DNA of 64,000 nucleotides. It comes from Ruminococcus sp. (GTDB lineage Bacteria > Bacillota > Clostridia > Oscillospirales > Ruminococcaceae). How positions within the stretch are numbered: the first letter of the stretch is position 1; each line of letters opens with the position of its first letter. This document shows, in pieces, positions 1 to 64,000 of the stretch. The position numbers and the translations under genes are program-made. A model generated the notes under the pieces. It made no database searches. It saw only the letters and a list, made by a program, of their open reading frames with translations, and was not told the DNA's origin. The stretch covers positions 1 to 64,000 of the forward strand of contig NZ_JAEFAJ010000014.1 of NCBI RefSeq assembly GCF_016287535.1. The letters are read 5' to 3'.

Positions 1-56
1 TTTCAGGCAGATCTCGGATCTGTCTTTTCGTCATGCATTTTTTGCGAATGTAACAG

Positions 57-100
57 CAGGAGTATGTCTGGTCATATTCCAAACATACTCCTGTTCTTTT
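57..100 (+). terminator. Rho-independent terminator of an upstream gene outside the window
   Basis: CAGGAGTATGT ... ACATACTCCTG stem followed by TTCTTTT. Confidence 0.7.
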
Positions 101-581
101 ACGTATTTGATTAGCTTAATGACATTACGCGTATGCGGAGCTTTCTTACGCAATTTGGAGTTTTACAATATAACGAACAAAAATCAAGATTTTTAACTTT
201 ATTTAATTCTGTTCATAGAATGTTAATGAATTATCTCTGATAATATGTTATAATAACTCGTATATTGATGAATATTCAGACATTAACATATGTATTCAAA
301 CGACTTTACGAAATTACATCTTTATGATAAATTTCTGCGTGAAGGAAAGCTTATATATGTTAAAAAGAATAATTTAATTACAAAGGAAGGGTGACGGCTA
401 TTATAATAAACGCATTTTGCTTTCAAAGCCAAGGATAATTGTTCCTTTTTAACTTCATATTTTATTACAGGCGTTTCACAAAGGACAGTTTTTCTTTGTA
501 ATGCGCTTTATTTTGATTTCAAGTTATAATAATGCGCAAAGCATATGCGAAATGTTTTTACAACTTAACGGGCTATAGTGA

Positions 582-3500
582 TTGTTTTTTATAGAAAGGG
601 GTATTTCACTTATGAAAATAGTATTTAAAAGGTCTTTGGGAATTATTTTATCTGCACTTATCTTCTACAGCATTAATTCTGATAGTTTGGCTGAACTGTC
701 TTTATTCTCCGAACCATTAACTTCATATGCAAAAAAGGATGAAAAAGTCGATGAAAAAGAAGATGAAACGGAAATAAGGATCGACAAATCATATTTAAAG
801 GTCGGCGAACAGCTTAGTATCAGTAATTCTGAAAAATATTCATTGGTATTCTACGTGGATAATGTGAAAGTTGACAGTTCACCGTTCATTTTAGCTCCTG
901 AATATTATGAAAAATGGATCAGAGTTGAGGCTTATGATACTGACAGCGGTAAGCTCGTCTCAACTGACAGCGCATTTTTCAGCAACCTGCCTGTAATATA
1001 CATTAATACTGATGATAAAAAGGAGATCATATCAAAGACAGATTACAAATCCGGTGACATGATTATCCAGAATAATACAGATTCCTCTCAAATTTATTCC
1101 GGAAGCATAAAGATCAGAGGAAGAGGCAACTCGGCGTGGCTCTGGCCAAAGAAACCGTATCGTATCAAGCTTGACAAAAAAACTGATCTGTTTGGCATGG
1201 GAAGCAATAAGAACTGGGTCCTTATTGCAAATTACCTTGATGAAAGCCTGATAAGAAATACAACTGCTTTCCAGATCTCTGAAGAACTCGGATTGACAAC
1301 TATGCAGAGTGTCTGGACTGATGTTGTGCTGAATGGTGAATATGCTGGCAATTACCAGCTTTGCGAGCAGATCCGTATAGACGAAGACAGAGTAAACATA
1401 TTTGATTGGGAAGCTGAGGCTAAAGAAATCGCTTCTGCTGTATATAAAAAGGAAAAGAAAGCAGGTAATAATCTTGATAAAGATGCACTTGAAGATCAGT
1501 TGACCACCGATCTTTCATGGGTAACTACAGGCGTTTTTTCCTTTAACGATATGCTCTACAATATTAATGCTTATTATGATGTTGAAGATGATATTTCCGG
1601 CGGATATTTATTTGAGCTTTCAAACGAATTTGATGAAATATCCAGGTTTCAGACTGATGCAGAACTGAAAGTAATGATTAAATCTCCGGAATATCTGAAA
1701 ACTGATCCTGATATGATGGACTATGTTCAGAAATACTGGCAGGATTTTGAAAATGCCTATATGTCTGAAGACGGATATGTTGATACTGATGAGGGCAATA
1801 AGCATTACACAGAGTTTGCAGATATTGATTCGATGGTTTCATACTGGCTTGTAATGGAAATAATGGGAAACAAAGATTCAATATATAAAAGCAGATATGC
1901 GTATAAAGACAAAAATGAACTGATCAAGTTTGGTCCTGTCTGGGATTTCGACTGGGGCTGCGGATCCTTGGCTGTAGGTCCGGAGGCAACTGGCTGGAAA
2001 ATTACGAGATATAATAATACTCAGAATTTCTATAAGGAGTTTTTAGACGACCCATTGTTCATAAGCAAAGCAACTGAAAAGTATTGGGAGATTCGTCCGT
2101 ATCTTGAAAAACTTATTGAGAATAACGGTATAATAGATTCGGAACATGAATATTTAAGCAAATCGGGTGATGCTGACAAAAACAGATGGGACAGACATAA
2201 GACCTGGCCTGATACAGCGAGAGGCTTTGAAGGTGATATCACAGCATTTAAAACATATCTGACTGACCGTATTGCCTGGCTGGACAAACAGTTTGCTACA
2301 GATAAAGCGTTGCTTAACAGTATCAGGACGCCGCACAGTTCCTTCCCGTATGTGAAATCCGACGACATAATAACAATTGAATCAGCAAATGCTTCTGAGG
2401 ATAATATTACTGGAAATGCGCCGGCTGATTATGTTATCGAGACAGGAAAAGACCTGCTTCTTGATGTGCAGATAAATGATGCTGCAACCAAATCGGTCAA
2501 TATCTATGTAAACGGTATTTTTTACGGTAACGAAACAATCAGCAACGGTAAAATAGGATTTGAAGTTGCAAATGATACACTGACTGCCAAAAAAGGAAAT
2601 AAGAATGTGATCTCATTTATCGGAAAAAATGCAGACGGGATCACAACATACAAAAACTTTATTACAGTTATTCAGAATGATCCGCAATTGGAAAGCTCAC
2701 CGTCCTTTAAAAGAATCAACCTTGTTCTTAGCGGAAAAATAGGCGTTAATTTTTATCTTGACCTCTCTTCACTGACAGAAGCGGAAAAAGAAGCGAGCTA
2801 TGTAGAATTTACAGTAAACGGAAAGACTGCAAAAGATACCTATGATGCAAACTTCGTGAGTAATTCAGGACAATATTACGGATTTACTTGTTATGTGACC
2901 TCTGCTGAAATGGCTGATACCATTACTGCGGTTTACCATTATGGTGTCGGTCAGACTTTGACAAAAACATATTCTGTGCTTGAATATATCAACAAAATCG
3001 AAGAAAACGCAGACAGCTACGACGCAAAAACACTTGATCTGATCCATTCAATTGCTGATTACGGTCATTATGCGCAGCCATGGCTTGCCGAAAATAACAA
3101 CTGGACTGTCGGCAAAGAACATATCGCTATGGAAAAGCATTATACCGATTCATATTCATATGAAAGCGTTAAGGAAAATGTGGAGCCGTTTAAGCGAATA
3201 CTTGATCTTGGCGGATCTGATATACAGCAGATAACATATTCACTTTCATTAGATGCAGCGACCGAGCTTAACATCTTTATTCAGCCCAAGAAAGAATATG
3301 ACGGTGAGGTTACTGTTACGATCAACAAAGATGGTGAACCTGCTTCATACAAGTCTGTAAAACAATCCGATAACCGTTATAAGATCACGATCCCGAATAT
3401 TTCAGCTCATAAACTTGGATATACTTATTCTGTTACAGCTGCAACTTCTGACGGCACTGCGACCTGCAGCGTATCAGCCCTCTCGTATATCTACGCAATA

Positions 3501-3596
3501 CTTAACTCTGATAGCTATGATGATACCGCAAAAAATGCAGTTTCCTCATTCTACAATTATTATGATGCTACAATGAAGTATCTTGATCAAAACTAA
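582..3596 (+). CDS. Secreted CotH-family (CotH kinase-like) protein with a C-terminal domain shared with the 19858-21606 protein
   Basis: GSIKIRGRGNSAWLWPKKPYRIKLDKKTDLFGMGSNKNWVLIANYLDESLIRN and FGPVWDFDWGCGS are typical CotH motifs. Hydrophobic N-terminus; true start may be the Met at ~612. Confidence 0.9.
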   Translation: MFFIERGISLMKIVFKRSLGIILSALIFYSINSDSLAELSLFSEPLTSYAKKDEKVDEKEDETEIRIDKSYLKVGEQLSISNSEKYSLVFYVDNVKVDSSPFILAPEYYEKWIRVEAYDTDSGKLVSTDSAFFSNLPVIYINTDDKKEIISKTDYKSGDMIIQNNTDSSQIYSGSIKIRGRGNSAWLWPKKPYRIKLDKKTDLFGMGSNKNWVLIANYLDESLIRNTTAFQISEELGLTTMQSVWTDVVLNGEYAGNYQLCEQIRIDEDRVNIFDWEAEAKEIASAVYKKEKKAGNNLDKDALEDQLTTDLSWVTTGVFSFNDMLYNINAYYDVEDDISGGYLFELSNEFDEISRFQTDAELKVMIKSPEYLKTDPDMMDYVQKYWQDFENAYMSEDGYVDTDEGNKHYTEFADIDSMVSYWLVMEIMGNKDSIYKSRYAYKDKNELIKFGPVWDFDWGCGSLAVGPEATGWKITRYNNTQNFYKEFLDDPLFISKATEKYWEIRPYLEKLIENNGIIDSEHEYLSKSGDADKNRWDRHKTWPDTARGFEGDITAFKTYLTDRIAWLDKQFATDKALLNSIRTPHSSFPYVKSDDIITIESANASEDNITGNAPADYVIETGKDLLLDVQINDAATKSVNIYVNGIFYGNETISNGKIGFEVANDTLTAKKGNKNVISFIGKNADGITTYKNFITVIQNDPQLESSPSFKRINLVLSGKIGVNFYLDLSSLTEAEKEASYVEFTVNGKTAKDTYDANFVSNSGQYYGFTCYVTSAEMADTITAVYHYGVGQTLTKTYSVLEYINKIEENADSYDAKTLDLIHSIADYGHYAQPWLAENNNWTVGKEHIAMEKHYTDSYSYESVKENVEPFKRILDLGGSDIQQITYSLSLDAATELNIFIQPKKEYDGEVTVTINKDGEPASYKSVKQSDNRYKITIPNISAHKLGYTYSVTAATSDGTATCSVSALSYIYAILNSDSYDDTAKNAVSSFYNYYDATMKYLDQN

Positions 3597-3618
3597 TGAA
3601 CCAGAAGGAGATAAATGT

Positions 3619-3723
3619 ATGAGACAATATATAACCCCAGTTATTGAGATTACAGAATTTAAAACAGAAGATGTAATCACTGTAAGTGTCAAAGATGTCA
3701 ATACACCTGAAGTTGACGGATAA
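3619..3723 (+). CDS. Small 34-aa peptide MRQYITPVIEITEFKTEDVITVSVKDVNTPEVDG, not in the ORF track
   Basis: AGAAGGAG RBS 8 nt before the ATG, 22 nt downstream of the cotH-like stop, and followed by a strong terminator. Confidence 0.7.
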   Translation: MRQYITPVIEITEFKTEDVITVSVKDVNTPEVDG

Positions 3724-3838
3724 TCTATGCGCTGACTTATTGTAAGTCATTTGCGATCGGCAGCTGCAGTTCTGGTCAATTCAGCTTTTTACAAATAAAA
3801 CGCTGCGTTTCACATTGCTAAGGAGTAGTATTATAAGC

Positions 3839-3877
3839 TCACCCCTGATGGTTTCTGATCATCAGGGGTGATTTTTA
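3839..3877 (+). terminator. Rho-independent terminator
   Basis: TCACCCCTGATG-loop-CATCAGGGGTGA followed by TTTTTATT. Confidence 0.9.
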
Positions 3878-4124
3878 TTATACTATGATTCGCAGCGATC
3901 GCCTTGGAGTTATTTCATTGAGCATGGGCAGGGGATAATCGTCAAAGTTTCAGAAATTATCCTGTGACTATTTTTATGAATTAAAAATTTTTTTAAAAAG
4001 ATGTCTGAATATTATTTCCTGATCCGTTTGTTATATATGAAAGGCCGATAAGATAAGATCGGTCGGAAGCTCAGGCGCCGGGCTCAATACACTACAAAAT
4101 ATTATAATTATGGAGGCATTAATT

Positions 4125-4727
4125 ATGACAAACATTAAAAGAAGAATCTCAGCTTTTGTGGCAGCATTCGCTATGATGGGAGCAGTTATCGTTCCGGCTA
4201 CTGCCAGGTATGTAACAAACGAAACAGTTATAGCAGCAGCGGCAGCGTCTAAAGTAGTTACAGGCGAAGTATATCATTGTGACGAATCTCCTCTTAAACG
4301 TGATGTAATGGCAAATACTAAGTTCAAGGCTGAACCGCATGAAAGTTCAAAAACCATTGCATCTGTCAAGAAAGCTACAACAGGAAAGAAAGTATACCTT
4401 ACAAAGTGCTGTATAAATAATGAAGGTATATGGTATTATTCAAAGTATGACAAGGGTTGGGTAAAAAGAGACAGCATAATTCCCGGACCAACGGGAGCCG
4501 AAGAAATCATTTTTAATTCTCCTGTTAGGGCTGATGCAAAGGCAAATACCAAGTTCAAGGCTGTCCCGTCTGGAAGTTCAAAAACCGTTGCATCTGTCAA
4601 GAAAGCTACTACAGGAAAAAAACTTTGTCTTACAGAGTGCGTTTTAACAGATGAAGGTGCATGGTATTATTCAAAGTATGATAATGGCTGGGTAAAAAGA
4701 GACCAATTAATTATATATCAGGATTGA
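4125..4727 (+). CDS. Secreted protein with two SH3-like repeats
   Basis: RBS TGGAGG, signal peptide, two copies of ANTKFKAxPxxSSKTxASVKKATTGKKxxLT...WYYSKYDxGWVKRD. The ORF track start at 4110 includes the RBS, so the start is moved to 4125. Confidence 0.8.
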   Translation: MTNIKRRISAFVAAFAMMGAVIVPATARYVTNETVIAAAAASKVVTGEVYHCDESPLKRDVMANTKFKAEPHESSKTIASVKKATTGKKVYLTKCCINNEGIWYYSKYDKGWVKRDSIIPGPTGAEEIIFNSPVRADAKANTKFKAVPSGSSKTVASVKKATTGKKLCLTECVLTDEGAWYYSKYDNGWVKRDQLIIYQD

Positions 4728-4874
4728 AGATCATACATGAAAATATCAGCTTTTGTCTGAAATAGCGATATAACATTGCTTTTGCGATGTTATATAGAAA
4801 ACAAACTTAAACCAATAAAAAAATAGTTCGAGTATAAACTTAAAATACTATCAAAAATTATGGAGGCATTAATT

Positions 4875-5255
4875 ATGACAAACATTAAAAGAAGAATCTC
4901 AGCTTTTGTGGCAGCATTTGCTATGATGGGAGCAGTTATCGTTCCGGCGACTGCAAAGTACATGATAAACGAATCAGCAACTGAAGTTTCAGCGGAATAT
5001 ATACCGTTTGGAAACTATAGTATTAATTACAGAGCTGATGTAAAGGCTAATACAAAGTTCAGGGAAAGCCCGTCAAAAAACTCAAAGGTAGTTGCCTCGG
5101 TCAAGAAGCGTACTTACGGAAAAAAAGTACATTTTGAAAGAGTTGTTTACTATAATTTCTATAAAGATTCCGAGTACAGCTATTTGAATGGCACATGGTA
5201 CTATTCAAAGTATGACAAGGGCTGGGTAAACTCAAACGATATAATAACGAGCTGA
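4875..5255 (+). CDS. Secreted single SH3-like repeat protein, paralog of the preceding gene
   Basis: Near-identical RBS and signal peptide to 4125-4727; one ANTKFRESPSKNSKVVASVKKRTYGKKVHF...WYYSKYDKGWV repeat. Confidence 0.8.
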   Translation: MTNIKRRISAFVAAFAMMGAVIVPATAKYMINESATEVSAEYIPFGNYSINYRADVKANTKFRESPSKNSKVVASVKKRTYGKKVHFERVVYYNFYKDSEYSYLNGTWYYSKYDKGWVNSNDIITS

Positions 5256-5343
5256 TTATCTGCCGTATGTCTTTGGCAGTGCAGTAATTGACAGACAGAT
5301 GCTGATTTTATACAGGACATAGAACTGGCATTGAACAAAAAAA

Positions 5344-5377
5344 GATGTAAGAGACAAAACTCTTACATCTTTTTTTG
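5344..5377 (+). terminator. Rho-independent terminator
   Basis: GATGTAAGAG-ACAAAA-CTCTTACATC followed by TTTTTTT. Confidence 0.9.
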
Positions 5378-5455
5378 TATATAATCCGCAGCTGACAGCG
5401 GATTTTAACGGCGTTTTTTTAAAGTGATTCTTTCATTTGCTGCTCCCGGTCAGGC

Positions 5456-6574
5456 TTATGTCTTTGATTCACCACGAGTTTTGATCAGGTCTATAAGTTT
5501 GAGTTCTGAGAGGATCTCACCCTCGATCGGATATGTATCTTTAAGCTTCATAGCTGCCTGATACTCTTTTTCGGCAGACTGCGGATCCTGCTTGTACAGC
5601 AGATGGTATGCATACATCTGTCTCCTTTTGGATATAAATGTTTTTCCAGCATTTGCTATGAAATTGGCAAGCTCTTTATCATATACGGCATCTATTTCAT
5701 CAGCAGGAGCGTTGTTCATTATCTTGCAGAACATCAGCTCGGAACGGCTCTCAAGCTGATAATAGGGGATCGTATCATCTTTTGAACCTTCATCAAAGAG
5801 CTTTTCGGCTTCTTCAAAATCAAGACTGTCGATGAGAGCTGCGCCTTTGATGAGTTTTTCAGCAGCCTTATAGAATCCTTCACTTTCCAGTTCGTTAAGT
5901 TCTGACGGTACCTGAGAAGGAGTCAGACCATTGAACAGAAGTCCGTTAACTTTGAGCATTTTATATATTGCCGTTCTTTCGGATGGATTAAGCAACATCA
6001 TCAATATGTTATAGCCGTCATTAGGCACTTGTATTTTAAGAGGAAGCAGATTCGTTAAACTGAATAAACCTGATATGAATCCCAATATCAGAAAAAATAC
6101 CTTCAGTATCATGCTTTCAGCCGAAAATGCGATCGGAAACGCTATAAGAGCGGTGAACAGATTGAAAAGACCGCCGCCTGCATGATAAAGCAGAAAAGGT
6201 GCCTTCTGAGGGTCATCACTTTCGGGAGGCATAAGGATACACTGTCCTCCGGTACCTTTTATAGAGAGCTTTTTAAATTCATATTTATTGTTGCGTTTTA
6301 TAAGTGTCATAGAACCGACTCTGAGTAAAAGGTACTTATATCCGGTCAGCAGACCGAAAACAAGATGGCCGCCTTCGTGTATGATAATTGCCAGAAGACA
6401 GGCAGCGAACAACGAAATCAGTATGGTCAGCAATAAAGCGACTTTTTCACCGGTGCTTCTGCCTGCTGAGATCAGCTCAAGCTTTGACAATAGTTTACCT
6501 GAAAAAATTCCGCCCAAAAGGCAGCCGATCATAAATGAACCTATCGCAAGTATTTTCTTACCATTTTTTTTCAT
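5456..6574 (-). CDS. M50-family (site-2 protease-like) membrane metallopeptidase with a soluble C-terminal region
   Basis: HEGGH motif in IIIHEGGHLVFGLLTGYKYLLLRVGSM, several TM segments, charged helical C-terminus. Confidence 0.75.
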   Translation of the reverse strand: MKKNGKKILAIGSFMIGCLLGGIFSGKLLSKLELISAGRSTGEKVALLLTILISLFAACLLAIIIHEGGHLVFGLLTGYKYLLLRVGSMTLIKRNNKYEFKKLSIKGTGGQCILMPPESDDPQKAPFLLYHAGGGLFNLFTALIAFPIAFSAESMILKVFFLILGFISGLFSLTNLLPLKIQVPNDGYNILMMLLNPSERTAIYKMLKVNGLLFNGLTPSQVPSELNELESEGFYKAAEKLIKGAALIDSLDFEEAEKLFDEGSKDDTIPYYQLESRSELMFCKIMNNAPADEIDAVYDKELANFIANAGKTFISKRRQMYAYHLLYKQDPQSAEKEYQAAMKLKDTYPIEGEILSELKLIDLIKTRGESKT

Positions 6575-6712
6575 GATATATCTCCAATTACATTAGTTTA
6601 AAAATAGTCCTGATTCAATAGTGCAACATCGAAAAAAGCCTGACGTTACTATATTAAAACCAGTTTTTCAGTATTCATAGACGGTTTCATATCCTGAACC
6701 GTTTATGATCGC

Positions 6713-7054
6713 TCAGTCCGGTTCGTTTGTCAGTTCATAGATCATAGTGTGATCTTTGGTCTCTTCTGTGAGAACTCCATTTTCAATAGTTACAGGTGTT
6801 CCTTCGTCACTGTGATCTTCTTTCAGATGATATTTCATTTCTTCAGGATCAAAGAAGTATCTGTACTCTTTTTCAGCTCCGCCGGAGTGAGCTTTCAGGA
6901 AAAACTGCCCGTCTTCAGTGATTTCAATAAACATATACATACTTTTGTCCTTCCATCCGTTTGCATATGTTTCGGAGCAGTCTTTCCCACCGATTATGAA
7001 CTTTACCAGGCGATATCTGCCGGAATTTTGCTTGAAAAAATTATCGTTCTTCAT
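6713..7054 (-). CDS. Hypothetical small protein (113 aa)
   Basis: Complete ORF on the minus strand with coding-like composition (EITEDGQFFLKAHSGGAEKEYRYFFDPEEMKYHL). Confidence 0.6.
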   Translation of the reverse strand: MKNDNFFKQNSGRYRLVKFIIGGKDCSETYANGWKDKSMYMFIEITEDGQFFLKAHSGGAEKEYRYFFDPEEMKYHLKEDHSDEGTPVTIENGVLTEETKDHTMIYELTNEPD

Positions 7055-7382
7055 ATGTTTGCTCCTTTGTTTATCAGTGGATTGCTATATTTGCGTTGAA
7101 TTTCCGTATTTTTCTGTCTGCAACAGATTTTTCTTACGATGATTATACACCTAAATCTTAGATATGTCAATATACCGGGATGACGTGGTATTCGCAGATC
7201 CGAGCGCGAAGGGGTGGTGCTGTGAAAAGCTGTAAATAATCAGGAGAATACTTGAAAGTAACAAAGGCTTATGATATAATGGTTAAAAATAAATTATTTC
7301 TGAAAACACTTTGAGTTTTGACGTAAAAACGGTACTAATAAATGGAAGGTCAAATCACGCATCTGAGAGGAGGGAGCTCCCC

Positions 7383-7934
7383 ATGGATAACGGTGCAAGT
7401 AGCTACCGCCGTTTCCTTGCAGGTGATGATGAAGGACTGCTTGAGATAATCTGCGGATACCGCACGGGTCTGATACTGTATCTGAACAGCTTTGTTCAGA
7501 ACATTCATACAGCCGAAGAGCTGACAGAGGACACTTTTTCTGAGCTTGCGATAAAATGTCCTAAGTTCGGGGAGAAAAGCTCCTTCAAAACGTGGCTCTA
7601 TGCTATAGGCCGAAACATCACGGCTAAATATCTGCGCAGGCATCCAAGCTCCGTCATCGTTCCGCTGGAATCACAGGAATGTATTGCCGACGAGGAAAAT
7701 ATCGAGAGCAACTACATAAAAAGCGAACAGAAGCGCATGGTACACAAGGCTATGCACAGCCTAAGATCAGAATACCGTCAGGTATTGTATCTTTCCTTTT
7801 TTGAAGGATTCAGCAATGAGGAAGCCGCAATGATAATGAAAAAATCAAAGCGGCAGATAGAAACCTTGCTATATAACGCTAAAAAAGCGTTAAGATCTGA
7901 ACTGGAAAGGAGCGGCTTTGAGTATGAAGAATGA
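7383..7934 (+). CDS. ECF-type RNA polymerase sigma factor
   Basis: Region 2 (IHTAEELTEDTFSELAIKCPKFGEKSSFKTWLYAIGRNITAKYLRR) and region 4 (LRSEYRQVLYLSFFEGFSNEEAAMIMKKSKRQIETLLYNAKKALRSEL). AGGAGG upstream of ATG at 7383. Confidence 0.9.
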   Translation: MDNGASSYRRFLAGDDEGLLEIICGYRTGLILYLNSFVQNIHTAEELTEDTFSELAIKCPKFGEKSSFKTWLYAIGRNITAKYLRRHPSSVIVPLESQECIADEENIESNYIKSEQKRMVHKAMHSLRSEYRQVLYLSFFEGFSNEEAAMIMKKSKRQIETLLYNAKKALRSELERSGFEYEE

Positions 7935-8976
7935 TCAGGAAATGTATCAAAGTGTTCTTTCCAAACGAAATGAACATAGAAAAAAGAAAGAAAGACAGCT
8001 CCGGATAATAAAGCGTACTCTTCCTGCTTTAGCCTGTTTCTGCCTGTCTGCCGGCTTGTGGGCTGCTTTCAGGGAACGTCCTGAAAAGCTTCCGGCTATA
8101 TCTGACTCTCAGGGCATGACCGAAGCAACGACGACTGCAACAGCCGTAACGGCATCGACAGCTGTCAACGTGAGCACTTCTGCCGCAACTACAGTTTCTG
8201 CGTCGAAAACTACCATTACCGCTTCGGCCGGTACCGGCAGGACGACAAAGACCACAGCTGCCGTTACGGAAACAGCAGCAGGCACTCAGACACAACAGAC
8301 GACAGCTCAGCAGACAGAAACAAAGCCAACTTCAACGGCTGCGACAGTCACTTCGGCTGTGACCTCAACCGCTGCGACGACATCGGTGACCACATCATTC
8401 GGAGATATGTCGATAGATCCGACCCCGCCTGACAAGCGGATATACCCTTTGCAGTTTGACGATATGGAAGCTGCTGTCAATGCCGTCCTCCACCCTGATA
8501 TAGTGCTGGCATACGACGACGCAGAATCAGCCGCCGTTTATTCAGGTATGTTTGAGAGATTCAGGGACGAAGGCTTTATCTGCCGGGTGCAGGAAAATGA
8601 AAACATAGAAATTCTTGAGGGGAATGGTGTACTGCTCCATCCAAGCACTCAGAAAGAGGATACCGGCGTAAGCTATCTTGTAAAATACAAGGGCAACAAT
8701 TACCGTGTGAGATTTTTCTCCGCTGACCCAGATATCTCAGACGGCACAAATGGTATAGCGGACTATCTCAGGGAGCGCACCGGACGCGAGGAAACCATGA
8801 ATATGAGCATGAACGGTCAGTATATCAGTATATATACTGCCGACCACCGTCAGTGGTTCATGAGCGCATTTATCGACAGCAAACACTATTTCGATATCAG
8901 CACCCTTGCGACCGTGGAGGATTTCATATCCTTTTTGACCGAGTTTTCTTATGAAAAAATTGATCTTGAACAATGA
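7924..8976 (+). CDS. Putative single-TM anti-sigma factor/sensor with Ser/Thr-rich linker and extracellular domain
   Basis: Overlaps the sigma-factor 3' end; short basic cytoplasmic N-terminus, one TM, ~100-aa Ala/Thr-rich linker, then a ~170-aa domain also found in the next gene product. Confidence 0.75.
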   Translation: MKNDQEMYQSVLSKRNEHRKKKERQLRIIKRTLPALACFCLSAGLWAAFRERPEKLPAISDSQGMTEATTTATAVTASTAVNVSTSAATTVSASKTTITASAGTGRTTKTTAAVTETAAGTQTQQTTAQQTETKPTSTAATVTSAVTSTAATTSVTTSFGDMSIDPTPPDKRIYPLQFDDMEAAVNAVLHPDIVLAYDDAESAAVYSGMFERFRDEGFICRVQENENIEILEGNGVLLHPSTQKEDTGVSYLVKYKGNNYRVRFFSADPDISDGTNGIADYLRERTGREETMNMSMNGQYISIYTADHRQWFMSAFIDSKHYFDISTLATVEDFISFLTEFSYEKIDLEQ

Positions 8977-8985
8977 GGTGATATT

Positions 8986-11913
8986 ATGAGAAAGAAAATA
9001 ATGGCGGCTCTTATCGCTGCACTGTGCTGCATGGGGACAGTTCCGTGTACTTCACTTGCAGTCACAGCGGAAAGCAGTTCTTCCGAAGCCGCTGCCGATA
9101 ATTACGGATTTGACATAAGCGGTACCAAAAAGCTTACACTTGCCGATGTAGCGGAGCTCTCGAAAAAGGGCTATGAGCTCTCACTGCACGACTTTGAGCC
9201 CTACTCCGGCAAATGGTACATCAACGATATCTCCTGTGCAGCAACCTTTGATCTTGACGACGGATTTTTCCTGAGCATACACGGGGATACAGCCGGAGTT
9301 CCGCAGTCTGTCTGGCTTTACAAGGACGATTCAAGAAACGGTCATATCGATATACGTCAGGATGATGTGGAGGCTTATATCTGGAATATGACGAATAACG
9401 AGGACGATCCGGAGTACGCCGCAAAAAAGGCAATGACCCTTGATGATGTCACAGAGCTTTCCAAAAAAGGCAGCGATATCTCATGGGCTGATCTTGAAGG
9501 CTACAAGGCTCGCAGAAATACTTCTTCATCGGGTACGTTGTCCTATTATTACAGCCTTGAGAACGACTATATCCTCATTGCGGACGGAACTGAGGAAGGT
9601 ATAGATAATCTCCTCCTCACTCACTATAACTACAATAACAGCACCGACATACGCAAGGGCGGAGTAAAGGAATTCATCGACAAGGATTCAGTGTTTGAAG
9701 TCCCGGCAAAGGAGTACAGCTTTGACGATATTTACAGCATGACCACCGAAGAGGTGGCAGAGCTGTTCGCGGAAAAAGAGCTGACACAGGAAAAGGGATA
9801 CCGCGTATATTATCAGGGCAAAGACGCTGAGTTCATTTACCGTTATGACAGCGCCGCTGTGCTTTACCCGGATAATTACCTGATAATGCAGATAGAGGAC
9901 GGGAATGACATGAGATACTCCCCCACCGGAGAGCTCAGGAACTTCTGGAGCAATGACGGTTACGTATGGAATCGGGAAAAGGTCCTAAAGTCACTTGGAC
10001 TGCCTGGGGAATACTTTGACGTTTCTGTGACGACTTCACTTATCAGGAAGCCTGACTATGAAGTGAGCAAGTCCGATAATACCCCTGATCTTTCCGGCTA
10101 TGATGCGTACTGCTCCTGCCTGATAAAGTGCAGCGCCGATGATGAGAAGGAATTTGCGGCTCTGATGAATGCTGCAAGGAATTACGTGCAGCTGCACCCC
10201 GATCTTTATATGCTCAGCACAGACGAGGCTCTGCCGTATTACGGTCAGATAAAAAGCTCCGCACAGAAAATAGCGGAGGTGATATCAGAGTATATGCAGA
10301 AGAGCTCCATTCCGGGAATAACTTCCTTTAAGGCAGGAGAATCATCCGGAACCGTGTCTGTCACCTATCCTGAGGAGTACGATGAACAGGTAAGAGCTTA
10401 CGTTGACGGTATAGATACCGAAGGCGTCAGGATAGAGTTTGAACCTCACGGCAAGGGATATGATCTGAGCGGCAGTATCACCGCAGAGGACTACGCGGAC
10501 AGTATCAGCGAGTATATGAAAAAGAACTCTATCCGCGGAGAGGCTTTAGTCATTCGTGAGGACGGCGTAAAAAAGATAAGCGTGGGATACTGGGACGAAG
10601 CCTGCGAGCCTCAGATAAAGGCTTATGTTTCCCGACTCGGTATCAGCGAGGAGCTGATAAAGTACAACCATTACGAATGGACAGCGTTTAATAATGACGC
10701 CGAAAATACACAGCCACTTAAAGGCGATACCAACTGCGACGGTCAGGTGGATATGGGTGACGCTGTGCTCATTATGCAGGCTCTTGCGAATCCCAACAAG
10801 TACGGCGAAAACGGCACTGCCGAAAATCACCTTACACCTCAGGGAAAAATAAACGGAGATATGGACGGCAACGGTCTGACTGTAGGCGACGCGCAGTCGA
10901 TACAGCTCACGCTCCTTGGTATCGCAAATGTTACTGACCCGCTGGAGCCGGCAACTCCGCAGCCTGTCAGCTTCAGGGATACTGATTCTGCCGTCAAGGC
11001 TATAAACTCCGGTGATGTAAGCGGCTATACCGAAAAATACCGGGATGATTACCTGAAAATGTTCGATTACTTCCAGAACGACGGATATATATACCAGGTG
11101 AAAGCCAATGATGAGATAAAGCTGAACGATGAGTACGGTACAGCTCTTTTTCCAAAGGCTGCTTATGAAGATTACGGTACGGGCTGCTATGTGACATTCA
11201 GGGATAAGAATTATCATATCCTGTTCTATTACGCTGACGTAGATGTACTTTCCGAAACAGACGGCATTGCCGAGTACCTCATAAAGCGAATGGGGCGCAG
11301 GTCTGACAAGGAGATCACTGTAAATGATAAGAATGTCAGTCTGCTGCTGCACGAAAACGGTCAGTGCTACGCCAACGCTTTTATTGACGAGAACCACTAT
11401 TTCGATGTGATCGGAAGTGTGTCCGAAGAGGAAATGACAGAGTTCCTGAATGCCTTTGAGTACGAAAAACTGAGCATTGACAGCAGCGATATAAAAACCG
11501 CTGTCGACTGGTATTCAGATACAATGAACGAGATCGTCAGCGGCTACTGGGAGATCGTCAATCCAGGCAAGGATCACAGCGCTGTGATAAAAAACACAGA
11601 CGAGCTCAGAACATATCTTGAGGTCCTCTGCCGTGAAAAGCTCATCTCACATTATCTTGAAGTATACGATGACAGCTTTTTTGAGAAAAATGTGCTGTTT
11701 ATGGATTCCATCTATCAGCCCTACGGCTACGGAAGTTCTATCTATGAGATAAATGATATCGCTTTTTCGGACGACACTATAGATATTTCCGTAAAAACTC
11801 TGACTAACGGGGGATCAGATGTGATATCGCTGAGTATCGCAGTGATATCTGTTCCGAAGGAGAAATACAGCGGACAGACTGTCAGCTGGACGATAGAAAA
11901 ACTTTTTGTTTGA
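8986..11913 (+). CDS. Secreted protein with internal dockerin (~10720-10930) and a C-terminal domain homologous to the anti-sigma ectodomain
   Basis: Signal peptide; LKGDTNCDGQVDMGDAVLIMQALAN...INGDMDGNGLTVGDAQSIQLTLLG dockerin; repeated LTLADVAELSKKG / MTLDDVTELSKKG and ISEYMQKSSIPG / ISEYMKKNSIRG segments. Confidence 0.85.
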   Translation: MRKKIMAALIAALCCMGTVPCTSLAVTAESSSSEAAADNYGFDISGTKKLTLADVAELSKKGYELSLHDFEPYSGKWYINDISCAATFDLDDGFFLSIHGDTAGVPQSVWLYKDDSRNGHIDIRQDDVEAYIWNMTNNEDDPEYAAKKAMTLDDVTELSKKGSDISWADLEGYKARRNTSSSGTLSYYYSLENDYILIADGTEEGIDNLLLTHYNYNNSTDIRKGGVKEFIDKDSVFEVPAKEYSFDDIYSMTTEEVAELFAEKELTQEKGYRVYYQGKDAEFIYRYDSAAVLYPDNYLIMQIEDGNDMRYSPTGELRNFWSNDGYVWNREKVLKSLGLPGEYFDVSVTTSLIRKPDYEVSKSDNTPDLSGYDAYCSCLIKCSADDEKEFAALMNAARNYVQLHPDLYMLSTDEALPYYGQIKSSAQKIAEVISEYMQKSSIPGITSFKAGESSGTVSVTYPEEYDEQVRAYVDGIDTEGVRIEFEPHGKGYDLSGSITAEDYADSISEYMKKNSIRGEALVIREDGVKKISVGYWDEACEPQIKAYVSRLGISEELIKYNHYEWTAFNNDAENTQPLKGDTNCDGQVDMGDAVLIMQALANPNKYGENGTAENHLTPQGKINGDMDGNGLTVGDAQSIQLTLLGIANVTDPLEPATPQPVSFRDTDSAVKAINSGDVSGYTEKYRDDYLKMFDYFQNDGYIYQVKANDEIKLNDEYGTALFPKAAYEDYGTGCYVTFRDKNYHILFYYADVDVLSETDGIAEYLIKRMGRRSDKEITVNDKNVSLLLHENGQCYANAFIDENHYFDVIGSVSEEEMTEFLNAFEYEKLSIDSSDIKTAVDWYSDTMNEIVSGYWEIVNPGKDHSAVIKNTDELRTYLEVLCREKLISHYLEVYDDSFFEKNVLFMDSIYQPYGYGSSIYEINDIAFSDDTIDISVKTLTNGGSDVISLSIAVISVPKEKYSGQTVSWTIEKLFV

Positions 11914-11922
11914 ATAAAACCG

Positions 11923-11949
11923 AAAGCTCCGCATATGCGGAGCTTTTTC
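11923..11949 (+). terminator. Rho-independent terminator
   Basis: AAAGCTCCGCATATGCGGAGCTTTTT. Confidence 0.85.
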
Positions 11950-12093
11950 ATCAGTAGATTTGGATTACATAGGCAACCGCTATTCTTATCGGAATATCAT
12001 GGCTGAACTGGGAAAATCTGTATCAGAGAGCACTCTTTTCTTTTTATTCAAAGTATGGTATAATAGTATTGATCACATGAAAGGAATTAACAT

Positions 12094-12660
12094 ATGAAAG
12101 TATTTGATTTCGATAATACCCTGTACCATGGAGAGAGTTCGGTTGATCTCGCTCTGTACATGATAAGGAATAACAAGAAGATCATATTGTATCTGCCTAA
12201 GATATTTGTAAACCTGATAAAATATAAGCTATGTCTGGTCGAAAAGAAAAAGATTGTCGCAGGTATCAATGATTTCCTTAGTAATGTACTTCACGGCAAG
12301 GAAGAGATATTCGGTGCAGTAGATGGATTCTGGGAGAAAAACCGATGTAAACTGGACAGGGCTATGCTCGGCAGGATAGAACAGGATGACGTTATAATAA
12401 CCGCAGGACCGGATTTCCTTATCAACGGCATACGAGATCTTATAAATACTGACCATATCATAAGCAGCAGGATAGACGCTGATAAAATGAAGGTCAGGTA
12501 TCTCAACTTCGGCGATAACAAGGTAAAAGGCTATAAGGCTTTGTACGGTGACAAACGTATAGACTGCTTTTATACCGATTCCTACAACGACAAAGCTCTT
12601 ATGGACATATCAGACAAGGTTTATATTGTAAAAAAAGGCAGACTCAGCAGAATAAAATAG
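12094..12660 (+). CDS. HAD-superfamily hydrolase
   Basis: N-terminal MKVFDFDNTLYHGESS (DxDxT motif), TAGPDFL, GDNKVKGYKALYG...YTDSYNDKALM. Confidence 0.85.
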   Translation: MKVFDFDNTLYHGESSVDLALYMIRNNKKIILYLPKIFVNLIKYKLCLVEKKKIVAGINDFLSNVLHGKEEIFGAVDGFWEKNRCKLDRAMLGRIEQDDVIITAGPDFLINGIRDLINTDHIISSRIDADKMKVRYLNFGDNKVKGYKALYGDKRIDCFYTDSYNDKALMDISDKVYIVKKGRLSRIK

Positions 12661-12724
12661 CAAGTCAGTACCTATGTGGTTTCAGGTACTTGCATGGTAT
12701 TTATTGTGAATTGATAAGGTACAT

Positions 12725-12750
12725 AAGCTCTCCACTTTGTGGAGCTTTTA
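12725..12750 (+). terminator. Rho-independent terminator
   Basis: AAGCTCTCCACTTTGTGGAGCTTTTA. Confidence 0.6.
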
Positions 12751-12889
12751 TATATTGCAGGAGCAAATATGAACAAATTGTTAACTTTTACTTTTGACTT
12801 TTCAATTGTTGTAATAAGTGATATAATATACTAAACGCTTTATTCGGCCTAATGTAAACTATAAGTATTTTTAAAAGGAGGACTAAGCA

Positions 12890-15800
12890 ATGAAAAAAAC
12901 GTGCAAGAACATTACTGCATTTATTCTCTCACTTGCTGTATTAGCAGGAAATGCAGTAAATATTCTGCCAGACAGCAATGCACTTACGGCAAGAGCTGCA
13001 GATATTTCTGCTTCGGAAGTGCTGGGAAAAGACGAATCATATTTTGATGCAGAGACAGGCACTCTTCATCTCAAGGGCTATGTAAGAAACAGCAGTGCCG
13101 GCGATGGCATTATACTTCCTTACGGAGTCAGCAAAGAAGAGGTCGAGAATATAGTCGCCGAAAAAGGGACTGTATTGCCTGAAAACTGCCACTGTTTATT
13201 CTATGGCTTTGCAAATATCCTGTCTGTGGATATGAAGAATGCTGATGCGTCAGATGTAACGGATATGTCCGGTATGTTTTCTTTTAATACCGCTCCAAAA
13301 TACATTGATGCAAAAGCGTATGATAATCCGTGGTATGATTTCTGGGGAGCTGGTGAGCCGTGGCTTGAAAGAAGTGTTAAGATTGACGTAGCAGGTCTGG
13401 ATACAAGTAAAGTGACCAATATGAGCGGTATGTTCTCTGACGTCTATATCGGACCGCTTGATCTCAGCAGCTTCAACACAGGCAATGTTACAGACATGAG
13501 CGGTATGTTCTATAAATGCGTTCTGCGCAATGCACTTGATCTCAGCAGTTTTGATACGGGCAATGTTACTGATATGCAGGGTATGTTCTGCAGCAGCCTT
13601 ATTGATTCAGTCGATCTGAGCAGGTTTGATACAGGCAATGTTACTGATATGGAAAATATGTTCTGGCACAGTAACTTTGACGCACTTGATCTCAGCAGCT
13701 TTGACACGGGTAAGGTTACTGATATGGGTGGTATGTTCTGTGAATGTTACCGCCTTGAATCGCTTGATCTCAGCATTTTTGATACAAGTAATGTAACTGA
13801 TATGAGCGATATGTTTGAACTATGCAATGATCTTACGACGCTTGATATCAGCGGCTTTGATACATCTAATGTTACGAATATGAGGAGTATGTTCAATTCG
13901 TCAAGTGTAAGATCATTAGATCTGAGCAGCTTTGATACCTCAAATGTTACTGATATGGGCTGGATGTTTTCAGATTGTTCTCTTCTTGAAAGCATAATCG
14001 CAGGCGATAAATGGTCAACAGGATCAGTTACATCTGATACTCATATGTTCTTTTCTTGTAAAAGCCTCATGGGCGGAGCAGGAACAGCATATGATGAAAA
14101 ACATATTGGTACTGAATACGCTCATGTTGACGGCGGAAGGAATAATCCCGGATACTTTACTTACGCAAGAGCTGCAAAGGATAAATCTTACTTTGACAGA
14201 GAAACAGCTACTCTTCATCTCAGCGGTCTGGTAAGGAATCGCGGTGCATATAATGGCGTTATACTGCCTGCAGGAGTTAACGGGGAAGAGGTAGAACATC
14301 TTGTTGCCGACAAAGGAACTGTTCTTCCTCAGGATTGCAGTTTCTTCTGTATAGGTATGCCGAATCTTAAATCCGCAGATCTTAAAAATGCTGATTCTTC
14401 AGATGTAACTGATATGAGTTTCATGTTCGCATTATCGGATGACAGCGGCTGTAACCTGACCTCCATAGATGTCAGTGGATTTGATACATATAATGTTACA
14501 AATATGAAGGGTATGTTTAAGTGCTTCGGCGGTACAAAACTTGACCTCAGAAGCTTTTGGACTTCTAATGTTAAAGATATGTCTCAGATGTTTGAAGGCT
14601 GCAGATGCTTGTCAGATCTTGTCTTTGACTTTGAATTTTCTACAGAATCGGTTACAGATTTTTCCTTTATGTTCTATGGCTGTTCAAATCTGAAATCTGT
14701 TGATACCCAATATAGTTTTAGAACGATCAGCGCAGAAAGTATGGCAGGTATGTTTTCAAACAGTGGTGTAACTTCTCTTGACCTGAGCGGCTTTGATACA
14801 AGAAGAGTTACTGATATGAGCCGTATGTTTGAAAAGTGCCACGGACTCACGTCGCTTGATCTCAGCAGTTTTAATACAAGCAGTGTTACTGATATGTCGG
14901 GAATGTTCACATACTGCACATACCTCAGATCACTCGATATCAGCAGCTTCGATACAAAAAATGTTACTGATATGAAGAATATGTTTTCATATTGCAACAG
15001 GCTCAGAGCACTTGATCTGCGCGGCTTTGATACAGGAAATGTCGGTAATATGAAAGAGATGTTCCTGCGCTGTATGACATTGAAGACACTTGACCTCAGA
15101 AAATTTGACACGAAAAAAGTGACTGATATGTCCGGAACATTTGCATACTGCACTTCTCTTAAAACTATATTGGTCAGCAGCAAATGGTCAGCAGAAGCTG
15201 CCTGCGGCAAGGATACATTTACAGGCAGCAGTAAACTTACAGGCGGCGCAGGTACGGTATACCGTGATAATAGCAGGAGTGTGGGGTATGCCCGCGTCGA
15301 TGGCGGCAAATCAGCTCCCGGTTATTTTACTTCTACGGATGCCAAAGAAGACGAATCATACTTTGATGAGGGAACCAGGACACTTCATCTAAAAGGCTAT
15401 ATCCGGAATAACCCCGGCAATTATACGTGTCTTGTTCTGCCTGACGGAGTTTCGACCGAGGACGTTGAGCACGTTATAGCTGAAAAGGGTACCATATTTC
15501 CTGAAGACTGCAGCTATATGTTCTACAGGCTGCGTAATTTACAGTCTGCTGATCTGAAGAACGCAGATACATCAAATGTTACGGATATGTCCCATATGCT
15601 TGCTTTTAACGGTTTATCGCGGATGTATTACTTTGAGTTATATGAATCAGTAGATTGGTATGAGTTTACAGGTTTAAATGAATTTGAGCAGGATTATTAT
15701 TATGTCACTGTTGACGACAGAGGCAATGATATCTGGCTTATAAAGCCCTGGCTTGACTCACCGCTTCGTGAAATTGATCTAAGCGGCTGGGATACAAGCA

Positions 15801-16594
15801 AAGTCCGGGATATGACAATGATGTTTGAAAATCGCTGGAACATTTCAAATCTGGACATAAAGCATTTTAATACAAGCAATGTTACCGATTTTTACGGTAT
15901 GTTCCATGAATGCAGTTCGCTTGAATCTCTTGATCTCAGCAGTTTTGATATAAGTAATTCCACAAGTACAGCATCTATGTTTTATAATTGCAACTCTCTT
16001 ACATCACTTGACCTGAGCAGCTTTGACACAAGCAATATCACAAATACAGCAGCTATGTTTTATGGTTGCAGTTCTCTTACATCACTTGACCTGAGCAATT
16101 TTGATACAAGCAATGTTACCTGTATGGATTTAATGTTTTATTATTGTTGTTCTCTTAAAACACTTGATCTGAGCAATTTTGACATAAGCAATGTTAAGAA
16201 TACTTGGTTAATGTTTGCTGATTGCTGTGAACTTGAAACAATAATTGCAGGCAGAAACTGGTCGGATAACAATGTTGAAGATAGTTATGCAATGTTTATT
16301 CTTTGCCCAAAACTGACAGGTGGTGCGGGAACAGTATATGATGAAGATCATATTGATATTGAATATGCTCGTATCGACGGCGGCGAATCGGCTCCCGGAT
16401 ACTTTACAGCACCGAAAAAAGCTCAGGAAAGCAAGGATACGGAGGATATCTCCAGTATTATAAGTATACCTGAAGATGTGATGAACGATGTTGCATCGTA
16501 TATTTCAGATATTCTGAATGACCCTGAGATCAGCGGCATAGCTGATAAAGCGGCTGACTACATTGACAGATTAACATCAATGAATGTGTACTGA
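12890..16594 (+). CDS. Secreted BspA/DUF285-type repeat protein, three tandem super-blocks
   Basis: Many LDLSSFDTSNVTDMSGMF repeats. Three blocks, each opening with DxSYFDxxTxTLHLxGxxRN and closing with GGAGTxYD...AxxDGGxxxPGYFT. Confidence 0.9.
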   Translation: MKKTCKNITAFILSLAVLAGNAVNILPDSNALTARAADISASEVLGKDESYFDAETGTLHLKGYVRNSSAGDGIILPYGVSKEEVENIVAEKGTVLPENCHCLFYGFANILSVDMKNADASDVTDMSGMFSFNTAPKYIDAKAYDNPWYDFWGAGEPWLERSVKIDVAGLDTSKVTNMSGMFSDVYIGPLDLSSFNTGNVTDMSGMFYKCVLRNALDLSSFDTGNVTDMQGMFCSSLIDSVDLSRFDTGNVTDMENMFWHSNFDALDLSSFDTGKVTDMGGMFCECYRLESLDLSIFDTSNVTDMSDMFELCNDLTTLDISGFDTSNVTNMRSMFNSSSVRSLDLSSFDTSNVTDMGWMFSDCSLLESIIAGDKWSTGSVTSDTHMFFSCKSLMGGAGTAYDEKHIGTEYAHVDGGRNNPGYFTYARAAKDKSYFDRETATLHLSGLVRNRGAYNGVILPAGVNGEEVEHLVADKGTVLPQDCSFFCIGMPNLKSADLKNADSSDVTDMSFMFALSDDSGCNLTSIDVSGFDTYNVTNMKGMFKCFGGTKLDLRSFWTSNVKDMSQMFEGCRCLSDLVFDFEFSTESVTDFSFMFYGCSNLKSVDTQYSFRTISAESMAGMFSNSGVTSLDLSGFDTRRVTDMSRMFEKCHGLTSLDLSSFNTSSVTDMSGMFTYCTYLRSLDISSFDTKNVTDMKNMFSYCNRLRALDLRGFDTGNVGNMKEMFLRCMTLKTLDLRKFDTKKVTDMSGTFAYCTSLKTILVSSKWSAEAACGKDTFTGSSKLTGGAGTVYRDNSRSVGYARVDGGKSAPGYFTSTDAKEDESYFDEGTRTLHLKGYIRNNPGNYTCLVLPDGVSTEDVEHVIAEKGTIFPEDCSYMFYRLRNLQSADLKNADTSNVTDMSHMLAFNGLSRMYYFELYESVDWYEFTGLNEFEQDYYYVTVDDRGNDIWLIKPWLDSPLREIDLSGWDTSKVRDMTMMFENRWNISNLDIKHFNTSNVTDFYGMFHECSSLESLDLSSFDISNSTSTASMFYNCNSLTSLDLSSFDTSNITNTAAMFYGCSSLTSLDLSNFDTSNVTCMDLMFYYCCSLKTLDLSNFDISNVKNTWLMFADCCELETIIAGRNWSDNNVEDSYAMFILCPKLTGGAGTVYDEDHIDIEYARIDGGESAPGYFTAPKKAQESKDTEDISSIISIPEDVMNDVASYISDILNDPEISGIADKAADYIDRLTSMNVY

Positions 16595-16628
16595 TCCATA
16601 GTCATAACATAATGAATTTATAAAACCA

Positions 16629-16664
16629 ATTCCCCATGTATATGCGGTACATGGGGAATTTTTA
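16629..16664 (+). terminator. Rho-independent terminator
   Basis: AATTCCCCATGTA-TATGCGG-TACATGGGGAATTTTTA. Confidence 0.85.
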
Positions 16665-16925
16665 TGCCTGAAGGAAAGTCAGAAATGCAGGATAGATTTT
16701 ACACTTGCTGACGGTATGAAGTACGACAAAAAGAGAAATGCTGAGTAACCGTCTTGACTCAATGCTTTCTGTTGGAGATTTTAATCCTGAATTACACTGC
16801 TTTTTGCCTGTTGATAGGATAGAATTTATTAAGGAATTGGATATAGGCAGGAGAACAAATTTATTTCAGCTGCTGAAAGAATAATGCTTGTATAATAAAA
16901 ACCGCAGCAAAATAATTGTGGTAAA

Positions 16926-16995
16926 TATGTTCATAAAAAGTTTACGATTTAAGCCGCACATTTCCATATCATCATTCGTTAATGCATATAAGGAA
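16926..16995 (+). promoter_or_regulatory. Conserved upstream element, copy 1
   Basis: TATGTTCATAAAAAGTTTACGATTTAAGCCGCACATTTCCATATCATCATTCGTTAATGCATATAAGG; near match to 52684-52752. Confidence 0.65.
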
Positions 16996-17101
16996 TTTTA
17001 TTCTGATAAACCGCAATTCACTATTGCGTTTATGAATACATCGTTATATAATGAAAGTAAGCAGTTATATACTGCAGATCTATGATATGGCAGGTGACGT
17101 T

Positions 17102-19648
17102 ATGATGTTAAAGAAACTCGCAGCTGCAGTTATAGCAGCATCGACAGCAATTGTTCCTTTTTCTGCAGGTGATGTGAATGTACTTACACCGATGGGCGTT
17201 TATGCGGAAGAAGCAGGGAACGCGGCTTCTGCTCCAGGCTGGATACCTGATGATTTTGAATCTGCGCTTGAATTCCGCAACACCTATGGAGCTACGCATA
17301 TCGAGGACGGTTTGATCTGTATAGTCCTTGTCAATGAGGATGCGTTTCCCTCTGACTCGGATATGCTTCGCTATCAGATCGTAACGACGGAAAATGTCAT
17401 GGAAACACTCAGTCATAAGGTATATACCGCAGATGATACAAAGTCAAAGATCGAGGTCTATGTATACAAACCTGTAGTGCAGGGAGATATTGAAGTTGCA
17501 GTTGTTGACACCTGGTTGAAATCATATTCGCTTGATCTGGGATATAATCATGCGTCGGCGTATTATACTTTCACTGCCGACAAGAGCCTAAGTGTCACCG
17601 AAACTGATATCTGCAGCTGGCTGCCTGACTGTGAAAAGGAATACTGGGATTATGCAGACAAAAACTCCCATTTATCCGTAAAGGACAATTATGTCGTTTT
17701 CTGTCTCTCTCATGGCGCAGGCACGGGTTATGAATGGACTTTGAAAGATGAGGGAAATAAGTGCTTTGAGCTTAAAACAGTAAGTGATTGCAGCTCTGTA
17801 TCTGCTTTTCCTATTGATGGAGGACAGGTCAATACGATCTTCGCATATAAGGCAGTCAAGGACGGCTATGATAATATATCATACGATTTCGGAGCAGTTT
17901 ATGCCAGTGATGAAGAGGGCAAAAAAACTCTTACTGCCGACTGTGCGATTATAAACGATGCGCAGACGGTACTTCTTTCGGGAGATATGAGAGTTACTCT
18001 TGTTGACTATGACACGGGAGAGCTCCTTACGATCGCAGACGGCGCAATGCCGGCAATATGGACAGATATACGCCAGGTCACTCCGGAAGGCGAGATCAAC
18101 TGCAATATGCAGCCCTCAGGATTCAGGAGCAATCCTGCCATAGTAGGTTTAGGCAGCTTCTTTGACAGCTATGATTTCTCATTCGGCTTAGGTTCTGATG
18201 GCCTTCCTGTGGGATATTGCCTTCCTGAGACTGAAGAAAAAACAGCGGGTTATTACAACGGAACTATCGTCCCCGATGATCATATGACCATAAAAAAATA
18301 TGATAACGACACTGCTGATGTTGTGTTCAGACTAAAAAAGAGCAACGCCAGCAGTAAGAGATCAACAATAATCACTTTTTATGACACAGATACAGGAGAG
18401 CTGATAGATATTCCCAGTGAAAAATCCCATATCTGTAAATACACAACGCAAGAGCCGTACACAAGTGAGACATTTGATATTACCTCCAACCCCTGCAAAA
18501 TCGATTCGGATCAGGTATATGAGCCGTCATACAGCTATTATTTTATGCCTGAAACAAGATCAGGCTGGTATAATTACCTTCAGTTTGAGACAACATCTGA
18601 AAATTCTGACTGTATCGAGCTTGTTTGCAGAATGAAATGGAATCCGAGCGGTGACTTTAACGGGGATAATAATTTCAGTATCTCAGATGTTATTCTTCTG
18701 CAAAAATGGCTGCTTGGCTCAACCTGCACGGAAACTGCCGATTTTAAAGCCGCAGATTTCTGCCGCGACAACGTGATAGATGTATTTGATCTTGTACTTA
18801 TGAGGCGTGAGCTTATAAACCAAGGCTGCTTATATGTTGAACCGGATGTAAAAGTCGGATATGCACCTTTAACTGTTCTGGAAGATGACCTGAAACTGTA
18901 TATTGGTCCCGATGAAAGCTACGGATACTATGAATATATAAGTATCCCCAAGGGAACGGAGCTAAACGAAAAAGGCTATCAGAATGATAATGACAAATGG
19001 ATATTTGTATTTTACCAATGCCGTTATGGTTGGATCAAAACGGTCAAAAAGGATAATATTACGCCCACGATCAGGTATGAGGTAGTCTGCGATAAGCCCG
19101 TGATCTACCTCTATCCCGAAGAAGAGACCGATGTCCGTGTGGAGCTTGAACTGACGGAAGCAGACCTCTCCACAACATATCCAAAGTATAATAACGGCTG
19201 GGACGTTGTAGCGTCGCCTGACGGTTCTCTTCTCAACAAGGCTGACGGTACACATCATAAGTACCTGTTCTGGGACGCAGTAAACTGCCGTACCAGATTT
19301 GATTTCTCGAAGGGATTCTGTGTAGCGGGAAGCGATACCGAGAGCTTCCTTAAAGAAAAGCTCACATATATGGGACTTACCGAGGAAGAGATGAACGAGT
19401 TTATCGTATACTGGCTGCCTAAGATGGAGCATAATGCGTATAATCTCATTTCTTTCCAAGGCGATATCTATACTGATTCAGCCAGGTTGAACATTACTCC
19501 GGAACCTGACAGCCTCCTCCGCGTCTTTATGACGTATGTTCCCCTTGAAGACGCAGTTGATATCCAGACGCAGCAGCTTGTGCCATTTGAAAGAAATGGC
19601 TTTACGGTTGTTGAATGGGGCGGCAGTGAGCTCGAAGGCGGGCAGTGA
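17102..19648 (+). CDS. Secreted dockerin protein; N-terminal W(I/L)PxDFESA domain, dockerin (~18648-18824), SH3-like segment, C-terminal KPVIYLYP domain
   Basis: Signal peptide MMLKKLAAAVIAASTAIVPFSAG; SGDFNGDNNFSISDVILLQKWLLG...ADFCRDNVIDVFDLVLMRRELIN; CDKPVIYLYPEEETDVRVELELTEADLSTTYPKYNNGWDVVASPDGSL. Confidence 0.85.
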   Translation: MMLKKLAAAVIAASTAIVPFSAGDVNVLTPMGVYAEEAGNAASAPGWIPDDFESALEFRNTYGATHIEDGLICIVLVNEDAFPSDSDMLRYQIVTTENVMETLSHKVYTADDTKSKIEVYVYKPVVQGDIEVAVVDTWLKSYSLDLGYNHASAYYTFTADKSLSVTETDICSWLPDCEKEYWDYADKNSHLSVKDNYVVFCLSHGAGTGYEWTLKDEGNKCFELKTVSDCSSVSAFPIDGGQVNTIFAYKAVKDGYDNISYDFGAVYASDEEGKKTLTADCAIINDAQTVLLSGDMRVTLVDYDTGELLTIADGAMPAIWTDIRQVTPEGEINCNMQPSGFRSNPAIVGLGSFFDSYDFSFGLGSDGLPVGYCLPETEEKTAGYYNGTIVPDDHMTIKKYDNDTADVVFRLKKSNASSKRSTIITFYDTDTGELIDIPSEKSHICKYTTQEPYTSETFDITSNPCKIDSDQVYEPSYSYYFMPETRSGWYNYLQFETTSENSDCIELVCRMKWNPSGDFNGDNNFSISDVILLQKWLLGSTCTETADFKAADFCRDNVIDVFDLVLMRRELINQGCLYVEPDVKVGYAPLTVLEDDLKLYIGPDESYGYYEYISIPKGTELNEKGYQNDNDKWIFVFYQCRYGWIKTVKKDNITPTIRYEVVCDKPVIYLYPEEETDVRVELELTEADLSTTYPKYNNGWDVVASPDGSLLNKADGTHHKYLFWDAVNCRTRFDFSKGFCVAGSDTESFLKEKLTYMGLTEEEMNEFIVYWLPKMEHNAYNLISFQGDIYTDSARLNITPEPDSLLRVFMTYVPLEDAVDIQTQQLVPFERNGFTVVEWGGSELEGGQ

Positions 19649-19666
19649 AAAAACTATTCAGCTTCA

Positions 19667-19702
19667 AAAGCAACCTGTACAGATAGTGCAGGTTGCTTTT
19701 TG
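19667..19702 (+). terminator. Rho-independent terminator
   Basis: AAAGCAACCTGTACAGATAGTGCAGGTTGCTTTTT. Confidence 0.85.
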
Positions 19703-19857
19703 ATTTGAAGCAAAAAACGCCTTGACATTCCCGGTGATATATGCTAAAATTAATCGTTTGCAAAATACAGCTTCTGTATACGGACATTTCGGACGCAACA
19801 TTACTGGTACAAGCTGAAATTGCATTTGTAAATTAATAATAATTAGGAGATGTTCTG

Positions 19858-21606
19858 ATGAAAAACAAGCATATTGGGAAAGCATTAGCCGCTGTAATGG
19901 CATTTGCCCTTATTGGCGGAGCATTACCCACAGGCAATACTTCTTTATTCGGAAGTCCGAGCGTTGCCAAGGCTGAAACAAGCAAGGAAATTGTTGATTC
20001 TGATCATGATGATGATCCTGATCACCTCAACTATGACCCTGCAAGTTTCAGCGAAAAGACAGGCGTTCTTCTGCTCAACGGAAGAGTCAACAAAAATGAT
20101 GTACGTCAGTATTTTGACAATGAAAAATTAACGAAAGTGTCCTGTGCAAAGGGGACTATTTTCCCTGCTGATTGCTCAAATATGTTCTATCATTGCGATT
20201 TTGATGAAATTGACTTAACAAATGCTGATACATCAAATGTCAATGACATGAGTTATATGTTTTGTAATTGTGATAATCTTGAATCGCTTGATCTAAGTAT
20301 GCTAAATACTTCAAATGTTAAAACCATGAGATGTATGTTTATGGGAAACAAACTGACTTCAGTCAATTTAAAGAACATTGACACTTCCAGTGTTACAAAT
20401 ATGTATGGTATGTTCTGGGATTGTAAAAACCTCACTTCACTTGACCTGAGTTGTTTTGATACGTCAAATGTTGAAACTATGATATGGATGTTCTGCGATT
20501 GTAAAGCATTGGAATCCATTGATATCAGCAGCTTTGATACATCAAAGGTTGAAGATATGACACAAATGTTTGCAAATTGTTATAGCCTTACCTCTCTTGA
20601 TGTAAGAAGCTTTGATACATCAAATGTAAAGTTGATGCCGTCTATGTTTTCAAACTGCACAAGTCTTGAATCAATTGATGTCAGCAATTTTGATACGACA
20701 AAAGCAAGGTATAATTGTGACGGCACATTCTTTGACTGCCCGGCTCTTATTCCAAATATGGTTTTTAATTTCGGAGCAAATATTACACTTGATGGAAGCC
20801 TCGGAGTAAACTTCTATATAGATCAGCCTGAATATTATTCTCAATACTATAGCGGAGATTTAGGTAAGCTCTCAAAAAATCTTGCAAAGGTCGTTTTGAG
20901 CGGTCCCAACGGTGATATCGTTATCACTGATTTTGAAAAGTATGATACAAATACCCAAACAATGAAATTAACATATCCTGTTAATGCAACACAGGCAAAT
21001 GAGAAAATAACTCTGAAAGCTTATGATAAAGACGGTAATCGTCTCGTAGTATGCGACCAAGGATATGGACTTTGCAGCCATTCTCAGCTCGAATGCTCTG
21101 TACAGAGCTATATCAACAGTCTTAAGGAGAGTAGTTCATATAAAAACGACACAAAGCTTCAGTTGCTTGTAGACGCTTTGGAGAATTACTGCAAGGCCGC
21201 TGACAGATACTTCAACGGCACCTCAAACGACGTCAAGAAATACACAGATGAATATGCAGACCTCTTTGACCAGTATGCCACGAAACTTCCTGACGATGTA
21301 AAGCTTTCTCTTGTGCTCAATTCCGAAACAGCTTTAAGGATATATACTGACAGCAATGATGTGTTTATCGGCAGCACAAAAGCTGAAGCAAAGTACAAAA
21401 ATGGCGAGAAGTATTATGAGATATCGAATATTCCCGCACATCTTCTCAGCACTGCGTATAAGGTAACTATTGACGGACAGAAATATGAATGCAGCGCTTT
21501 GTCCTATGCATACCGCGCAATAAAGAACAATGCCAGCGGCAATCTCAAGGACGTAGTACTTGCGCTCTATTTCTATTCGCTCGCTGCTGACGCATATATT
21601 GCATGA
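19858..21606 (+). CDS. Secreted DUF285 repeat protein with C-terminal domain shared with the CotH protein
   Basis: LTNADTSNVNDMSYMF / LDLSCFDTSNVETMIWMF repeats, then ITLDGSLGVNFYID...SLVLNSETALRIYTD...YEISNIPAHLLSTAYKVT...CSALSYAYRAI. Confidence 0.9.
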   Translation: MKNKHIGKALAAVMAFALIGGALPTGNTSLFGSPSVAKAETSKEIVDSDHDDDPDHLNYDPASFSEKTGVLLLNGRVNKNDVRQYFDNEKLTKVSCAKGTIFPADCSNMFYHCDFDEIDLTNADTSNVNDMSYMFCNCDNLESLDLSMLNTSNVKTMRCMFMGNKLTSVNLKNIDTSSVTNMYGMFWDCKNLTSLDLSCFDTSNVETMIWMFCDCKALESIDISSFDTSKVEDMTQMFANCYSLTSLDVRSFDTSNVKLMPSMFSNCTSLESIDVSNFDTTKARYNCDGTFFDCPALIPNMVFNFGANITLDGSLGVNFYIDQPEYYSQYYSGDLGKLSKNLAKVVLSGPNGDIVITDFEKYDTNTQTMKLTYPVNATQANEKITLKAYDKDGNRLVVCDQGYGLCSHSQLECSVQSYINSLKESSSYKNDTKLQLLVDALENYCKAADRYFNGTSNDVKKYTDEYADLFDQYATKLPDDVKLSLVLNSETALRIYTDSNDVFIGSTKAEAKYKNGEKYYEISNIPAHLLSTAYKVTIDGQKYECSALSYAYRAIKNNASGNLKDVVLALYFYSLAADAYIA

Positions 21607-21629
21607 TAAAAAAATATTATCGTTATTAC

Positions 21630-21655
21630 GGAGACCTTCGGGTCTCCTTTTTTTT
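21630..21655 (+). terminator. Rho-independent terminator
   Basis: GGAGACCTTCGGGTCTCCTTTTTTTT. Confidence 0.95.
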
Positions 21656-21737
21656 GTTTGTTTCTGAAAATAAACTTTTGAATTAAAAATATTGACATAT
21701 ATAAAATTATATGTTAAAATATAATTAATATATAATA

Positions 21738-24326
21738 ATGGAGGTGCATAATTTGAAAATATCAAAGCGCAACAAAAAAGCACTGTCAGTATGCGTTAGT
21801 ATACTTCTTACTGTCAATATATGTTCGACTTTAAGCTACAGTGCTGCAGATCACGATGTTAACGCTGAAAAAAGTCCGTCCGACATGATCTCAGGTGCGA
21901 TTTCGTACATTGGTACCAGGGTGAATGAAGACAAGAGCATCGGCGATAACAGACTGGTCAATGATACGGCATATGCAATTGCCGCGCTGAGAACTGCAGG
22001 AGGAAAGGACTATGAGGACAGTGTTAAATGGCTTGCCGGTCAGGCTGACAGCGAAAACACGGACGTATCTGCAAGGATAGCATCTGCACTCGGAAGTCCC
22101 GACTATCTTGACAAAATGCAGACCAAACAGAACGGAGACTATGGATTTGGTCTTTATCCTGGTTATTCCAGCGATGTGATCGACTCGGTCCTTGTACTTG
22201 ATGCCATAAATGAGACCGGTTACAGCGGTGAAGCTGTATCAGGCTCTGATCTGGCAGCATATCTGTCTCAGGCAGTGAATGATGACGGCGGCTTTGCTTA
22301 TGCAGAATATAACAGGAGCGATCCTCTGCTCACAGCTGTTGCGGTATACGATATAGGCGTATTCTTTGCAAACCACAACTTTAATATGTCGCCATTCGCC
22401 AAGTCGGTGACATACGTGGCTGAAAATATCACCGACAGCTACGAGGACGCTAACATACAAAAGACCATATGCAAACATCTTGCACTCAAGGCGGCTGGAA
22501 AGGAAAACGATCTCACAGAAGTTGTCAGCGGACTCAGGGCAGCACAAAAGGCTGACGGAAGTTTTGCCGGGGATATCACTGCAACATACTGGGCAGTAAA
22601 GCTCCTTGCAGGTGAGAGTTCACAGCCGTCTCAGAGTACCGCGACTACAACATCTCCGACTACAACAACGCCAATTACCTCAACTACAACAACTACATCA
22701 GGCAGTACAACATCATCAAAGACGTCTGTGACGGTCACGACCGTTACTACTCCGGATATCTCTTCGACTACGACGACATACACGGGCAATAAGATCCTGC
22801 TCAAATGGGACGATCTGAGTGTTGAGGGAGCTGATATCAGATATCAGGTATTCAGACGTGTGAACGGCAGCGAGTGGGAGTCATACTCTGCATGGGACGG
22901 CAAGGAGAAAATAGATGTACTCAACGTATATCCCACAGAGCCATACCTTGCAGAATGGATGACCGAACCGCTGGAGGGTGAGGATACTCCCGCAGGAAAA
23001 GACCTTATGAGTATAGCCTCGGTGAATTTCTCAGACTTCAATTCCGATCCTGAGAAATATATGTACGATGAGGACGGCAGCTGGAAATACGACGTTGTCT
23101 TCTTTGGCGCTGCCGACTGTAACAGCGGATATGACCTCAGCGAAGAATCTTATGCTGTTACCCGCAAGTTTGCAGATACCGGAAGAGGAGTGCTGCTTGG
23201 ACATGATACTGTCTGCGGTTCACTTCAGTCAAGTTGCTATCGTCCGTTTTTCAACCAGTTTGCAGATGATCTTGGACTTATCGTCAAATTCGATGAACTT
23301 GACAATGGTATGTCAGATACAGCAACTGTAGTAAAAAAAGGCCTGATTACTGAGTATCCGTGGATGTTAAGAGGTGAGCTGAATGTACCTGAATGGCATA
23401 CATCAAATCAGTACTGCAATAAGGGTACGGAATGGATGATATGGAACGGCGAAAGGCTGACTGATGAAGAGACAGGAGCAAAGGCGGCATTCTATCTTGC
23501 TACAAAGAACAATTTTGGAATAATACAGACAGGCAACAGTGACGGATGTACTACCGACGATGAAAAAAAGGTACTTGCAAATACTCTGTTCTATCTGTAT
23601 CAGAATACAAGCAATACAAGCACAGCAGACAATGCGTTCTTTGATACTGATGCTCCGGCAAATATACATCTGCTTGACGCGTCGGTATCCGAAGGCATAA
23701 TGAAGCTTCATGTACAGGCTGAGGATAAGCCTACGGTATATGAGTATTACGCAAAGGCAAAATTAGGAAGCAACAGCATTAAAACCAATGTTCAGAAGCA
23801 TGAAGCGCTGAGCGGCATGGCAGGCTTTGCAGGCATTATCACCGACAGTGATAAGAGCGCGATGGAGCTTATCGTATCCGAAGAGGACGGCAAAACCGTA
23901 AAAGACATGGTCGAAGCCGACGAAAAGGGAAATGCTGATCTTACCATAGCTCTGAAAGACGGCACAGGTCCGCAGTTCCTCCATATATTTGCAGTTGATA
24001 AGTCAGGCAATATCAGCGAACTGACAGCTCCTTTATCCGACGGCTCAGAAGAAAAGATAAAACTTGGAGACGTTAACTTTGACGGACAGGTAAATGCAGT
24101 AGACGCAAGTATGATACTTGCCGAGTATGCAAGAATATCCACGGAGCAGACTCCTGAATTCAGTGATAAGCAGTTCATTGCGGGAGACGTTGACGAGAAC
24201 GGCGTTATAGACGCGGTAGACGCTTCAAAGGTGCTCGCATACTATGCGTATGCGTCAACAGGCGGAGAGCTTGACGATATGAGAGACTGGATGGCACTTA
24301 CAGCCAGGTCTGACGGGAATAAATGA
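21738..24326 (+). CDS. Secreted dockerin protein: N-terminal alpha/alpha-toroid (prenyltransferase/terpene cyclase-like) domain, Thr-rich linker, uncharacterised domain, C-terminal dockerin
   Basis: Toroid-like NDTAYAIAALRTAGGKDYEDSVKWL...NDDGGFAYAEYNRSDPLLTAVAVYD; TTTTSPTTTTPITSTTTTTSG linker; GDVNFDGQVNAVDASMILAEYARIST...GDVDENGVIDAVDASKVLAYYAYAST. Confidence 0.85.
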   Translation: MEVHNLKISKRNKKALSVCVSILLTVNICSTLSYSAADHDVNAEKSPSDMISGAISYIGTRVNEDKSIGDNRLVNDTAYAIAALRTAGGKDYEDSVKWLAGQADSENTDVSARIASALGSPDYLDKMQTKQNGDYGFGLYPGYSSDVIDSVLVLDAINETGYSGEAVSGSDLAAYLSQAVNDDGGFAYAEYNRSDPLLTAVAVYDIGVFFANHNFNMSPFAKSVTYVAENITDSYEDANIQKTICKHLALKAAGKENDLTEVVSGLRAAQKADGSFAGDITATYWAVKLLAGESSQPSQSTATTTSPTTTTPITSTTTTTSGSTTSSKTSVTVTTVTTPDISSTTTTYTGNKILLKWDDLSVEGADIRYQVFRRVNGSEWESYSAWDGKEKIDVLNVYPTEPYLAEWMTEPLEGEDTPAGKDLMSIASVNFSDFNSDPEKYMYDEDGSWKYDVVFFGAADCNSGYDLSEESYAVTRKFADTGRGVLLGHDTVCGSLQSSCYRPFFNQFADDLGLIVKFDELDNGMSDTATVVKKGLITEYPWMLRGELNVPEWHTSNQYCNKGTEWMIWNGERLTDEETGAKAAFYLATKNNFGIIQTGNSDGCTTDDEKKVLANTLFYLYQNTSNTSTADNAFFDTDAPANIHLLDASVSEGIMKLHVQAEDKPTVYEYYAKAKLGSNSIKTNVQKHEALSGMAGFAGIITDSDKSAMELIVSEEDGKTVKDMVEADEKGNADLTIALKDGTGPQFLHIFAVDKSGNISELTAPLSDGSEEKIKLGDVNFDGQVNAVDASMILAEYARISTEQTPEFSDKQFIAGDVDENGVIDAVDASKVLAYYAYASTGGELDDMRDWMALTARSDGNK

Positions 24327-24363
24327 CAGTATCTGTCACATTCAGTAAACAGGAGGAAATGCA

Positions 24364-27216
24364 ATGCATAACAAGCAATTTTTGAAAGCAACCGCTTTTG
24401 TTCTTGCAGCAGTGCTGATGTGTACTTCATGCAGCACAGCTGCGCAGAAAACGAAAAAAGACATTGCTGATGATAAATTAAGCAAAAGCCGCCATATCGC
24501 TGCCGAGGTAGTTTCTGAGGAGGAACGCTGGTCCCTCGAAGAACAGCTTGCATATGCCAGCAAAGGCAATGATGACACACAGCTGATAATGATATGCAAC
24601 AGGCTTATCGATGAGCTTGATGAAGCAAAGAAGAGCATTGATGAAGATGCGGCAGAGATAAATCAGTGGGCAAGCGGTGAGATACTCCAGCGTCAGAAGG
24701 CTTATGAAGCCATGATGAACGCTAAGTATGAGGAGACCTTACAGGCTGTCAGCAACTTAAAAAACGGTATAAACGCAGAAGAGAACATCAGGATAATTTC
24801 CGATAACCTTTCACCGGAAGAAGACCTGCACTGCACATATGCGGCTGCAAATTCACCTTTCTGGGCTGCTGCGGCTGAAATGACCGAAGATTACAAAGTA
24901 AAAGAAGCCAAAATGGTCATATCCGATCCGACTGAAGAGGATCTCAGCTTTGAAAAGGATATGATAAGTGCTGAGGCAGCTAAAAATGCCGCCGACGCGA
25001 TAGGTGATATCGATGACATCTACTATTTTGTAAAGAACTGTATCAGAAATGAAATGTATACAGGTTCAAAGAAAGGACCTTTGCACACTCTGAACCAGAT
25101 GGGCGGAAACGACACAGATCAGGCGTCACTGCTTATTTCTCTGCTCAGAGCAAAGCAGGTACCTGCAAGATTTGTCCGCGGAACTGTCAGGATAACTCTT
25201 CAGCAGGGACTTGAACTTACAGGCGCTTCTGATCCCGATACTGCTTTAAGTATAATTGCGGCAAGCTACAGAAAGCCTGTGGCTATTACGAAGGATGACA
25301 AGATAACAGCCTACAGGTTTGAACATACATGGGTCGAGGCGTATGTGCCGTATACAGATTACCGCGGCGCAGGAAACAAATCTGGTGAAAGCGTATGGAT
25401 ACAGCTTGATCCGAGCTTCAAGAAGCTTGTGCAGACTGATGCCGAGATAGAACCTTCCTATACAGAAGATCAGCTTGCCTGTTTTGCTGAAATGCAGGAG
25501 ATAGCAAAGAATTCATCAGGAAAATATACATTGGCGCATGATCCGTCTGACAAGATCAATATAAAATACTATGATATTGCCGCCAAAAATGAAATATACC
25601 TTCCTTCTTCACTGCCTTATAAGGTCGAATCAGTCAGCGAACAGTACAACTTCATAAAAGGCGCAGACAAGCAGACGATCTCCATAAGCATTGATGAAGA
25701 AAAGCTCTTTGAAACACCTGTTGCAGAGCTTTATGGACAGTTTATCAATATCACCTACGAACCTGCAAGTGAATCCGACAAGGCGACTATGGAGAAATAC
25801 GAAAAGATAACAGATGTTCCAACTCATCTTGTTAAAGTAGTTCCTGTAGTAACAGTAGGAAGCCAGAAGTTCAGAGCAAAACACAGCTGCAACCTTGGTA
25901 CTGTACAGAATATGAAAACAGTTGTCAATGATGATACGAGCGCCGCTATCGGAGCAACTGTTCTGAATGATGTTATCCTCAGCGGTTCGGTATATGCTGT
26001 AAATGTTGATCTTAACACTATTTCATACAATGAATCAAAATATGCCGAAGAGCAGATGAAATCAGCAGCTGAAAAATTTGGGACGGAAGATGTTTATTCA
26101 GCAGATGTCCTCGGACAGCTTGTGGGCTTTGCGGGAAAGTATTTCTTTACGCGCTGTGACGCACAGGATCGTCTCTACGCTGATATGGAAAACATTTATT
26201 ATTCCCGTCATCTTGGAGTCGCTATAACCGGCTATCAGTTCCATACAAGGTCTGTAATGGGAACAACGGATTACCTTGACTGCGGTAATTTCTACACAGA
26301 TCTGTCGTATAACAGATCCACAGCTGTCAGCCTTGACGGCGATCCACAGAAAGCAAGGGAATACTTCCTTGAGACAGGAATGATCGAATCTGCGCTGGAA
26401 GCGGAAGTATGGTCAGATATTTTAGGCGAGGACAAGCCCTGCGTTTCGACTATGCATATATTTGACGCCGCTCTTGAAAAGGGTATAGAGCCTGTTTATA
26501 TAACCGGCAATAACGTGGATGAAGTTCTTTCTGAATGCAGTATTGACAGTTACATAAAGGATGATGTAAGGGAATGCGCGAAAGGTGGTATGCTGGTCGT
26601 ACTTATTCCGGAGATACTTAAAATAGGCGACTGGGAAGGAACAGGCTACATATCAATGGATCCTGAAACAGCCTATGCGTATTATATGATATCTGACGGA
26701 ACAGCAGGCGGTGCGTCACCTGACGTTGATCCTTCCGTACTGACTTCCGATGACCTGATGGCAATGAATGTCCGTCTTTCCTACATCAGCAGAACACTTG
26801 CGGTCACGAGTATGGCTCTGGCAGGAAGCAAGATAGTTGCAGCTGCCGAGGAGGGTAACATCGCAGATCTCAGATCAGGTTTCAATTCGCTGATCGGAGG
26901 AGCTGTCGATTATGGCTGTGCAGTTAAAATGGAACTGACAGCTTGCGACCGGCTCCTTGATTATGCTGATGGAACACTCAATGACAAACAGCTGGAAGCT
27001 AAACTCAAAAAAGATGCTGTACAAAACATAAAGGTAGTTTTAAAACAGATAATCTATCTGGCTGAACAGGCGGAGCTTGTAAATCTGAATCCGATAATTT
27101 CCACAATACTGGCTTTGGATACATTGCATGACAGCACGCATGAAATGATAGAAAATGGATTTAATGCTGCAGATATATGGTATGTATTTGATAGTATAAA
27201 CAAGATCGTACCATAA
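24364..27216 (+). CDS. Lipoprotein with transglutaminase-like domain
   Basis: Lipobox LMCTSC; DQASLLISLLRAKQVPARFVRGTVRI...FEHTWVEAYVPYTDYRGAG...VWIQLDPSFKK. Confidence 0.8.
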   Translation: MHNKQFLKATAFVLAAVLMCTSCSTAAQKTKKDIADDKLSKSRHIAAEVVSEEERWSLEEQLAYASKGNDDTQLIMICNRLIDELDEAKKSIDEDAAEINQWASGEILQRQKAYEAMMNAKYEETLQAVSNLKNGINAEENIRIISDNLSPEEDLHCTYAAANSPFWAAAAEMTEDYKVKEAKMVISDPTEEDLSFEKDMISAEAAKNAADAIGDIDDIYYFVKNCIRNEMYTGSKKGPLHTLNQMGGNDTDQASLLISLLRAKQVPARFVRGTVRITLQQGLELTGASDPDTALSIIAASYRKPVAITKDDKITAYRFEHTWVEAYVPYTDYRGAGNKSGESVWIQLDPSFKKLVQTDAEIEPSYTEDQLACFAEMQEIAKNSSGKYTLAHDPSDKINIKYYDIAAKNEIYLPSSLPYKVESVSEQYNFIKGADKQTISISIDEEKLFETPVAELYGQFINITYEPASESDKATMEKYEKITDVPTHLVKVVPVVTVGSQKFRAKHSCNLGTVQNMKTVVNDDTSAAIGATVLNDVILSGSVYAVNVDLNTISYNESKYAEEQMKSAAEKFGTEDVYSADVLGQLVGFAGKYFFTRCDAQDRLYADMENIYYSRHLGVAITGYQFHTRSVMGTTDYLDCGNFYTDLSYNRSTAVSLDGDPQKAREYFLETGMIESALEAEVWSDILGEDKPCVSTMHIFDAALEKGIEPVYITGNNVDEVLSECSIDSYIKDDVRECAKGGMLVVLIPEILKIGDWEGTGYISMDPETAYAYYMISDGTAGGASPDVDPSVLTSDDLMAMNVRLSYISRTLAVTSMALAGSKIVAAAEEGNIADLRSGFNSLIGGAVDYGCAVKMELTACDRLLDYADGTLNDKQLEAKLKKDAVQNIKVVLKQIIYLAEQAELVNLNPIISTILALDTLHDSTHEMIENGFNAADIWYVFDSINKIVP

Positions 27217-27261
27217 CATATACAACTCTTGTAAACGTAAAACAGTACAGTGAGAGAATAT

Positions 27262-27295
27262 GATAAGACCGATTGTGAAAGCAGTCGGTCTTATC
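27262..27295 (+). terminator. Hairpin downstream of the lipoprotein gene, weak T-tract
   Basis: GATAAGACCGA...TCGGTCTTATC. Confidence 0.4.
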
Positions 27296-27503
27296 TGCGT
27301 ATTATCACATGAATGAGAAGCTTTATTTAATATAATTAAATTTTGATAATATCACTCTTCTGCATTGACAAATCTTTGAAATTAAGGTATTATTGTCAGG
27401 TAAGGCCATATTATCTGCATTAAAAAACGGTTTTATGATGATCTTGGCATTGAATATTCTGACGGGATTTGCTATCCTGTCGTTCAGGAGGTAAGTTGTA
27501 AAA

Positions 27504-28631
27504 ATGAAAAGTAAAGCAAACAATTCAACGGCTGCAGCGCCTGCGAAAAAGCGTGAATCCAATCTGGAGCTTTTTCGCATAATCACAATGCTGCTTATTG
27601 TTGCACATCATTATGTCGTGAACTCCGGACTGATGGCGGTCAATGGTCCGATAGAAGCTTCTCCGGCATCAAAGAACTCCCTGTTCCTTGTGCTGTTCGG
27701 AGCGTGGGGCAAGATAGGAATAAACTGCTTTGTGATGATAACCGGATATTTCATGTGCAAGTCGGAAATTACCGCCAAAAAGTTTGCAAAGCTTGTGGGA
27801 GAATGGCTGTTCTACCGCTATGCGATACACCTTATATTCGTAGCGGCAGGGTATGAGAAGCTGACTCCGAGAAGTATGATTGAGATCATTGTACCTGTGA
27901 CAAAGGTAGAGCAGAATTTTACAAGCTGTTTCGTTTTATTCTGGCTGTTTATCCCGTTCCTGAACAAGCTGATATCAGTGATAAGCGAAAGGCAGCATAT
28001 ATACCTGCTCCTGCTCACAGGTTTTACATATATTCTTTTCGGAACAGCTCACAGAGTGACTATGAACTATGTCACATGGTTCATGATAATATACATCATT
28101 GCTGCTTATATCAGGATATATCCTAAGAAATGGATGGATAACAATCTTATCTGCGGAGTTCTGCTGCTTGTATCAGTCGGATTGTCCGCCGCAAGCGTGT
28201 TCATATGTGCAAAGACCGGACATTCTGCGCACACGTTCGTAACTGATTCAAATACATTCCTTGCAGTTTCGGTAGGAGTATTTGCGTTCCTGTTTTTCAA
28301 GAATATACGTATTCCTTACAGCAGGCTTATCAATACCATTGCCGCATCTACATTTGGCGTGTTCTGTATCCATGCACACAGCGACACGATGAGACAGTGG
28401 TTATGGAAGGATAAACTTGATTGTATCGGTCACTATGGCGATAAGCTTATGCCGCTTTACGCTGTCGGATGTGTACTTGGTATTTTTGCGGTATGTGTTA
28501 TTATTGATATTATAAGGATAAATCTGATCGAGAAGCCTTTCTTTAAGTGGTGGGACAAGCACTGGAATAGTTTTGCTGAAGCATACAAGCTCAAAGAAGA
28601 CAGGATATTCAAAAAGCTGCATATTGATTGA
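27504..28631 (+). CDS. Acyltransferase 3 family membrane protein
   Basis: ESNLELFRIITMLLIVAHHYVVNSG, multiple TM helices. Confidence 0.85.
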   Translation: MKSKANNSTAAAPAKKRESNLELFRIITMLLIVAHHYVVNSGLMAVNGPIEASPASKNSLFLVLFGAWGKIGINCFVMITGYFMCKSEITAKKFAKLVGEWLFYRYAIHLIFVAAGYEKLTPRSMIEIIVPVTKVEQNFTSCFVLFWLFIPFLNKLISVISERQHIYLLLLTGFTYILFGTAHRVTMNYVTWFMIIYIIAAYIRIYPKKWMDNNLICGVLLLVSVGLSAASVFICAKTGHSAHTFVTDSNTFLAVSVGVFAFLFFKNIRIPYSRLINTIAASTFGVFCIHAHSDTMRQWLWKDKLDCIGHYGDKLMPLYAVGCVLGIFAVCVIIDIIRINLIEKPFFKWWDKHWNSFAEAYKLKEDRIFKKLHID

Positions 28632-28660
28632 GATCATCGGAATAGACGTATGGTATTATG

Positions 28661-28697
28661 AAAAAAGTACCTCCACACTGTGGAGGTACTTTTTAGT
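28661..28697 (+). terminator. Terminator, symmetric and possibly bidirectional
   Basis: AAAAAAGTACCTCCACACTGTGGAGGTACTTTTT between convergent genes. Confidence 0.9.
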
Positions 28698-28728
28698 TTA
28701 ATTCCAATGCAGATACGCTTATATGCTG

Positions 28729-29502
28729 TTATAAGACGTTATGTATGAATGCGTTTCCGTCGAGCCATTTTTTATTTGCTGTTGTTTCTGTAAATACTGC
28801 CGTTGCTGTTGAGTTTGCGGTGGTTCCTGTAACAGCAGTACCTCCGTTAAGAGCTGCAGCTACTGCAGCTGCAACAGCGTTTGCAGTATGGGCAGAACCG
28901 TCGCCTGTGTATGTGAATACAACAGGATAATATCCGCCGGCTGCTACAACGGCATCGGTATCGGTGTCGATCTCGTAGTATACAGCACTTGAGCTGAATG
29001 CGTCACCTGATGCGACTTTCGTGTAAGCAGTGCCGCTCTTGGTGTATATGCCGCTTGTTACCTTTCCGGCGAAGGTGTCGCTGTTTACGGCGACTTCTTT
29101 CATGACAGCGTAGGTACCGGCTGCAAGATATACGTCCTTGGCTTCAATAGTAGCCTTGACACGTGTATCCACCTCAGGTGTGCCTGTGATACCGAAGGAA
29201 AGTCCGGTTGTGTCGCTCTTGGTTCCGGGAGCTACGAGCATATCCTCATTTGAGCTCTCGACGCTTATCTCGGAATCTGTTGTGGAAGTTGTAGGAGTAT
29301 TGGTCGCACCATTGAGATAATTTTTCGAGAACAGATTTCCAGAGCCGGTAATAACAACGCCCCACTTGGCAACGCGGGCGTTACCACCTGCCGATCCCTT
29401 GCTGACATAATTTGCATATGTTCCGCTGACAGCACTTGTTGAAAGAAGAGTAGCGATAAACAGAACACTTGCAGCTCTTATAGCCTTGTTTCGTCTCATC
29501 AT
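28729..29502 (-). CDS. TasA/CalY-like or alternate signal-mediated exported protein (Ala/Thr/Val-rich)
   Basis: MMRRNKAIRAASVLFIATLLSTSAVSGTYANYVSKGSAGGNARVAKWGVVITG resembles SipW-dependent substrates; GGGGGG RBS before the Met. Confidence 0.55.
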   Translation of the reverse strand: MMRRNKAIRAASVLFIATLLSTSAVSGTYANYVSKGSAGGNARVAKWGVVITGSGNLFSKNYLNGATNTPTTSTTDSEISVESSNEDMLVAPGTKSDTTGLSFGITGTPEVDTRVKATIEAKDVYLAAGTYAVMKEVAVNSDTFAGKVTSGIYTKSGTAYTKVASGDAFSSSAVYYEIDTDTDAVVAAGGYYPVVFTYTGDGSAHTANAVAAAVAAALNGGTAVTGTTANSTATAVFTETTANKKWLDGNAFIHNVL

Positions 29503-29634
29503 TAGTCCCCCCTTAATTAAGGTAAAATGCATTTCGGCAGCTTATTCTCCCCTTTATGGCAAGCCATGGGGGAAGATATTTATATCCATCCCCGATGTGG
29601 CGGTCGAGGGAAGAATAACATAAATTTTGAAGGC

Positions 29635-29700
29635 TTATTGATCTTCTTTTTCTTTCGCGGCTTTCTGTGCCTTGAGCTCCTCAAGCTCGGTAAGAAGTGC
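29635..29700 (-). pseudogene. Possible 3' gene remnant
   Basis: Minus-strand frame ALLTELEELKAQKAAKEKEDQ* with no credible upstream ORF. Confidence 0.3.
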
Positions 29701-29870
29701 ATGGCATTGTTAATAAATTTTCGTCAGTTTCCACAGCGGGCATATATTGTCTTTTTTTCAGGTTGTACAAATTATTGTATGGACCATTTATAACATTTTT
29801 CACATTGTAAAACACTGATTTGATTATACAATGTGTAATTTTTAATACTTCTGCGCAAAAGCCTGCATAA

Positions 29871-29898
29871 AAAAGAGGACACTTTTGTGTCCTCTTTT
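29871..29898 (-). terminator. Terminator for the methyltransferase gene
   Basis: AAAAGAGGACACTTTTGTGTCCTCTTTT. Confidence 0.85.
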
Positions 29899-29905
29899 CT
29901 GAATA

Positions 29906-30646
29906 TTATTTTTTGTAAGGCGTTTCAAAAAACACGTCATCAAGTATATCCGAAAAAATACCGTTTTTACCGGTGCGTTTCAATACGAAAAATATAGATA
30001 CGCTAAGTGATGGCAGGCAGCGGCTGAGGCTGTTGCTCAATTTCGGCGGAAACGGATAAAAATTTGATCCGAAGAAATCAATGCATTTGAAATAGCCGCC
30101 TTTTTCTGCAAAATCAATAAAATCCTTCTTTGTGATGCCTCTTACATGAGGTCCGTACATTCTTATCGAGCTTGGTTGTCTGCCGGCAAGAAGGAGCAGT
30201 CTGTTATGAAGCGAAGCAAGATTAGGAACACCGGTTATACATATACCGTTTGGCTTTAATATACGGGATATTTCAGCGAAAATGTGGAATACCTCCTTGG
30301 TATGCTCCAGACACTGATTCATGATGACTATATCGAAAAGCTTATCCTGATACTGAAAACTGCCGTTTTCGATATCAGCCGATTCTACGGTTATCGCTTT
30401 TTCCCGGAGTGTTTTTAAATTTGGCTCATAACCTTCAATAGCATAGAGGCTGCTGTCCACACCGCGTTCGGCAAGAAGCCTGCTGCAATTTATAAGATCA
30501 TAGCCTTTGCCTGCGCCTATATCCAAAATATTTATTTGTTTCTTGCCTGTTTTTACGGCATACTGCACGACAGAATCAGCGATCCTGTCGCGTCCGTAAT
30601 TAAGAACTTCTGTACCGTGTTTAAGATCATAGAAAATATTCCGCAT
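29906..30646 (-). CDS. Class I SAM-dependent methyltransferase
   Basis: INILDIGAGKGYDLINCSRLLAERG...DIVIMNQCLEHTKEVFHIFAEISRILKPNGICITGVPN. Confidence 0.85.
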   Translation of the reverse strand: MRNIFYDLKHGTEVLNYGRDRIADSVVQYAVKTGKKQINILDIGAGKGYDLINCSRLLAERGVDSSLYAIEGYEPNLKTLREKAITVESADIENGSFQYQDKLFDIVIMNQCLEHTKEVFHIFAEISRILKPNGICITGVPNLASLHNRLLLLAGRQPSSIRMYGPHVRGITKKDFIDFAEKGGYFKCIDFFGSNFYPFPPKLSNSLSRCLPSLSVSIFFVLKRTGKNGIFSDILDDVFFETPYKK

Positions 30647-30837
30647 TTTTTTACCTTCTTAATTCAGATTGTTTTTGCCGGGTGTATACTGCTGTATCCG
30701 TAGAACCGATGAAATTATATCATAAACTGAAAAATAGTACAATATATTCGTGTTAAAATTTACAATTCAGTATTTTTTAGTTCATAATTCCTGCTCATGA
30801 ACCAAATGGCAGTCTGCGGACCGCAGATAAGCTTATA

Positions 30838-33800
30838 TTATTCCTGTTTTTTCAGCATTTCCTCCCAGTAAACACAGCCGAACTCCTGTTTTGACCAGCT
30901 TGCGAGGAAATCCAGTTTTGCTTTTATATGAGGATATTTTTTCAGCTCGTCAATAGTGAGCGATTTCATATTTCCGCTTGAAACGTCATACTCACATAAG
31001 AAAAGCTGTTCGATGAGAGTTGCTCTGTCTTCGTAAGGAGTTATCATGCTGTAATCCGAGATGAAGTAAGGAAAGTCATACTGTGGACTGCTGTTTTCCA
31101 GAGCATTGTAGAGAGTCGGAGCAGTGGTATCACTTCCGAGGTTTTCTGCATAATCGTCAAAACTGTTTGAATACTCAAATCCTTCCGGATCAAGTTTTTT
31201 CCACTCATATTCATCAGGTTCTCCATATTTATCAGAAATAAGATACTCAACTGAATGCCATATTTCATGATGCAGCGCGGGATCGGTCTCTGAGAGCCTG
31301 TTGCTTAATATGGCGATATCGTACCAGCCTCCCGTAGTATAAGCAACTCCGCCTGCCGTAAATGAAGAATACTCGTCAGACCTGAGTTCGCGCACAAGCG
31401 CTATACGCAGACCGCATTGTCCGTTCTCGCTCCTGAAATGGCTGAAGAAGCCTTCAGGATAAAGTGACAGTATCTTTCTGAGGTTCCTGACATTTTCAAG
31501 TTCGCACTGGACATAGTATTCATCGTTTGTTTCGGTGGACGCAAAAGAGTAGGAGGACGCGCTTTCCGAATTCTTCACTTCGTTGCCGACGAGTATGCGC
31601 ACACCGAATTCTTCTTCGAGCTTATCGGCTTCAGCACGTATTTCGCTGAAGCTTTCACCTGCCTCGACGGGCAGGTTCTTTTTATATTCCTTTATGTCTA
31701 CATTTTCAAGCTTTATATTGTAATTCAGCTTGTCAGGGTCTATACTTACAAGGATACTTCCGCCGCTGTAACTGTATGGACTGCTCATTGCGACTATCCA
31801 TTTATCGCTGTTCTCAAGATAACAGAAGCCATCGATACCCAGATCGTCTGCTTCCTTGAAATCTGCGTATGCGGCTGTACCGTTCCTCACATCAACAAAC
31901 ATGGGATTTCCGGTCCCGAACGTACCGTAGCAGCCTGCGAATAAATAATCGCTGCTGCGGCAGCCTGCGAATTTCAGCCAGTTGCTGTATTCAAGCGAGA
32001 GCTTATATGTTCTGACCGGATCATTTCCGCTGATATCAGCGACCTTGAAGACATAATCCCGGTCATTTCCGACAGAGTATACACCTGTATAGTTTTCTTT
32101 TGTCAGAAAAACGTCCTTATCGTCGTCAAAAACAGTTGTTATGAGCTTGCCGTCGGTTATGGAGTACAGCCCGAAGCTCAGACCGCTTTCATTGCTTTCC
32201 GATGGTTCTTCCGCTGCGAAAACGCAGTTTTCTGTTTTGTAAGATGAGACATTGGCATATTTTGAAAGTGACAGATATCTGCTTCTCTCGCCCTTCTCAT
32301 TTATCTTCATGAAACAGTTGTCGGTATTGTCGTTCCAGTATATGCAGTCATTGGTACTGTCGATATGAAAATACTTGTATCCTGAAGTACCGGTCTCCAC
32401 ATCATAAGGTTCATTTCCGCTGGCAGGGTACATTTTCAGTTTATAGCTGTTTTCGGAGTTCCATGGGTATGAAGCTGCGATAGTACCACTGCTGAACATT
32501 CCGATGACTTCCTGTTTTTTGTCGGCAAGAGGTACGGTTCTTACAGTTCTGTTACTGTCGGTATCAAATACATAGCATACGTTTTCGCCATTGTTATCGC
32601 ATCTGACGAGCACATTGCCGTCAGGACCTGCAATTATTTCTTTGATCCTGCCTTCCGCCTCAAATCCGTCGAATACATTTATTCCTGTAATGAACTCTTT
32701 TATGGACATGACCGTTCCGGTCTCGGTCGATGCGTATGAATAGTAGGAAAGAATTTTGGAAGCGTCAACGGCGTCTATGTAACCGTCCTTGTCAAGATCT
32801 GCCGCAAATCTCTGACCGGCGCTGAATTCTCCGTCCTCACCGGTGGAAATTCTTGCATAGTAAGCAAGTATCATTGAAGCGTCAACAGCGTCAACGATAC
32901 CGTTTTCATTTATATCCCCAAGAGGGTATTCGCTTGGAGCTTTACCGAGAGAGGTGAATTTATAACCGTTCTGTTTTGCGTATTCCTCTGCCCTTGAACC
33001 GTCATATCCGCATATAGTTCCGTTGTATTTTACGATTATGGAAGCGTCATTATCTTCCGGAAATATATATTCATTGCAAATCGTTTCGGGACCGCCGCTT
33101 ATAATGCATTCGGGGTTGAGTATAGTCACAGATTCAAGGGAAGCACAGTCTGCAAAAGCTGAAAAATCAATATACTCGATATTTTCGGGGATAACAACAT
33201 TCTTCAGTGAATCGCAGTCACGAAATTCATTCTGATTTATACATCTTGCTGAGCCTGAGACGGCAATGTCTTTAAGGGATTTGCAGCCTGAAAAAGTGCC
33301 GTTCCACTGACGCTTTACCCCATCGGGGAGATTTACGTCTGTCAGAGCTGAACAGCCATAGAAAGCGTTGGAACAAACAGATTCGATACTGTCAGGAAGA
33401 GTTACAGATCTTAGAAAGGTGTTTTCATGCTCTTTATAATCCGAATCGGTTTCCTTTTCAAAGCTGAACGCATATTCCGCGATACATTTTGTGCCGTCCT
33501 TTACGACTATCTCTGTAAGGTCGGGGGATTTGCCCTTGATCTGACAGAATACACTGCCGCAGTATACGGGACCGTCAGCCTGACTTTCCAGCCATGCGGT
33601 ACCCTGCATTACATTTTCTCCGAAGTATGTCACATTATCTGAGAAAGAGATATTTTTCAGGCTTGAGCAGTTTTCAAATGCTCTGGAGCTGATGACGTTT
33701 ACATTCTGCGGAAGTACCACATTATCGAGCATGACGCAGTTTTTAAAGGCTTCGTTTGATATGTACTGCATTTCGTCAGGAAATTCAATGCTTTCCAGTT

Positions 33801-35985
33801 CAACGCAGTCCTGAAATGCGTGGTAATTCACATTTTGTATGCTTGCGGGGATAATGAAGTTTTTATCCGGATACTTCTGAGGACAGCGCAGCAGTGAGTT
33901 ACCGTTTTTATCAAAGAATACTCCGTTGATGCTGCTGTAGTTCTCATTTGATTTTGAAACATTTATCGCTTCGAGGCTGCTGCAGCCGTCAAAGATATTT
34001 CCTATCTCCTTTACGGCAGCATGGATATTCAGAACTGTCATAGCCGAGCAGTTTAAGAACGCCATGCCGTCCACCGCGGTCACTGTATCAGGAATGGTAA
34101 AAACGCCTTCCAGACCGGTACAGCACTTTATGATGCTGTCCTTCTGAGCTGTATAAAGCACATTGTTCTCAAATGAAAAAGACTTGTTATCCTTATCGAT
34201 TTCGATATCAGATACATTCTGCAGATGATCGAACAGACCTCCGATCTTGGTTATACCTGCGGGTATCTTTACGGTCTTTATCTTTTCAGCGTTCGGGATA
34301 TTTGCATAGCGGGATACTTCTGTTACCGGTATACCATTTATGGTATCGGGGATCTCAAGTACCTCACTGTCGCCAAGATATCCTGTGATCATGATGAATT
34401 TTCCGTAATTGAACCATTCCCATGTTCCGTCGTTCCCGAATTCGGGAGTTGTATAGATAAGCTCATCAGGGTTTGTACCCAGTGAAAAGAATTTATAACC
34501 TTTCCTCTCCGCATAGCTCTGAGCTGTTGAGCCTGTATACCCTAATATGGTTCCGTTGAATGGCTCTGTATCGTTTTGAGATTCAAGGGGCTCATCGAGC
34601 ATACAGTAACTGTATTCAACAGTAAAGTATTTCAGAGAGCCGCAGTTTGCAAAGGAGCCGTATCCGACATTTGTGATATTCTCCGGCAATACTGCCCTTG
34701 TGAGTGAGCGGCATGAGGCAAATGTTCCCTGCTGTATTGATTTCAGTGACGTGGGGATATGTATTTCCTCAAGAGCTTGACAGTCCGCGAAAGCCATTTC
34801 GCCTATATTTTCGATACTGTCCGGGAGATTTATGCTCTTCAGGTTCTCGCAGCCGTAAAAAGCCTTTTCGCCGATATATCTGACACTGTCGGGAAGAGTC
34901 ATGGAAATGAGGTTAAGGTCGCCTTGGGCGTTTTCGCTCAGACCGTTATCAAGAGCGTTGCTGCATATTCCGACAGTTCCTTCCTTTACGGTTATTCTTG
35001 AATCCTCAGGCAGAGAGCCTTTCAGCTTATAAAGCACAGAACCTGTATATACCAGTCCGTCCGGCTGTGACTCGAACCATGGTGTGCCTGCAACAGCCCA
35101 TTTTCCGACTTCAAATGTTTCAGGTGAGAAAGCTATATCCGAAAGGCATGAACAGTCCCGGAATGCGGCTTCACCTATCCTGACGACACTGTCAGGTATA
35201 ACGATATCGTTAAGCCTGCCGCAGCAGGCAAAAGCGCAGCTGCCGATCAGTTCGACACCGTAGGGGATTTTCAGATTTTCAAGGTTATTGGCTCCCTCAA
35301 ATGCGCCGGCTGATATTTCCTTTACGCTTTCCGGGACCGAATAACTGCTGTTCTCGTTTCCCGGCGGATATTGGAACAGCTTTTCCCCGTATTTGTCGAA
35401 CAGAACTCCGTCAATGCTGCTGTAGTACTTATTGTTTTCGCCGGCATTTATGCCTTTCAGTTTGCAGCAGCCTGCAAAGGCTGATTTTTCAAGGCGAATG
35501 ACAGTATCGGGAATAGTGAATTCTCCCTCGGCGGAAGTGACGCATCTCAGCAGAGCTGTCCTGTCTGCCGAATAAACGGCACAGTCCTCGAATATAAAGC
35601 TTTTATTGTCTTTGTCTATATCGACTGCTTCAAGATTCCTGCATATGCCTAAAGCTCCGTTAAGCTCTGTCACTGTTGCCGGTATATGCAGTGACCTGAC
35701 AAGCTCCTTGCTGTATTCAAAGCATGACGCGTTCAAAGCAGTAACGGGCAGACCGTTTATCTGCTCCGGAATGCTGACATCATTCTTTTTTCCTGAATAG
35801 CGGAAGAGCTCGATATGATCTCCGCAGTTGTTCCAGTTCCATGTATTATCGTATTCCGCGGCGGCAGAAACTTCAATTCCGGACGGGTAAGGAGTTCCTG
35901 AGGCTCTGGTAATTATAAAGCTGCTGTTTATTGTTGCTAAAGTGATTATTGCAGCACTGGCAAAGCTTAAAAACCGTTTTTTCAT
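30838..35985 (-). CDS. Secreted 1715-aa protein: two BspA-type LRR_5 blocks, internal dockerin (~32725-32930), propeller-like region, C-terminal HEIWH zinc-peptidase-like domain
   Basis: Repeats such as VTLPDSVRYIGEKAFYGCENLKSINLPDSIENIGEMAF; GDINENGIVDAVDASMILAYYARIST...DLDKDGYIDAVDASKILSYYSYAST; PALHHEIWHSVEYLI...DYSMITPYEDRATLIEQLF. Confidence 0.85.
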   Translation of the reverse strand: MKKRFLSFASAAIITLATINSSFIITRASGTPYPSGIEVSAAAEYDNTWNWNNCGDHIELFRYSGKKNDVSIPEQINGLPVTALNASCFEYSKELVRSLHIPATVTELNGALGICRNLEAVDIDKDNKSFIFEDCAVYSADRTALLRCVTSAEGEFTIPDTVIRLEKSAFAGCCKLKGINAGENNKYYSSIDGVLFDKYGEKLFQYPPGNENSSYSVPESVKEISAGAFEGANNLENLKIPYGVELIGSCAFACCGRLNDIVIPDSVVRIGEAAFRDCSCLSDIAFSPETFEVGKWAVAGTPWFESQPDGLVYTGSVLYKLKGSLPEDSRITVKEGTVGICSNALDNGLSENAQGDLNLISMTLPDSVRYIGEKAFYGCENLKSINLPDSIENIGEMAFADCQALEEIHIPTSLKSIQQGTFASCRSLTRAVLPENITNVGYGSFANCGSLKYFTVEYSYCMLDEPLESQNDTEPFNGTILGYTGSTAQSYAERKGYKFFSLGTNPDELIYTTPEFGNDGTWEWFNYGKFIMITGYLGDSEVLEIPDTINGIPVTEVSRYANIPNAEKIKTVKIPAGITKIGGLFDHLQNVSDIEIDKDNKSFSFENNVLYTAQKDSIIKCCTGLEGVFTIPDTVTAVDGMAFLNCSAMTVLNIHAAVKEIGNIFDGCSSLEAINVSKSNENYSSINGVFFDKNGNSLLRCPQKYPDKNFIIPASIQNVNYHAFQDCVELESIEFPDEMQYISNEAFKNCVMLDNVVLPQNVNVISSRAFENCSSLKNISFSDNVTYFGENVMQGTAWLESQADGPVYCGSVFCQIKGKSPDLTEIVVKDGTKCIAEYAFSFEKETDSDYKEHENTFLRSVTLPDSIESVCSNAFYGCSALTDVNLPDGVKRQWNGTFSGCKSLKDIAVSGSARCINQNEFRDCDSLKNVVIPENIEYIDFSAFADCASLESVTILNPECIISGGPETICNEYIFPEDNDASIIVKYNGTICGYDGSRAEEYAKQNGYKFTSLGKAPSEYPLGDINENGIVDAVDASMILAYYARISTGEDGEFSAGQRFAADLDKDGYIDAVDASKILSYYSYASTETGTVMSIKEFITGINVFDGFEAEGRIKEIIAGPDGNVLVRCDNNGENVCYVFDTDSNRTVRTVPLADKKQEVIGMFSSGTIAASYPWNSENSYKLKMYPASGNEPYDVETGTSGYKYFHIDSTNDCIYWNDNTDNCFMKINEKGERSRYLSLSKYANVSSYKTENCVFAAEEPSESNESGLSFGLYSITDGKLITTVFDDDKDVFLTKENYTGVYSVGNDRDYVFKVADISGNDPVRTYKLSLEYSNWLKFAGCRSSDYLFAGCYGTFGTGNPMFVDVRNGTAAYADFKEADDLGIDGFCYLENSDKWIVAMSSPYSYSGGSILVSIDPDKLNYNIKLENVDIKEYKKNLPVEAGESFSEIRAEADKLEEEFGVRILVGNEVKNSESASSYSFASTETNDEYYVQCELENVRNLRKILSLYPEGFFSHFRSENGQCGLRIALVRELRSDEYSSFTAGGVAYTTGGWYDIAILSNRLSETDPALHHEIWHSVEYLISDKYGEPDEYEWKKLDPEGFEYSNSFDDYAENLGSDTTAPTLYNALENSSPQYDFPYFISDYSMITPYEDRATLIEQLFLCEYDVSSGNMKSLTIDELKKYPHIKAKLDFLASWSKQEFGCVYWEEMLKKQE

Positions 35986-36094
35986 AATGTTCCTCCCAAA
36001 AAATGCTTTTGATATGTTATGATTCTTGATACATATATTGTTTTAAGTATAACATACCTGCACTTGTAAATCAAGACGGAATCAATAAACAGCA

Positions 36095-36135
36095 AAGAGG
36101 TCCCCTGAAAGAATTTTTCAGGGAACCTCTTAGGT
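36095..36135 (-). terminator. Terminator of the Thr-rich dockerin gene
   Basis: AAGAGGTCCCCTGAAAGAATTTTTCAGGGAACCTCTT inverted repeat. Confidence 0.7.
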
Positions 36136-36154
36136 TTTAAAATATCATATTATC

Positions 36155-37372
36155 TCATGACAGAGGTATGACCGGAAGTTCAATGGGTTGGGTCTGGTCT
36201 GAATCCGGTATGGTAATGTTCTGATCGTCTGCCTGTTCATCGGAGCTTGTTCCGTTAAGGAACTCGGCTAATGATTTTACTTTGCCCTCTGCAGTGGAAG
36301 CGTAAGCATAGTATGCAAGCATATTTGAAGCGTCAACAGCGTTTACCTGACCGTCGTTGTTTACGTCGGCTGCTTTTTTCTGGCTTTCGGTATATCCTTC
36401 TTCCTGATTTGTGGAAATACGTGCGTAGTACGCAAGAACGGAAGAAGCGTCAACAGCGTCGATTATTCCGTTGCCGTCAATATCGCCAAGCTCGTTTGTT
36501 TCAGGCTGTGTGGTTGTAGTAGTGCCTGAAGCAGTAGCAGTAACCTGTGAAGTCGTGGTGGTTGCGGCGCTTGAAGTAGTAGTTGTCGCCTGTGAAGTTG
36601 TAGTGGTTTCAGCACTTGAAGTAGTAGTTGTCGCCTGTGAAGTCGTGGTGGTTGCGGCGCTTGAAGTAGTAGTTGTCGCCTGTGAGGTCGTAGAGGTCTC
36701 AGCGCTTGAAGTAGTAGTTGTCGCCTGTGAAGTCGTAGTGGTCTCAGCGCTTGAAGTAGTAGTTGTCGCCTGTGAGGTCGTAGAGGTCTCAGCGCTTGAA
36801 GTAGTAGTATCTGGAGTGGTATTGCCTGATGTAGTTGTAGTGGTTGCTGTTGTTGTGGCAGGAGTAGTAGCTGCTGTGGTCGTCTCATCAAATACACCGT
36901 CTATAGCGGCGGTTATTTCATCAAGTGCGGCATTACGTGTGTTTACTGCAAAAAAGACTGCATCGAGACGTTTCAGTACCTCGATTCCGGTCGGCAGTGT
37001 CAACGCTATTGTCGGGTCGAGCGTGGCAGCGTCGACAACATTCAGACCTATAACGATTTTGTCACGGCAGGCAACCGGCTTGGAATCAATATACTTCAGA
37101 GTGTATGAACCCGGATTGCTCGTAAGCTCTTCAAAAGCCTCCTTGCTCAGAGTCACCTCAGCGGCGCGGACAAGAGAGTCCGGAACATAGTCGTCTTTTA
37201 TTGTTGCTGAGTCAGAGGCATACCTCTGCATCTCCGCGTCAATGCTTATCACCGTAACTTCAGCGGTATTGCCATATTGTCCGGATATCCTGTTCTCTGC
37301 CGAAGCACAGACAGCTGTCACGGAATTGAACGCGATAACTGCGGATAAAACAGACGGGATTAATTTCTTCAT
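36155..37372 (-). CDS. Secreted dockerin protein with short N-terminal domain and Thr-rich 15-aa repeat linker
   Basis: Signal peptide; TTTTSSAETTTTSQA repeats; GDIDGNGIIDAVDASSVLAYYARIST...DVNNDGQVNAVDASNMLAYYAYAST. Confidence 0.85.
   Translation of the reverse strand: MKKLIPSVLSAVIAFNSVTAVCASAENRISGQYGNTAEVTVISIDAEMQRYASDSATIKDDYVPDSLVRAAEVTLSKEAFEELTSNPGSYTLKYIDSKPVACRDKIVIGLNVVDAATLDPTIALTLPTGIEVLKRLDAVFFAVNTRNAALDEITAAIDGVFDETTTAATTPATTTATTTTTSGNTTPDTTTSSAETSTTSQATTTTSSAETTTTSQATTTTSSAETSTTSQATTTTSSAATTTTSQATTTTSSAETTTTSQATTTTSSAATTTTSQVTATASGTTTTTQPETNELGDIDGNGIIDAVDASSVLAYYARISTNQEEGYTESQKKAADVNNDGQVNAVDASNMLAYYAYASTAEGKVKSLAEFLNGTSSDEQADDQNITIPDSDQTQPIELPVIPLS
36535..36805. repeat. 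45-bp minisatellite, about 6 units
   Basis: Repeated gcgcttgaagtagtagttgtcgcctgtgaagtcgtagtggtctca units encoding (T)TTTSSA(E/A)T(T/S)TTSQ(A). Confidence 0.85.
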
Positions 37373-37672
37373 TTCTGTGTACCTCCTTAAAAATTCAGGT
37401 TTATAATGATTAATGTCTGCTAACGATTGATGATCACGTAAATTGTATCACTTAAACATATAAATGTCAATACGATTTGATGAATTTGGCAATAATTGGG
37501 GAGATACAGGCGCAGAACGTAAGGCTCCGGCAGTATCATTTCAGGATAACTGACATTCAGAGATCTTATTATTGCTTGAAACGCCGGCAAAGCTGTGATA
37601 TAATCAGTATATGAACTCATAACAGAGCGAAGCACTGCATCGCAGTACATGATATAACAAAGGAAGATGTCC

Positions 37673-38578
37673 ATGAATTTTATAATAAGGAAAATAGTAC
37701 AGTTTTACATGAGGGATTTTACAGAGATCTGCAAGCTTGATAATCCGGAATTCGGAGAAGGACTTGCCAGACTAAAGAAAAAACTCCCGAAAGACTCTGC
37801 GCCGTCAAAAAGCGTAAGGAGAAGTTTGGATATAGAAAAGCACAGGGTAAAAGGCGGCATATACTATACAGCCAGGGATAAGAAAAACAGGAGCAATAAA
37901 AAGGTCCTTTTTATACACGGGGGCGGCTTTTTTCTGGAAGCCCTGCCGCTGCACTGGAAGCTCTGTCAGCGTCTGGCAAGTGATACAGGCTGTGAGATAA
38001 TATTCCCGCAGTATCCCATGATACCTGAGACTACAGCCAAAGCTTCACACGCCATGCTCATGGAGGTATACAAGGAATTCATAAAGGATACCCGTCCTGA
38101 AGATATGACCGTAATAGGCGATTCCGCCGGCGGGACCCTTGCGCTTTCGGTATCCATGCTCGCAAGAGACAGCGGGCTGACGCTTGCAAATGAGATAGTG
38201 CTTATCTCACCGGGCTTCATAATAGGTGAAATGACCGGAGAGGAGAGACGCAGAGCCGGATATATCAGAAAGCATGACTATATTCTGGGGGAATTCCCCA
38301 TTGAAAAGATCAGCGAGCTGTGGCTCGGTGAACTTGACCTGAATGATTACAGAGCGAATGCCACAAAGGTCAGTCTGAGCGGATTTCCGCATATAACCAT
38401 GTTTTCGGGAACTCATGATATACTGAATATACCTGCAAGGCGGTTTGCCGCGAGAATGAAAAAAGAAAGGCACCCTTTCTCTTATTATGAGAAGAAGGGC
38501 GGCGCCCATGATTACGCTTTATTGAAAAAGTACCGCAGGGAATATGAGATCATAGTATCAAAGATAAACGGCAGATGA
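37673..38578 (+). CDS. Alpha/beta hydrolase (HSL-type esterase/lipase)
   Basis: LFIHGGGFFLEALPLHWKL, VIGDSAGGTLALSVSM, C-terminal GGAHDYALL. Confidence 0.9.
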   Translation: MNFIIRKIVQFYMRDFTEICKLDNPEFGEGLARLKKKLPKDSAPSKSVRRSLDIEKHRVKGGIYYTARDKKNRSNKKVLFIHGGGFFLEALPLHWKLCQRLASDTGCEIIFPQYPMIPETTAKASHAMLMEVYKEFIKDTRPEDMTVIGDSAGGTLALSVSMLARDSGLTLANEIVLISPGFIIGEMTGEERRRAGYIRKHDYILGEFPIEKISELWLGELDLNDYRANATKVSLSGFPHITMFSGTHDILNIPARRFAARMKKERHPFSYYEKKGGAHDYALLKKYRREYEIIVSKINGR

Positions 38579-38842
38579 AAGGCGTTATTGCATTTTTACC
38601 AATTGGAACCGCTTTTGATTGTAAAAAATCACAAAAAAGAATATTGCATATCATAATTAATATTACCTACTTGAAATAAAATGGAAAAAATGTTATAATT
38701 CATAAGTAGGATAAGTGCCGGCAGGAATTGAAAAAACCGTTTTCGGCTCCGCATGGCTGCTTGTCCGTTATGGATATTGCATGAACGGATGTGCGGCTTT
38801 GGGTGGATGCCGTCCGTGCATGGAAAGGAAAGGTGTATTGGA

Positions 38843-40150
38843 ATGCCTATTACAGAAGTCATTAAGAATACCGCTCCCGGCGCCGTACTTTGTTTCAAGT
38901 ACCCGAACGAGGACTTCAACACCGGTGCGCAGCTGATAGTTGCCGAGTATGAGGAAGCCCTTTTTATGAAGGACGGTGTTATCGAACAGGTATTTACTGC
39001 GGGAAAATATACTCTTACGACCGAAAATTTTCCTTTTCTTACAAAGCTGCAGTCAGCTCTTCTCAGCGGAGGCGTGAGCAGATACAGCTGTAAGATATAT
39101 TTTGTCAATACTCAGCATCACCTTGAACAGAAATGGGGAACTCCCGATCCCGTAACGGTACTCGATCCGTACTGGCAGACATATTTCCAGGTGCAGGCAA
39201 GAGGATCATATACCGTTGCTGTAAAGGAAGTAAAAAAATTCTTCCTGAAATTCGTAGGCGCAAATGCCTATGCGTCAGAAAACGATATAAAGAAGAATTT
39301 CCGTATCGCTTTCGTTCAGAATATTTCCGACCAGCTTGCTGAGTACATAACCTCTTCCGAGGAAGAGACCATTGTAATATGCAATAAAAAGAAAGCCCTT
39401 GCCGACGGCGTAAAGGGTTCGCTCCATGAGGTGCTAGACGAATACGGTATGGAGCTGATAAATTTCTATATCGAGACAATAGGTGTCATTGAAGATGAAA
39501 ACTATCTCTCTGTAGTAAAGATGCGCCGTGAGCGTCAGGAAAAGATGTTCAGCCGTGAGCAGAGAATGGAGGAGGCAAGGCTCGACTTTGCTCTCAGCCG
39601 TGAAAGATCAGAGGCGGAAAGATATATTTCCGGTCAGGGTGCTCAGGCAGATTATGAGCGTATGAAGATACGCGACCAGGACGGCGGAAACGGCTGGGCA
39701 AGACAGGAGACAGCGGAGATACTTCATTCGGCAGCAGAGAATACCGGCGCGGGAAGCGCTTTCATAAACGCAGGCATAGGACTCAATGTGGGACGTGCTC
39801 TCGGCGGTATGATGGCTGATATGGCAAATACCGGCAGCTCAGGTCCGGGCGTCGGCTCACTTTCAGCTCCGCAGGGGGCAGGAGAGGCTGTTCAGAGCGA
39901 GACTGTGATATGTCCGAAATGCAATGCGGCAGTTCCTAAGGGAATGAAATTCTGCGGACAGTGCGGCACACCTGTTGAAAAGCCCAAGTGCATATGCGCA
40001 AACTGTGGATTTGAGATCCCTGAGGGTATGAAGTTCTGCGGACAGTGCGGCACACCTGTTGCCAAGCAGCCGCAGGTTTGTCCCAAGTGCGGCGCGGAGG
40101 TAGCTGAAGGAATGAAATTCTGCGGAAGATGCGGAAACAGAATGGAGTGA
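38843..40150 (+). CDS. SPFH/band-7-like (virion core-like) protein with three C-terminal zinc ribbons
   Basis: NTAPGAVLCFKYPNEDFNTGAQLIVAEYEEALFMKDG; three repeats of CPKCNAAVPKGMKFCGQCGTPV. RBS before ATG 38843. Confidence 0.85.
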   Translation: MPITEVIKNTAPGAVLCFKYPNEDFNTGAQLIVAEYEEALFMKDGVIEQVFTAGKYTLTTENFPFLTKLQSALLSGGVSRYSCKIYFVNTQHHLEQKWGTPDPVTVLDPYWQTYFQVQARGSYTVAVKEVKKFFLKFVGANAYASENDIKKNFRIAFVQNISDQLAEYITSSEEETIVICNKKKALADGVKGSLHEVLDEYGMELINFYIETIGVIEDENYLSVVKMRRERQEKMFSREQRMEEARLDFALSRERSEAERYISGQGAQADYERMKIRDQDGGNGWARQETAEILHSAAENTGAGSAFINAGIGLNVGRALGGMMADMANTGSSGPGVGSLSAPQGAGEAVQSETVICPKCNAAVPKGMKFCGQCGTPVEKPKCICANCGFEIPEGMKFCGQCGTPVAKQPQVCPKCGAEVAEGMKFCGRCGNRME

Positions 40151-40155
40151 TCGCC

Positions 40156-40824
40156 ATGAAAAAAGGTAATCTTTTAGTATCATTGTTTTTGATAGCAATA
40201 ATAAATATAGGAATATTTGCGGTAGTCAATGACCGTTCCGATGTATTCTGGGTAAATTACGGCTTCCTGATGTTTGCGGTGCTGTTTGCTGCCTGTACCT
40301 TCAGCTTTGGCTCAAAGGCTGAAAAGCTTGCAAACAAGCTGAATATCTATGTGGTAGCAGCAGTGTTCCTGATATGTGAGGCGATCGCCGCATTTGTGTG
40401 CGCAAGGTTTGACAGCGCCGCATGGGCACTGATAGTACATCTTGTTATTATCGGACTGTTTATTGTGTTCCTGTATATGACGCTGTCCGGCAACGCTCAT
40501 ATTGATCAGCAGCAGGCACAGCGCGGAATGGATCTTCAGAATTTCAAGACAGTTCTTGAGAAATTCAAGGGCGTTCAGAAGAATGTTCCTTTTTCCGCTC
40601 CCTATAAAAAGATAGTAGAGAAGGCTTTTGACGCTGTAGCCTCCGGTCAGGTGACCGGTTCTCCGGAAGTTGCCGGTATCGAAAGAGAGATATCGGACGC
40701 TGTTGATGAACTTGGCAAAGCTGTTTCTTCCGGTGATGAACAGGCAATAGCTTCTGTCTGCACTAAGATTGGGCAGCTGGCAGCCGACAGGGAATCAAGG
40801 CTGAAACTCAGATCAAATTTTTAA
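40156..40824 (+). CDS. Multi-TM membrane protein with helical cytoplasmic tail
   Basis: Several hydrophobic segments then NFKTVLEKFKGVQKNVPFSAPYKKIVEKAFDAV; directly downstream of the SPFH gene. Confidence 0.65.
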   Translation: MKKGNLLVSLFLIAIINIGIFAVVNDRSDVFWVNYGFLMFAVLFAACTFSFGSKAEKLANKLNIYVVAAVFLICEAIAAFVCARFDSAAWALIVHLVIIGLFIVFLYMTLSGNAHIDQQQAQRGMDLQNFKTVLEKFKGVQKNVPFSAPYKKIVEKAFDAVASGQVTGSPEVAGIEREISDAVDELGKAVSSGDEQAIASVCTKIGQLAADRESRLKLRSNF

Positions 40825-40842
40825 TTCATGGGGGAAAATGTC

Positions 40843-41460
40843 ATGACAGTTAATCAGAAATGGTATCATCAGACCGTAGTGATCATACTTGCTTTCCTGG
40901 TCTTCTGGCCTTTGGGTATCGGTCTTATAATCAGCCGTTCAAGAGCCTCAAAGCAGGGAATGTTTGTAGGAGGCCTCGATTTCAAGACGGCGTGTATAGT
41001 AGCGGCTGTTCTTGCTGTTATGGGACTTTACTGCATCAGCAAATCGAATTCCTCATTCGTAGGTATGATGGCATACTTTATAGGTGCTGTTGCGGTATTC
41101 CTGTATGGCAAAAAGAATGATGCGAAGATCGAAAGATACAAGAAGTACGTTGATTTCGTGGCAAATCAGCATATCGACAATATCGACACTATGGCAAATG
41201 CCTGCAATATCCCTTATGGTACCTGCCGTGCCGAGCTTGCAACGCTGATATCCAAGGACGTTTTCAAGGGTGCGTCTATAGATGATGTTACGCATACTCT
41301 TGTTCTGTTGAGACGTGTGGCTCCTCCTACTGTTGTGGAGCCTGGAGTAACAAGCGCTCCGACTGTATCTGTGACCTGTTCGGGCTGCGGCGCGACTGTA
41401 GCTTTAGCAAGAGGAACAAGCTGCGAGTGCGAGTATTGCGGAAATATCCTCAATGCCTGA
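40843..41460 (+). CDS. Membrane protein with C-terminal zinc ribbon
   Basis: TM segments then VTCSGCGATVALARGTSCECEYCGNILNA; GGGGGAAA RBS. Confidence 0.7.
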   Translation: MTVNQKWYHQTVVIILAFLVFWPLGIGLIISRSRASKQGMFVGGLDFKTACIVAAVLAVMGLYCISKSNSSFVGMMAYFIGAVAVFLYGKKNDAKIERYKKYVDFVANQHIDNIDTMANACNIPYGTCRAELATLISKDVFKGASIDDVTHTLVLLRRVAPPTVVEPGVTSAPTVSVTCSGCGATVALARGTSCECEYCGNILNA

Positions 41461-41485
41461 AATACAGATACATTAATTACATAAG

Positions 41486-41522
41486 AAAAAGCCATAAAGC
41501 GTTTTCCTTTATGGCTTTTTTA
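41486..41522 (+). terminator. Rho-independent terminator
   Basis: AAAAAGCCATAAAG-CGTTTTC-CTTTATGGCTTTTTT. Confidence 0.9.
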
Positions 41523-41699
41523 TGTTATATTCTGTTCAGCTTTTATAAGATATCCATATAAAGCCAGGACGCTGTATGTGCATAATGCTGATTTTTGACG
41601 CCGGTTGCAACAATTTCGGCTTTTTTTGACACTTAATAAATGAACTTGCACGGAAGAAGTGCAAAGATTCTATGAATCGATTCAGAAGGAGGGTTCCCT

Positions 41700-42206
41700 A
41701 TGAAAGACAATACTGAAGACGTTAAGCTCGCGCAGCAGGGCAGTACAGAAGCCTTCGCGAGACTGTATTCAGAGGTCTACAAGGATATGTATCACATTGC
41801 ATTATATAGTCTCAGAAATTCACACGACGCTTCTGACGCTGTAAGTGATACAGTTCTTGACGCTTTTTGTTCCATAAAAAAACTTCGCGATCCGTCAATG
41901 TTCCGCAACTGGATACTGAAGATACTCTCTGCAAAGGTAAAGCAGAAGCAGAGGGAGTATTTCGCGGCCGGTGAGGAACTCAGCGACGACGCTAAGATAG
42001 ACAGCTTCAACTATGAGTCGGCAGAGCTCAGGGAAGCACTCGGCAGACTTGACGGCGAATCACGTTTACTATTGTCGATGTCAGTGCTGGGAGGCTATAC
42101 GAGCGATGAGATAGCCGGCATATGCAAGATCAAAGCCGGTACGGTACGTTCAAAGCTGTCTCGGATCAAGGAGAAGCTCAAGCTTGAGCTGACTCCTGAA
42201 ATATGA
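41700..42206 (+). CDS. ECF-type RNA polymerase sigma factor
   Basis: LRNSHDASDAVSDTVLDAFCSIKKLRDPSMFRNWILKILSAKVKQKQR...LSMSVLGGYTSDEIAGICKIKAGTVRSKLSRIKEKLKLEL. Confidence 0.9.
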   Translation: MKDNTEDVKLAQQGSTEAFARLYSEVYKDMYHIALYSLRNSHDASDAVSDTVLDAFCSIKKLRDPSMFRNWILKILSAKVKQKQREYFAAGEELSDDAKIDSFNYESAELREALGRLDGESRLLLSMSVLGGYTSDEIAGICKIKAGTVRSKLSRIKEKLKLELTPEI

Positions 42207-42224
42207 AACGAAAGGGGTATCATT

Positions 42225-44570
42225 ATGAACGATAAAGAGGTTAGAAAAATGCTGGAAGATGAACAGATACCTAAAGAACTTGATCCGTCAAACATCAAGC
42301 TGATGCTCGATCAGAAGGCTCCGGCAATGAAGAGAAAGAGGATATCGGTAGTATCACGTTTTGCGGCGATAGCGGCAGCCTGTGCTGTTGTAAGCGGAAC
42401 AGCGGTGCATTTTGCTTCGCAGAGGAAGAATGTCAGCATAGATACCGGAACAGACGAACCTGCTGTCACTACTGAAAACGCGGTGGAGGCAACGACTGAG
42501 GCAGCAACTGCGGTATCACATGAGACAGTCCCCAGTGTCAAGGGACCTTATATGAACGGCGCCAGGGATTACGATGAGATATACGAACTTTTTGCAGACA
42601 GCGCCGAAAGGTATAAAAAGGAGTATTACCGTTCCATGAACCGTGCCCGCTATGATGAAGACGGAAATGCCGAGGAAGAACCTCCCGAATATGCGTTGGA
42701 GAATGAAGATGACGCATTTACAGCGCCCCCAGGAGGAAAAGGCGGCGGAGGAGACTACTCCGTGACCTTCGATCAGGAGGAGAACGTTCTCGAAGCAGAT
42801 ATTGTAAAAACTGACGGAAAGCGTATCTACAGCATCAACAACTACGGAAAGAAAGCTATACTTCACATAGCAGACGCTGATAACGGAGAACTGAGCAATC
42901 TTGTCACTATCGATATTGCTGCGGAGACAAGGGGATTACTGGGCGAAAATTATATAAACCGCCATACAAGTGTCGATGATATGTATATTTATGACGATAT
43001 GATCCTCGTTATAGGCAATGTATTTGGTCAGGAAAAGGACAGTTTGGTCGAGGAATATAACTGGTATATGAATTCCAGGAATAAGACTTTTGTTACAGCT
43101 TATTCTCTGGACGATTCACACGAATGCTTAGGCATATACTGTCAGGACGGTTTTTATCATGACGTTCGTATATCACCTGACGGATATATGTATCTGTTAA
43201 CGAGCTATAACACAAGCAATTATATCACTATCGAAGACAACAGTGACATCGAAAAGTATATACCGGAAGCAGGAATGTATCACGACGTGAAGTTACTTTC
43301 GCCCGAAAATATCTATATGCCGGAATCAGCGATCTCATCAGGAAGATATTTGTCATATACCGTTATCGGAAGCATTGACCTGAACGAATCGGAAGAGATG
43401 AGACCGTTCACAGTCAAGGCACTGGTACACGGAGATGATAACTACGGATATCTGACAGAGACCTACTGTGCGCCTGATGATCTTTATATCGTAACAACAG
43501 ATTATTATCAGCTGCCTCAGGATAATGTTGAATACGGTCATATAGAAGAGAATGAAAACACAAGTCATATCACACGCATAGCAATTGGCAAGGGCAGTAT
43601 TGAACCTGCTGCTTCAGCAAAGATCGAAGGCTATGTAAACGATCAGTTCTCGATGAGCGAATATGACGGTTACTTCCGTGTAGCTACTACCAGAAACAGG
43701 ATGACCCTGGAATACACAAAGGGCGAATACTATGATTTCGGTGACAGTTACGAAGAGGGTCAGGACAGTACGCCAAAGCTTGTAGAATACGGTTATTATG
43801 AATATAAAGACAACACTATAGACAATATCCTTTATGTTTTTGATCTTGATATGAAGGAAGTCGGACACATTGACGATTTCGGCAATGATGAACAGGTAAG
43901 ATCTGTCAGCTTCGGCGGCGACAAGGCTTACGTCACCACTTTCAGACAGACAGATCCGCTGTATGCCATAGACCTCAGTGATCCTGCTTCACCTGTCATA
44001 CTTTCCGAATACAAGATGAACGGCTACAGCAGCTACCTGCAGAAGTGGGACGACGGTCTCCTCATCGGCTTTGGTGCTGACGCTGACGAAACAGGAATGA
44101 TCCAAGGTCTCAAACTGACGATGTTTGACAATTCTGATCCTAACGATCTCAAGGCTGTCGATTCGTATGTTATGGACTGGGATGATGTTTTGGAAGATGA
44201 AAACGGTTACTGTAACTCAAATGCGTTATGGGAGCGCAAGTCGCTGATTATCGAACCTAAGAAAAATATCATAGCATTCCCTTATTATATATCGGTATAC
44301 AGAGAAGACGGTGACTCATATTACAATGATTATTACAGGTTCTTCTCATTTGAGAACGGCAGGTTTGTGGAAAAAGGCACTCTGTACGGTGAATATGACA
44401 AGGACGAGTACAGTTACGGCTCTAATTCATTAAGAGCGCTGTATATAGGAGACTATGTATATATCGTAAGTGACAACGGTATAACATCTGCTGATATAGA
44501 GAGCATCACCAGAAAGGATAGTCTGACTTTTGAAGAAGTGTATGAATATGAGATTGATGACTATCAATGA
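42225..44570 (+). CDS. Membrane-anchored beta-propeller-domain protein, probable cognate anti-sigma/sensor
   Basis: Cytoplasmic MNDKEVRKMLEDEQIPKELDPSNIKLMLDQK, one TM, Thr-rich linker, then propeller-like repeats (VLEADIVKTDGKRIYSINNYGKKAILHIADADNGEL). Confidence 0.75.
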   Translation: MNDKEVRKMLEDEQIPKELDPSNIKLMLDQKAPAMKRKRISVVSRFAAIAAACAVVSGTAVHFASQRKNVSIDTGTDEPAVTTENAVEATTEAATAVSHETVPSVKGPYMNGARDYDEIYELFADSAERYKKEYYRSMNRARYDEDGNAEEEPPEYALENEDDAFTAPPGGKGGGGDYSVTFDQEENVLEADIVKTDGKRIYSINNYGKKAILHIADADNGELSNLVTIDIAAETRGLLGENYINRHTSVDDMYIYDDMILVIGNVFGQEKDSLVEEYNWYMNSRNKTFVTAYSLDDSHECLGIYCQDGFYHDVRISPDGYMYLLTSYNTSNYITIEDNSDIEKYIPEAGMYHDVKLLSPENIYMPESAISSGRYLSYTVIGSIDLNESEEMRPFTVKALVHGDDNYGYLTETYCAPDDLYIVTTDYYQLPQDNVEYGHIEENENTSHITRIAIGKGSIEPAASAKIEGYVNDQFSMSEYDGYFRVATTRNRMTLEYTKGEYYDFGDSYEEGQDSTPKLVEYGYYEYKDNTIDNILYVFDLDMKEVGHIDDFGNDEQVRSVSFGGDKAYVTTFRQTDPLYAIDLSDPASPVILSEYKMNGYSSYLQKWDDGLLIGFGADADETGMIQGLKLTMFDNSDPNDLKAVDSYVMDWDDVLEDENGYCNSNALWERKSLIIEPKKNIIAFPYYISVYREDGDSYYNDYYRFFSFENGRFVEKGTLYGEYDKDEYSYGSNSLRALYIGDYVYIVSDNGITSADIESITRKDSLTFEEVYEYEIDDYQ

Positions 44571-44601
44571 TGATATCGTGCCGGACCGCTTTGGATATGA
44601 T

Positions 44602-44700
44602 CGTGTGTACGCAATAACCGCCGTGAGGCGGTTATTGCCCTGAACAGGGTTCAGGGAAGCAGCTTCTCCTTTATCATAAGGAGAAGCTGCACGTACACAC
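44602..44700. repeat. Four-way-junction palindromic element (structured RNA or cruciform DNA)
   Basis: Outer GTGTGTAC (44603-44610)/GTACACAC (44693-44700) enclosing GCAATAACCGCC-GTGA-GGCGGTTATTGC, CCTGAAC-AGG-GTTCAGG and GCAGCTTCTCCTT-TATCAT-AAGGAGAAGCTGC. Confidence 0.85.
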
Positions 44701-44786
44701 TTGATTATGCTATGACAGGTTGTACAGTGCAAGGGAGCAGGTCTTGGCAGGTAGACACGAAAACAATTTCATATCTTGAATAAAAT

Positions 44787-44832
44787 AGTGTGTACTCAGT
44801 AACAGCTGTGAGGCGGTCACTGAGTACACACT
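44787..44832. repeat. Sister hairpin related to the 44602-44700 element
   Basis: AGTGTGTACTCAGT...ACTGAGTACACACT, 14 bp perfect; inner TAACAGCTGTGAGGCGGTCA resembles TAACCGCCGTGAGGCGGTTA of the first element. Confidence 0.8.
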
Positions 44833-44852
44833 GTTTATGTTATACTATATCA

Positions 44853-45524
44853 TTATATTCCAAGGTCGGGAAGTGAAACGATGCTGTCTGCTTCACCGCC
44901 TATCATTGTTGCGAAATGCTCTGAAGCAAGCTGATCGTGCAGATTGGTACCTATACTCTGACCAGAGACATTGCGTTTTTCACCTGTTTTGGAATTAGCG
45001 GAATAGGTAAATGAAACCTCACCGTTTCGCAGATTGACATTTATCTGATAGCGGTACCATGAACGGTTTGATTTGCATATCAGACCTCTGCATTCGCTTT
45101 TCTTGTATTTATACTCATGGACCTCGCCTTGAAAGGGACCTGCTGTCCTGATATAGCCATTTTGCTCAAGGATTTTGGCTATGGAATAATTGCTTACGCG
45201 GACCTCTTTTTTGTCAACATAAACATAGCCGTGATCGTCCGCGGTATAGGTCGTACCGTCGGGATTTGTGCCAGAGCCCCAGGGATTGGTCGTAAATGAT
45301 TCTATTTTATCTGCGTCAAGGGCGCATTCAAACTGTATGGCTTCGCAGATGACCTTTGCAGCTGAAACGTCTGCCCTGTTTCTTGAAAGCTCAATGTAAT
45401 CATAGACGTTTGGAATAATAAGAGCAGACAGAACTCCGACGATTGCAATGACAATAATTACTTCGACGAGCGTGAAGCCTTTAAGTTTATTACCGAGTTT
45501 ATCGCTTTGAGTTTTTTCGTTCAT
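44853..45524 (-). CDS. Type IV pilin/prepilin-like protein
   Basis: LKGFTLVEVIIVIAIVGVLSALIIPNVYDYIELSRNRADVSAAKVI prepilin motif; GGAGGG RBS before MNEKTQ. Confidence 0.9.
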   Translation of the reverse strand: MNEKTQSDKLGNKLKGFTLVEVIIVIAIVGVLSALIIPNVYDYIELSRNRADVSAAKVICEAIQFECALDADKIESFTTNPWGSGTNPDGTTYTADDHGYVYVDKKEVRVSNYSIAKILEQNGYIRTAGPFQGEVHEYKYKKSECRGLICKSNRSWYRYQINVNLRNGEVSFTYSANSKTGEKRNVSGQSIGTNLHDQLASEHFATMIGGEADSIVSLPDLGI

Positions 45525-45761
45525 ATTATTCCCTCCAAACACTATAAAATCTTTTTTGCAATTAAATTGTATCACTATTTGTATAAAAAGTCAATATATA
45601 TTAAAGAAAATTCAGAAAATAATAACATTTTATATACTGGGCGTATATAAAACACATGGGTTTATTTTGTTAAAAGAGCACTTTAGTGCTGATAAGAGAA
45701 ATACATGATCCGGTATGAACAGCATTTGAAATCAGACATTATGCTTGCTGTTAATGTGAGT

Positions 45762-45899
45762 ATATGCTATAATGAATGCAAAGCATTCATTATATTTTAT
45801 CTTAATGCCCTTGCAGATACGCAAATCAGAGATTTGCTCCCTGCAATCGGGTGATTATAGCATATTGCTCCGCATATATGCTATAATGAAAAGGCATTC
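45762..45899. promoter_or_regulatory. Multibranch palindromic leader with competing stems and two TGnTATAAT motifs
   Basis: ATATGCTATAAT at 45762 and 45876, inverse ATTATAGCATAT at 45854; ATAATGAATGC-AAA-GCATTCATTAT; AATGCC/GGCATT enclosing nested TTGCAG/CTGCAA and GCAAATC/GATTTGC stems. Confidence 0.65.
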
Positions 45900-46061
45900 T
45901 GATCGTTACGGGCTTCGCTGAGAAAGTGTGCAGCACCTGAAAAACACAGGGGCTGCGCGTACAATTACCGTTAAAGAAGAATTATTCAGATGTTTTAAAG
46001 ACTTTTTAAACTTTAAAGTTGTATTATTATATCAGAAAAGAAACATTGGAGGGAACGGTTT

Positions 46062-48464
46062 ATGTTCTTTAAAATGCTGAAAAGCGACCTGAAACGCAGA
46101 AGAGGACTGAATATCATTCTGTTTGTGTTCATATCTGTTGCAGCTGTACTGATGTTTACCGGAGCTGTGCAGATATTATCAAATCTTACCAAGGACAAGG
46201 CGGTTGAACGGCTCTGCCGACCGTCTGATATGCTTCTTATCGCTTCTTATAACGACATGGGCGAGGACGAGACAAAGGGAGCAATGCCGGCTGAATTATC
46301 CTCGCATGAAGAAATTACGGAATGGGAATACAAGAAAATGACAGAGATAGAGTATTCCTCACTGGATTTCAGGGATTATGACGAGGAGGATCTGTCGTGG
46401 GATAATTTTTATTTATCTGCCATGCCTTCAAAGCTTGATCTTGTTTATGATACGAACGACGATCCCTTTTACGTTCCGAACGGCTGTGCGGCGATATCTG
46501 TGGGGATTGCGCAGAGAACGGGAGCAAAGACAGGAGATGTCTTCAGTTACACCACTGAGACCGGCAAGGTCTATGAACTGAAGATCGACCGCATATTCAA
46601 GGAAAATATTACAGGATACATTGACAGGATAATAGTTTCCGACGCTGATTATGAAGTGCTTACTGCTGATTCTGTAATAAAGGACAATGTTTACGGAGTC
46701 AGGGTAAAAGAGAGCACATACGCGGCGCTCAATCAGCTTGTTGAAAAAATCAGAGAGAGAATAACTGTGTACGGTAAAGCGGATGTGACGTCGATGTCAA
46801 ATGATGATGCGATACTTCATATCATATCCTTAGCCGTTGTTGGGGTAAGCATATTTTTAATAGCGATTATTTTCATGACTATCCGTTTCACGATGGTAGC
46901 AGATCTGAAAAACGAGGAAAAGGAGATCGGCATGATGAAAGCTCTCGGAGTTGATTCGCTCAGCTTCAGATGGCTGTTTGCCGCAAAATACATTGCGTTT
47001 GCCATAGTCGGCGGAGTTATAGGGATTGCCGCGGGCATACCGCTTGCAGGTCTTGTGGTAAATATGTTCGGACCTGACTGTATCCTTCCGAGGCGTTGGG
47101 AAATGCTTCTTATCGGAGTTGTATCCGTACTGTCAATGATATCGGTGATGATACTGTTTTCGCTTCTTGTAATGAGAAGGATAAACAGGATAACGGTGAT
47201 CGACGCTCTTCACGGCGAGAACCGCGGCGAGCGCTTTACAAAGGGATTCCCGCTGTTCATGCATAAGCGCAGAAAGATGTCGGTACCGATGTTCCTTGCG
47301 CTTACTGATATACTCGGAAGGTTCAAGCGCTATATTTTCCTGATAATAGCCTATACTTTCGGAGCTGCCATGATACTGCTTATATTCAATCTCCGCAACA
47401 GCAATATCAATCCTGAGTATACCCGTTTCTGGATGGTAAATACCTATGATTTCGACATTGATCTCAGCGAAGAACAAAGAGAGGATATACACAGGGAAAG
47501 AGCCAGAACAGGCAAGTATTTCTGGGAGATAGTAAATGACAGGATAGCTTCTGCCGGAATCCCTGCCCATATAGATATAGCGACCATGGGATTTGCTTCT
47601 GCTGATTTTGACGGCACTTCCCAGTCCTTTATGCTGTACTGGGGTGAAGGAGTCGCAGAGAAGCAGCTGTACCAGAAAGGCGGAAAGGTTCCCACCCTTG
47701 AAAATGAAGCTGCAATGAGCGCATATACCGCGAATCATCTCGGAGTTAACGTGGGCGACGTTCTTAATGTCAGATTTACCGAGAACAATGAAGACGGTAC
47801 AGATACTGAAGAGCATGAACGTGAAGTGGTCATAACTGCGCTTATAGATTATATGGAAGAGGGAGTTCCGGTCATAGTGATGAACGATCATTATGACACG
47901 GGGTACGCAGGCGGACGCGATGTTATCGGATATTGTATCGATACGCCCGAAAAGCAGAAGCCTGCTGTTATAAAGCAGCTGAAGGAGCTTTTCGGAGATG
48001 AACAAATACTTACTGCGATGGAAGGCATAAAAGAGGACATGAAGAAGTTCGACAGGATATTCTTCCTGCTTGAGTATATTGTCGGCGGTGCTCTGTTGAT
48101 AGTGATTATACTCATAACCTATCTTTACTCAAATATATTCGTATATGAGGAAATGCCGGAAATAGCCCTTTTGAAGAGCATGGGCTTCCGGAACGGAGGG
48201 GTAAGGAAATGGTATATCCTGCGTATGCTGATACTTACGCTTATATCGTTGGTATGCGCGGAGATAATGGCGTGGAGCTGCGGAACACCGATGTACAGGG
48301 CATTTATGAAGCAGTATCACGTGACCGGAGTGAAGCTTGAGCTGGAATTGCCGGTAAGCTTTGTCGTCATTCCATTGATAGTTGCCTCTGCGATACTTCT
48401 GACTGCTTATTTCACGGCTATAAAGGTTAAGAACATTGATATATGGAATATTTCTGAAGAGTAA
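46062..48464 (+). CDS. ABC transporter permease, FtsX/MacB-like with two FtsX modules
   Basis: TM helix, large extracellular domain, ADLKNEEKEIGMMKALGVDSLSFRWLF and PEIALLKSMGFRNGGVRKWYILRM. Confidence 0.9.
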   Translation: MFFKMLKSDLKRRRGLNIILFVFISVAAVLMFTGAVQILSNLTKDKAVERLCRPSDMLLIASYNDMGEDETKGAMPAELSSHEEITEWEYKKMTEIEYSSLDFRDYDEEDLSWDNFYLSAMPSKLDLVYDTNDDPFYVPNGCAAISVGIAQRTGAKTGDVFSYTTETGKVYELKIDRIFKENITGYIDRIIVSDADYEVLTADSVIKDNVYGVRVKESTYAALNQLVEKIRERITVYGKADVTSMSNDDAILHIISLAVVGVSIFLIAIIFMTIRFTMVADLKNEEKEIGMMKALGVDSLSFRWLFAAKYIAFAIVGGVIGIAAGIPLAGLVVNMFGPDCILPRRWEMLLIGVVSVLSMISVMILFSLLVMRRINRITVIDALHGENRGERFTKGFPLFMHKRRKMSVPMFLALTDILGRFKRYIFLIIAYTFGAAMILLIFNLRNSNINPEYTRFWMVNTYDFDIDLSEEQREDIHRERARTGKYFWEIVNDRIASAGIPAHIDIATMGFASADFDGTSQSFMLYWGEGVAEKQLYQKGGKVPTLENEAAMSAYTANHLGVNVGDVLNVRFTENNEDGTDTEEHEREVVITALIDYMEEGVPVIVMNDHYDTGYAGGRDVIGYCIDTPEKQKPAVIKQLKELFGDEQILTAMEGIKEDMKKFDRIFFLLEYIVGGALLIVIILITYLYSNIFVYEEMPEIALLKSMGFRNGGVRKWYILRMLILTLISLVCAEIMAWSCGTPMYRAFMKQYHVTGVKLELELPVSFVVIPLIVASAILLTAYFTAIKVKNIDIWNISEE

Positions 48465-48475
48465 GGGAGAAAGGT

Positions 48476-49234
48476 ATGGAAAACATAATATCCGTCAGGG
48501 AGCTTTGCAAAACATATATAATCAGGAAAAACAGCAATAATGTGCTGAGGAACATCAGCTTTGACCTGAAAGACGGGGAGTTCATATCCGTTATGGGTCC
48601 CAGCGGAAGCGGCAAATCGACTCTGCTTTATACCGTAAGCGGCATGGACGCAGCGACTTCCGGAAAGGTGGATTTTTCCGGAAGGGATATAGGTTCACTT
48701 GGCAGGAAGGAGCTTGCAAGGCTCAGACTGCATGAAATGGGATTCATCTTTCAGCAGATGTACATGATGAAAAAGCTCTGTATCCTTGATAATATCCTTT
48801 TGCCTGCCTATCAGGCGGGAGTTCCGAGGAAGGAAGCGAATAAACGCGCGGAGGAGCTTATGCGCAGACTTGGTATAATCGACACTGCCGAACACGAGAT
48901 AAACGAGGTGTCCGGCGGACAGCTGCAGCGTGCCTGCCTGTGCCGTGCTCTCATAAACGAGCCCAAGGTGATTTTTGCCGATGAGCCTACAGGAGCTCTT
49001 AATTCAAAGGCTGCCGCTGATGTCATGCGTGAGCTTGCAGCAGCAAACCGTGCAGGCACGAGCATAATGATGGTCACTCACAGCGTAAGGGTAGCAGCTA
49101 TGAGCGACAAGGTGCTGTACCTGATGGACGGCGATATACAGGGCGAGACAGAGCTCGGAAAGCTTTCGGACGAGGGAGAGCTTCCGGGCCGTGAGCGCCG
49201 GCTCAGCGAATGGCTGATGGAGCGAGGATGGTAA
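48476..49234 (+). CDS. ABC transporter ATP-binding protein (LolD/MacB type)
   Basis: GPSGSGKSTLL, EVSGGQLQRACLCRALINEPKVIFADEPTGALNSK. Confidence 0.95.
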   Translation: MENIISVRELCKTYIIRKNSNNVLRNISFDLKDGEFISVMGPSGSGKSTLLYTVSGMDAATSGKVDFSGRDIGSLGRKELARLRLHEMGFIFQQMYMMKKLCILDNILLPAYQAGVPRKEANKRAEELMRRLGIIDTAEHEINEVSGGQLQRACLCRALINEPKVIFADEPTGALNSKAAADVMRELAAANRAGTSIMMVTHSVRVAAMSDKVLYLMDGDIQGETELGKLSDEGELPGRERRLSEWLMERGW

Positions 49235-49244
49235 GGAGAAGGAT

Positions 49245-50633
49245 ATGGGTATGAAGAGGATAATTGCCGCTGCGGCAGCGCTTGCGGTATCAGCGGCTGT
49301 AATGTGCAGTTGCGGCAGGAACGGCTATGAGGGATTTGTTATCCCGGAGCAGGGAGAGAGCACCCTGAAACCTGTTGATGATATATATATCCGCAACGAT
49401 TACAGCGGAATTGCGCCGACAAAGGAGAAGACCATCAGAACTGTCCGTTCAGCTGACGGTATATGCGTCATCGGCTGCAAGGAGAGCTATTACGACGTGA
49501 CCCTTGATTACACAAAAGGCAGCTTTTACGATGCGGGAGCGGCATATGCGGAAGCGATAAAGCTTGCAAGGGAGGATTATCCCTCATTTTCGGAGGGATA
49601 TCTCTATGAAAACGTAAGGGCGGCGTTCAACGGAATGGACGGGGACTATTCCGGACTTATGAAAAGGGCGCTGAACTTTTACAATAATCTTGACGAGGAC
49701 TACAGGCAGGAGATAGACGGCTTTGCTGACAGGATGCACGGGGATTCTGAGGGCCTTAAAGAGGACGGAATACTTTCGCGTGAAGAGATAATGCTTATGC
49801 AGTTCATACCAGACGCGCTGAGGGGAACAGCCTGCAGCGTGATCTCGGCGGACGGAAAAACAACGGCGACAGGCGAGCGCATCTCATGCAGAGTCCTTGA
49901 ATGGCAGCTGGGAAGCGACAACCAGCTTTGCAGCGGACATTCCGTAGTTCATATGAAAAACGGTGACAAGAGTTTTGTTTCGGTCACGTATTTGGGCTTT
50001 ATGACGATACTGACGGCTGTAAATAAAGACGGACTTATGCTTTCCGAACTTGATGTGGGCAGCGGTGAAAAATATGTATATGACGGCAGGAAAAGCTATA
50101 CATATGACCTCAGATACGCGCTTGAGAACTTTTCCACAGCGCGTGAAGCTGCTGAGTATCTGAAAGCCAGCGCGGAAAAATACCCGTACAGCTTCAATGT
50201 TATGTGTACTGACAGGAATGAAGCTCTTATAGCGGAGGTATGCTCAGGCAGTGAATGCGGTAATACCGTTATCAGGGACAGCTCCACTAAACTTAACAGG
50301 GGGCTTGAATGGGACGATCCGGATTATATCTGTGCTGTAAATTCCTTTGCCGCCGACGGAAATACAGATCAGCTCGTTTATAACCGGCAGAATATAATCA
50401 GGTGGAACAGGTTCAGCGAGCTTTTCTGCGGTGAGAAGAACATTACGGTAGACCGCTTCAAGGAGCTTATTACCAGTGAAAAGACCGACAATGACTTTGT
50501 GCGGATACGGGGCGGGGGAATGGTGCATATGGTCATAGCGGACTATTCTGAAAACAGTCTGCAGGCGATACTCACAGGCACTGACGGTGTTACCGATTCT
50601 CCGGGATTTATTGATCTTGGCAGATGGGACTGA
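49245..50633 (+). CDS. Lipoprotein with Ntn-hydrolase-like domain (acyl-transferase/C45-like)
   Basis: Lipobox VMCSCG; RGTACSVISADGKTTATGERISCRVLEWQLG resembles the C45/choloylglycine Ntn Cys motif followed by a RNLDW-like motif. Confidence 0.6.
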   Translation: MGMKRIIAAAAALAVSAAVMCSCGRNGYEGFVIPEQGESTLKPVDDIYIRNDYSGIAPTKEKTIRTVRSADGICVIGCKESYYDVTLDYTKGSFYDAGAAYAEAIKLAREDYPSFSEGYLYENVRAAFNGMDGDYSGLMKRALNFYNNLDEDYRQEIDGFADRMHGDSEGLKEDGILSREEIMLMQFIPDALRGTACSVISADGKTTATGERISCRVLEWQLGSDNQLCSGHSVVHMKNGDKSFVSVTYLGFMTILTAVNKDGLMLSELDVGSGEKYVYDGRKSYTYDLRYALENFSTAREAAEYLKASAEKYPYSFNVMCTDRNEALIAEVCSGSECGNTVIRDSSTKLNRGLEWDDPDYICAVNSFAADGNTDQLVYNRQNIIRWNRFSELFCGEKNITVDRFKELITSEKTDNDFVRIRGGGMVHMVIADYSENSLQAILTGTDGVTDSPGFIDLGRWD

Positions 50634-50654
50634 AACGTATACAGGGAGTGAAAT

Positions 50655-51335
50655 ATGACGGATATTCTTATAGTTGAGGACGACCTTGAAATGGGCGGAC
50701 TGGTAAGGGATTTCATGATAAAGGAGGGCTTCTCGGCAAGACTTTGCACATCTGCCGAGGAAGCCCTTGTGCTGCTTGATGAGGAAAAGGTGGGACTGGT
50801 GCTGCTTGATGTAATGCTGCCTGGAATGAACGGTTATGAGACCTGTGCGGCAATACGTGAAAACCATGATATATCCATACTTATGATGAGTGCGCTGAAT
50901 GACGAGGAAAGCAAGCTCCTCGGTTACAATACGGGAGCTGACGACTATATCGACAAGCCTTTTTCCGTGAGGGTGCTTACCGCGAAGATAAAAGCGCTGA
51001 TGAAGCGGAACAGCGCTGCAGTACAGGGGGAGACCCTCTGCGGATACGGTATTGAGCTTGATCCTGTGTCGAGACGTGCCACCAAGGACGGAGCTGAGCT
51101 CAGGCTCAACGCAAAGGAGTTCAGTCTTCTGCAGTATCTTATGGAGCACAAGGGAGAGGCGGTCCGCAAAGAGGAGTTGTTTAACGCGGTCTGGGGCTTT
51201 GACTGCTTTACTGAGCCGAGCACCGTAAGCGTTCACATATGCTGGCTGCGTGAAAAAATTGAAAAGGATCCGAACAATCCTGAGATCATCAAGACGGTGT
51301 GGAAGGTCGGATACCGGTTTGGAGAGCAGATATGA
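50655..51335 (+). CDS. OmpR-family response regulator
   Basis: ILIVEDDLEMGGLVRDF, VLLDVMLPGMNGYETC, YIDKPFSVRVLTAKIKAL, winged helix ...KDPNNPEIIKTVWKVGYRF. Confidence 0.95.
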   Translation: MTDILIVEDDLEMGGLVRDFMIKEGFSARLCTSAEEALVLLDEEKVGLVLLDVMLPGMNGYETCAAIRENHDISILMMSALNDEESKLLGYNTGADDYIDKPFSVRVLTAKIKALMKRNSAAVQGETLCGYGIELDPVSRRATKDGAELRLNAKEFSLLQYLMEHKGEAVRKEELFNAVWGFDCFTEPSTVSVHICWLREKIEKDPNNPEIIKTVWKVGYRFGEQI

Positions 51336-52636
51336 AAAGGTTTTTTTCTGTATTGCTGCTGCTGGCTTTGCTTTTTGCGGCATCGGCAGCCGTATTCGAT
51401 CTTGTCTGCATAAAAAAGTCCCGCGAGACAATGAACAGCAGGAATGTTACTGTGAACAGGATACATTCCGAGATAAGTGAGCTCATTGTGAAGAACGGCA
51501 CGAGCCCGTCTGATATTATTGATGAGAATCTTGAGGGCTGGCAGGAGCGTTTTGGCAGGTCTGCACCGCAGGAGATAGGATTCATATCAGCTGACGGAGG
51601 CGGGATATTTCTTGCTCCCGCTGAAAGCTCCAACGCATTATGCGCTTTAACTGACGGCAGCGGCAGGACCATCGGCTTTATCGAGTATACATTCCCCAGT
51701 AACAGCAGCAGGAATGTGCTTATAGTTGTAAACTGTGCGTTTGCGGCAGCTTTTCTGATAACTGCCGCCGCTATGATATACGTATGGCTGGCGGTCATCG
51801 TACCCTTCAGGAAGCTGTCCGACTATCCCGAAAGACTTGCGCGGCTTCGTGACATACAGAAACTTCCTGAAAGCAGGAGCCGTTATTTCGGCAAATACAT
51901 ATGGGGAATGAATATGCTCTCGGATGTGCTTGCGGCGAGCAGCAAAAGGATACATATCCTTGAAGGCGAACATCAGAAGCTTGTAACGAGTATAGCTCAT
52001 GGCGTAAAAACGCCTCTTGCGAATATCAGGCTCTATACGGACGCAGTGCGGACAGGGCTTTATTCCGGGCAGGGTATGACTGAGGAGATAGCCGACAGGA
52101 TAGACCGTAACGCTGACAAGATAGGAACTATGGCAGCTGAGCTTATGTCAGCCTCGGCGGCTTCCTGCGGCGGATATGAGACAGAGATTGCAGGCTTCGG
52201 TCTGAAGGAGCTTGCGGAGCTTATATACGTTGAATACAAGGACAGGATGGAGCTGCAGAGGATACCTTTTTCAGTTGAGTGCAAAAGCGGGTGCGTGGTA
52301 GAGAGCGATAAGTATGCGCTGTACCGTGCGGTAAGCCAGATGCTTGAAAACGCCGTGAAGTACGGTGACGGAAACGGGATAAAGGTAACGCTTGCGAAAG
52401 CGGACGAAGGATTTTCTGTAGCTGTAAGGAACAGGGGAGAACTGCTCCCGGAAAAGGAGCTTCCGTATGTATTCAGGAGCTACTGGCGCGGCTCCAACGC
52501 AGCGGACAAGGAAGGCAGCGGAATAGGACTTTACGCTGTGTATGAGACCGCAAAAGCCCTGGGCGGAAGCGTTCATGCAAGGCGCATAGAGGAAACTTCG
52601 GAAATGGAATTCGTTATCTTCATTGAAAAGCCGTGA
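51332..52636 (+). CDS. Sensor histidine kinase
   Basis: LVTSIAHGVKTPLANIRLY (H-box), QMLENAVKYG (N-box), GSGIGLYAV (G-box); two TM segments. Confidence 0.95.
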   Translation: MKRFFSVLLLLALLFAASAAVFDLVCIKKSRETMNSRNVTVNRIHSEISELIVKNGTSPSDIIDENLEGWQERFGRSAPQEIGFISADGGGIFLAPAESSNALCALTDGSGRTIGFIEYTFPSNSSRNVLIVVNCAFAAAFLITAAAMIYVWLAVIVPFRKLSDYPERLARLRDIQKLPESRSRYFGKYIWGMNMLSDVLAASSKRIHILEGEHQKLVTSIAHGVKTPLANIRLYTDAVRTGLYSGQGMTEEIADRIDRNADKIGTMAAELMSASAASCGGYETEIAGFGLKELAELIYVEYKDRMELQRIPFSVECKSGCVVESDKYALYRAVSQMLENAVKYGDGNGIKVTLAKADEGFSVAVRNRGELLPEKELPYVFRSYWRGSNAADKEGSGIGLYAVYETAKALGGSVHARRIEETSEMEFVIFIEKP

Positions 52637-52683
52637 CATTCCGTTCAGTGAATATCAGTGAGCCATAAAAAAGGCGGGAGCGG

Positions 52684-52752
52684 TATGTTCACAAAAAGTT
52701 TACAGATCATATCCGCACATTTGCGTGTACTATTTCGTTAAACAATAAAAAG
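52684..52752 (+). promoter_or_regulatory. Conserved upstream element, copy 2
   Basis: TATGTTCACAAAAAGTTTACAGATCATATCCGCACATTTGCGTGTACTATTTCGTTAAACAATAAAAAGG; matches 16926-16995. Confidence 0.65.
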
Positions 52753-52783
52753 GCGTCCGTTGCCGTAAAAGTGAGGGATTTGA

Positions 52784-55213
52784 ATGAAACTTATAAAAAA
52801 AGTGCTGCCTGTCGTGACAGCGGTCACAATGGCTGTGGGAAATGCTGCGTTATTCCCTGTTATATCCGATGCAGAGGCTGTGAACTGGGAAAAATATCTG
52901 AATGCTTGTCCGGAATGGCTGCCAAGGGATTTTGAATCCGCTATGGATTTCTATAATACCTTTGGTTCCTCCAGAGCGGATAATGATACTATATGTATCG
53001 TAAGCCATGTACCTGACGGTTATAAAATGAAAGCCGGTATAAAAGCGGCTTATGTCAGTGATGAGGTCAGGGCGGAATCCGAATATGAATCCCATATCTT
53101 CAGTTTTAACTTCAGGCTTCCCGAAGAGCCGGATAAGAGTGACGCAAAGGCGTATGCGGATTATCTGGATACCATGAGACGGTATGAATACTCCGATATC
53201 GCGGAAAAAGGCACTCCCGGCTTCCATTATGAAGCACTGGTCATATTAAACAATACCGCAAAGGGATTTGATGTTGATGTCAGCCTTGAGGATAAAACAA
53301 CAGGCAAGTCATCAGAAGGCGTGAGATACACCTTTGTCAATGAGGAAGGTGTTCTCAGAGAGACTGACATTTACAGCTGGCTGCCTGATTCTGTTCCTGA
53401 ATTCAATGAATACATGAAAAAGAACGGAAACATCTCATACAGAGACGGTATGCTCATCTACTGCAACACTATCAATTACTCAACAGGAGCGGCTCTGAAT
53501 GTTGACCAGACCGGTTCCGGAAAGCTGAAGCTTGCTGTTGACGGAACAATTAATAGAGATGAGCTCATTCAGTCCGCAGGCGGCGCTTCAAGCGTAATGA
53601 TGATATATAAGGGTGAGACCGAAGGAAATGTAGATATCACCTTTACGTCAGGCAGGTCATGGGCGGTTGACGCGTCGGATCATAAGACGCTGACTGCTTC
53701 TGTCCATATCGACAGTAATATGGACGTTACAGAGAAAAGTGTACAAGTGCCTGAATGGATACCGCAGGATTACGTGTCAGCTGTCAATTTCAGCAATGAG
53801 CACGGCGCGTCATTTGTAAAGGACGGTATTATCTGTCTGGTACGCTGTATGGACTATGATATGCAGAGGTACAGCGGACTTAGCTTTGAGGGAACAGCTG
53901 CGGAAAAGATAAAGAGCTGTGAGCTTATAGACAGGGTATATAGTGATCCGGACAATGGTTACATATCCTATAATGTCATGGCTTACGATATACCGGATAA
54001 TACGGATATTACTGTGAACTTTACGTACGGACGGTTCAGCGAGAACATGAAAGCTGTAAGATCATTCAGCTTCATAAAAGACAGCACAGGTTATATAACC
54101 CAGACCGACTGGTATTCATGGCTGCCGGACAGTTCTGAGGAGTTCAGTGCGTACTATGATAAACACGGCACATTTTCAATTCAGGACGGCTATGTTATGT
54201 ACTGCACCAACGCTCCTGCTGATGGAACATATGAATTCGTTATCGGGCAGAACGGATCTGGAACTTTTATCGAGGAGCATGAAGAAGTATCTGAAAAGCG
54301 GGAGATTACGGAGAGCGATGATGAAGAGGAAGATAACAGCAGGCAGCGTTACATAATAAAGCTGTTCAGGCCTGTAAAGGCAGGTACAGTCAGACTCGCG
54401 GTCAGAAGAAAAGGAAGATGGGATGATGTGAACATCTGTGAAGATGCAGCGTATTTCAGGATCACCGATGATATGCACATCATACCTGCGGAAGAAACAG
54501 ACATAAAGACCACAGTCATGGGCGACTGCAACGGAGACGGTGTTATCGGTATCTCTGATATGGTGGCTCTGAAAAAGTGGCTCCACGGAAAAAGCAGTCT
54601 GCCGGAGTATGGCAGCGCAGACGTCAACGGTGACGGTTCTGTTGATATATTCGATCTTGTTGAGATAAGAAAGCAGTTGATAAATGGTATCACTGAAGCG
54701 CCGAGACCTGTCATGGTTTTTATAAGCGAAAACTTTGCATGGTCGGTATATCAGAGCGTTACTGTTATTGATCAGTACGGAACAGCTTACAGCTTTAAAT
54801 ATGGTGATGAAAGTTCAAGCTGGTCTGATGCACAGGGCGTGATATTATCAATGTATGATTCCGGGTGGTACGACAGGATATTGAAAATAATGGCAGAAAG
54901 TCCGGGCTCAGCAGGCTTCATACCTGATTCGGTAATGGCTGCGGCAAACAGTTTCGCGGAAAAGACCGCAAGCTACAGTGATACGAAAATGTACAGCGTC
55001 GGATATATGTGCGATGCGGGCAGCAATTCGCTGTATCTTGTGAACACCGGTTCCGACGGAAAGCCGGTTAAGGCTGCGATAGCGACATTCGGCGACGCGG
55101 TAGGCTGGATAGACGATAAGGAAGTCAAGGACTTTATAAAGCTGCTTGACAGCTATGATATTTACGGCAGAGGTATCATAGAAGTGCTTGAGAAAAACAA
55201 GGGATTTTTCTGA
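52784..55213 (+). CDS. Secreted dockerin protein, paralog of 17102-19648 with the N-terminal domain duplicated
   Basis: PEWLPRDFESAMDFYNTFG and PEWIPQDYVSAVNFSNEHG; TDIYSWLPDS and TDWYSWLPDS; MGDCNGDGVIGISDMVALKKWLHG...DVNGDGSVDIFDLVEIRKQLIN. Confidence 0.85.
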   Translation: MKLIKKVLPVVTAVTMAVGNAALFPVISDAEAVNWEKYLNACPEWLPRDFESAMDFYNTFGSSRADNDTICIVSHVPDGYKMKAGIKAAYVSDEVRAESEYESHIFSFNFRLPEEPDKSDAKAYADYLDTMRRYEYSDIAEKGTPGFHYEALVILNNTAKGFDVDVSLEDKTTGKSSEGVRYTFVNEEGVLRETDIYSWLPDSVPEFNEYMKKNGNISYRDGMLIYCNTINYSTGAALNVDQTGSGKLKLAVDGTINRDELIQSAGGASSVMMIYKGETEGNVDITFTSGRSWAVDASDHKTLTASVHIDSNMDVTEKSVQVPEWIPQDYVSAVNFSNEHGASFVKDGIICLVRCMDYDMQRYSGLSFEGTAAEKIKSCELIDRVYSDPDNGYISYNVMAYDIPDNTDITVNFTYGRFSENMKAVRSFSFIKDSTGYITQTDWYSWLPDSSEEFSAYYDKHGTFSIQDGYVMYCTNAPADGTYEFVIGQNGSGTFIEEHEEVSEKREITESDDEEEDNSRQRYIIKLFRPVKAGTVRLAVRRKGRWDDVNICEDAAYFRITDDMHIIPAEETDIKTTVMGDCNGDGVIGISDMVALKKWLHGKSSLPEYGSADVNGDGSVDIFDLVEIRKQLINGITEAPRPVMVFISENFAWSVYQSVTVIDQYGTAYSFKYGDESSSWSDAQGVILSMYDSGWYDRILKIMAESPGSAGFIPDSVMAAANSFAEKTASYSDTKMYSVGYMCDAGSNSLYLVNTGSDGKPVKAAIATFGDAVGWIDDKEVKDFIKLLDSYDIYGRGIIEVLEKNKGFF

Positions 55214-55283
55214 TAAGCGGATTATTCCGAACTTTGATGATTATTTCAGGGGAATACAGTGGGAGTGTGGCAGAATAACTGCA

Positions 55284-55319
55284 AGAGGGTGAGCCTTAGG
55301 TGCTCACCCTCTTTTTTTA
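55284..55319 (+). terminator. Rho-independent terminator
   Basis: AGAGGGTGAGC-CTTAGGT-GCTCACCCTCTTTTTTT. Confidence 0.9.
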
Positions 55320-55336
55320 TGCTATATCATGAATGC

Positions 55337-57739
55337 TTATTTGAATGCATATCTCATGAAAGTATACAGATGAGGCTTAACAGAGTCTGCACCATGAGTA
55401 CCGCCGGGTATGGACTGATAAACATGGTCAACGCCGTTTCTTGTGAGGATATCGCTGTACTGTTTCGGGAAAGTTCCTACAGTACCGTCATTCGTACCGC
55501 CGGTTATCATGAATACAGCCGGTTCAGGACCAACATCTCTGAACTTCATTTCACTTTCCTGCATACAGCCGGGGTGATGCATGAACATATCAGAGCCTGG
55601 TGTGATACCGGGTGCCGGACAAGCGCCGCCCACATAGCCGAAGAGGTCGGGACGCATAAGTCCGCAGTAGATAGCTTCACGGCCGCCCATTGAGAAACCG
55701 GTTATAGCTCTGTTTTCTCTGCCTGTCTTTACCGGATAGTTCTCTTCGATGAAAGGAATGAGGCTGTCTGAGATATCATACAGGAAGTTATCATACTCAG
55801 CGCAGGTCTGCTGATTGATACCGCTTGGGCTGTTCATGGTCTTGCTGGTGAACATATTGGGAGTAACTACTATGAACTCCTCAGCCTGACCGCTGGACAT
55901 AAGACCTGTCATAAGCTCCTGAACGCCCATACCGTTTACCATATCGTTCTCGCTTCCCATGATACCGTGCAGAACATACATTACGGGGTATTTCTTGTTC
56001 GGATCATAGTTCGGAGGCAGTATGACGTTACAGTTCTTTGTCTTGCCTGTGTATTTGCACATATACGATTTTTTCTCCACCTTGCACTGGCTTGACTTTT
56101 CAGCGCCGTTGGGAACAGTTGTAGGCATATCGTTCTTTATCTTGCTGTTGAGCTTGACGGAAGCTGAACCTCCGCCGGAAGTGGTTGTTGTTGTGGAAGT
56201 TGTCCTAATTGTCGTTGTAGTTGTGGTAGCGGTAGTCGTTGTAGTTACAGGATCCGGCAGCTTTTCCGCGCCGAGGAGATATTTCTGTAAGCATACAAGG
56301 TCAGCCACATTTACAACGCCGTCGCCGTTTACGTTCGAGTTGGGAGGAACTGTGCCTGCGCCGGACATCATATTGAGGATACCTCTTCTAAGAGGAGCAA
56401 GGTCGAATACATCTACGATACCGTCCTCGTTTGTATCGCCTCTCTTGCCGTTTGAAGGCTGTGTTGTGACGGTAGTAGTGCTGCTGTTTCCGTTCAGAGA
56501 TACAAGAGCCGGGGTACCGTTAACACCTGCATAAGCGTTGTCGATATAGAAATCCGTCAGGCTGTCGGTAGCTTCAACATAAAGAATAAGGTTCTTTGCT
56601 CCGGACGGGATCGTGTATGCAGGATTGGAAAGCTCCACCCAGTCAGTGGAAGCGGAAGCTTCCGCGACCATGTCATATATATCCGTACCGCTTGAATCAG
56701 TGTACTGAAGAGTAAGCTTCATAGAAGCTGCTGAATCCGGCTTTGCGTCAACGCCGAAGCTGTATGTCTCGCCGGGGATAAATGTACTCGTGTCAAGGGA
56801 TATAGCAGCGCCGTTCCATTTGTCTGTACGTCCGGAGACGTATAAGCCCTTTGAGCCGTCGTAGCCGCCTGAGGCTGCCTCTACGGATGCGCTTCCTCTG
56901 CCGCTCCAGTTGCCTGCACCGCTTTCAAATGTTTCCGTGAAATAGTAACCGTTCTCATCAGCCTGCACCGGCTCTTTTACTTCGGTTCCCGGAGTTGTCT
57001 GATCATCGGGATCGTCTGAGGTCGGGAAGGAGATAGACTTGACGTTTGCCGAGCCGTTAGACCTGTAACCCTCGATATTGAGGGATACCTCATAGAGAGT
57101 TCCCGACATATCAAGACCTGCCTGCGACCATGCGTCAAAGTGTTTGGATACGCTGATGGTGCCCTTCATGTAGTTGGTCTGATTGTTTCTCGAACCGCTT
57201 GTCTGGCGGATGCTCCAGTACTGCGGGAATGTGGCAGTACCGTCAAGTGAGGGCTGGTTATAGCGCATAGTCTTGCATATATCATAAGTATTGCCGTTGA
57301 GAGTTACTGTGCCCTTTCTTTCTGCACCGTCTCCTGGCGGACGCCAGTCGCCCCAGCCTTCGACGATGTAGTATTCCATAAGAGGGTTCCTCGTCCAGCC
57401 ATATACACACATATAGGAATTTCCTCTCGGTGTGTATTCAACATCGTAGTTGAGGGTTATGCTGCCGAATTCCTTGTAGTTTTTCTTCTGACTGTCAAAG
57501 TTTTTGCCCATGCGGGCGAGGAAGTTCTCAATGTTGCTCCATGAGCAGGTGAAAGAGCCTGCACTTGGGTTCATTGATATCTGTCCCTGACCGTTCTGAT
57601 TCCACATTTCGTAATCGTAGCCGCCGATATTTCCTCTTTCCTGCTGGTCGGCAGCTGAAGCTGTGAAAGGAACGGAAGAAAAGATCATCACAGCGGAAGC
57701 TGCACCGCCGATGATCTTTTTGATGTTTGTAAATTTCAC
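55337..57739 (-). CDS. Multidomain xylanolytic enzyme: GH11 - CBM22-like - dockerin - Thr linker - CE1-type esterase
   Basis: LMEYYIVEGWGDWRPPG and PQYWSIRQTSG...HFDAWSQAGLDMSG...IEGYRSNG (GH11); RGDTNEDGIVDVFDLAPLRRGILN...NVNGDGVVNVADLVCLQKYLLG; CNVILPPNYDPNKKYPVMYVLHG...GFSMGGREAI. GTG start at 57739 preferred for RBS spacing. Confidence 0.9.
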   Translation of the reverse strand: MKFTNIKKIIGGAASAVMIFSSVPFTASAADQQERGNIGGYDYEMWNQNGQGQISMNPSAGSFTCSWSNIENFLARMGKNFDSQKKNYKEFGSITLNYDVEYTPRGNSYMCVYGWTRNPLMEYYIVEGWGDWRPPGDGAERKGTVTLNGNTYDICKTMRYNQPSLDGTATFPQYWSIRQTSGSRNNQTNYMKGTISVSKHFDAWSQAGLDMSGTLYEVSLNIEGYRSNGSANVKSISFPTSDDPDDQTTPGTEVKEPVQADENGYYFTETFESGAGNWSGRGSASVEAASGGYDGSKGLYVSGRTDKWNGAAISLDTSTFIPGETYSFGVDAKPDSAASMKLTLQYTDSSGTDIYDMVAEASASTDWVELSNPAYTIPSGAKNLILYVEATDSLTDFYIDNAYAGVNGTPALVSLNGNSSTTTVTTQPSNGKRGDTNEDGIVDVFDLAPLRRGILNMMSGAGTVPPNSNVNGDGVVNVADLVCLQKYLLGAEKLPDPVTTTTTATTTTTTIRTTSTTTTTSGGGSASVKLNSKIKNDMPTTVPNGAEKSSQCKVEKKSYMCKYTGKTKNCNVILPPNYDPNKKYPVMYVLHGIMGSENDMVNGMGVQELMTGLMSSGQAEEFIVVTPNMFTSKTMNSPSGINQQTCAEYDNFLYDISDSLIPFIEENYPVKTGRENRAITGFSMGGREAIYCGLMRPDLFGYVGGACPAPGITPGSDMFMHHPGCMQESEMKFRDVGPEPAVFMITGGTNDGTVGTFPKQYSDILTRNGVDHVYQSIPGGTHGADSVKPHLYTFMRYAFK

Positions 57740-58003
57740 TTCAATCACTCCTTTGTTAAAATAAGCAAATTACATGATTTCGGTAATCCCCTGAGGAGCC
57801 TGGCGCTCCTTTGTTTCTATACTATTATTATAGTATGAATGACTGATGAATTGCAAGTCAAAACTTGTGATAGTTATAGACTATCGTCAAAGATTGCTTA
57901 CAAATGGTTAAAAATATGTAAAATATTAATGATGATATATACTTTAATAACTATAATCATATATTAGGGTTATATTTTGATAACCATAATGTAACATTTT
58001 GAC

Positions 58004-58032
58004 TTGACAAAGAAATACATTTGTGATAAAAT
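58004..58032 (+). promoter_or_regulatory. Sigma-A-type promoter of the M4 peptidase gene
   Basis: TTGACA - 17 nt - TAAAAT. Confidence 0.75.
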
Positions 58033-58082
58033 ATACTTACCGCGGTAAAATAATTAATCAACAGCAATACATGGAGGGAAAA

Positions 58083-60086
58083 ATGAATAAAGGATTTAAT
58101 AAACTCGTAGCATCTGTTTTATCATTAAGTTTAATTGCAGGTTATACGAACACCATTCCAAACTCAACAGCAAAGGCTGAAGAGAACACATTCAACGGAT
58201 TTGAAATTGCAGGAGAGGTCGGACTCGATACCGCTTCTGCCGAAGTAGCTGAAGAGCTTGAACAGCTCAGCAGCTTAAACGATAATGGGGTACCTGATAT
58301 TACCGTTTCTGAGAACAACGAAGTATCACAGATCAACGGCACACTTTCGGATACAAGCGTCAATACCAAGAATGACGCATTGTCTGTTATAGATAATATT
58401 TCAAATCTTCTCGGAATAGATAATGCATACCGTGAACTGAAGTTTGAAAGCTGCACTAACAGTCTGTACAATGATATCTATTCCTTCAATCAGTATTACA
58501 AGGGACTTGAAATGGTCAATTCCGGTATTACGGTCATCGTAAACAAGGAAACACGTGAGCCTAAGTTCCTCAACAGTTCATATGTATCAGATTTTTCGAT
58601 CGATATAACACCTCAGATATCTGAATATCAGGCTATTGATGCAGTAAGAAACAACTGCGGTGATTATTCTGGTTCATATCCGAGACTGGTAATATATACT
58701 GATGACAATGGCATAAGCTCGCTTGCATGGGAGTGCAATGTCGCTTCACTGACAACAGGCAAGGTATATGTTGACGCAGTAAACGGCGGCATACTCTTTG
58801 AGGAGAAGCTTGTTCATGGCGCTAAACTGACCAATGACGGCAGCGAGGAGCACTACTTAGTGGATTACAACCGCCTCATGCCAAAGGCTGGTTCGTATTA
58901 CATCGATATCGACCACAATAAGAGCGCTTTAAAGTTCTTCTTCCGTGACAAGATAAGAAATATCGCTATCCTCAGGAGCAATTCCTATTACGGCAGATTC
59001 GCGGGCAACGATTTTTATATATACTGCCACGATGATTACCAGAATATTTTCCGTACAAATTATGCTGAAAATGTTTTCTGGAAGACAGTAAACAATGATG
59101 ATATGTATAATCATTTATCGGATTACCTTGCAGAAACAGCTACCTTATACAATGCGGAAAAGGCATATGATTTCTACAAAAACACTTTCGGCTGGATCGG
59201 TGCAGACGGAAGGGGAAGCACACTGAATATTATACCTGAGCTCAGAGACAATGGCGGATATAGTATTAATAACGCAATGGCTTTCAACGGAAACAATCTT
59301 CTTGTATTCGGCGCAAAAGGCTGGGATTCAAATAACAATGAGATGAGCTGCTGGGGTGCTGACCCTGATATCGTTACTCACGAGTTCACTCATCTTGTAA
59401 CTCATGCAAAGCTTGGCTGGGGTCCGTCTTCCAACCACGAGACACAGGCGCTGAATGAAGCATACAGCGACATTATTGCTGAATATGCGGATGAGACTCC
59501 TGAATGGAAGCAGGGAACTGACATTTACCTGGACAATGCCGATGAATCGCTCTTTATAAGAAATCATGTTCGTCCTTCTTCACCTCAGTTATCAAAGTAC
59601 AATGGCGCAGGAAGCCTTGATAATGCAGAGTGTCACAGGGCTGCGACCATAATTACTCATATTGCATATATAATGCACCGTATGGGAATCGAGGATGAAG
59701 TAGGAGTACGTATCTGGTACGGTTCACTTGATTACCTTAAAAACACAAAGAAGGACTTTGCAGCCTGCAGAAAGGCAGTCCTTGCAGCAATAAGTGATGC
59801 GGTATACGATAAGTCTTTCAACGGCAAGTACAATGATTCTTGGTGGGATTATACCCTTATGACAAACGCTGCTTTCAACCGTTCAGGTGTTCTTCCTGAG
59901 GATCTGCTCGGCGATCTGGATCATGACGGCGTTATCACTAAAAATGACGCTAAGTTACTGAAGCTGGATCTTGACGGTATCAGCTCTCTGCCGACCAGTG
60001 ATCTGTTGCTTGCAGATATCAACATGGACAGCTATGTTGATATGGACGACTATATTGATTACTTCTTCGATTATAATTTAATATGA
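58083..60086 (+). CDS. M4-family (thermolysin-like) metallopeptidase with propeptide and C-terminal dockerin-like repeat
   Basis: DIVTHEFTHLVTHAKLGWG...NEAYSDIIAEY; LGDLDHDGVITKNDAKLLKLDLDG...ADINMDSYVDMDDYIDYFF. GGAGGG RBS before ATG 58083. Confidence 0.9.
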   Translation: MNKGFNKLVASVLSLSLIAGYTNTIPNSTAKAEENTFNGFEIAGEVGLDTASAEVAEELEQLSSLNDNGVPDITVSENNEVSQINGTLSDTSVNTKNDALSVIDNISNLLGIDNAYRELKFESCTNSLYNDIYSFNQYYKGLEMVNSGITVIVNKETREPKFLNSSYVSDFSIDITPQISEYQAIDAVRNNCGDYSGSYPRLVIYTDDNGISSLAWECNVASLTTGKVYVDAVNGGILFEEKLVHGAKLTNDGSEEHYLVDYNRLMPKAGSYYIDIDHNKSALKFFFRDKIRNIAILRSNSYYGRFAGNDFYIYCHDDYQNIFRTNYAENVFWKTVNNDDMYNHLSDYLAETATLYNAEKAYDFYKNTFGWIGADGRGSTLNIIPELRDNGGYSINNAMAFNGNNLLVFGAKGWDSNNNEMSCWGADPDIVTHEFTHLVTHAKLGWGPSSNHETQALNEAYSDIIAEYADETPEWKQGTDIYLDNADESLFIRNHVRPSSPQLSKYNGAGSLDNAECHRAATIITHIAYIMHRMGIEDEVGVRIWYGSLDYLKNTKKDFAACRKAVLAAISDAVYDKSFNGKYNDSWWDYTLMTNAAFNRSGVLPEDLLGDLDHDGVITKNDAKLLKLDLDGISSLPTSDLLLADINMDSYVDMDDYIDYFFDYNLI

Positions 60087-60173
60087 TCGGCTGACCGGGC
60101 TCTAAAGGCTTCGGCAGCAGTTAACCGCAGCATACAGCTGCAATAACTATCAGGAAGTTTTATACTCAGTTAC

Positions 60174-60212
60174 TGAGAGAACCTCTTTTTAAGAAGGGGT
60201 TCTCTCAAACTT
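60174..60212 (+). terminator. Rho-independent terminator
   Basis: GAGAGAACC...GGGTTCTCTC hairpin. Confidence 0.6.
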
Positions 60213-60273
60213 TCTTATGGAACTTCCGTTATTATAAAATATGCGAATCGCAAAAAATACAGGAGTGAAGAAA

Positions 60274-62229
60274 ATGAGAAGATTATTTGCAAGGATAGCA
60301 GCGGCTTCAATGACCGTATCTGTGATCGTTTCGGCGGTCCCTGCTGCAATGGCGGCACAGGCGGCTGAGATATATCCCGGTGACGGCTATGTCAGGACCT
60401 CGCCGCAGCTTTACAGAACATTTGACGGCTCGACCGGTTGTGTCAACTGCGCAAAAGAGACTTACAGCAATAATATATGGCTGGTAGACAAGGAAAATAA
60501 TGTGCGTGTTATCGGTGACGGCAGTTATTCTGTGTCAGGCGAGGGAAACGGGAGAGTTGAACAGTTCAGGACTCCGACTAATATAGAGCCGGTTGCAGCT
60601 GATGCAGCGGACTGGGACACAAAGGCGGAAATGCTGGCTAACGTGGTAAAGGTACGTAACTATTACAGGAATACCCTGAATCACACGGATTTTGATTTTT
60701 CCGGTTCAGGAGATCAGGGCTTCTATGCGTTTGAGTTCAATAACTCATGTGACGCCCGTGCCCGTATCTCAACGGACAACTTTGGAAAATGCCAGGACTA
60801 TACAGCGAATCTGCTTGGCTTTGGCGAAGGAGATCAGGAAAATTATTTCAGTATGGGCGTTGATGTCGGAGCTGTCGGTCATGAGTTCACGCACCTTTTC
60901 GTAAATAAGGAGCTTGGCTGGTGGCCTGACAAAATGAACACTGAGACAGAAGCGCTTATGGAAGCGTACTGCGACATTATCGGCGAGCTCTGCGAGGACG
61001 AGCCTGACTGGATGGTGGGAGCAGATGTGTTCAGGGCGAATACTTACGGAGAAAAGAAGTATTCCCTCAGAGATATGAGAAATCCTCAGGGAACCAGGAA
61101 TCCTAAGTTCGGAGATATTTACATTGATTACTTTGATGATTACTCAAATTACAAGAGAAAGCTTGAATGGCTGAAGAGCAACAATCCGTATCCCATGCAT
61201 CCCTGCTATCTTGGCACCACAGTCATTGACCATGCGGCATACCTGATGTATGAGGCAGGCATATCCAAGGATGATCTTGCGAAGATATGGTACCGCTCCG
61301 TATATTATTACAGAGGCGATACAACAAAGGCTACCTTTGTTGACTGTCGTGATGCCGTGGAGAAGGCAGCATATTATTCTTTCGGCAGCTCGTCAAGAGA
61401 GCTTCAGATAGTCAAGAAGGCATTTGACGATGTACGTGTAAAGTCACACCGTACAAGTCTTTCACAGGCAACTGCCGCAGTTCCTACACGTATGTCTGAC
61501 TTTACCAGAATAGAGAGCTATAATCTGCCCGAAGGAAGGTACTGGAACACAGGCGATCCGAATACTGCGAGCAGAGTGGCCAAGTATGGCGACACATCGA
61601 CCTATCTCCCTATGGGACCTACTGCCATTAAAAATTTTGTGATCTGCTCATGGCAGAATGAGGAGCCTTACTATCAGTGTGCCGGCTTTGCGAAGAAGCT
61701 TCAGACAGACTTTTTCCATACGGATACATTTGTGCAGAATTCAGACCTGTCATACGTTCCTGAGCTCGGAGACCACCTCCGTGTTGACCAGTACAGCAGA
61801 AGCACATATCTCGGAACACACAGCGTCTTCATAAGAGCTTTCGATTCAAACACCATTACCTATGCTGACTGCAATTCTGATCAGAATAATGTTATAAAAT
61901 GGAACAACCGTGTTTCGTGGTACCGTGAGAATGACGGAAGATTCTGCTTCTCCGACGGTCTGTGTACCTATAAATTCGTATGGGTCGAAAGACCGCTCAA
62001 GCAGGGCGACACTAACGCAGACGGAGTTCTTGATAATAATGACCTTGTTGCTATGGACAATATCATCAGCGGCAATATCTCTTACAGGATGTACGATGGA
62101 CTGCTGCGTGAATTTACAGCAGATATCAACGGCGACTATGTTGTTGACAGCGCAGACAGGGATATACTTTACGATCTCATCAATTGCAGAAACTACGCAA
62201 GGGAAAGATACGGATTTGTGATATACTGA
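60274..62229 (+). CDS. M4-like metallopeptidase fused to a CHAP/NlpC-P60-like domain and C-terminal dockerin
   Basis: GAVGHEFTHLFVNKELGWW...EALMEAYCDIIGE; YYQCAGFAKKLQTDFF...GTHSVFIRAFDSNTITYADCNSD; QGDTNADGVLDNNDLVAMDNIISG...ADINGDYVVDSADRDILYDLIN. Confidence 0.8.
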   Translation: MRRLFARIAAASMTVSVIVSAVPAAMAAQAAEIYPGDGYVRTSPQLYRTFDGSTGCVNCAKETYSNNIWLVDKENNVRVIGDGSYSVSGEGNGRVEQFRTPTNIEPVAADAADWDTKAEMLANVVKVRNYYRNTLNHTDFDFSGSGDQGFYAFEFNNSCDARARISTDNFGKCQDYTANLLGFGEGDQENYFSMGVDVGAVGHEFTHLFVNKELGWWPDKMNTETEALMEAYCDIIGELCEDEPDWMVGADVFRANTYGEKKYSLRDMRNPQGTRNPKFGDIYIDYFDDYSNYKRKLEWLKSNNPYPMHPCYLGTTVIDHAAYLMYEAGISKDDLAKIWYRSVYYYRGDTTKATFVDCRDAVEKAAYYSFGSSSRELQIVKKAFDDVRVKSHRTSLSQATAAVPTRMSDFTRIESYNLPEGRYWNTGDPNTASRVAKYGDTSTYLPMGPTAIKNFVICSWQNEEPYYQCAGFAKKLQTDFFHTDTFVQNSDLSYVPELGDHLRVDQYSRSTYLGTHSVFIRAFDSNTITYADCNSDQNNVIKWNNRVSWYRENDGRFCFSDGLCTYKFVWVERPLKQGDTNADGVLDNNDLVAMDNIISGNISYRMYDGLLREFTADINGDYVVDSADRDILYDLINCRNYARERYGFVIY

Positions 62230-62250
62230 TCCCTGAGACAGCTGAACATG

Positions 62251-62290
62251 AAAAAAACTCCCGTGCAGCATATGCTGTACAGGAGTTTTT
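62251..62290 (+). terminator. Rho-independent terminator
   Basis: AAAAAACTCCCGTGCAGCATATGCTGTACAGGAGTTTTT. Confidence 0.85.
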
Positions 62291-62510
62291 GATTATAACA
62301 GGTTGTACATTTCCTATAAACAACGGTATACGCTGTTGTTGATTGCTGCAAAGATAAAAATGGTAAGGAACTATTAACAGAAAGAACAATATCTTCAACA
62401 GGTATATGTGATATTATATTACTGTAAGGATATGATACTTCAATGGGTAAGGCAGTCATGATTACATAAAGTATTCATGAAAAACTGTCAGATCACACGG
62501 AGGTGAGGGA

Positions 62511-63680
62511 ATGGATAATTCTGCGGTTTATATTTCGTATGTGATAACCGAGATATTCTGTATTCTGTTTTCGGCTGGTATTATCTTTAAGGCCAACAGA
62601 AACGTAGGTACAGACCTTCAGATGCGTCATTTCAGAGGAATGGCATTATTCTTTATAATATACCTTATAAGCGACAGCTGGTGGGCGCTCGGACAGGGCG
62701 GGCTGATACCGTTCAACAGGACGTTGAACAAGGCTGCGAACGCTGTGGGACTTGTAGCGGTTGCCCTGCTTACGCTTGGCTGGTGCATATTTGTTATTTA
62801 CAGGATCGACCAGAATAAAACCAGGAATATGAAGCTGTTGATAAGGCTGTATTATGCTGCGGCAATTGTGGATATACTGATTATAATCTCATCTGTATTC
62901 ACAGGTTTTTATTTCTATGTCGATGAAAATGATATCTTCCGGTTTGGCGACGGATATTTTCTGCATCTTTTATTCATTGTCGTACAGCTGTTTGGTAGCG
63001 GTATATATTCGTTCGTGCAAAGCTTTTCAAACAAGCAGGTCAAGCTGAAGAAGGAATACCGTTTGCCCCTGCTGTTTATAATCATACCGACTGCTGCGGC
63101 TGTGCTTGAAGGGATACTGCCGGTGTGTCCGATCGTGCCGCTGGGAATATATCTGCCTATACAGCTTGCTTTTTTGGAGATACAGAGCAGCGAGATATAT
63201 TCCGACGCGCTCACCGGACTCAACAACCGCAGGCGTATGGAGATGTTCCTTCAGGACATGATACACAATGCCTCGGACGAAAATCCTTTCAGGATACACA
63301 TGATAGATGTAAACGACTTCAAGCAGGTCAACGACAAGTTCGGACATATAGCGGGCGACAGAGCGCTGCAGCTTGTAGCTGACGCTCTCCGCAATGTTTC
63401 CGACAAGCTGCACGGATTCTGCGCGAGATACGGCGGTGACGAATTTGTGCTGATAGTCAGCGGCGAAGCGAAGGTACAGGAATTGATACAGAATGAAGTG
63501 AAATCCATGCGCGAAAGCTGTGCCGACCTTCTCCCGCAGCTGACGGTATGCACCGGCAGCGCGGTGTGCCGTTCGGGAGCAATGACCGCTACACAGCTGA
63601 TCGCAAAGGCAGATGAGCAGCTGTATATACAGAAGGAAATATACCATGGAAGAAAGAAAATGGCAGAAAATGCCGGATAA
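62511..63680 (+). CDS. Membrane-bound GGDEF diguanylate cyclase
   Basis: Multiple N-terminal TM helices; DALTGLNNRRRMEMFL, ARYGGDEFVLIV. Confidence 0.95.
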   Translation: MDNSAVYISYVITEIFCILFSAGIIFKANRNVGTDLQMRHFRGMALFFIIYLISDSWWALGQGGLIPFNRTLNKAANAVGLVAVALLTLGWCIFVIYRIDQNKTRNMKLLIRLYYAAAIVDILIIISSVFTGFYFYVDENDIFRFGDGYFLHLLFIVVQLFGSGIYSFVQSFSNKQVKLKKEYRLPLLFIIIPTAAAVLEGILPVCPIVPLGIYLPIQLAFLEIQSSEIYSDALTGLNNRRRMEMFLQDMIHNASDENPFRIHMIDVNDFKQVNDKFGHIAGDRALQLVADALRNVSDKLHGFCARYGGDEFVLIVSGEAKVQELIQNEVKSMRESCADLLPQLTVCTGSAVCRSGAMTATQLIAKADEQLYIQKEIYHGRKKMAENAG

Positions 63681-63869
63681 AACAGAATATGAGGATATCC
63701 TTCCGTCACCGCAGATACGGTCATGGGGGGATTATTATTTGTAATTTGTTGCGAATTAACAAAATATCAGTTGACTTGTGAATAAAAATGCGGTATAATA
63801 ATATAAACTTAAAAGTATTGCTAAATGATAAAAATACCATATCGCATTATTGAAAGGAGGCGGGGCAAA

Positions 63870-64000
63870 ATGTATGTACAGGGCAAATGCTACAAATGCG
63901 GAGGATTTCTTGCTGTTGATGATACGCAGGACGCCTCTGTCTGCCCGTTCTGCGGCAAAGCCTTTGTCGTTGAAAAGGCTGTGAGCAGCTTTAACGAAAC
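63870..64000 (+). CDS. Zinc-ribbon protein, truncated by the window end
   Basis: GAAAGGAGG RBS; MYVQGKCYKCGGFLAVDDTQDASVCPFCGKAFVVEKAVSSFNE. Confidence 0.75.
   Translation, partial: MYVQGKCYKCGGFLAVDDTQDASVCPFCGKAFVVEKAVSSFNE

Follow-up and report, generated by a model that had tools for sequence, protein, structure and literature searches.

A probable sigma-factor sensor in a rumen Ruminococcus carries the same uncharacterised domain as its secreted neighbour

Introduction

Why would a membrane protein encoded beside a sigma factor display the same domain as the secreted protein of the next gene? The question was raised by a three-gene locus (sigma factor, membrane sensor, secreted cellulosome protein) of a rumen fibre-degrading bacterium, Ruminococcus sp. 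(assembly GCF_016287535.1, contig NZ_JAEFAJ010000014.1). The window, the whole stretch of DNA analyzed, comprised 64,000 nucleotides (positions 1 to 64,000 of the contig). Features lie on the + strand, except for one palindrome to which no strand was assigned. A preliminary description, made from the sequence alone, had proposed that the ectodomain of the single-transmembrane (TM) protein aligns with the C-terminal region of the adjacent dockerin protein, that the sigma factor is of ECF type and the domain unrecognised, and that the arrangement recalls the RsgI proteins of C. thermocellum, suggesting a circuit in which sensor and secreted protein bind the same ligand, or each other.

Homology of the sensor and cargo domains

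The TM protein (7924-8976) was compared by BLASTP with the next gene product, the cargo (8986-11913). One real alignment was obtained, residues 164-349 against 653-832, with 32% identity, 54% positives and E 1e-29. A search of the whole genome located these two places only. The observation in the preliminary description was therefore confirmed and its coordinates were right to within a few codons. One correction was required: the shared domain, termed type A (sensor ectodomain 8446-8967; cargo residues 660-831, 10963-11478), is not the C-terminus of the secreted protein but lies between the dockerin (about 10720-10917) and a further C-terminal region of ~140 residues.

The sensor copy was modelled with AlphaFold, giving a confident predicted fold (pLDDT 90.9, pTM 0.88) without a significant PDB match. 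RseB/MucB, PsbP and TM1622 (1vr8) appeared in the Foldseek list but at E ≥ 0.0037 and query-normalised TM-scores of 0.42 or below, and were not used. A profile search of the PDB with the domain found nothing, and the fold gives no hint of a ligand. Unrelated folds had been named beforehand as grounds for rejecting the proposal. None were indicated, as the two copies align over their whole length, although the model is of the sensor copy alone. Residues invariant across sensors and cargos were identified. Bootstrap trees of the type-A domain did not recover one clean sensor clade versus cargo clade in any replicate, but interleaving is not forced by well-supported branches either.

Gene organization and promoters

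The sigma gene (7383-7934) encodes 183 aa from an ATG at 7383; the longer TTG frame from 7311 is unlikely, as the start codon context is conserved in the family. The protein has only regions 2 and 4, with Pfam Sigma70_r2 and Sigma70_r4_2 over cut-off (region 4, E 3.6e-10) and NCBIfam sigma70-ECF (TIGR02937) at E 6.6e-23, as expected of an ECF sigma factor.

The putative anti-sigma/sensor gene (7924-8976) overlaps the sigma gene by 11 nt. Reading of the translation gave a basic cytoplasmic N-terminus of ~32 residues, a single TM segment (8017-8070, residues ~32-49; KKKERQLRIIKR followed by TLPALACFCLSAGLWAAF) with the N-terminus inside by the positive-inside rule, a Thr/Ser/Ala-rich stalk (8101-8418), which is shared by the family, and the ectodomain. 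No recognised anti-sigma domain was found in Pfam or NCBIfam.

The cargo gene (8986-11913) starts 9 nt after the sensor stop codon and encodes 975 aa with a hydrophobic, signal-peptide-like N-terminus. The type I-like dockerin (10720-10917) scored 24.9 bits against PF00404 in the genome search (10720-10875), over the cut-off of 22.9, but 21.0 bits by hmmscan. Both calcium-loop repeats are visible in the sequence, the end of the second repeat being placed by eye. A palindrome (11923-11946), the perfect hairpin AAAGCTCCGCATATGCGGAGCTTT with T-rich flanks, is followed by a T-run and forms a terminator-like end of the operon, although the count from the hairpin scan did not exceed shuffles overall.

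Two candidate promoters precede the sigma gene. A sigma-A type promoter, TTGAAA-17-TATAAT (7252-7280), matches 11 of 12 consensus positions plus TG. One consensus match is weak evidence alone, but such a promoter was also seen at comparable positions in most orthologs and many paralogs. An ECF-like promoter, CTTTGAG-N15-GGTACTAA (7309-7338), is the proposed autoregulatory site and is conserved in the clade. Genome-wide promoter work was by pattern search only: the exact match occurred only here, and 3-mismatch hits were near the control counts, so a wide regulon for this sigma was rejected. An autoregulated promoter with an ECF-type -10 (CGTC or variant) is expected of ECF sigma factors. Across the family an ECF-like -10 box was found about 50 nt before 94 of 123 sigma genes against 3.7 expected from shuffles, and the bipartite form in 70 against 0.55. 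The pattern was drawn up after viewing part of the set, and promoter activity is inferred from sequence alone.

An M50-like gene (5456-6574) was considered as a site-2 protease encoded next door, but it was not found in any related locus and is not part of the unit. A strong M50 RasP-like gene lies elsewhere in the genome.

A genus-wide family of sigma/TM-protein couples

The locus belongs to a genus-wide family of ECF sigma/TM-protein couples for which no description was found. The sigma was present in 69 of 125 genus genomes (E ≤ 1e-60) and 122 couples were examined. The genes overlap in essentially every couple. Sigma and sensor N-terminus co-vary (Mantel r 0.74), while ectodomains are swapped; co-variation of neighbours can come from linked inheritance alone. 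Next genes at 80 nt or less mostly encode secreted dockerin proteins, and family size tracks dockerin number. In L044 (loci are numbered L), the orthologous unit with a 96% identical sigma, the same three-gene order was found with different flanks and homologous genes follow the sensor.

It is possible that the TM protein is not an anti-sigma at all, but a surface protein that happens to be translated with the sigma. The absence of a recognised anti-sigma domain and the very short cytoplasmic part would fit this. However, RsiV-type anti-sigmas also have a short cytoplasmic part, and the gene overlap, the co-varying N-terminus and the N-in topology with one TM make this the least likely of the alternatives.

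Pairing of sensors with their own cargo

The sensor matched its own adjacent cargo in 14 of 73 complete cases by phmmer, in five domain types. Locus L210 was added as a sixth type by iterated profile, together with one more unit in genome G051. In all, about 15 units show the match, in six mutually unrelated sequence types. The L046 sensor ranked its own LPXTG cargo first of 73 but with only 4.8 bits, and was left out of the counts. The match is confined to a subset: there were 0 matches among sensors with the common short domain, and two type-A sensors (L181 and L186) have cargos without the domain, so the rule is not universal. The best structural hits of another type, type B, including an RsgI4 sensor domain at rank 41, were likewise not significant.

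One sensor-domain/cargo pair was found on a different sigma chassis, with 44% identity in the sigma, 21% in the N-terminus and 70% in the ectodomain. In 14 further loci, L075 and L087 among them, sensor and cargo are one open frame with an internal start.

The resemblance could instead reflect domain shuffling without matched function, with sensors picking up ectodomains from the neighbouring gene as the nearest donor. Adjacent genes are natural donors, the genus shares a pool of such modules, and most sensors do not match their cargo. This was considered unlikely, as at least six unrelated domain types show the match, the sensor-domain/cargo pair has stayed together across a change of sigma chassis, sensor domains keep the invariant residues of the cargo domains, and in the window the two copies have diverged to 32% identity yet both remain intact.

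Alternatively, the sensor may take stock of the cargo, binding the cargo itself (homotypic contact) or a protein partner such as a scaffold or surface protein, and so report how much cargo has been made or assembled. Several cargos carry tandem copies (three type-B copies in L197, two type-A copies in L205), as in homotypic assembly, and fused frames would place the cargo itself on the sensor. There is no interface evidence, the two copies in the window are 32% identical, and the invariant positions would fit a ligand pocket just as well. This reading is regarded as doubtful, though it is the strongest of the alternatives.

A protease-bait circuit, in which the displayed domain is a decoy for an external protease whose cleavage frees the sigma to induce secreted inhibitors or protected cargo, is very unlikely. 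Two cargos of the family are dockerin-serpins (L047:6556-8991 and L089:6880-9012), and release of sigmas by proteolysis is the rule in this class (PMC10202637). However, serpins were in 2 of 30 adjacent genes, both beside sensors whose own ectodomain has no match in the cargo, and the type-A domain has no link to inhibitors by sequence or fold.

Comparison with described systems

The SigI-RsgI biomass-sensing systems of Clostridium (Acetivibrio) thermocellum are paralogous sigma/anti-sigma operons in a cellulosome maker, with an autoregulated promoter and a TM anti-sigma bearing a stalk and a C-terminal sensor module related to modules of regulated dockerin proteins (RsgI6 GH10 is 57% identical to Xyn10D of its regulon, PMC4711584). 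The present family resembles them in these respects, its anti-sigma activity and autoregulation being inferred. The present locus works like SigI-RsgI in sharing its sensor module with a secreted protein, but is not a member. SigI-type sigmas have region 2 plus a sigma-I C-terminal domain and no region 4, whereas region 4 is present here. RsgI_N (PF12791) was not found in 75 sensors of the family and was absent from the genome of the window; it was over cut-off in 5 of 125 genus genomes, one hit each. No autoproteolytic juxtamembrane domain is evident on inspection, the TM being followed directly by the Thr-rich stalk. The promoter boxes differ, the sensor modules are uncharacterised domains rather than CBM/GH/PA14, and the matching protein is the next gene of the same operon or even the same open frame.

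SigV-RsiV of Bacillus subtilis and relatives combines an ECF sigma with a single-TM anti-sigma whose ectodomain is a direct ligand receptor (lysozyme) and which is activated by regulated proteolysis (PMC4183432, PMC5014341, PMC10202637). The present locus shares the ECF sigma and single-TM partner, with anti-sigma activity, ligand binding and proteolysis inferred. No sequence family shared by the partner proteins was detected in NCBIfam. The RsiV ligand is a host enzyme, and a large paralog expansion with ectodomain swapping and cargo pairing is not known to have been described for that system.

The cargo belongs to the dockerin-bearing proteins of unknown function of R. flavefaciens, with signal peptide, dockerin and unknown modules. 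Strain FD-1 has 155 putative unknown domains in 118 dockerin proteins, and dockerin-serpins (PMC2930009). R. flavefaciens ATCC 19208 carries the type-A unit of L049. None of three R. flavefaciens papers searched for the term (PMC2721979, PMC2930009, PMC4081043) mentions a sigma factor in this connection.

Interpretation

With moderate confidence, the locus is best read as a self-contained, autoregulated sensing cassette of ECF sigma, membrane anti-sigma and secreted cellulosomal cargo, in which a membrane-tethered relative of the cargo domain senses the cargo's ligand. In this view the short cytoplasmic N-terminus of 7924-8976 would hold the sigma at rest. Outside the cell the type-A domain, on its Thr-rich stalk, would meet the same ligand that the type-A domain of the cargo is built to bind, inferred to be a plant-wall or matrix component. 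Binding would expose the TM protein to cleavage, possibly by the RasP-like protease, and free the sigma, which would fire the CTTTGAG/GGTACTAA promoter before its own gene and raise sigma, sensor and cargo together. The cargo would then join the cellulosome by its dockerin and compete with the sensor for ligand, closing the loop.

Gene order, gene overlap, domain homology, the conserved promoter, the co-variation of sigma and N-terminus and the recurrence with other domains were established computationally. Sigma binding and anti-sigma activity, the ligand, proteolysis, competition by a cellulosome-bound cargo, and recognition of this promoter by this sigma are inferred, in the absence of binding, inhibition or expression data. 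At 32% identity the sensor and cargo copies need not bind the same thing. The interpretation in the preliminary description is thus partly supported: the ECF-type sigma, the single-TM partner, the shared unrecognised domain and the RsgI analogy in logic hold, and the pattern is recurrent rather than a single coincidence, while its functional half (anti-sigma activity, a shared ligand or mutual binding) remains inference.

A broader reading is not excluded, but is tentative. Ruminococcus may run part of its cellulosome through a large family of 'mirror sensors', in which the cell displays a membrane-tethered copy of the very module it secretes, either as two related genes, as in the window, or as one dual-start gene giving a tethered form from the first start and a secreted form from an internal Shine-Dalgarno plus signal peptide. 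New sensory specificities would then arise by moving the sensor-domain/cargo pair between sigma chassis.

How rumen ruminococci regulate their cellulosomes is stated to be not understood (PMC4081043), and the RsgI receptors used by other cellulosome makers are reported as confined to Acetivibrio-type systems (PMC11557425). The family described here is a concrete, testable candidate for the missing regulators. A sigma, a tethered domain and a dedicated promoter also make a natural modular biosensor. The pairing rule further offers a way to assign functions to the many unknown modules of dockerin proteins, as whatever releases the sigma should be what the paired cargo domain binds.

Organisation of the locus

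The locus comprises three genes arranged head to tail on the + strand. These encode an ECF sigma factor (7383-7934), a single-TM protein (7924-8976) whose gene overlaps that of the sigma factor by 11 nt, and a secreted dockerin protein (8986-11913) that starts 9 nt after the preceding stop codon. The ectodomain of the single-TM protein (the putative sensor) was aligned with the secreted protein (the cargo) and matched residues 653-832 at 32% identity with an E value of 1e-29. A search of the whole genome with the ectodomain located these two places and no other. Neither copy matched Pfam or NCBIfam, and a profile search of the PDB returned no matching chain. The preliminary description of an ectodomain that resembles a domain of the adjacent dockerin protein was therefore correct, with one correction. 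The domain had been placed in the C-terminal region of the secreted protein but is internal, lying between the dockerin and a further C-terminal region. A terminator-like palindrome follows at 11923-11946.

Other features of the window were also recorded. The - strand gene at 5456-6574 encodes an M50-like membrane protease with an HEGGH motif and, by eye, a tetratricopeptide-like C-terminal part. It was sub-threshold for Pfam M50 and was not conserved near related units. Tandem paralogous small secreted proteins with identical first ∼30 residues are encoded at 4110-4727 and 4860-5255 (+). A 1234-aa secreted protein with many FDTSNVTDMSxMF repeats, BspA/DUF285-like by eye, is encoded at 12890-16594 (+).

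Distribution of the domain and of the sigma factor family

The genome contains 113 dockerin matches. A scan of named genomes with the domain profile located relatives only in Ruminococcus: Ruminococcus sp. RGIG9739 (a yak omasum MAG), R. flavefaciens ATCC 19208 and R. flavefaciens YAD2003. In the closest relative (locus L044, sigma 96% identical) the sigma, sensor and cargo are conserved but the flanking genes differ from those of the window, so the three genes behave as one unit. Across 125 genus genomes the domain gave 30 matches in 16 genomes. Those examined were sensors or secreted-type proteins, most with a dockerin.

The sigma factor belongs to a genus-level paralog family, mostly 45-60% identical to it and present at E≤1e-60 in 69 of the 125 genus genomes. 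About 120 loci (numbered with the prefix L) were retrieved. Practically every sigma gene overlaps a downstream gene for a protein with a conserved basic N-terminus, one TM segment, a Thr/Ser-rich stalk and a variable ectodomain. In 122 couples the sigma and the first 62 residues of its partner co-vary (Mantel r 0.74, with none of 1000 permutations as high). This is what a sigma/anti-sigma pair should show, although linked inheritance would give part of it. Of the next genes lying 80 nt or less downstream, most encode a signal-peptide-like N-terminus and a dockerin or dockerin-like repeats. The cargos of two units (L047:6556-8991 and L089:6880-9012) are dockerin-serpins, with Pfam E values of 7.8e-75 and 6.2e-74. 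The cargo of L046 (4522-6171) carries an LPXTG anchor with no dockerin detected, and three copies of a module faintly like the ectodomain of its sensor. Family size per genome, counted by hand, follows dockerin number (Spearman 0.81 in 24 genus genomes; partial 0.57, p 0.004, after genome size). In the genome of the window a fourth sigma paralog (contig C26:53924-54373, locus L043) is broken by a stop inside the match, is 44% identical and is followed by a shortened dockerin-type frame, and is likely a decayed unit.

Promoter elements

Upstream of many sigma genes lie a sigma-A type promoter and, about 50 nt before the start codon, a bipartite box. The box is CTTTGAG-N15-GGTACTAA in the clade of the window and TGAGAG-N16-CGTCTAAT and variants in the paralogs. 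A -10-like box was present in 94 of 123 upstream regions against 3.7 in dinucleotide shuffles, and the bipartite form in 70 against 0.55. The patterns were drawn up after part of these sequences had been viewed, so the figures lean towards the motif. The second element resembles the CGTC -10 of ECF promoters and its variants follow the sigma clades. The version found in the window occurs once in its genome, so its regulon is probably its own operon. The paralog version also stands before several unlinked genes for secreted proteins with Thr-rich linkers, on contigs C15 (C15:7138, L136), C16 (C16:48462, L137) and, with one mismatch, C45 (C45:73048, L143) of the same genome. These are candidate trans targets of the other sigmas of the genome.

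Matching of sensor and cargo

Each sensor ectodomain was compared with its own adjacent gene using phmmer, and 14 of 73 complete cases matched at E≤1e-3. Iterated profiles added L210. These 15 are all in the sigma clade of the window and fall into six types that do not detect one another: A (window, L044, L049, L182, L190, L205), B (L055, L195, L197 with three tandem copies in the cargo, L198, L199), C (L189, 60% over 89 aa), D (L202, 73% over 162 aa), E (L204, 53% over 133 aa) and F (L210). A further unit, in genome G051 of the genus set, matched at 52%. In four other loci the match was with the divergently transcribed upstream gene. By hand tally, 15 of 19 sensors of types A-F with a complete cargo match it, while sensors with the common short domains match none. 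The rule is therefore real but belongs to a subset. The matches include near-orthologs (window/L044, L049/L182), so independent events are fewer than the counts and the number of domain types is the better measure. For scale, 6.8% of non-own sensor/cargo pairs also matched, through shared dockerins and widespread type-A and type-B domains. One sensor, L178 (genome G097, contig C21), has an ectodomain resembling a ∼200-aa module found in many cargos of other units (15 non-sensor proteins by iterated profile), with no adjacent cargo on the same strand.

Two facts argue that the pairing is functional. The first is the G051 unit. Against L205 its sigma is 44% and its sensor N-terminus 21% identical but its ectodomain is 70% identical, and its cargo carries matching domains. 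L205 against the window gives 68%, 47% and 32%. The sensor domain and its cargo have moved together onto another sigma chassis.

The second is that in 14 units (L075:3557-5671, L087, L077, L057, L101, L102, L110, L113, L115, L175, L187, L188, L091 and L092) the sensor frame runs on without a stop, past its stalk (in L175 past a short ectodomain), into an internal signal-peptide-like start and, in most, a recognisable dockerin. The C31 unit of the genome of the window (L042) probably has the same arrangement. The internal ATG has a Shine-Dalgarno in 12 of the 14 cases, several of which are close relatives, against 20 of 178 other internal Met codons (p 4e-9). The Shine-Dalgarno is kept although it is read in different codons (ERS, EGS, QGG). 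Such a gene could make a tethered and a secreted form of the same protein.

Predicted folds and conserved residues

The sensor domain of the window was modelled with AlphaFold at high confidence (pLDDT 90.9, pTM 0.88) as an alpha/beta fold. Foldseek located no PDB match at E≤0.001. Type B was modelled as an all-beta domain (pLDDT 88.5), again without a significant match. Unrelated predicted folds thus serve the same role. In the type-A alignment the invariant residues (M35, L64, E71, D72, G74, Y107, D144, H147 and Y148, numbering of the window sensor domain) are shared by sensors and cargos, which suggests a shared binding function. In the domain tree sensors do not form one group in any bootstrap tree, but the supported branches do not force more than one exchange.

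Comparison with known systems and proposed mechanism

On the proposed reading, the unit works like the RsgI system of C. thermocellum where, for example, the RsgI6 GH10 module is 57% identical to Xyn10D of its regulon (PMC4711584). It is not a member of that system. The sigma has region 4, RsgI_N was not found in 75 sensors or in this genome, and the genus has at most one, mostly sub-threshold, RsgI_N hit per genome. Only Acetivibrio-type cellulosome makers are reported to use a dedicated suite of RsgI receptors (PMC11557425), and regulation in ruminococci is stated to be yet to be understood (PMC4081043). Literature searches for ECF sigma or anti-sigma factors with Ruminococcus and dockerin located no description of this family, although most subscription journals lay outside the searches and this absence is not proof.

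The preliminary description proposed a substrate-sensing circuit, reminiscent of RsgI but with an ECF-type sigma, in which sensor and secreted protein bind the same ligand or each other. This interpretation is supported in part, in its ECF-type sigma and its likeness to RsgI, whereas its binding component remains inferred. The anatomy of the unit, the homology of the two domains, the conservation of the promoter and the recurrence of the design were established by the sequence analysis. Inhibition of the sigma by the TM protein, binding of the cargo's ligand by the domain and release by regulated proteolysis (a RasP-like protease is present in the genome) are inferred from the established systems RsiV/SigV (PMC5014341, PMC10202637) and RsgI/SigI. 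The unit is read as an autoregulated ECF sigma/anti-sigma/cargo cassette with a cargo-matched sensor. By our inference, the window unit looks like a split version of the design in which one gene could make both a tethered and a secreted form.
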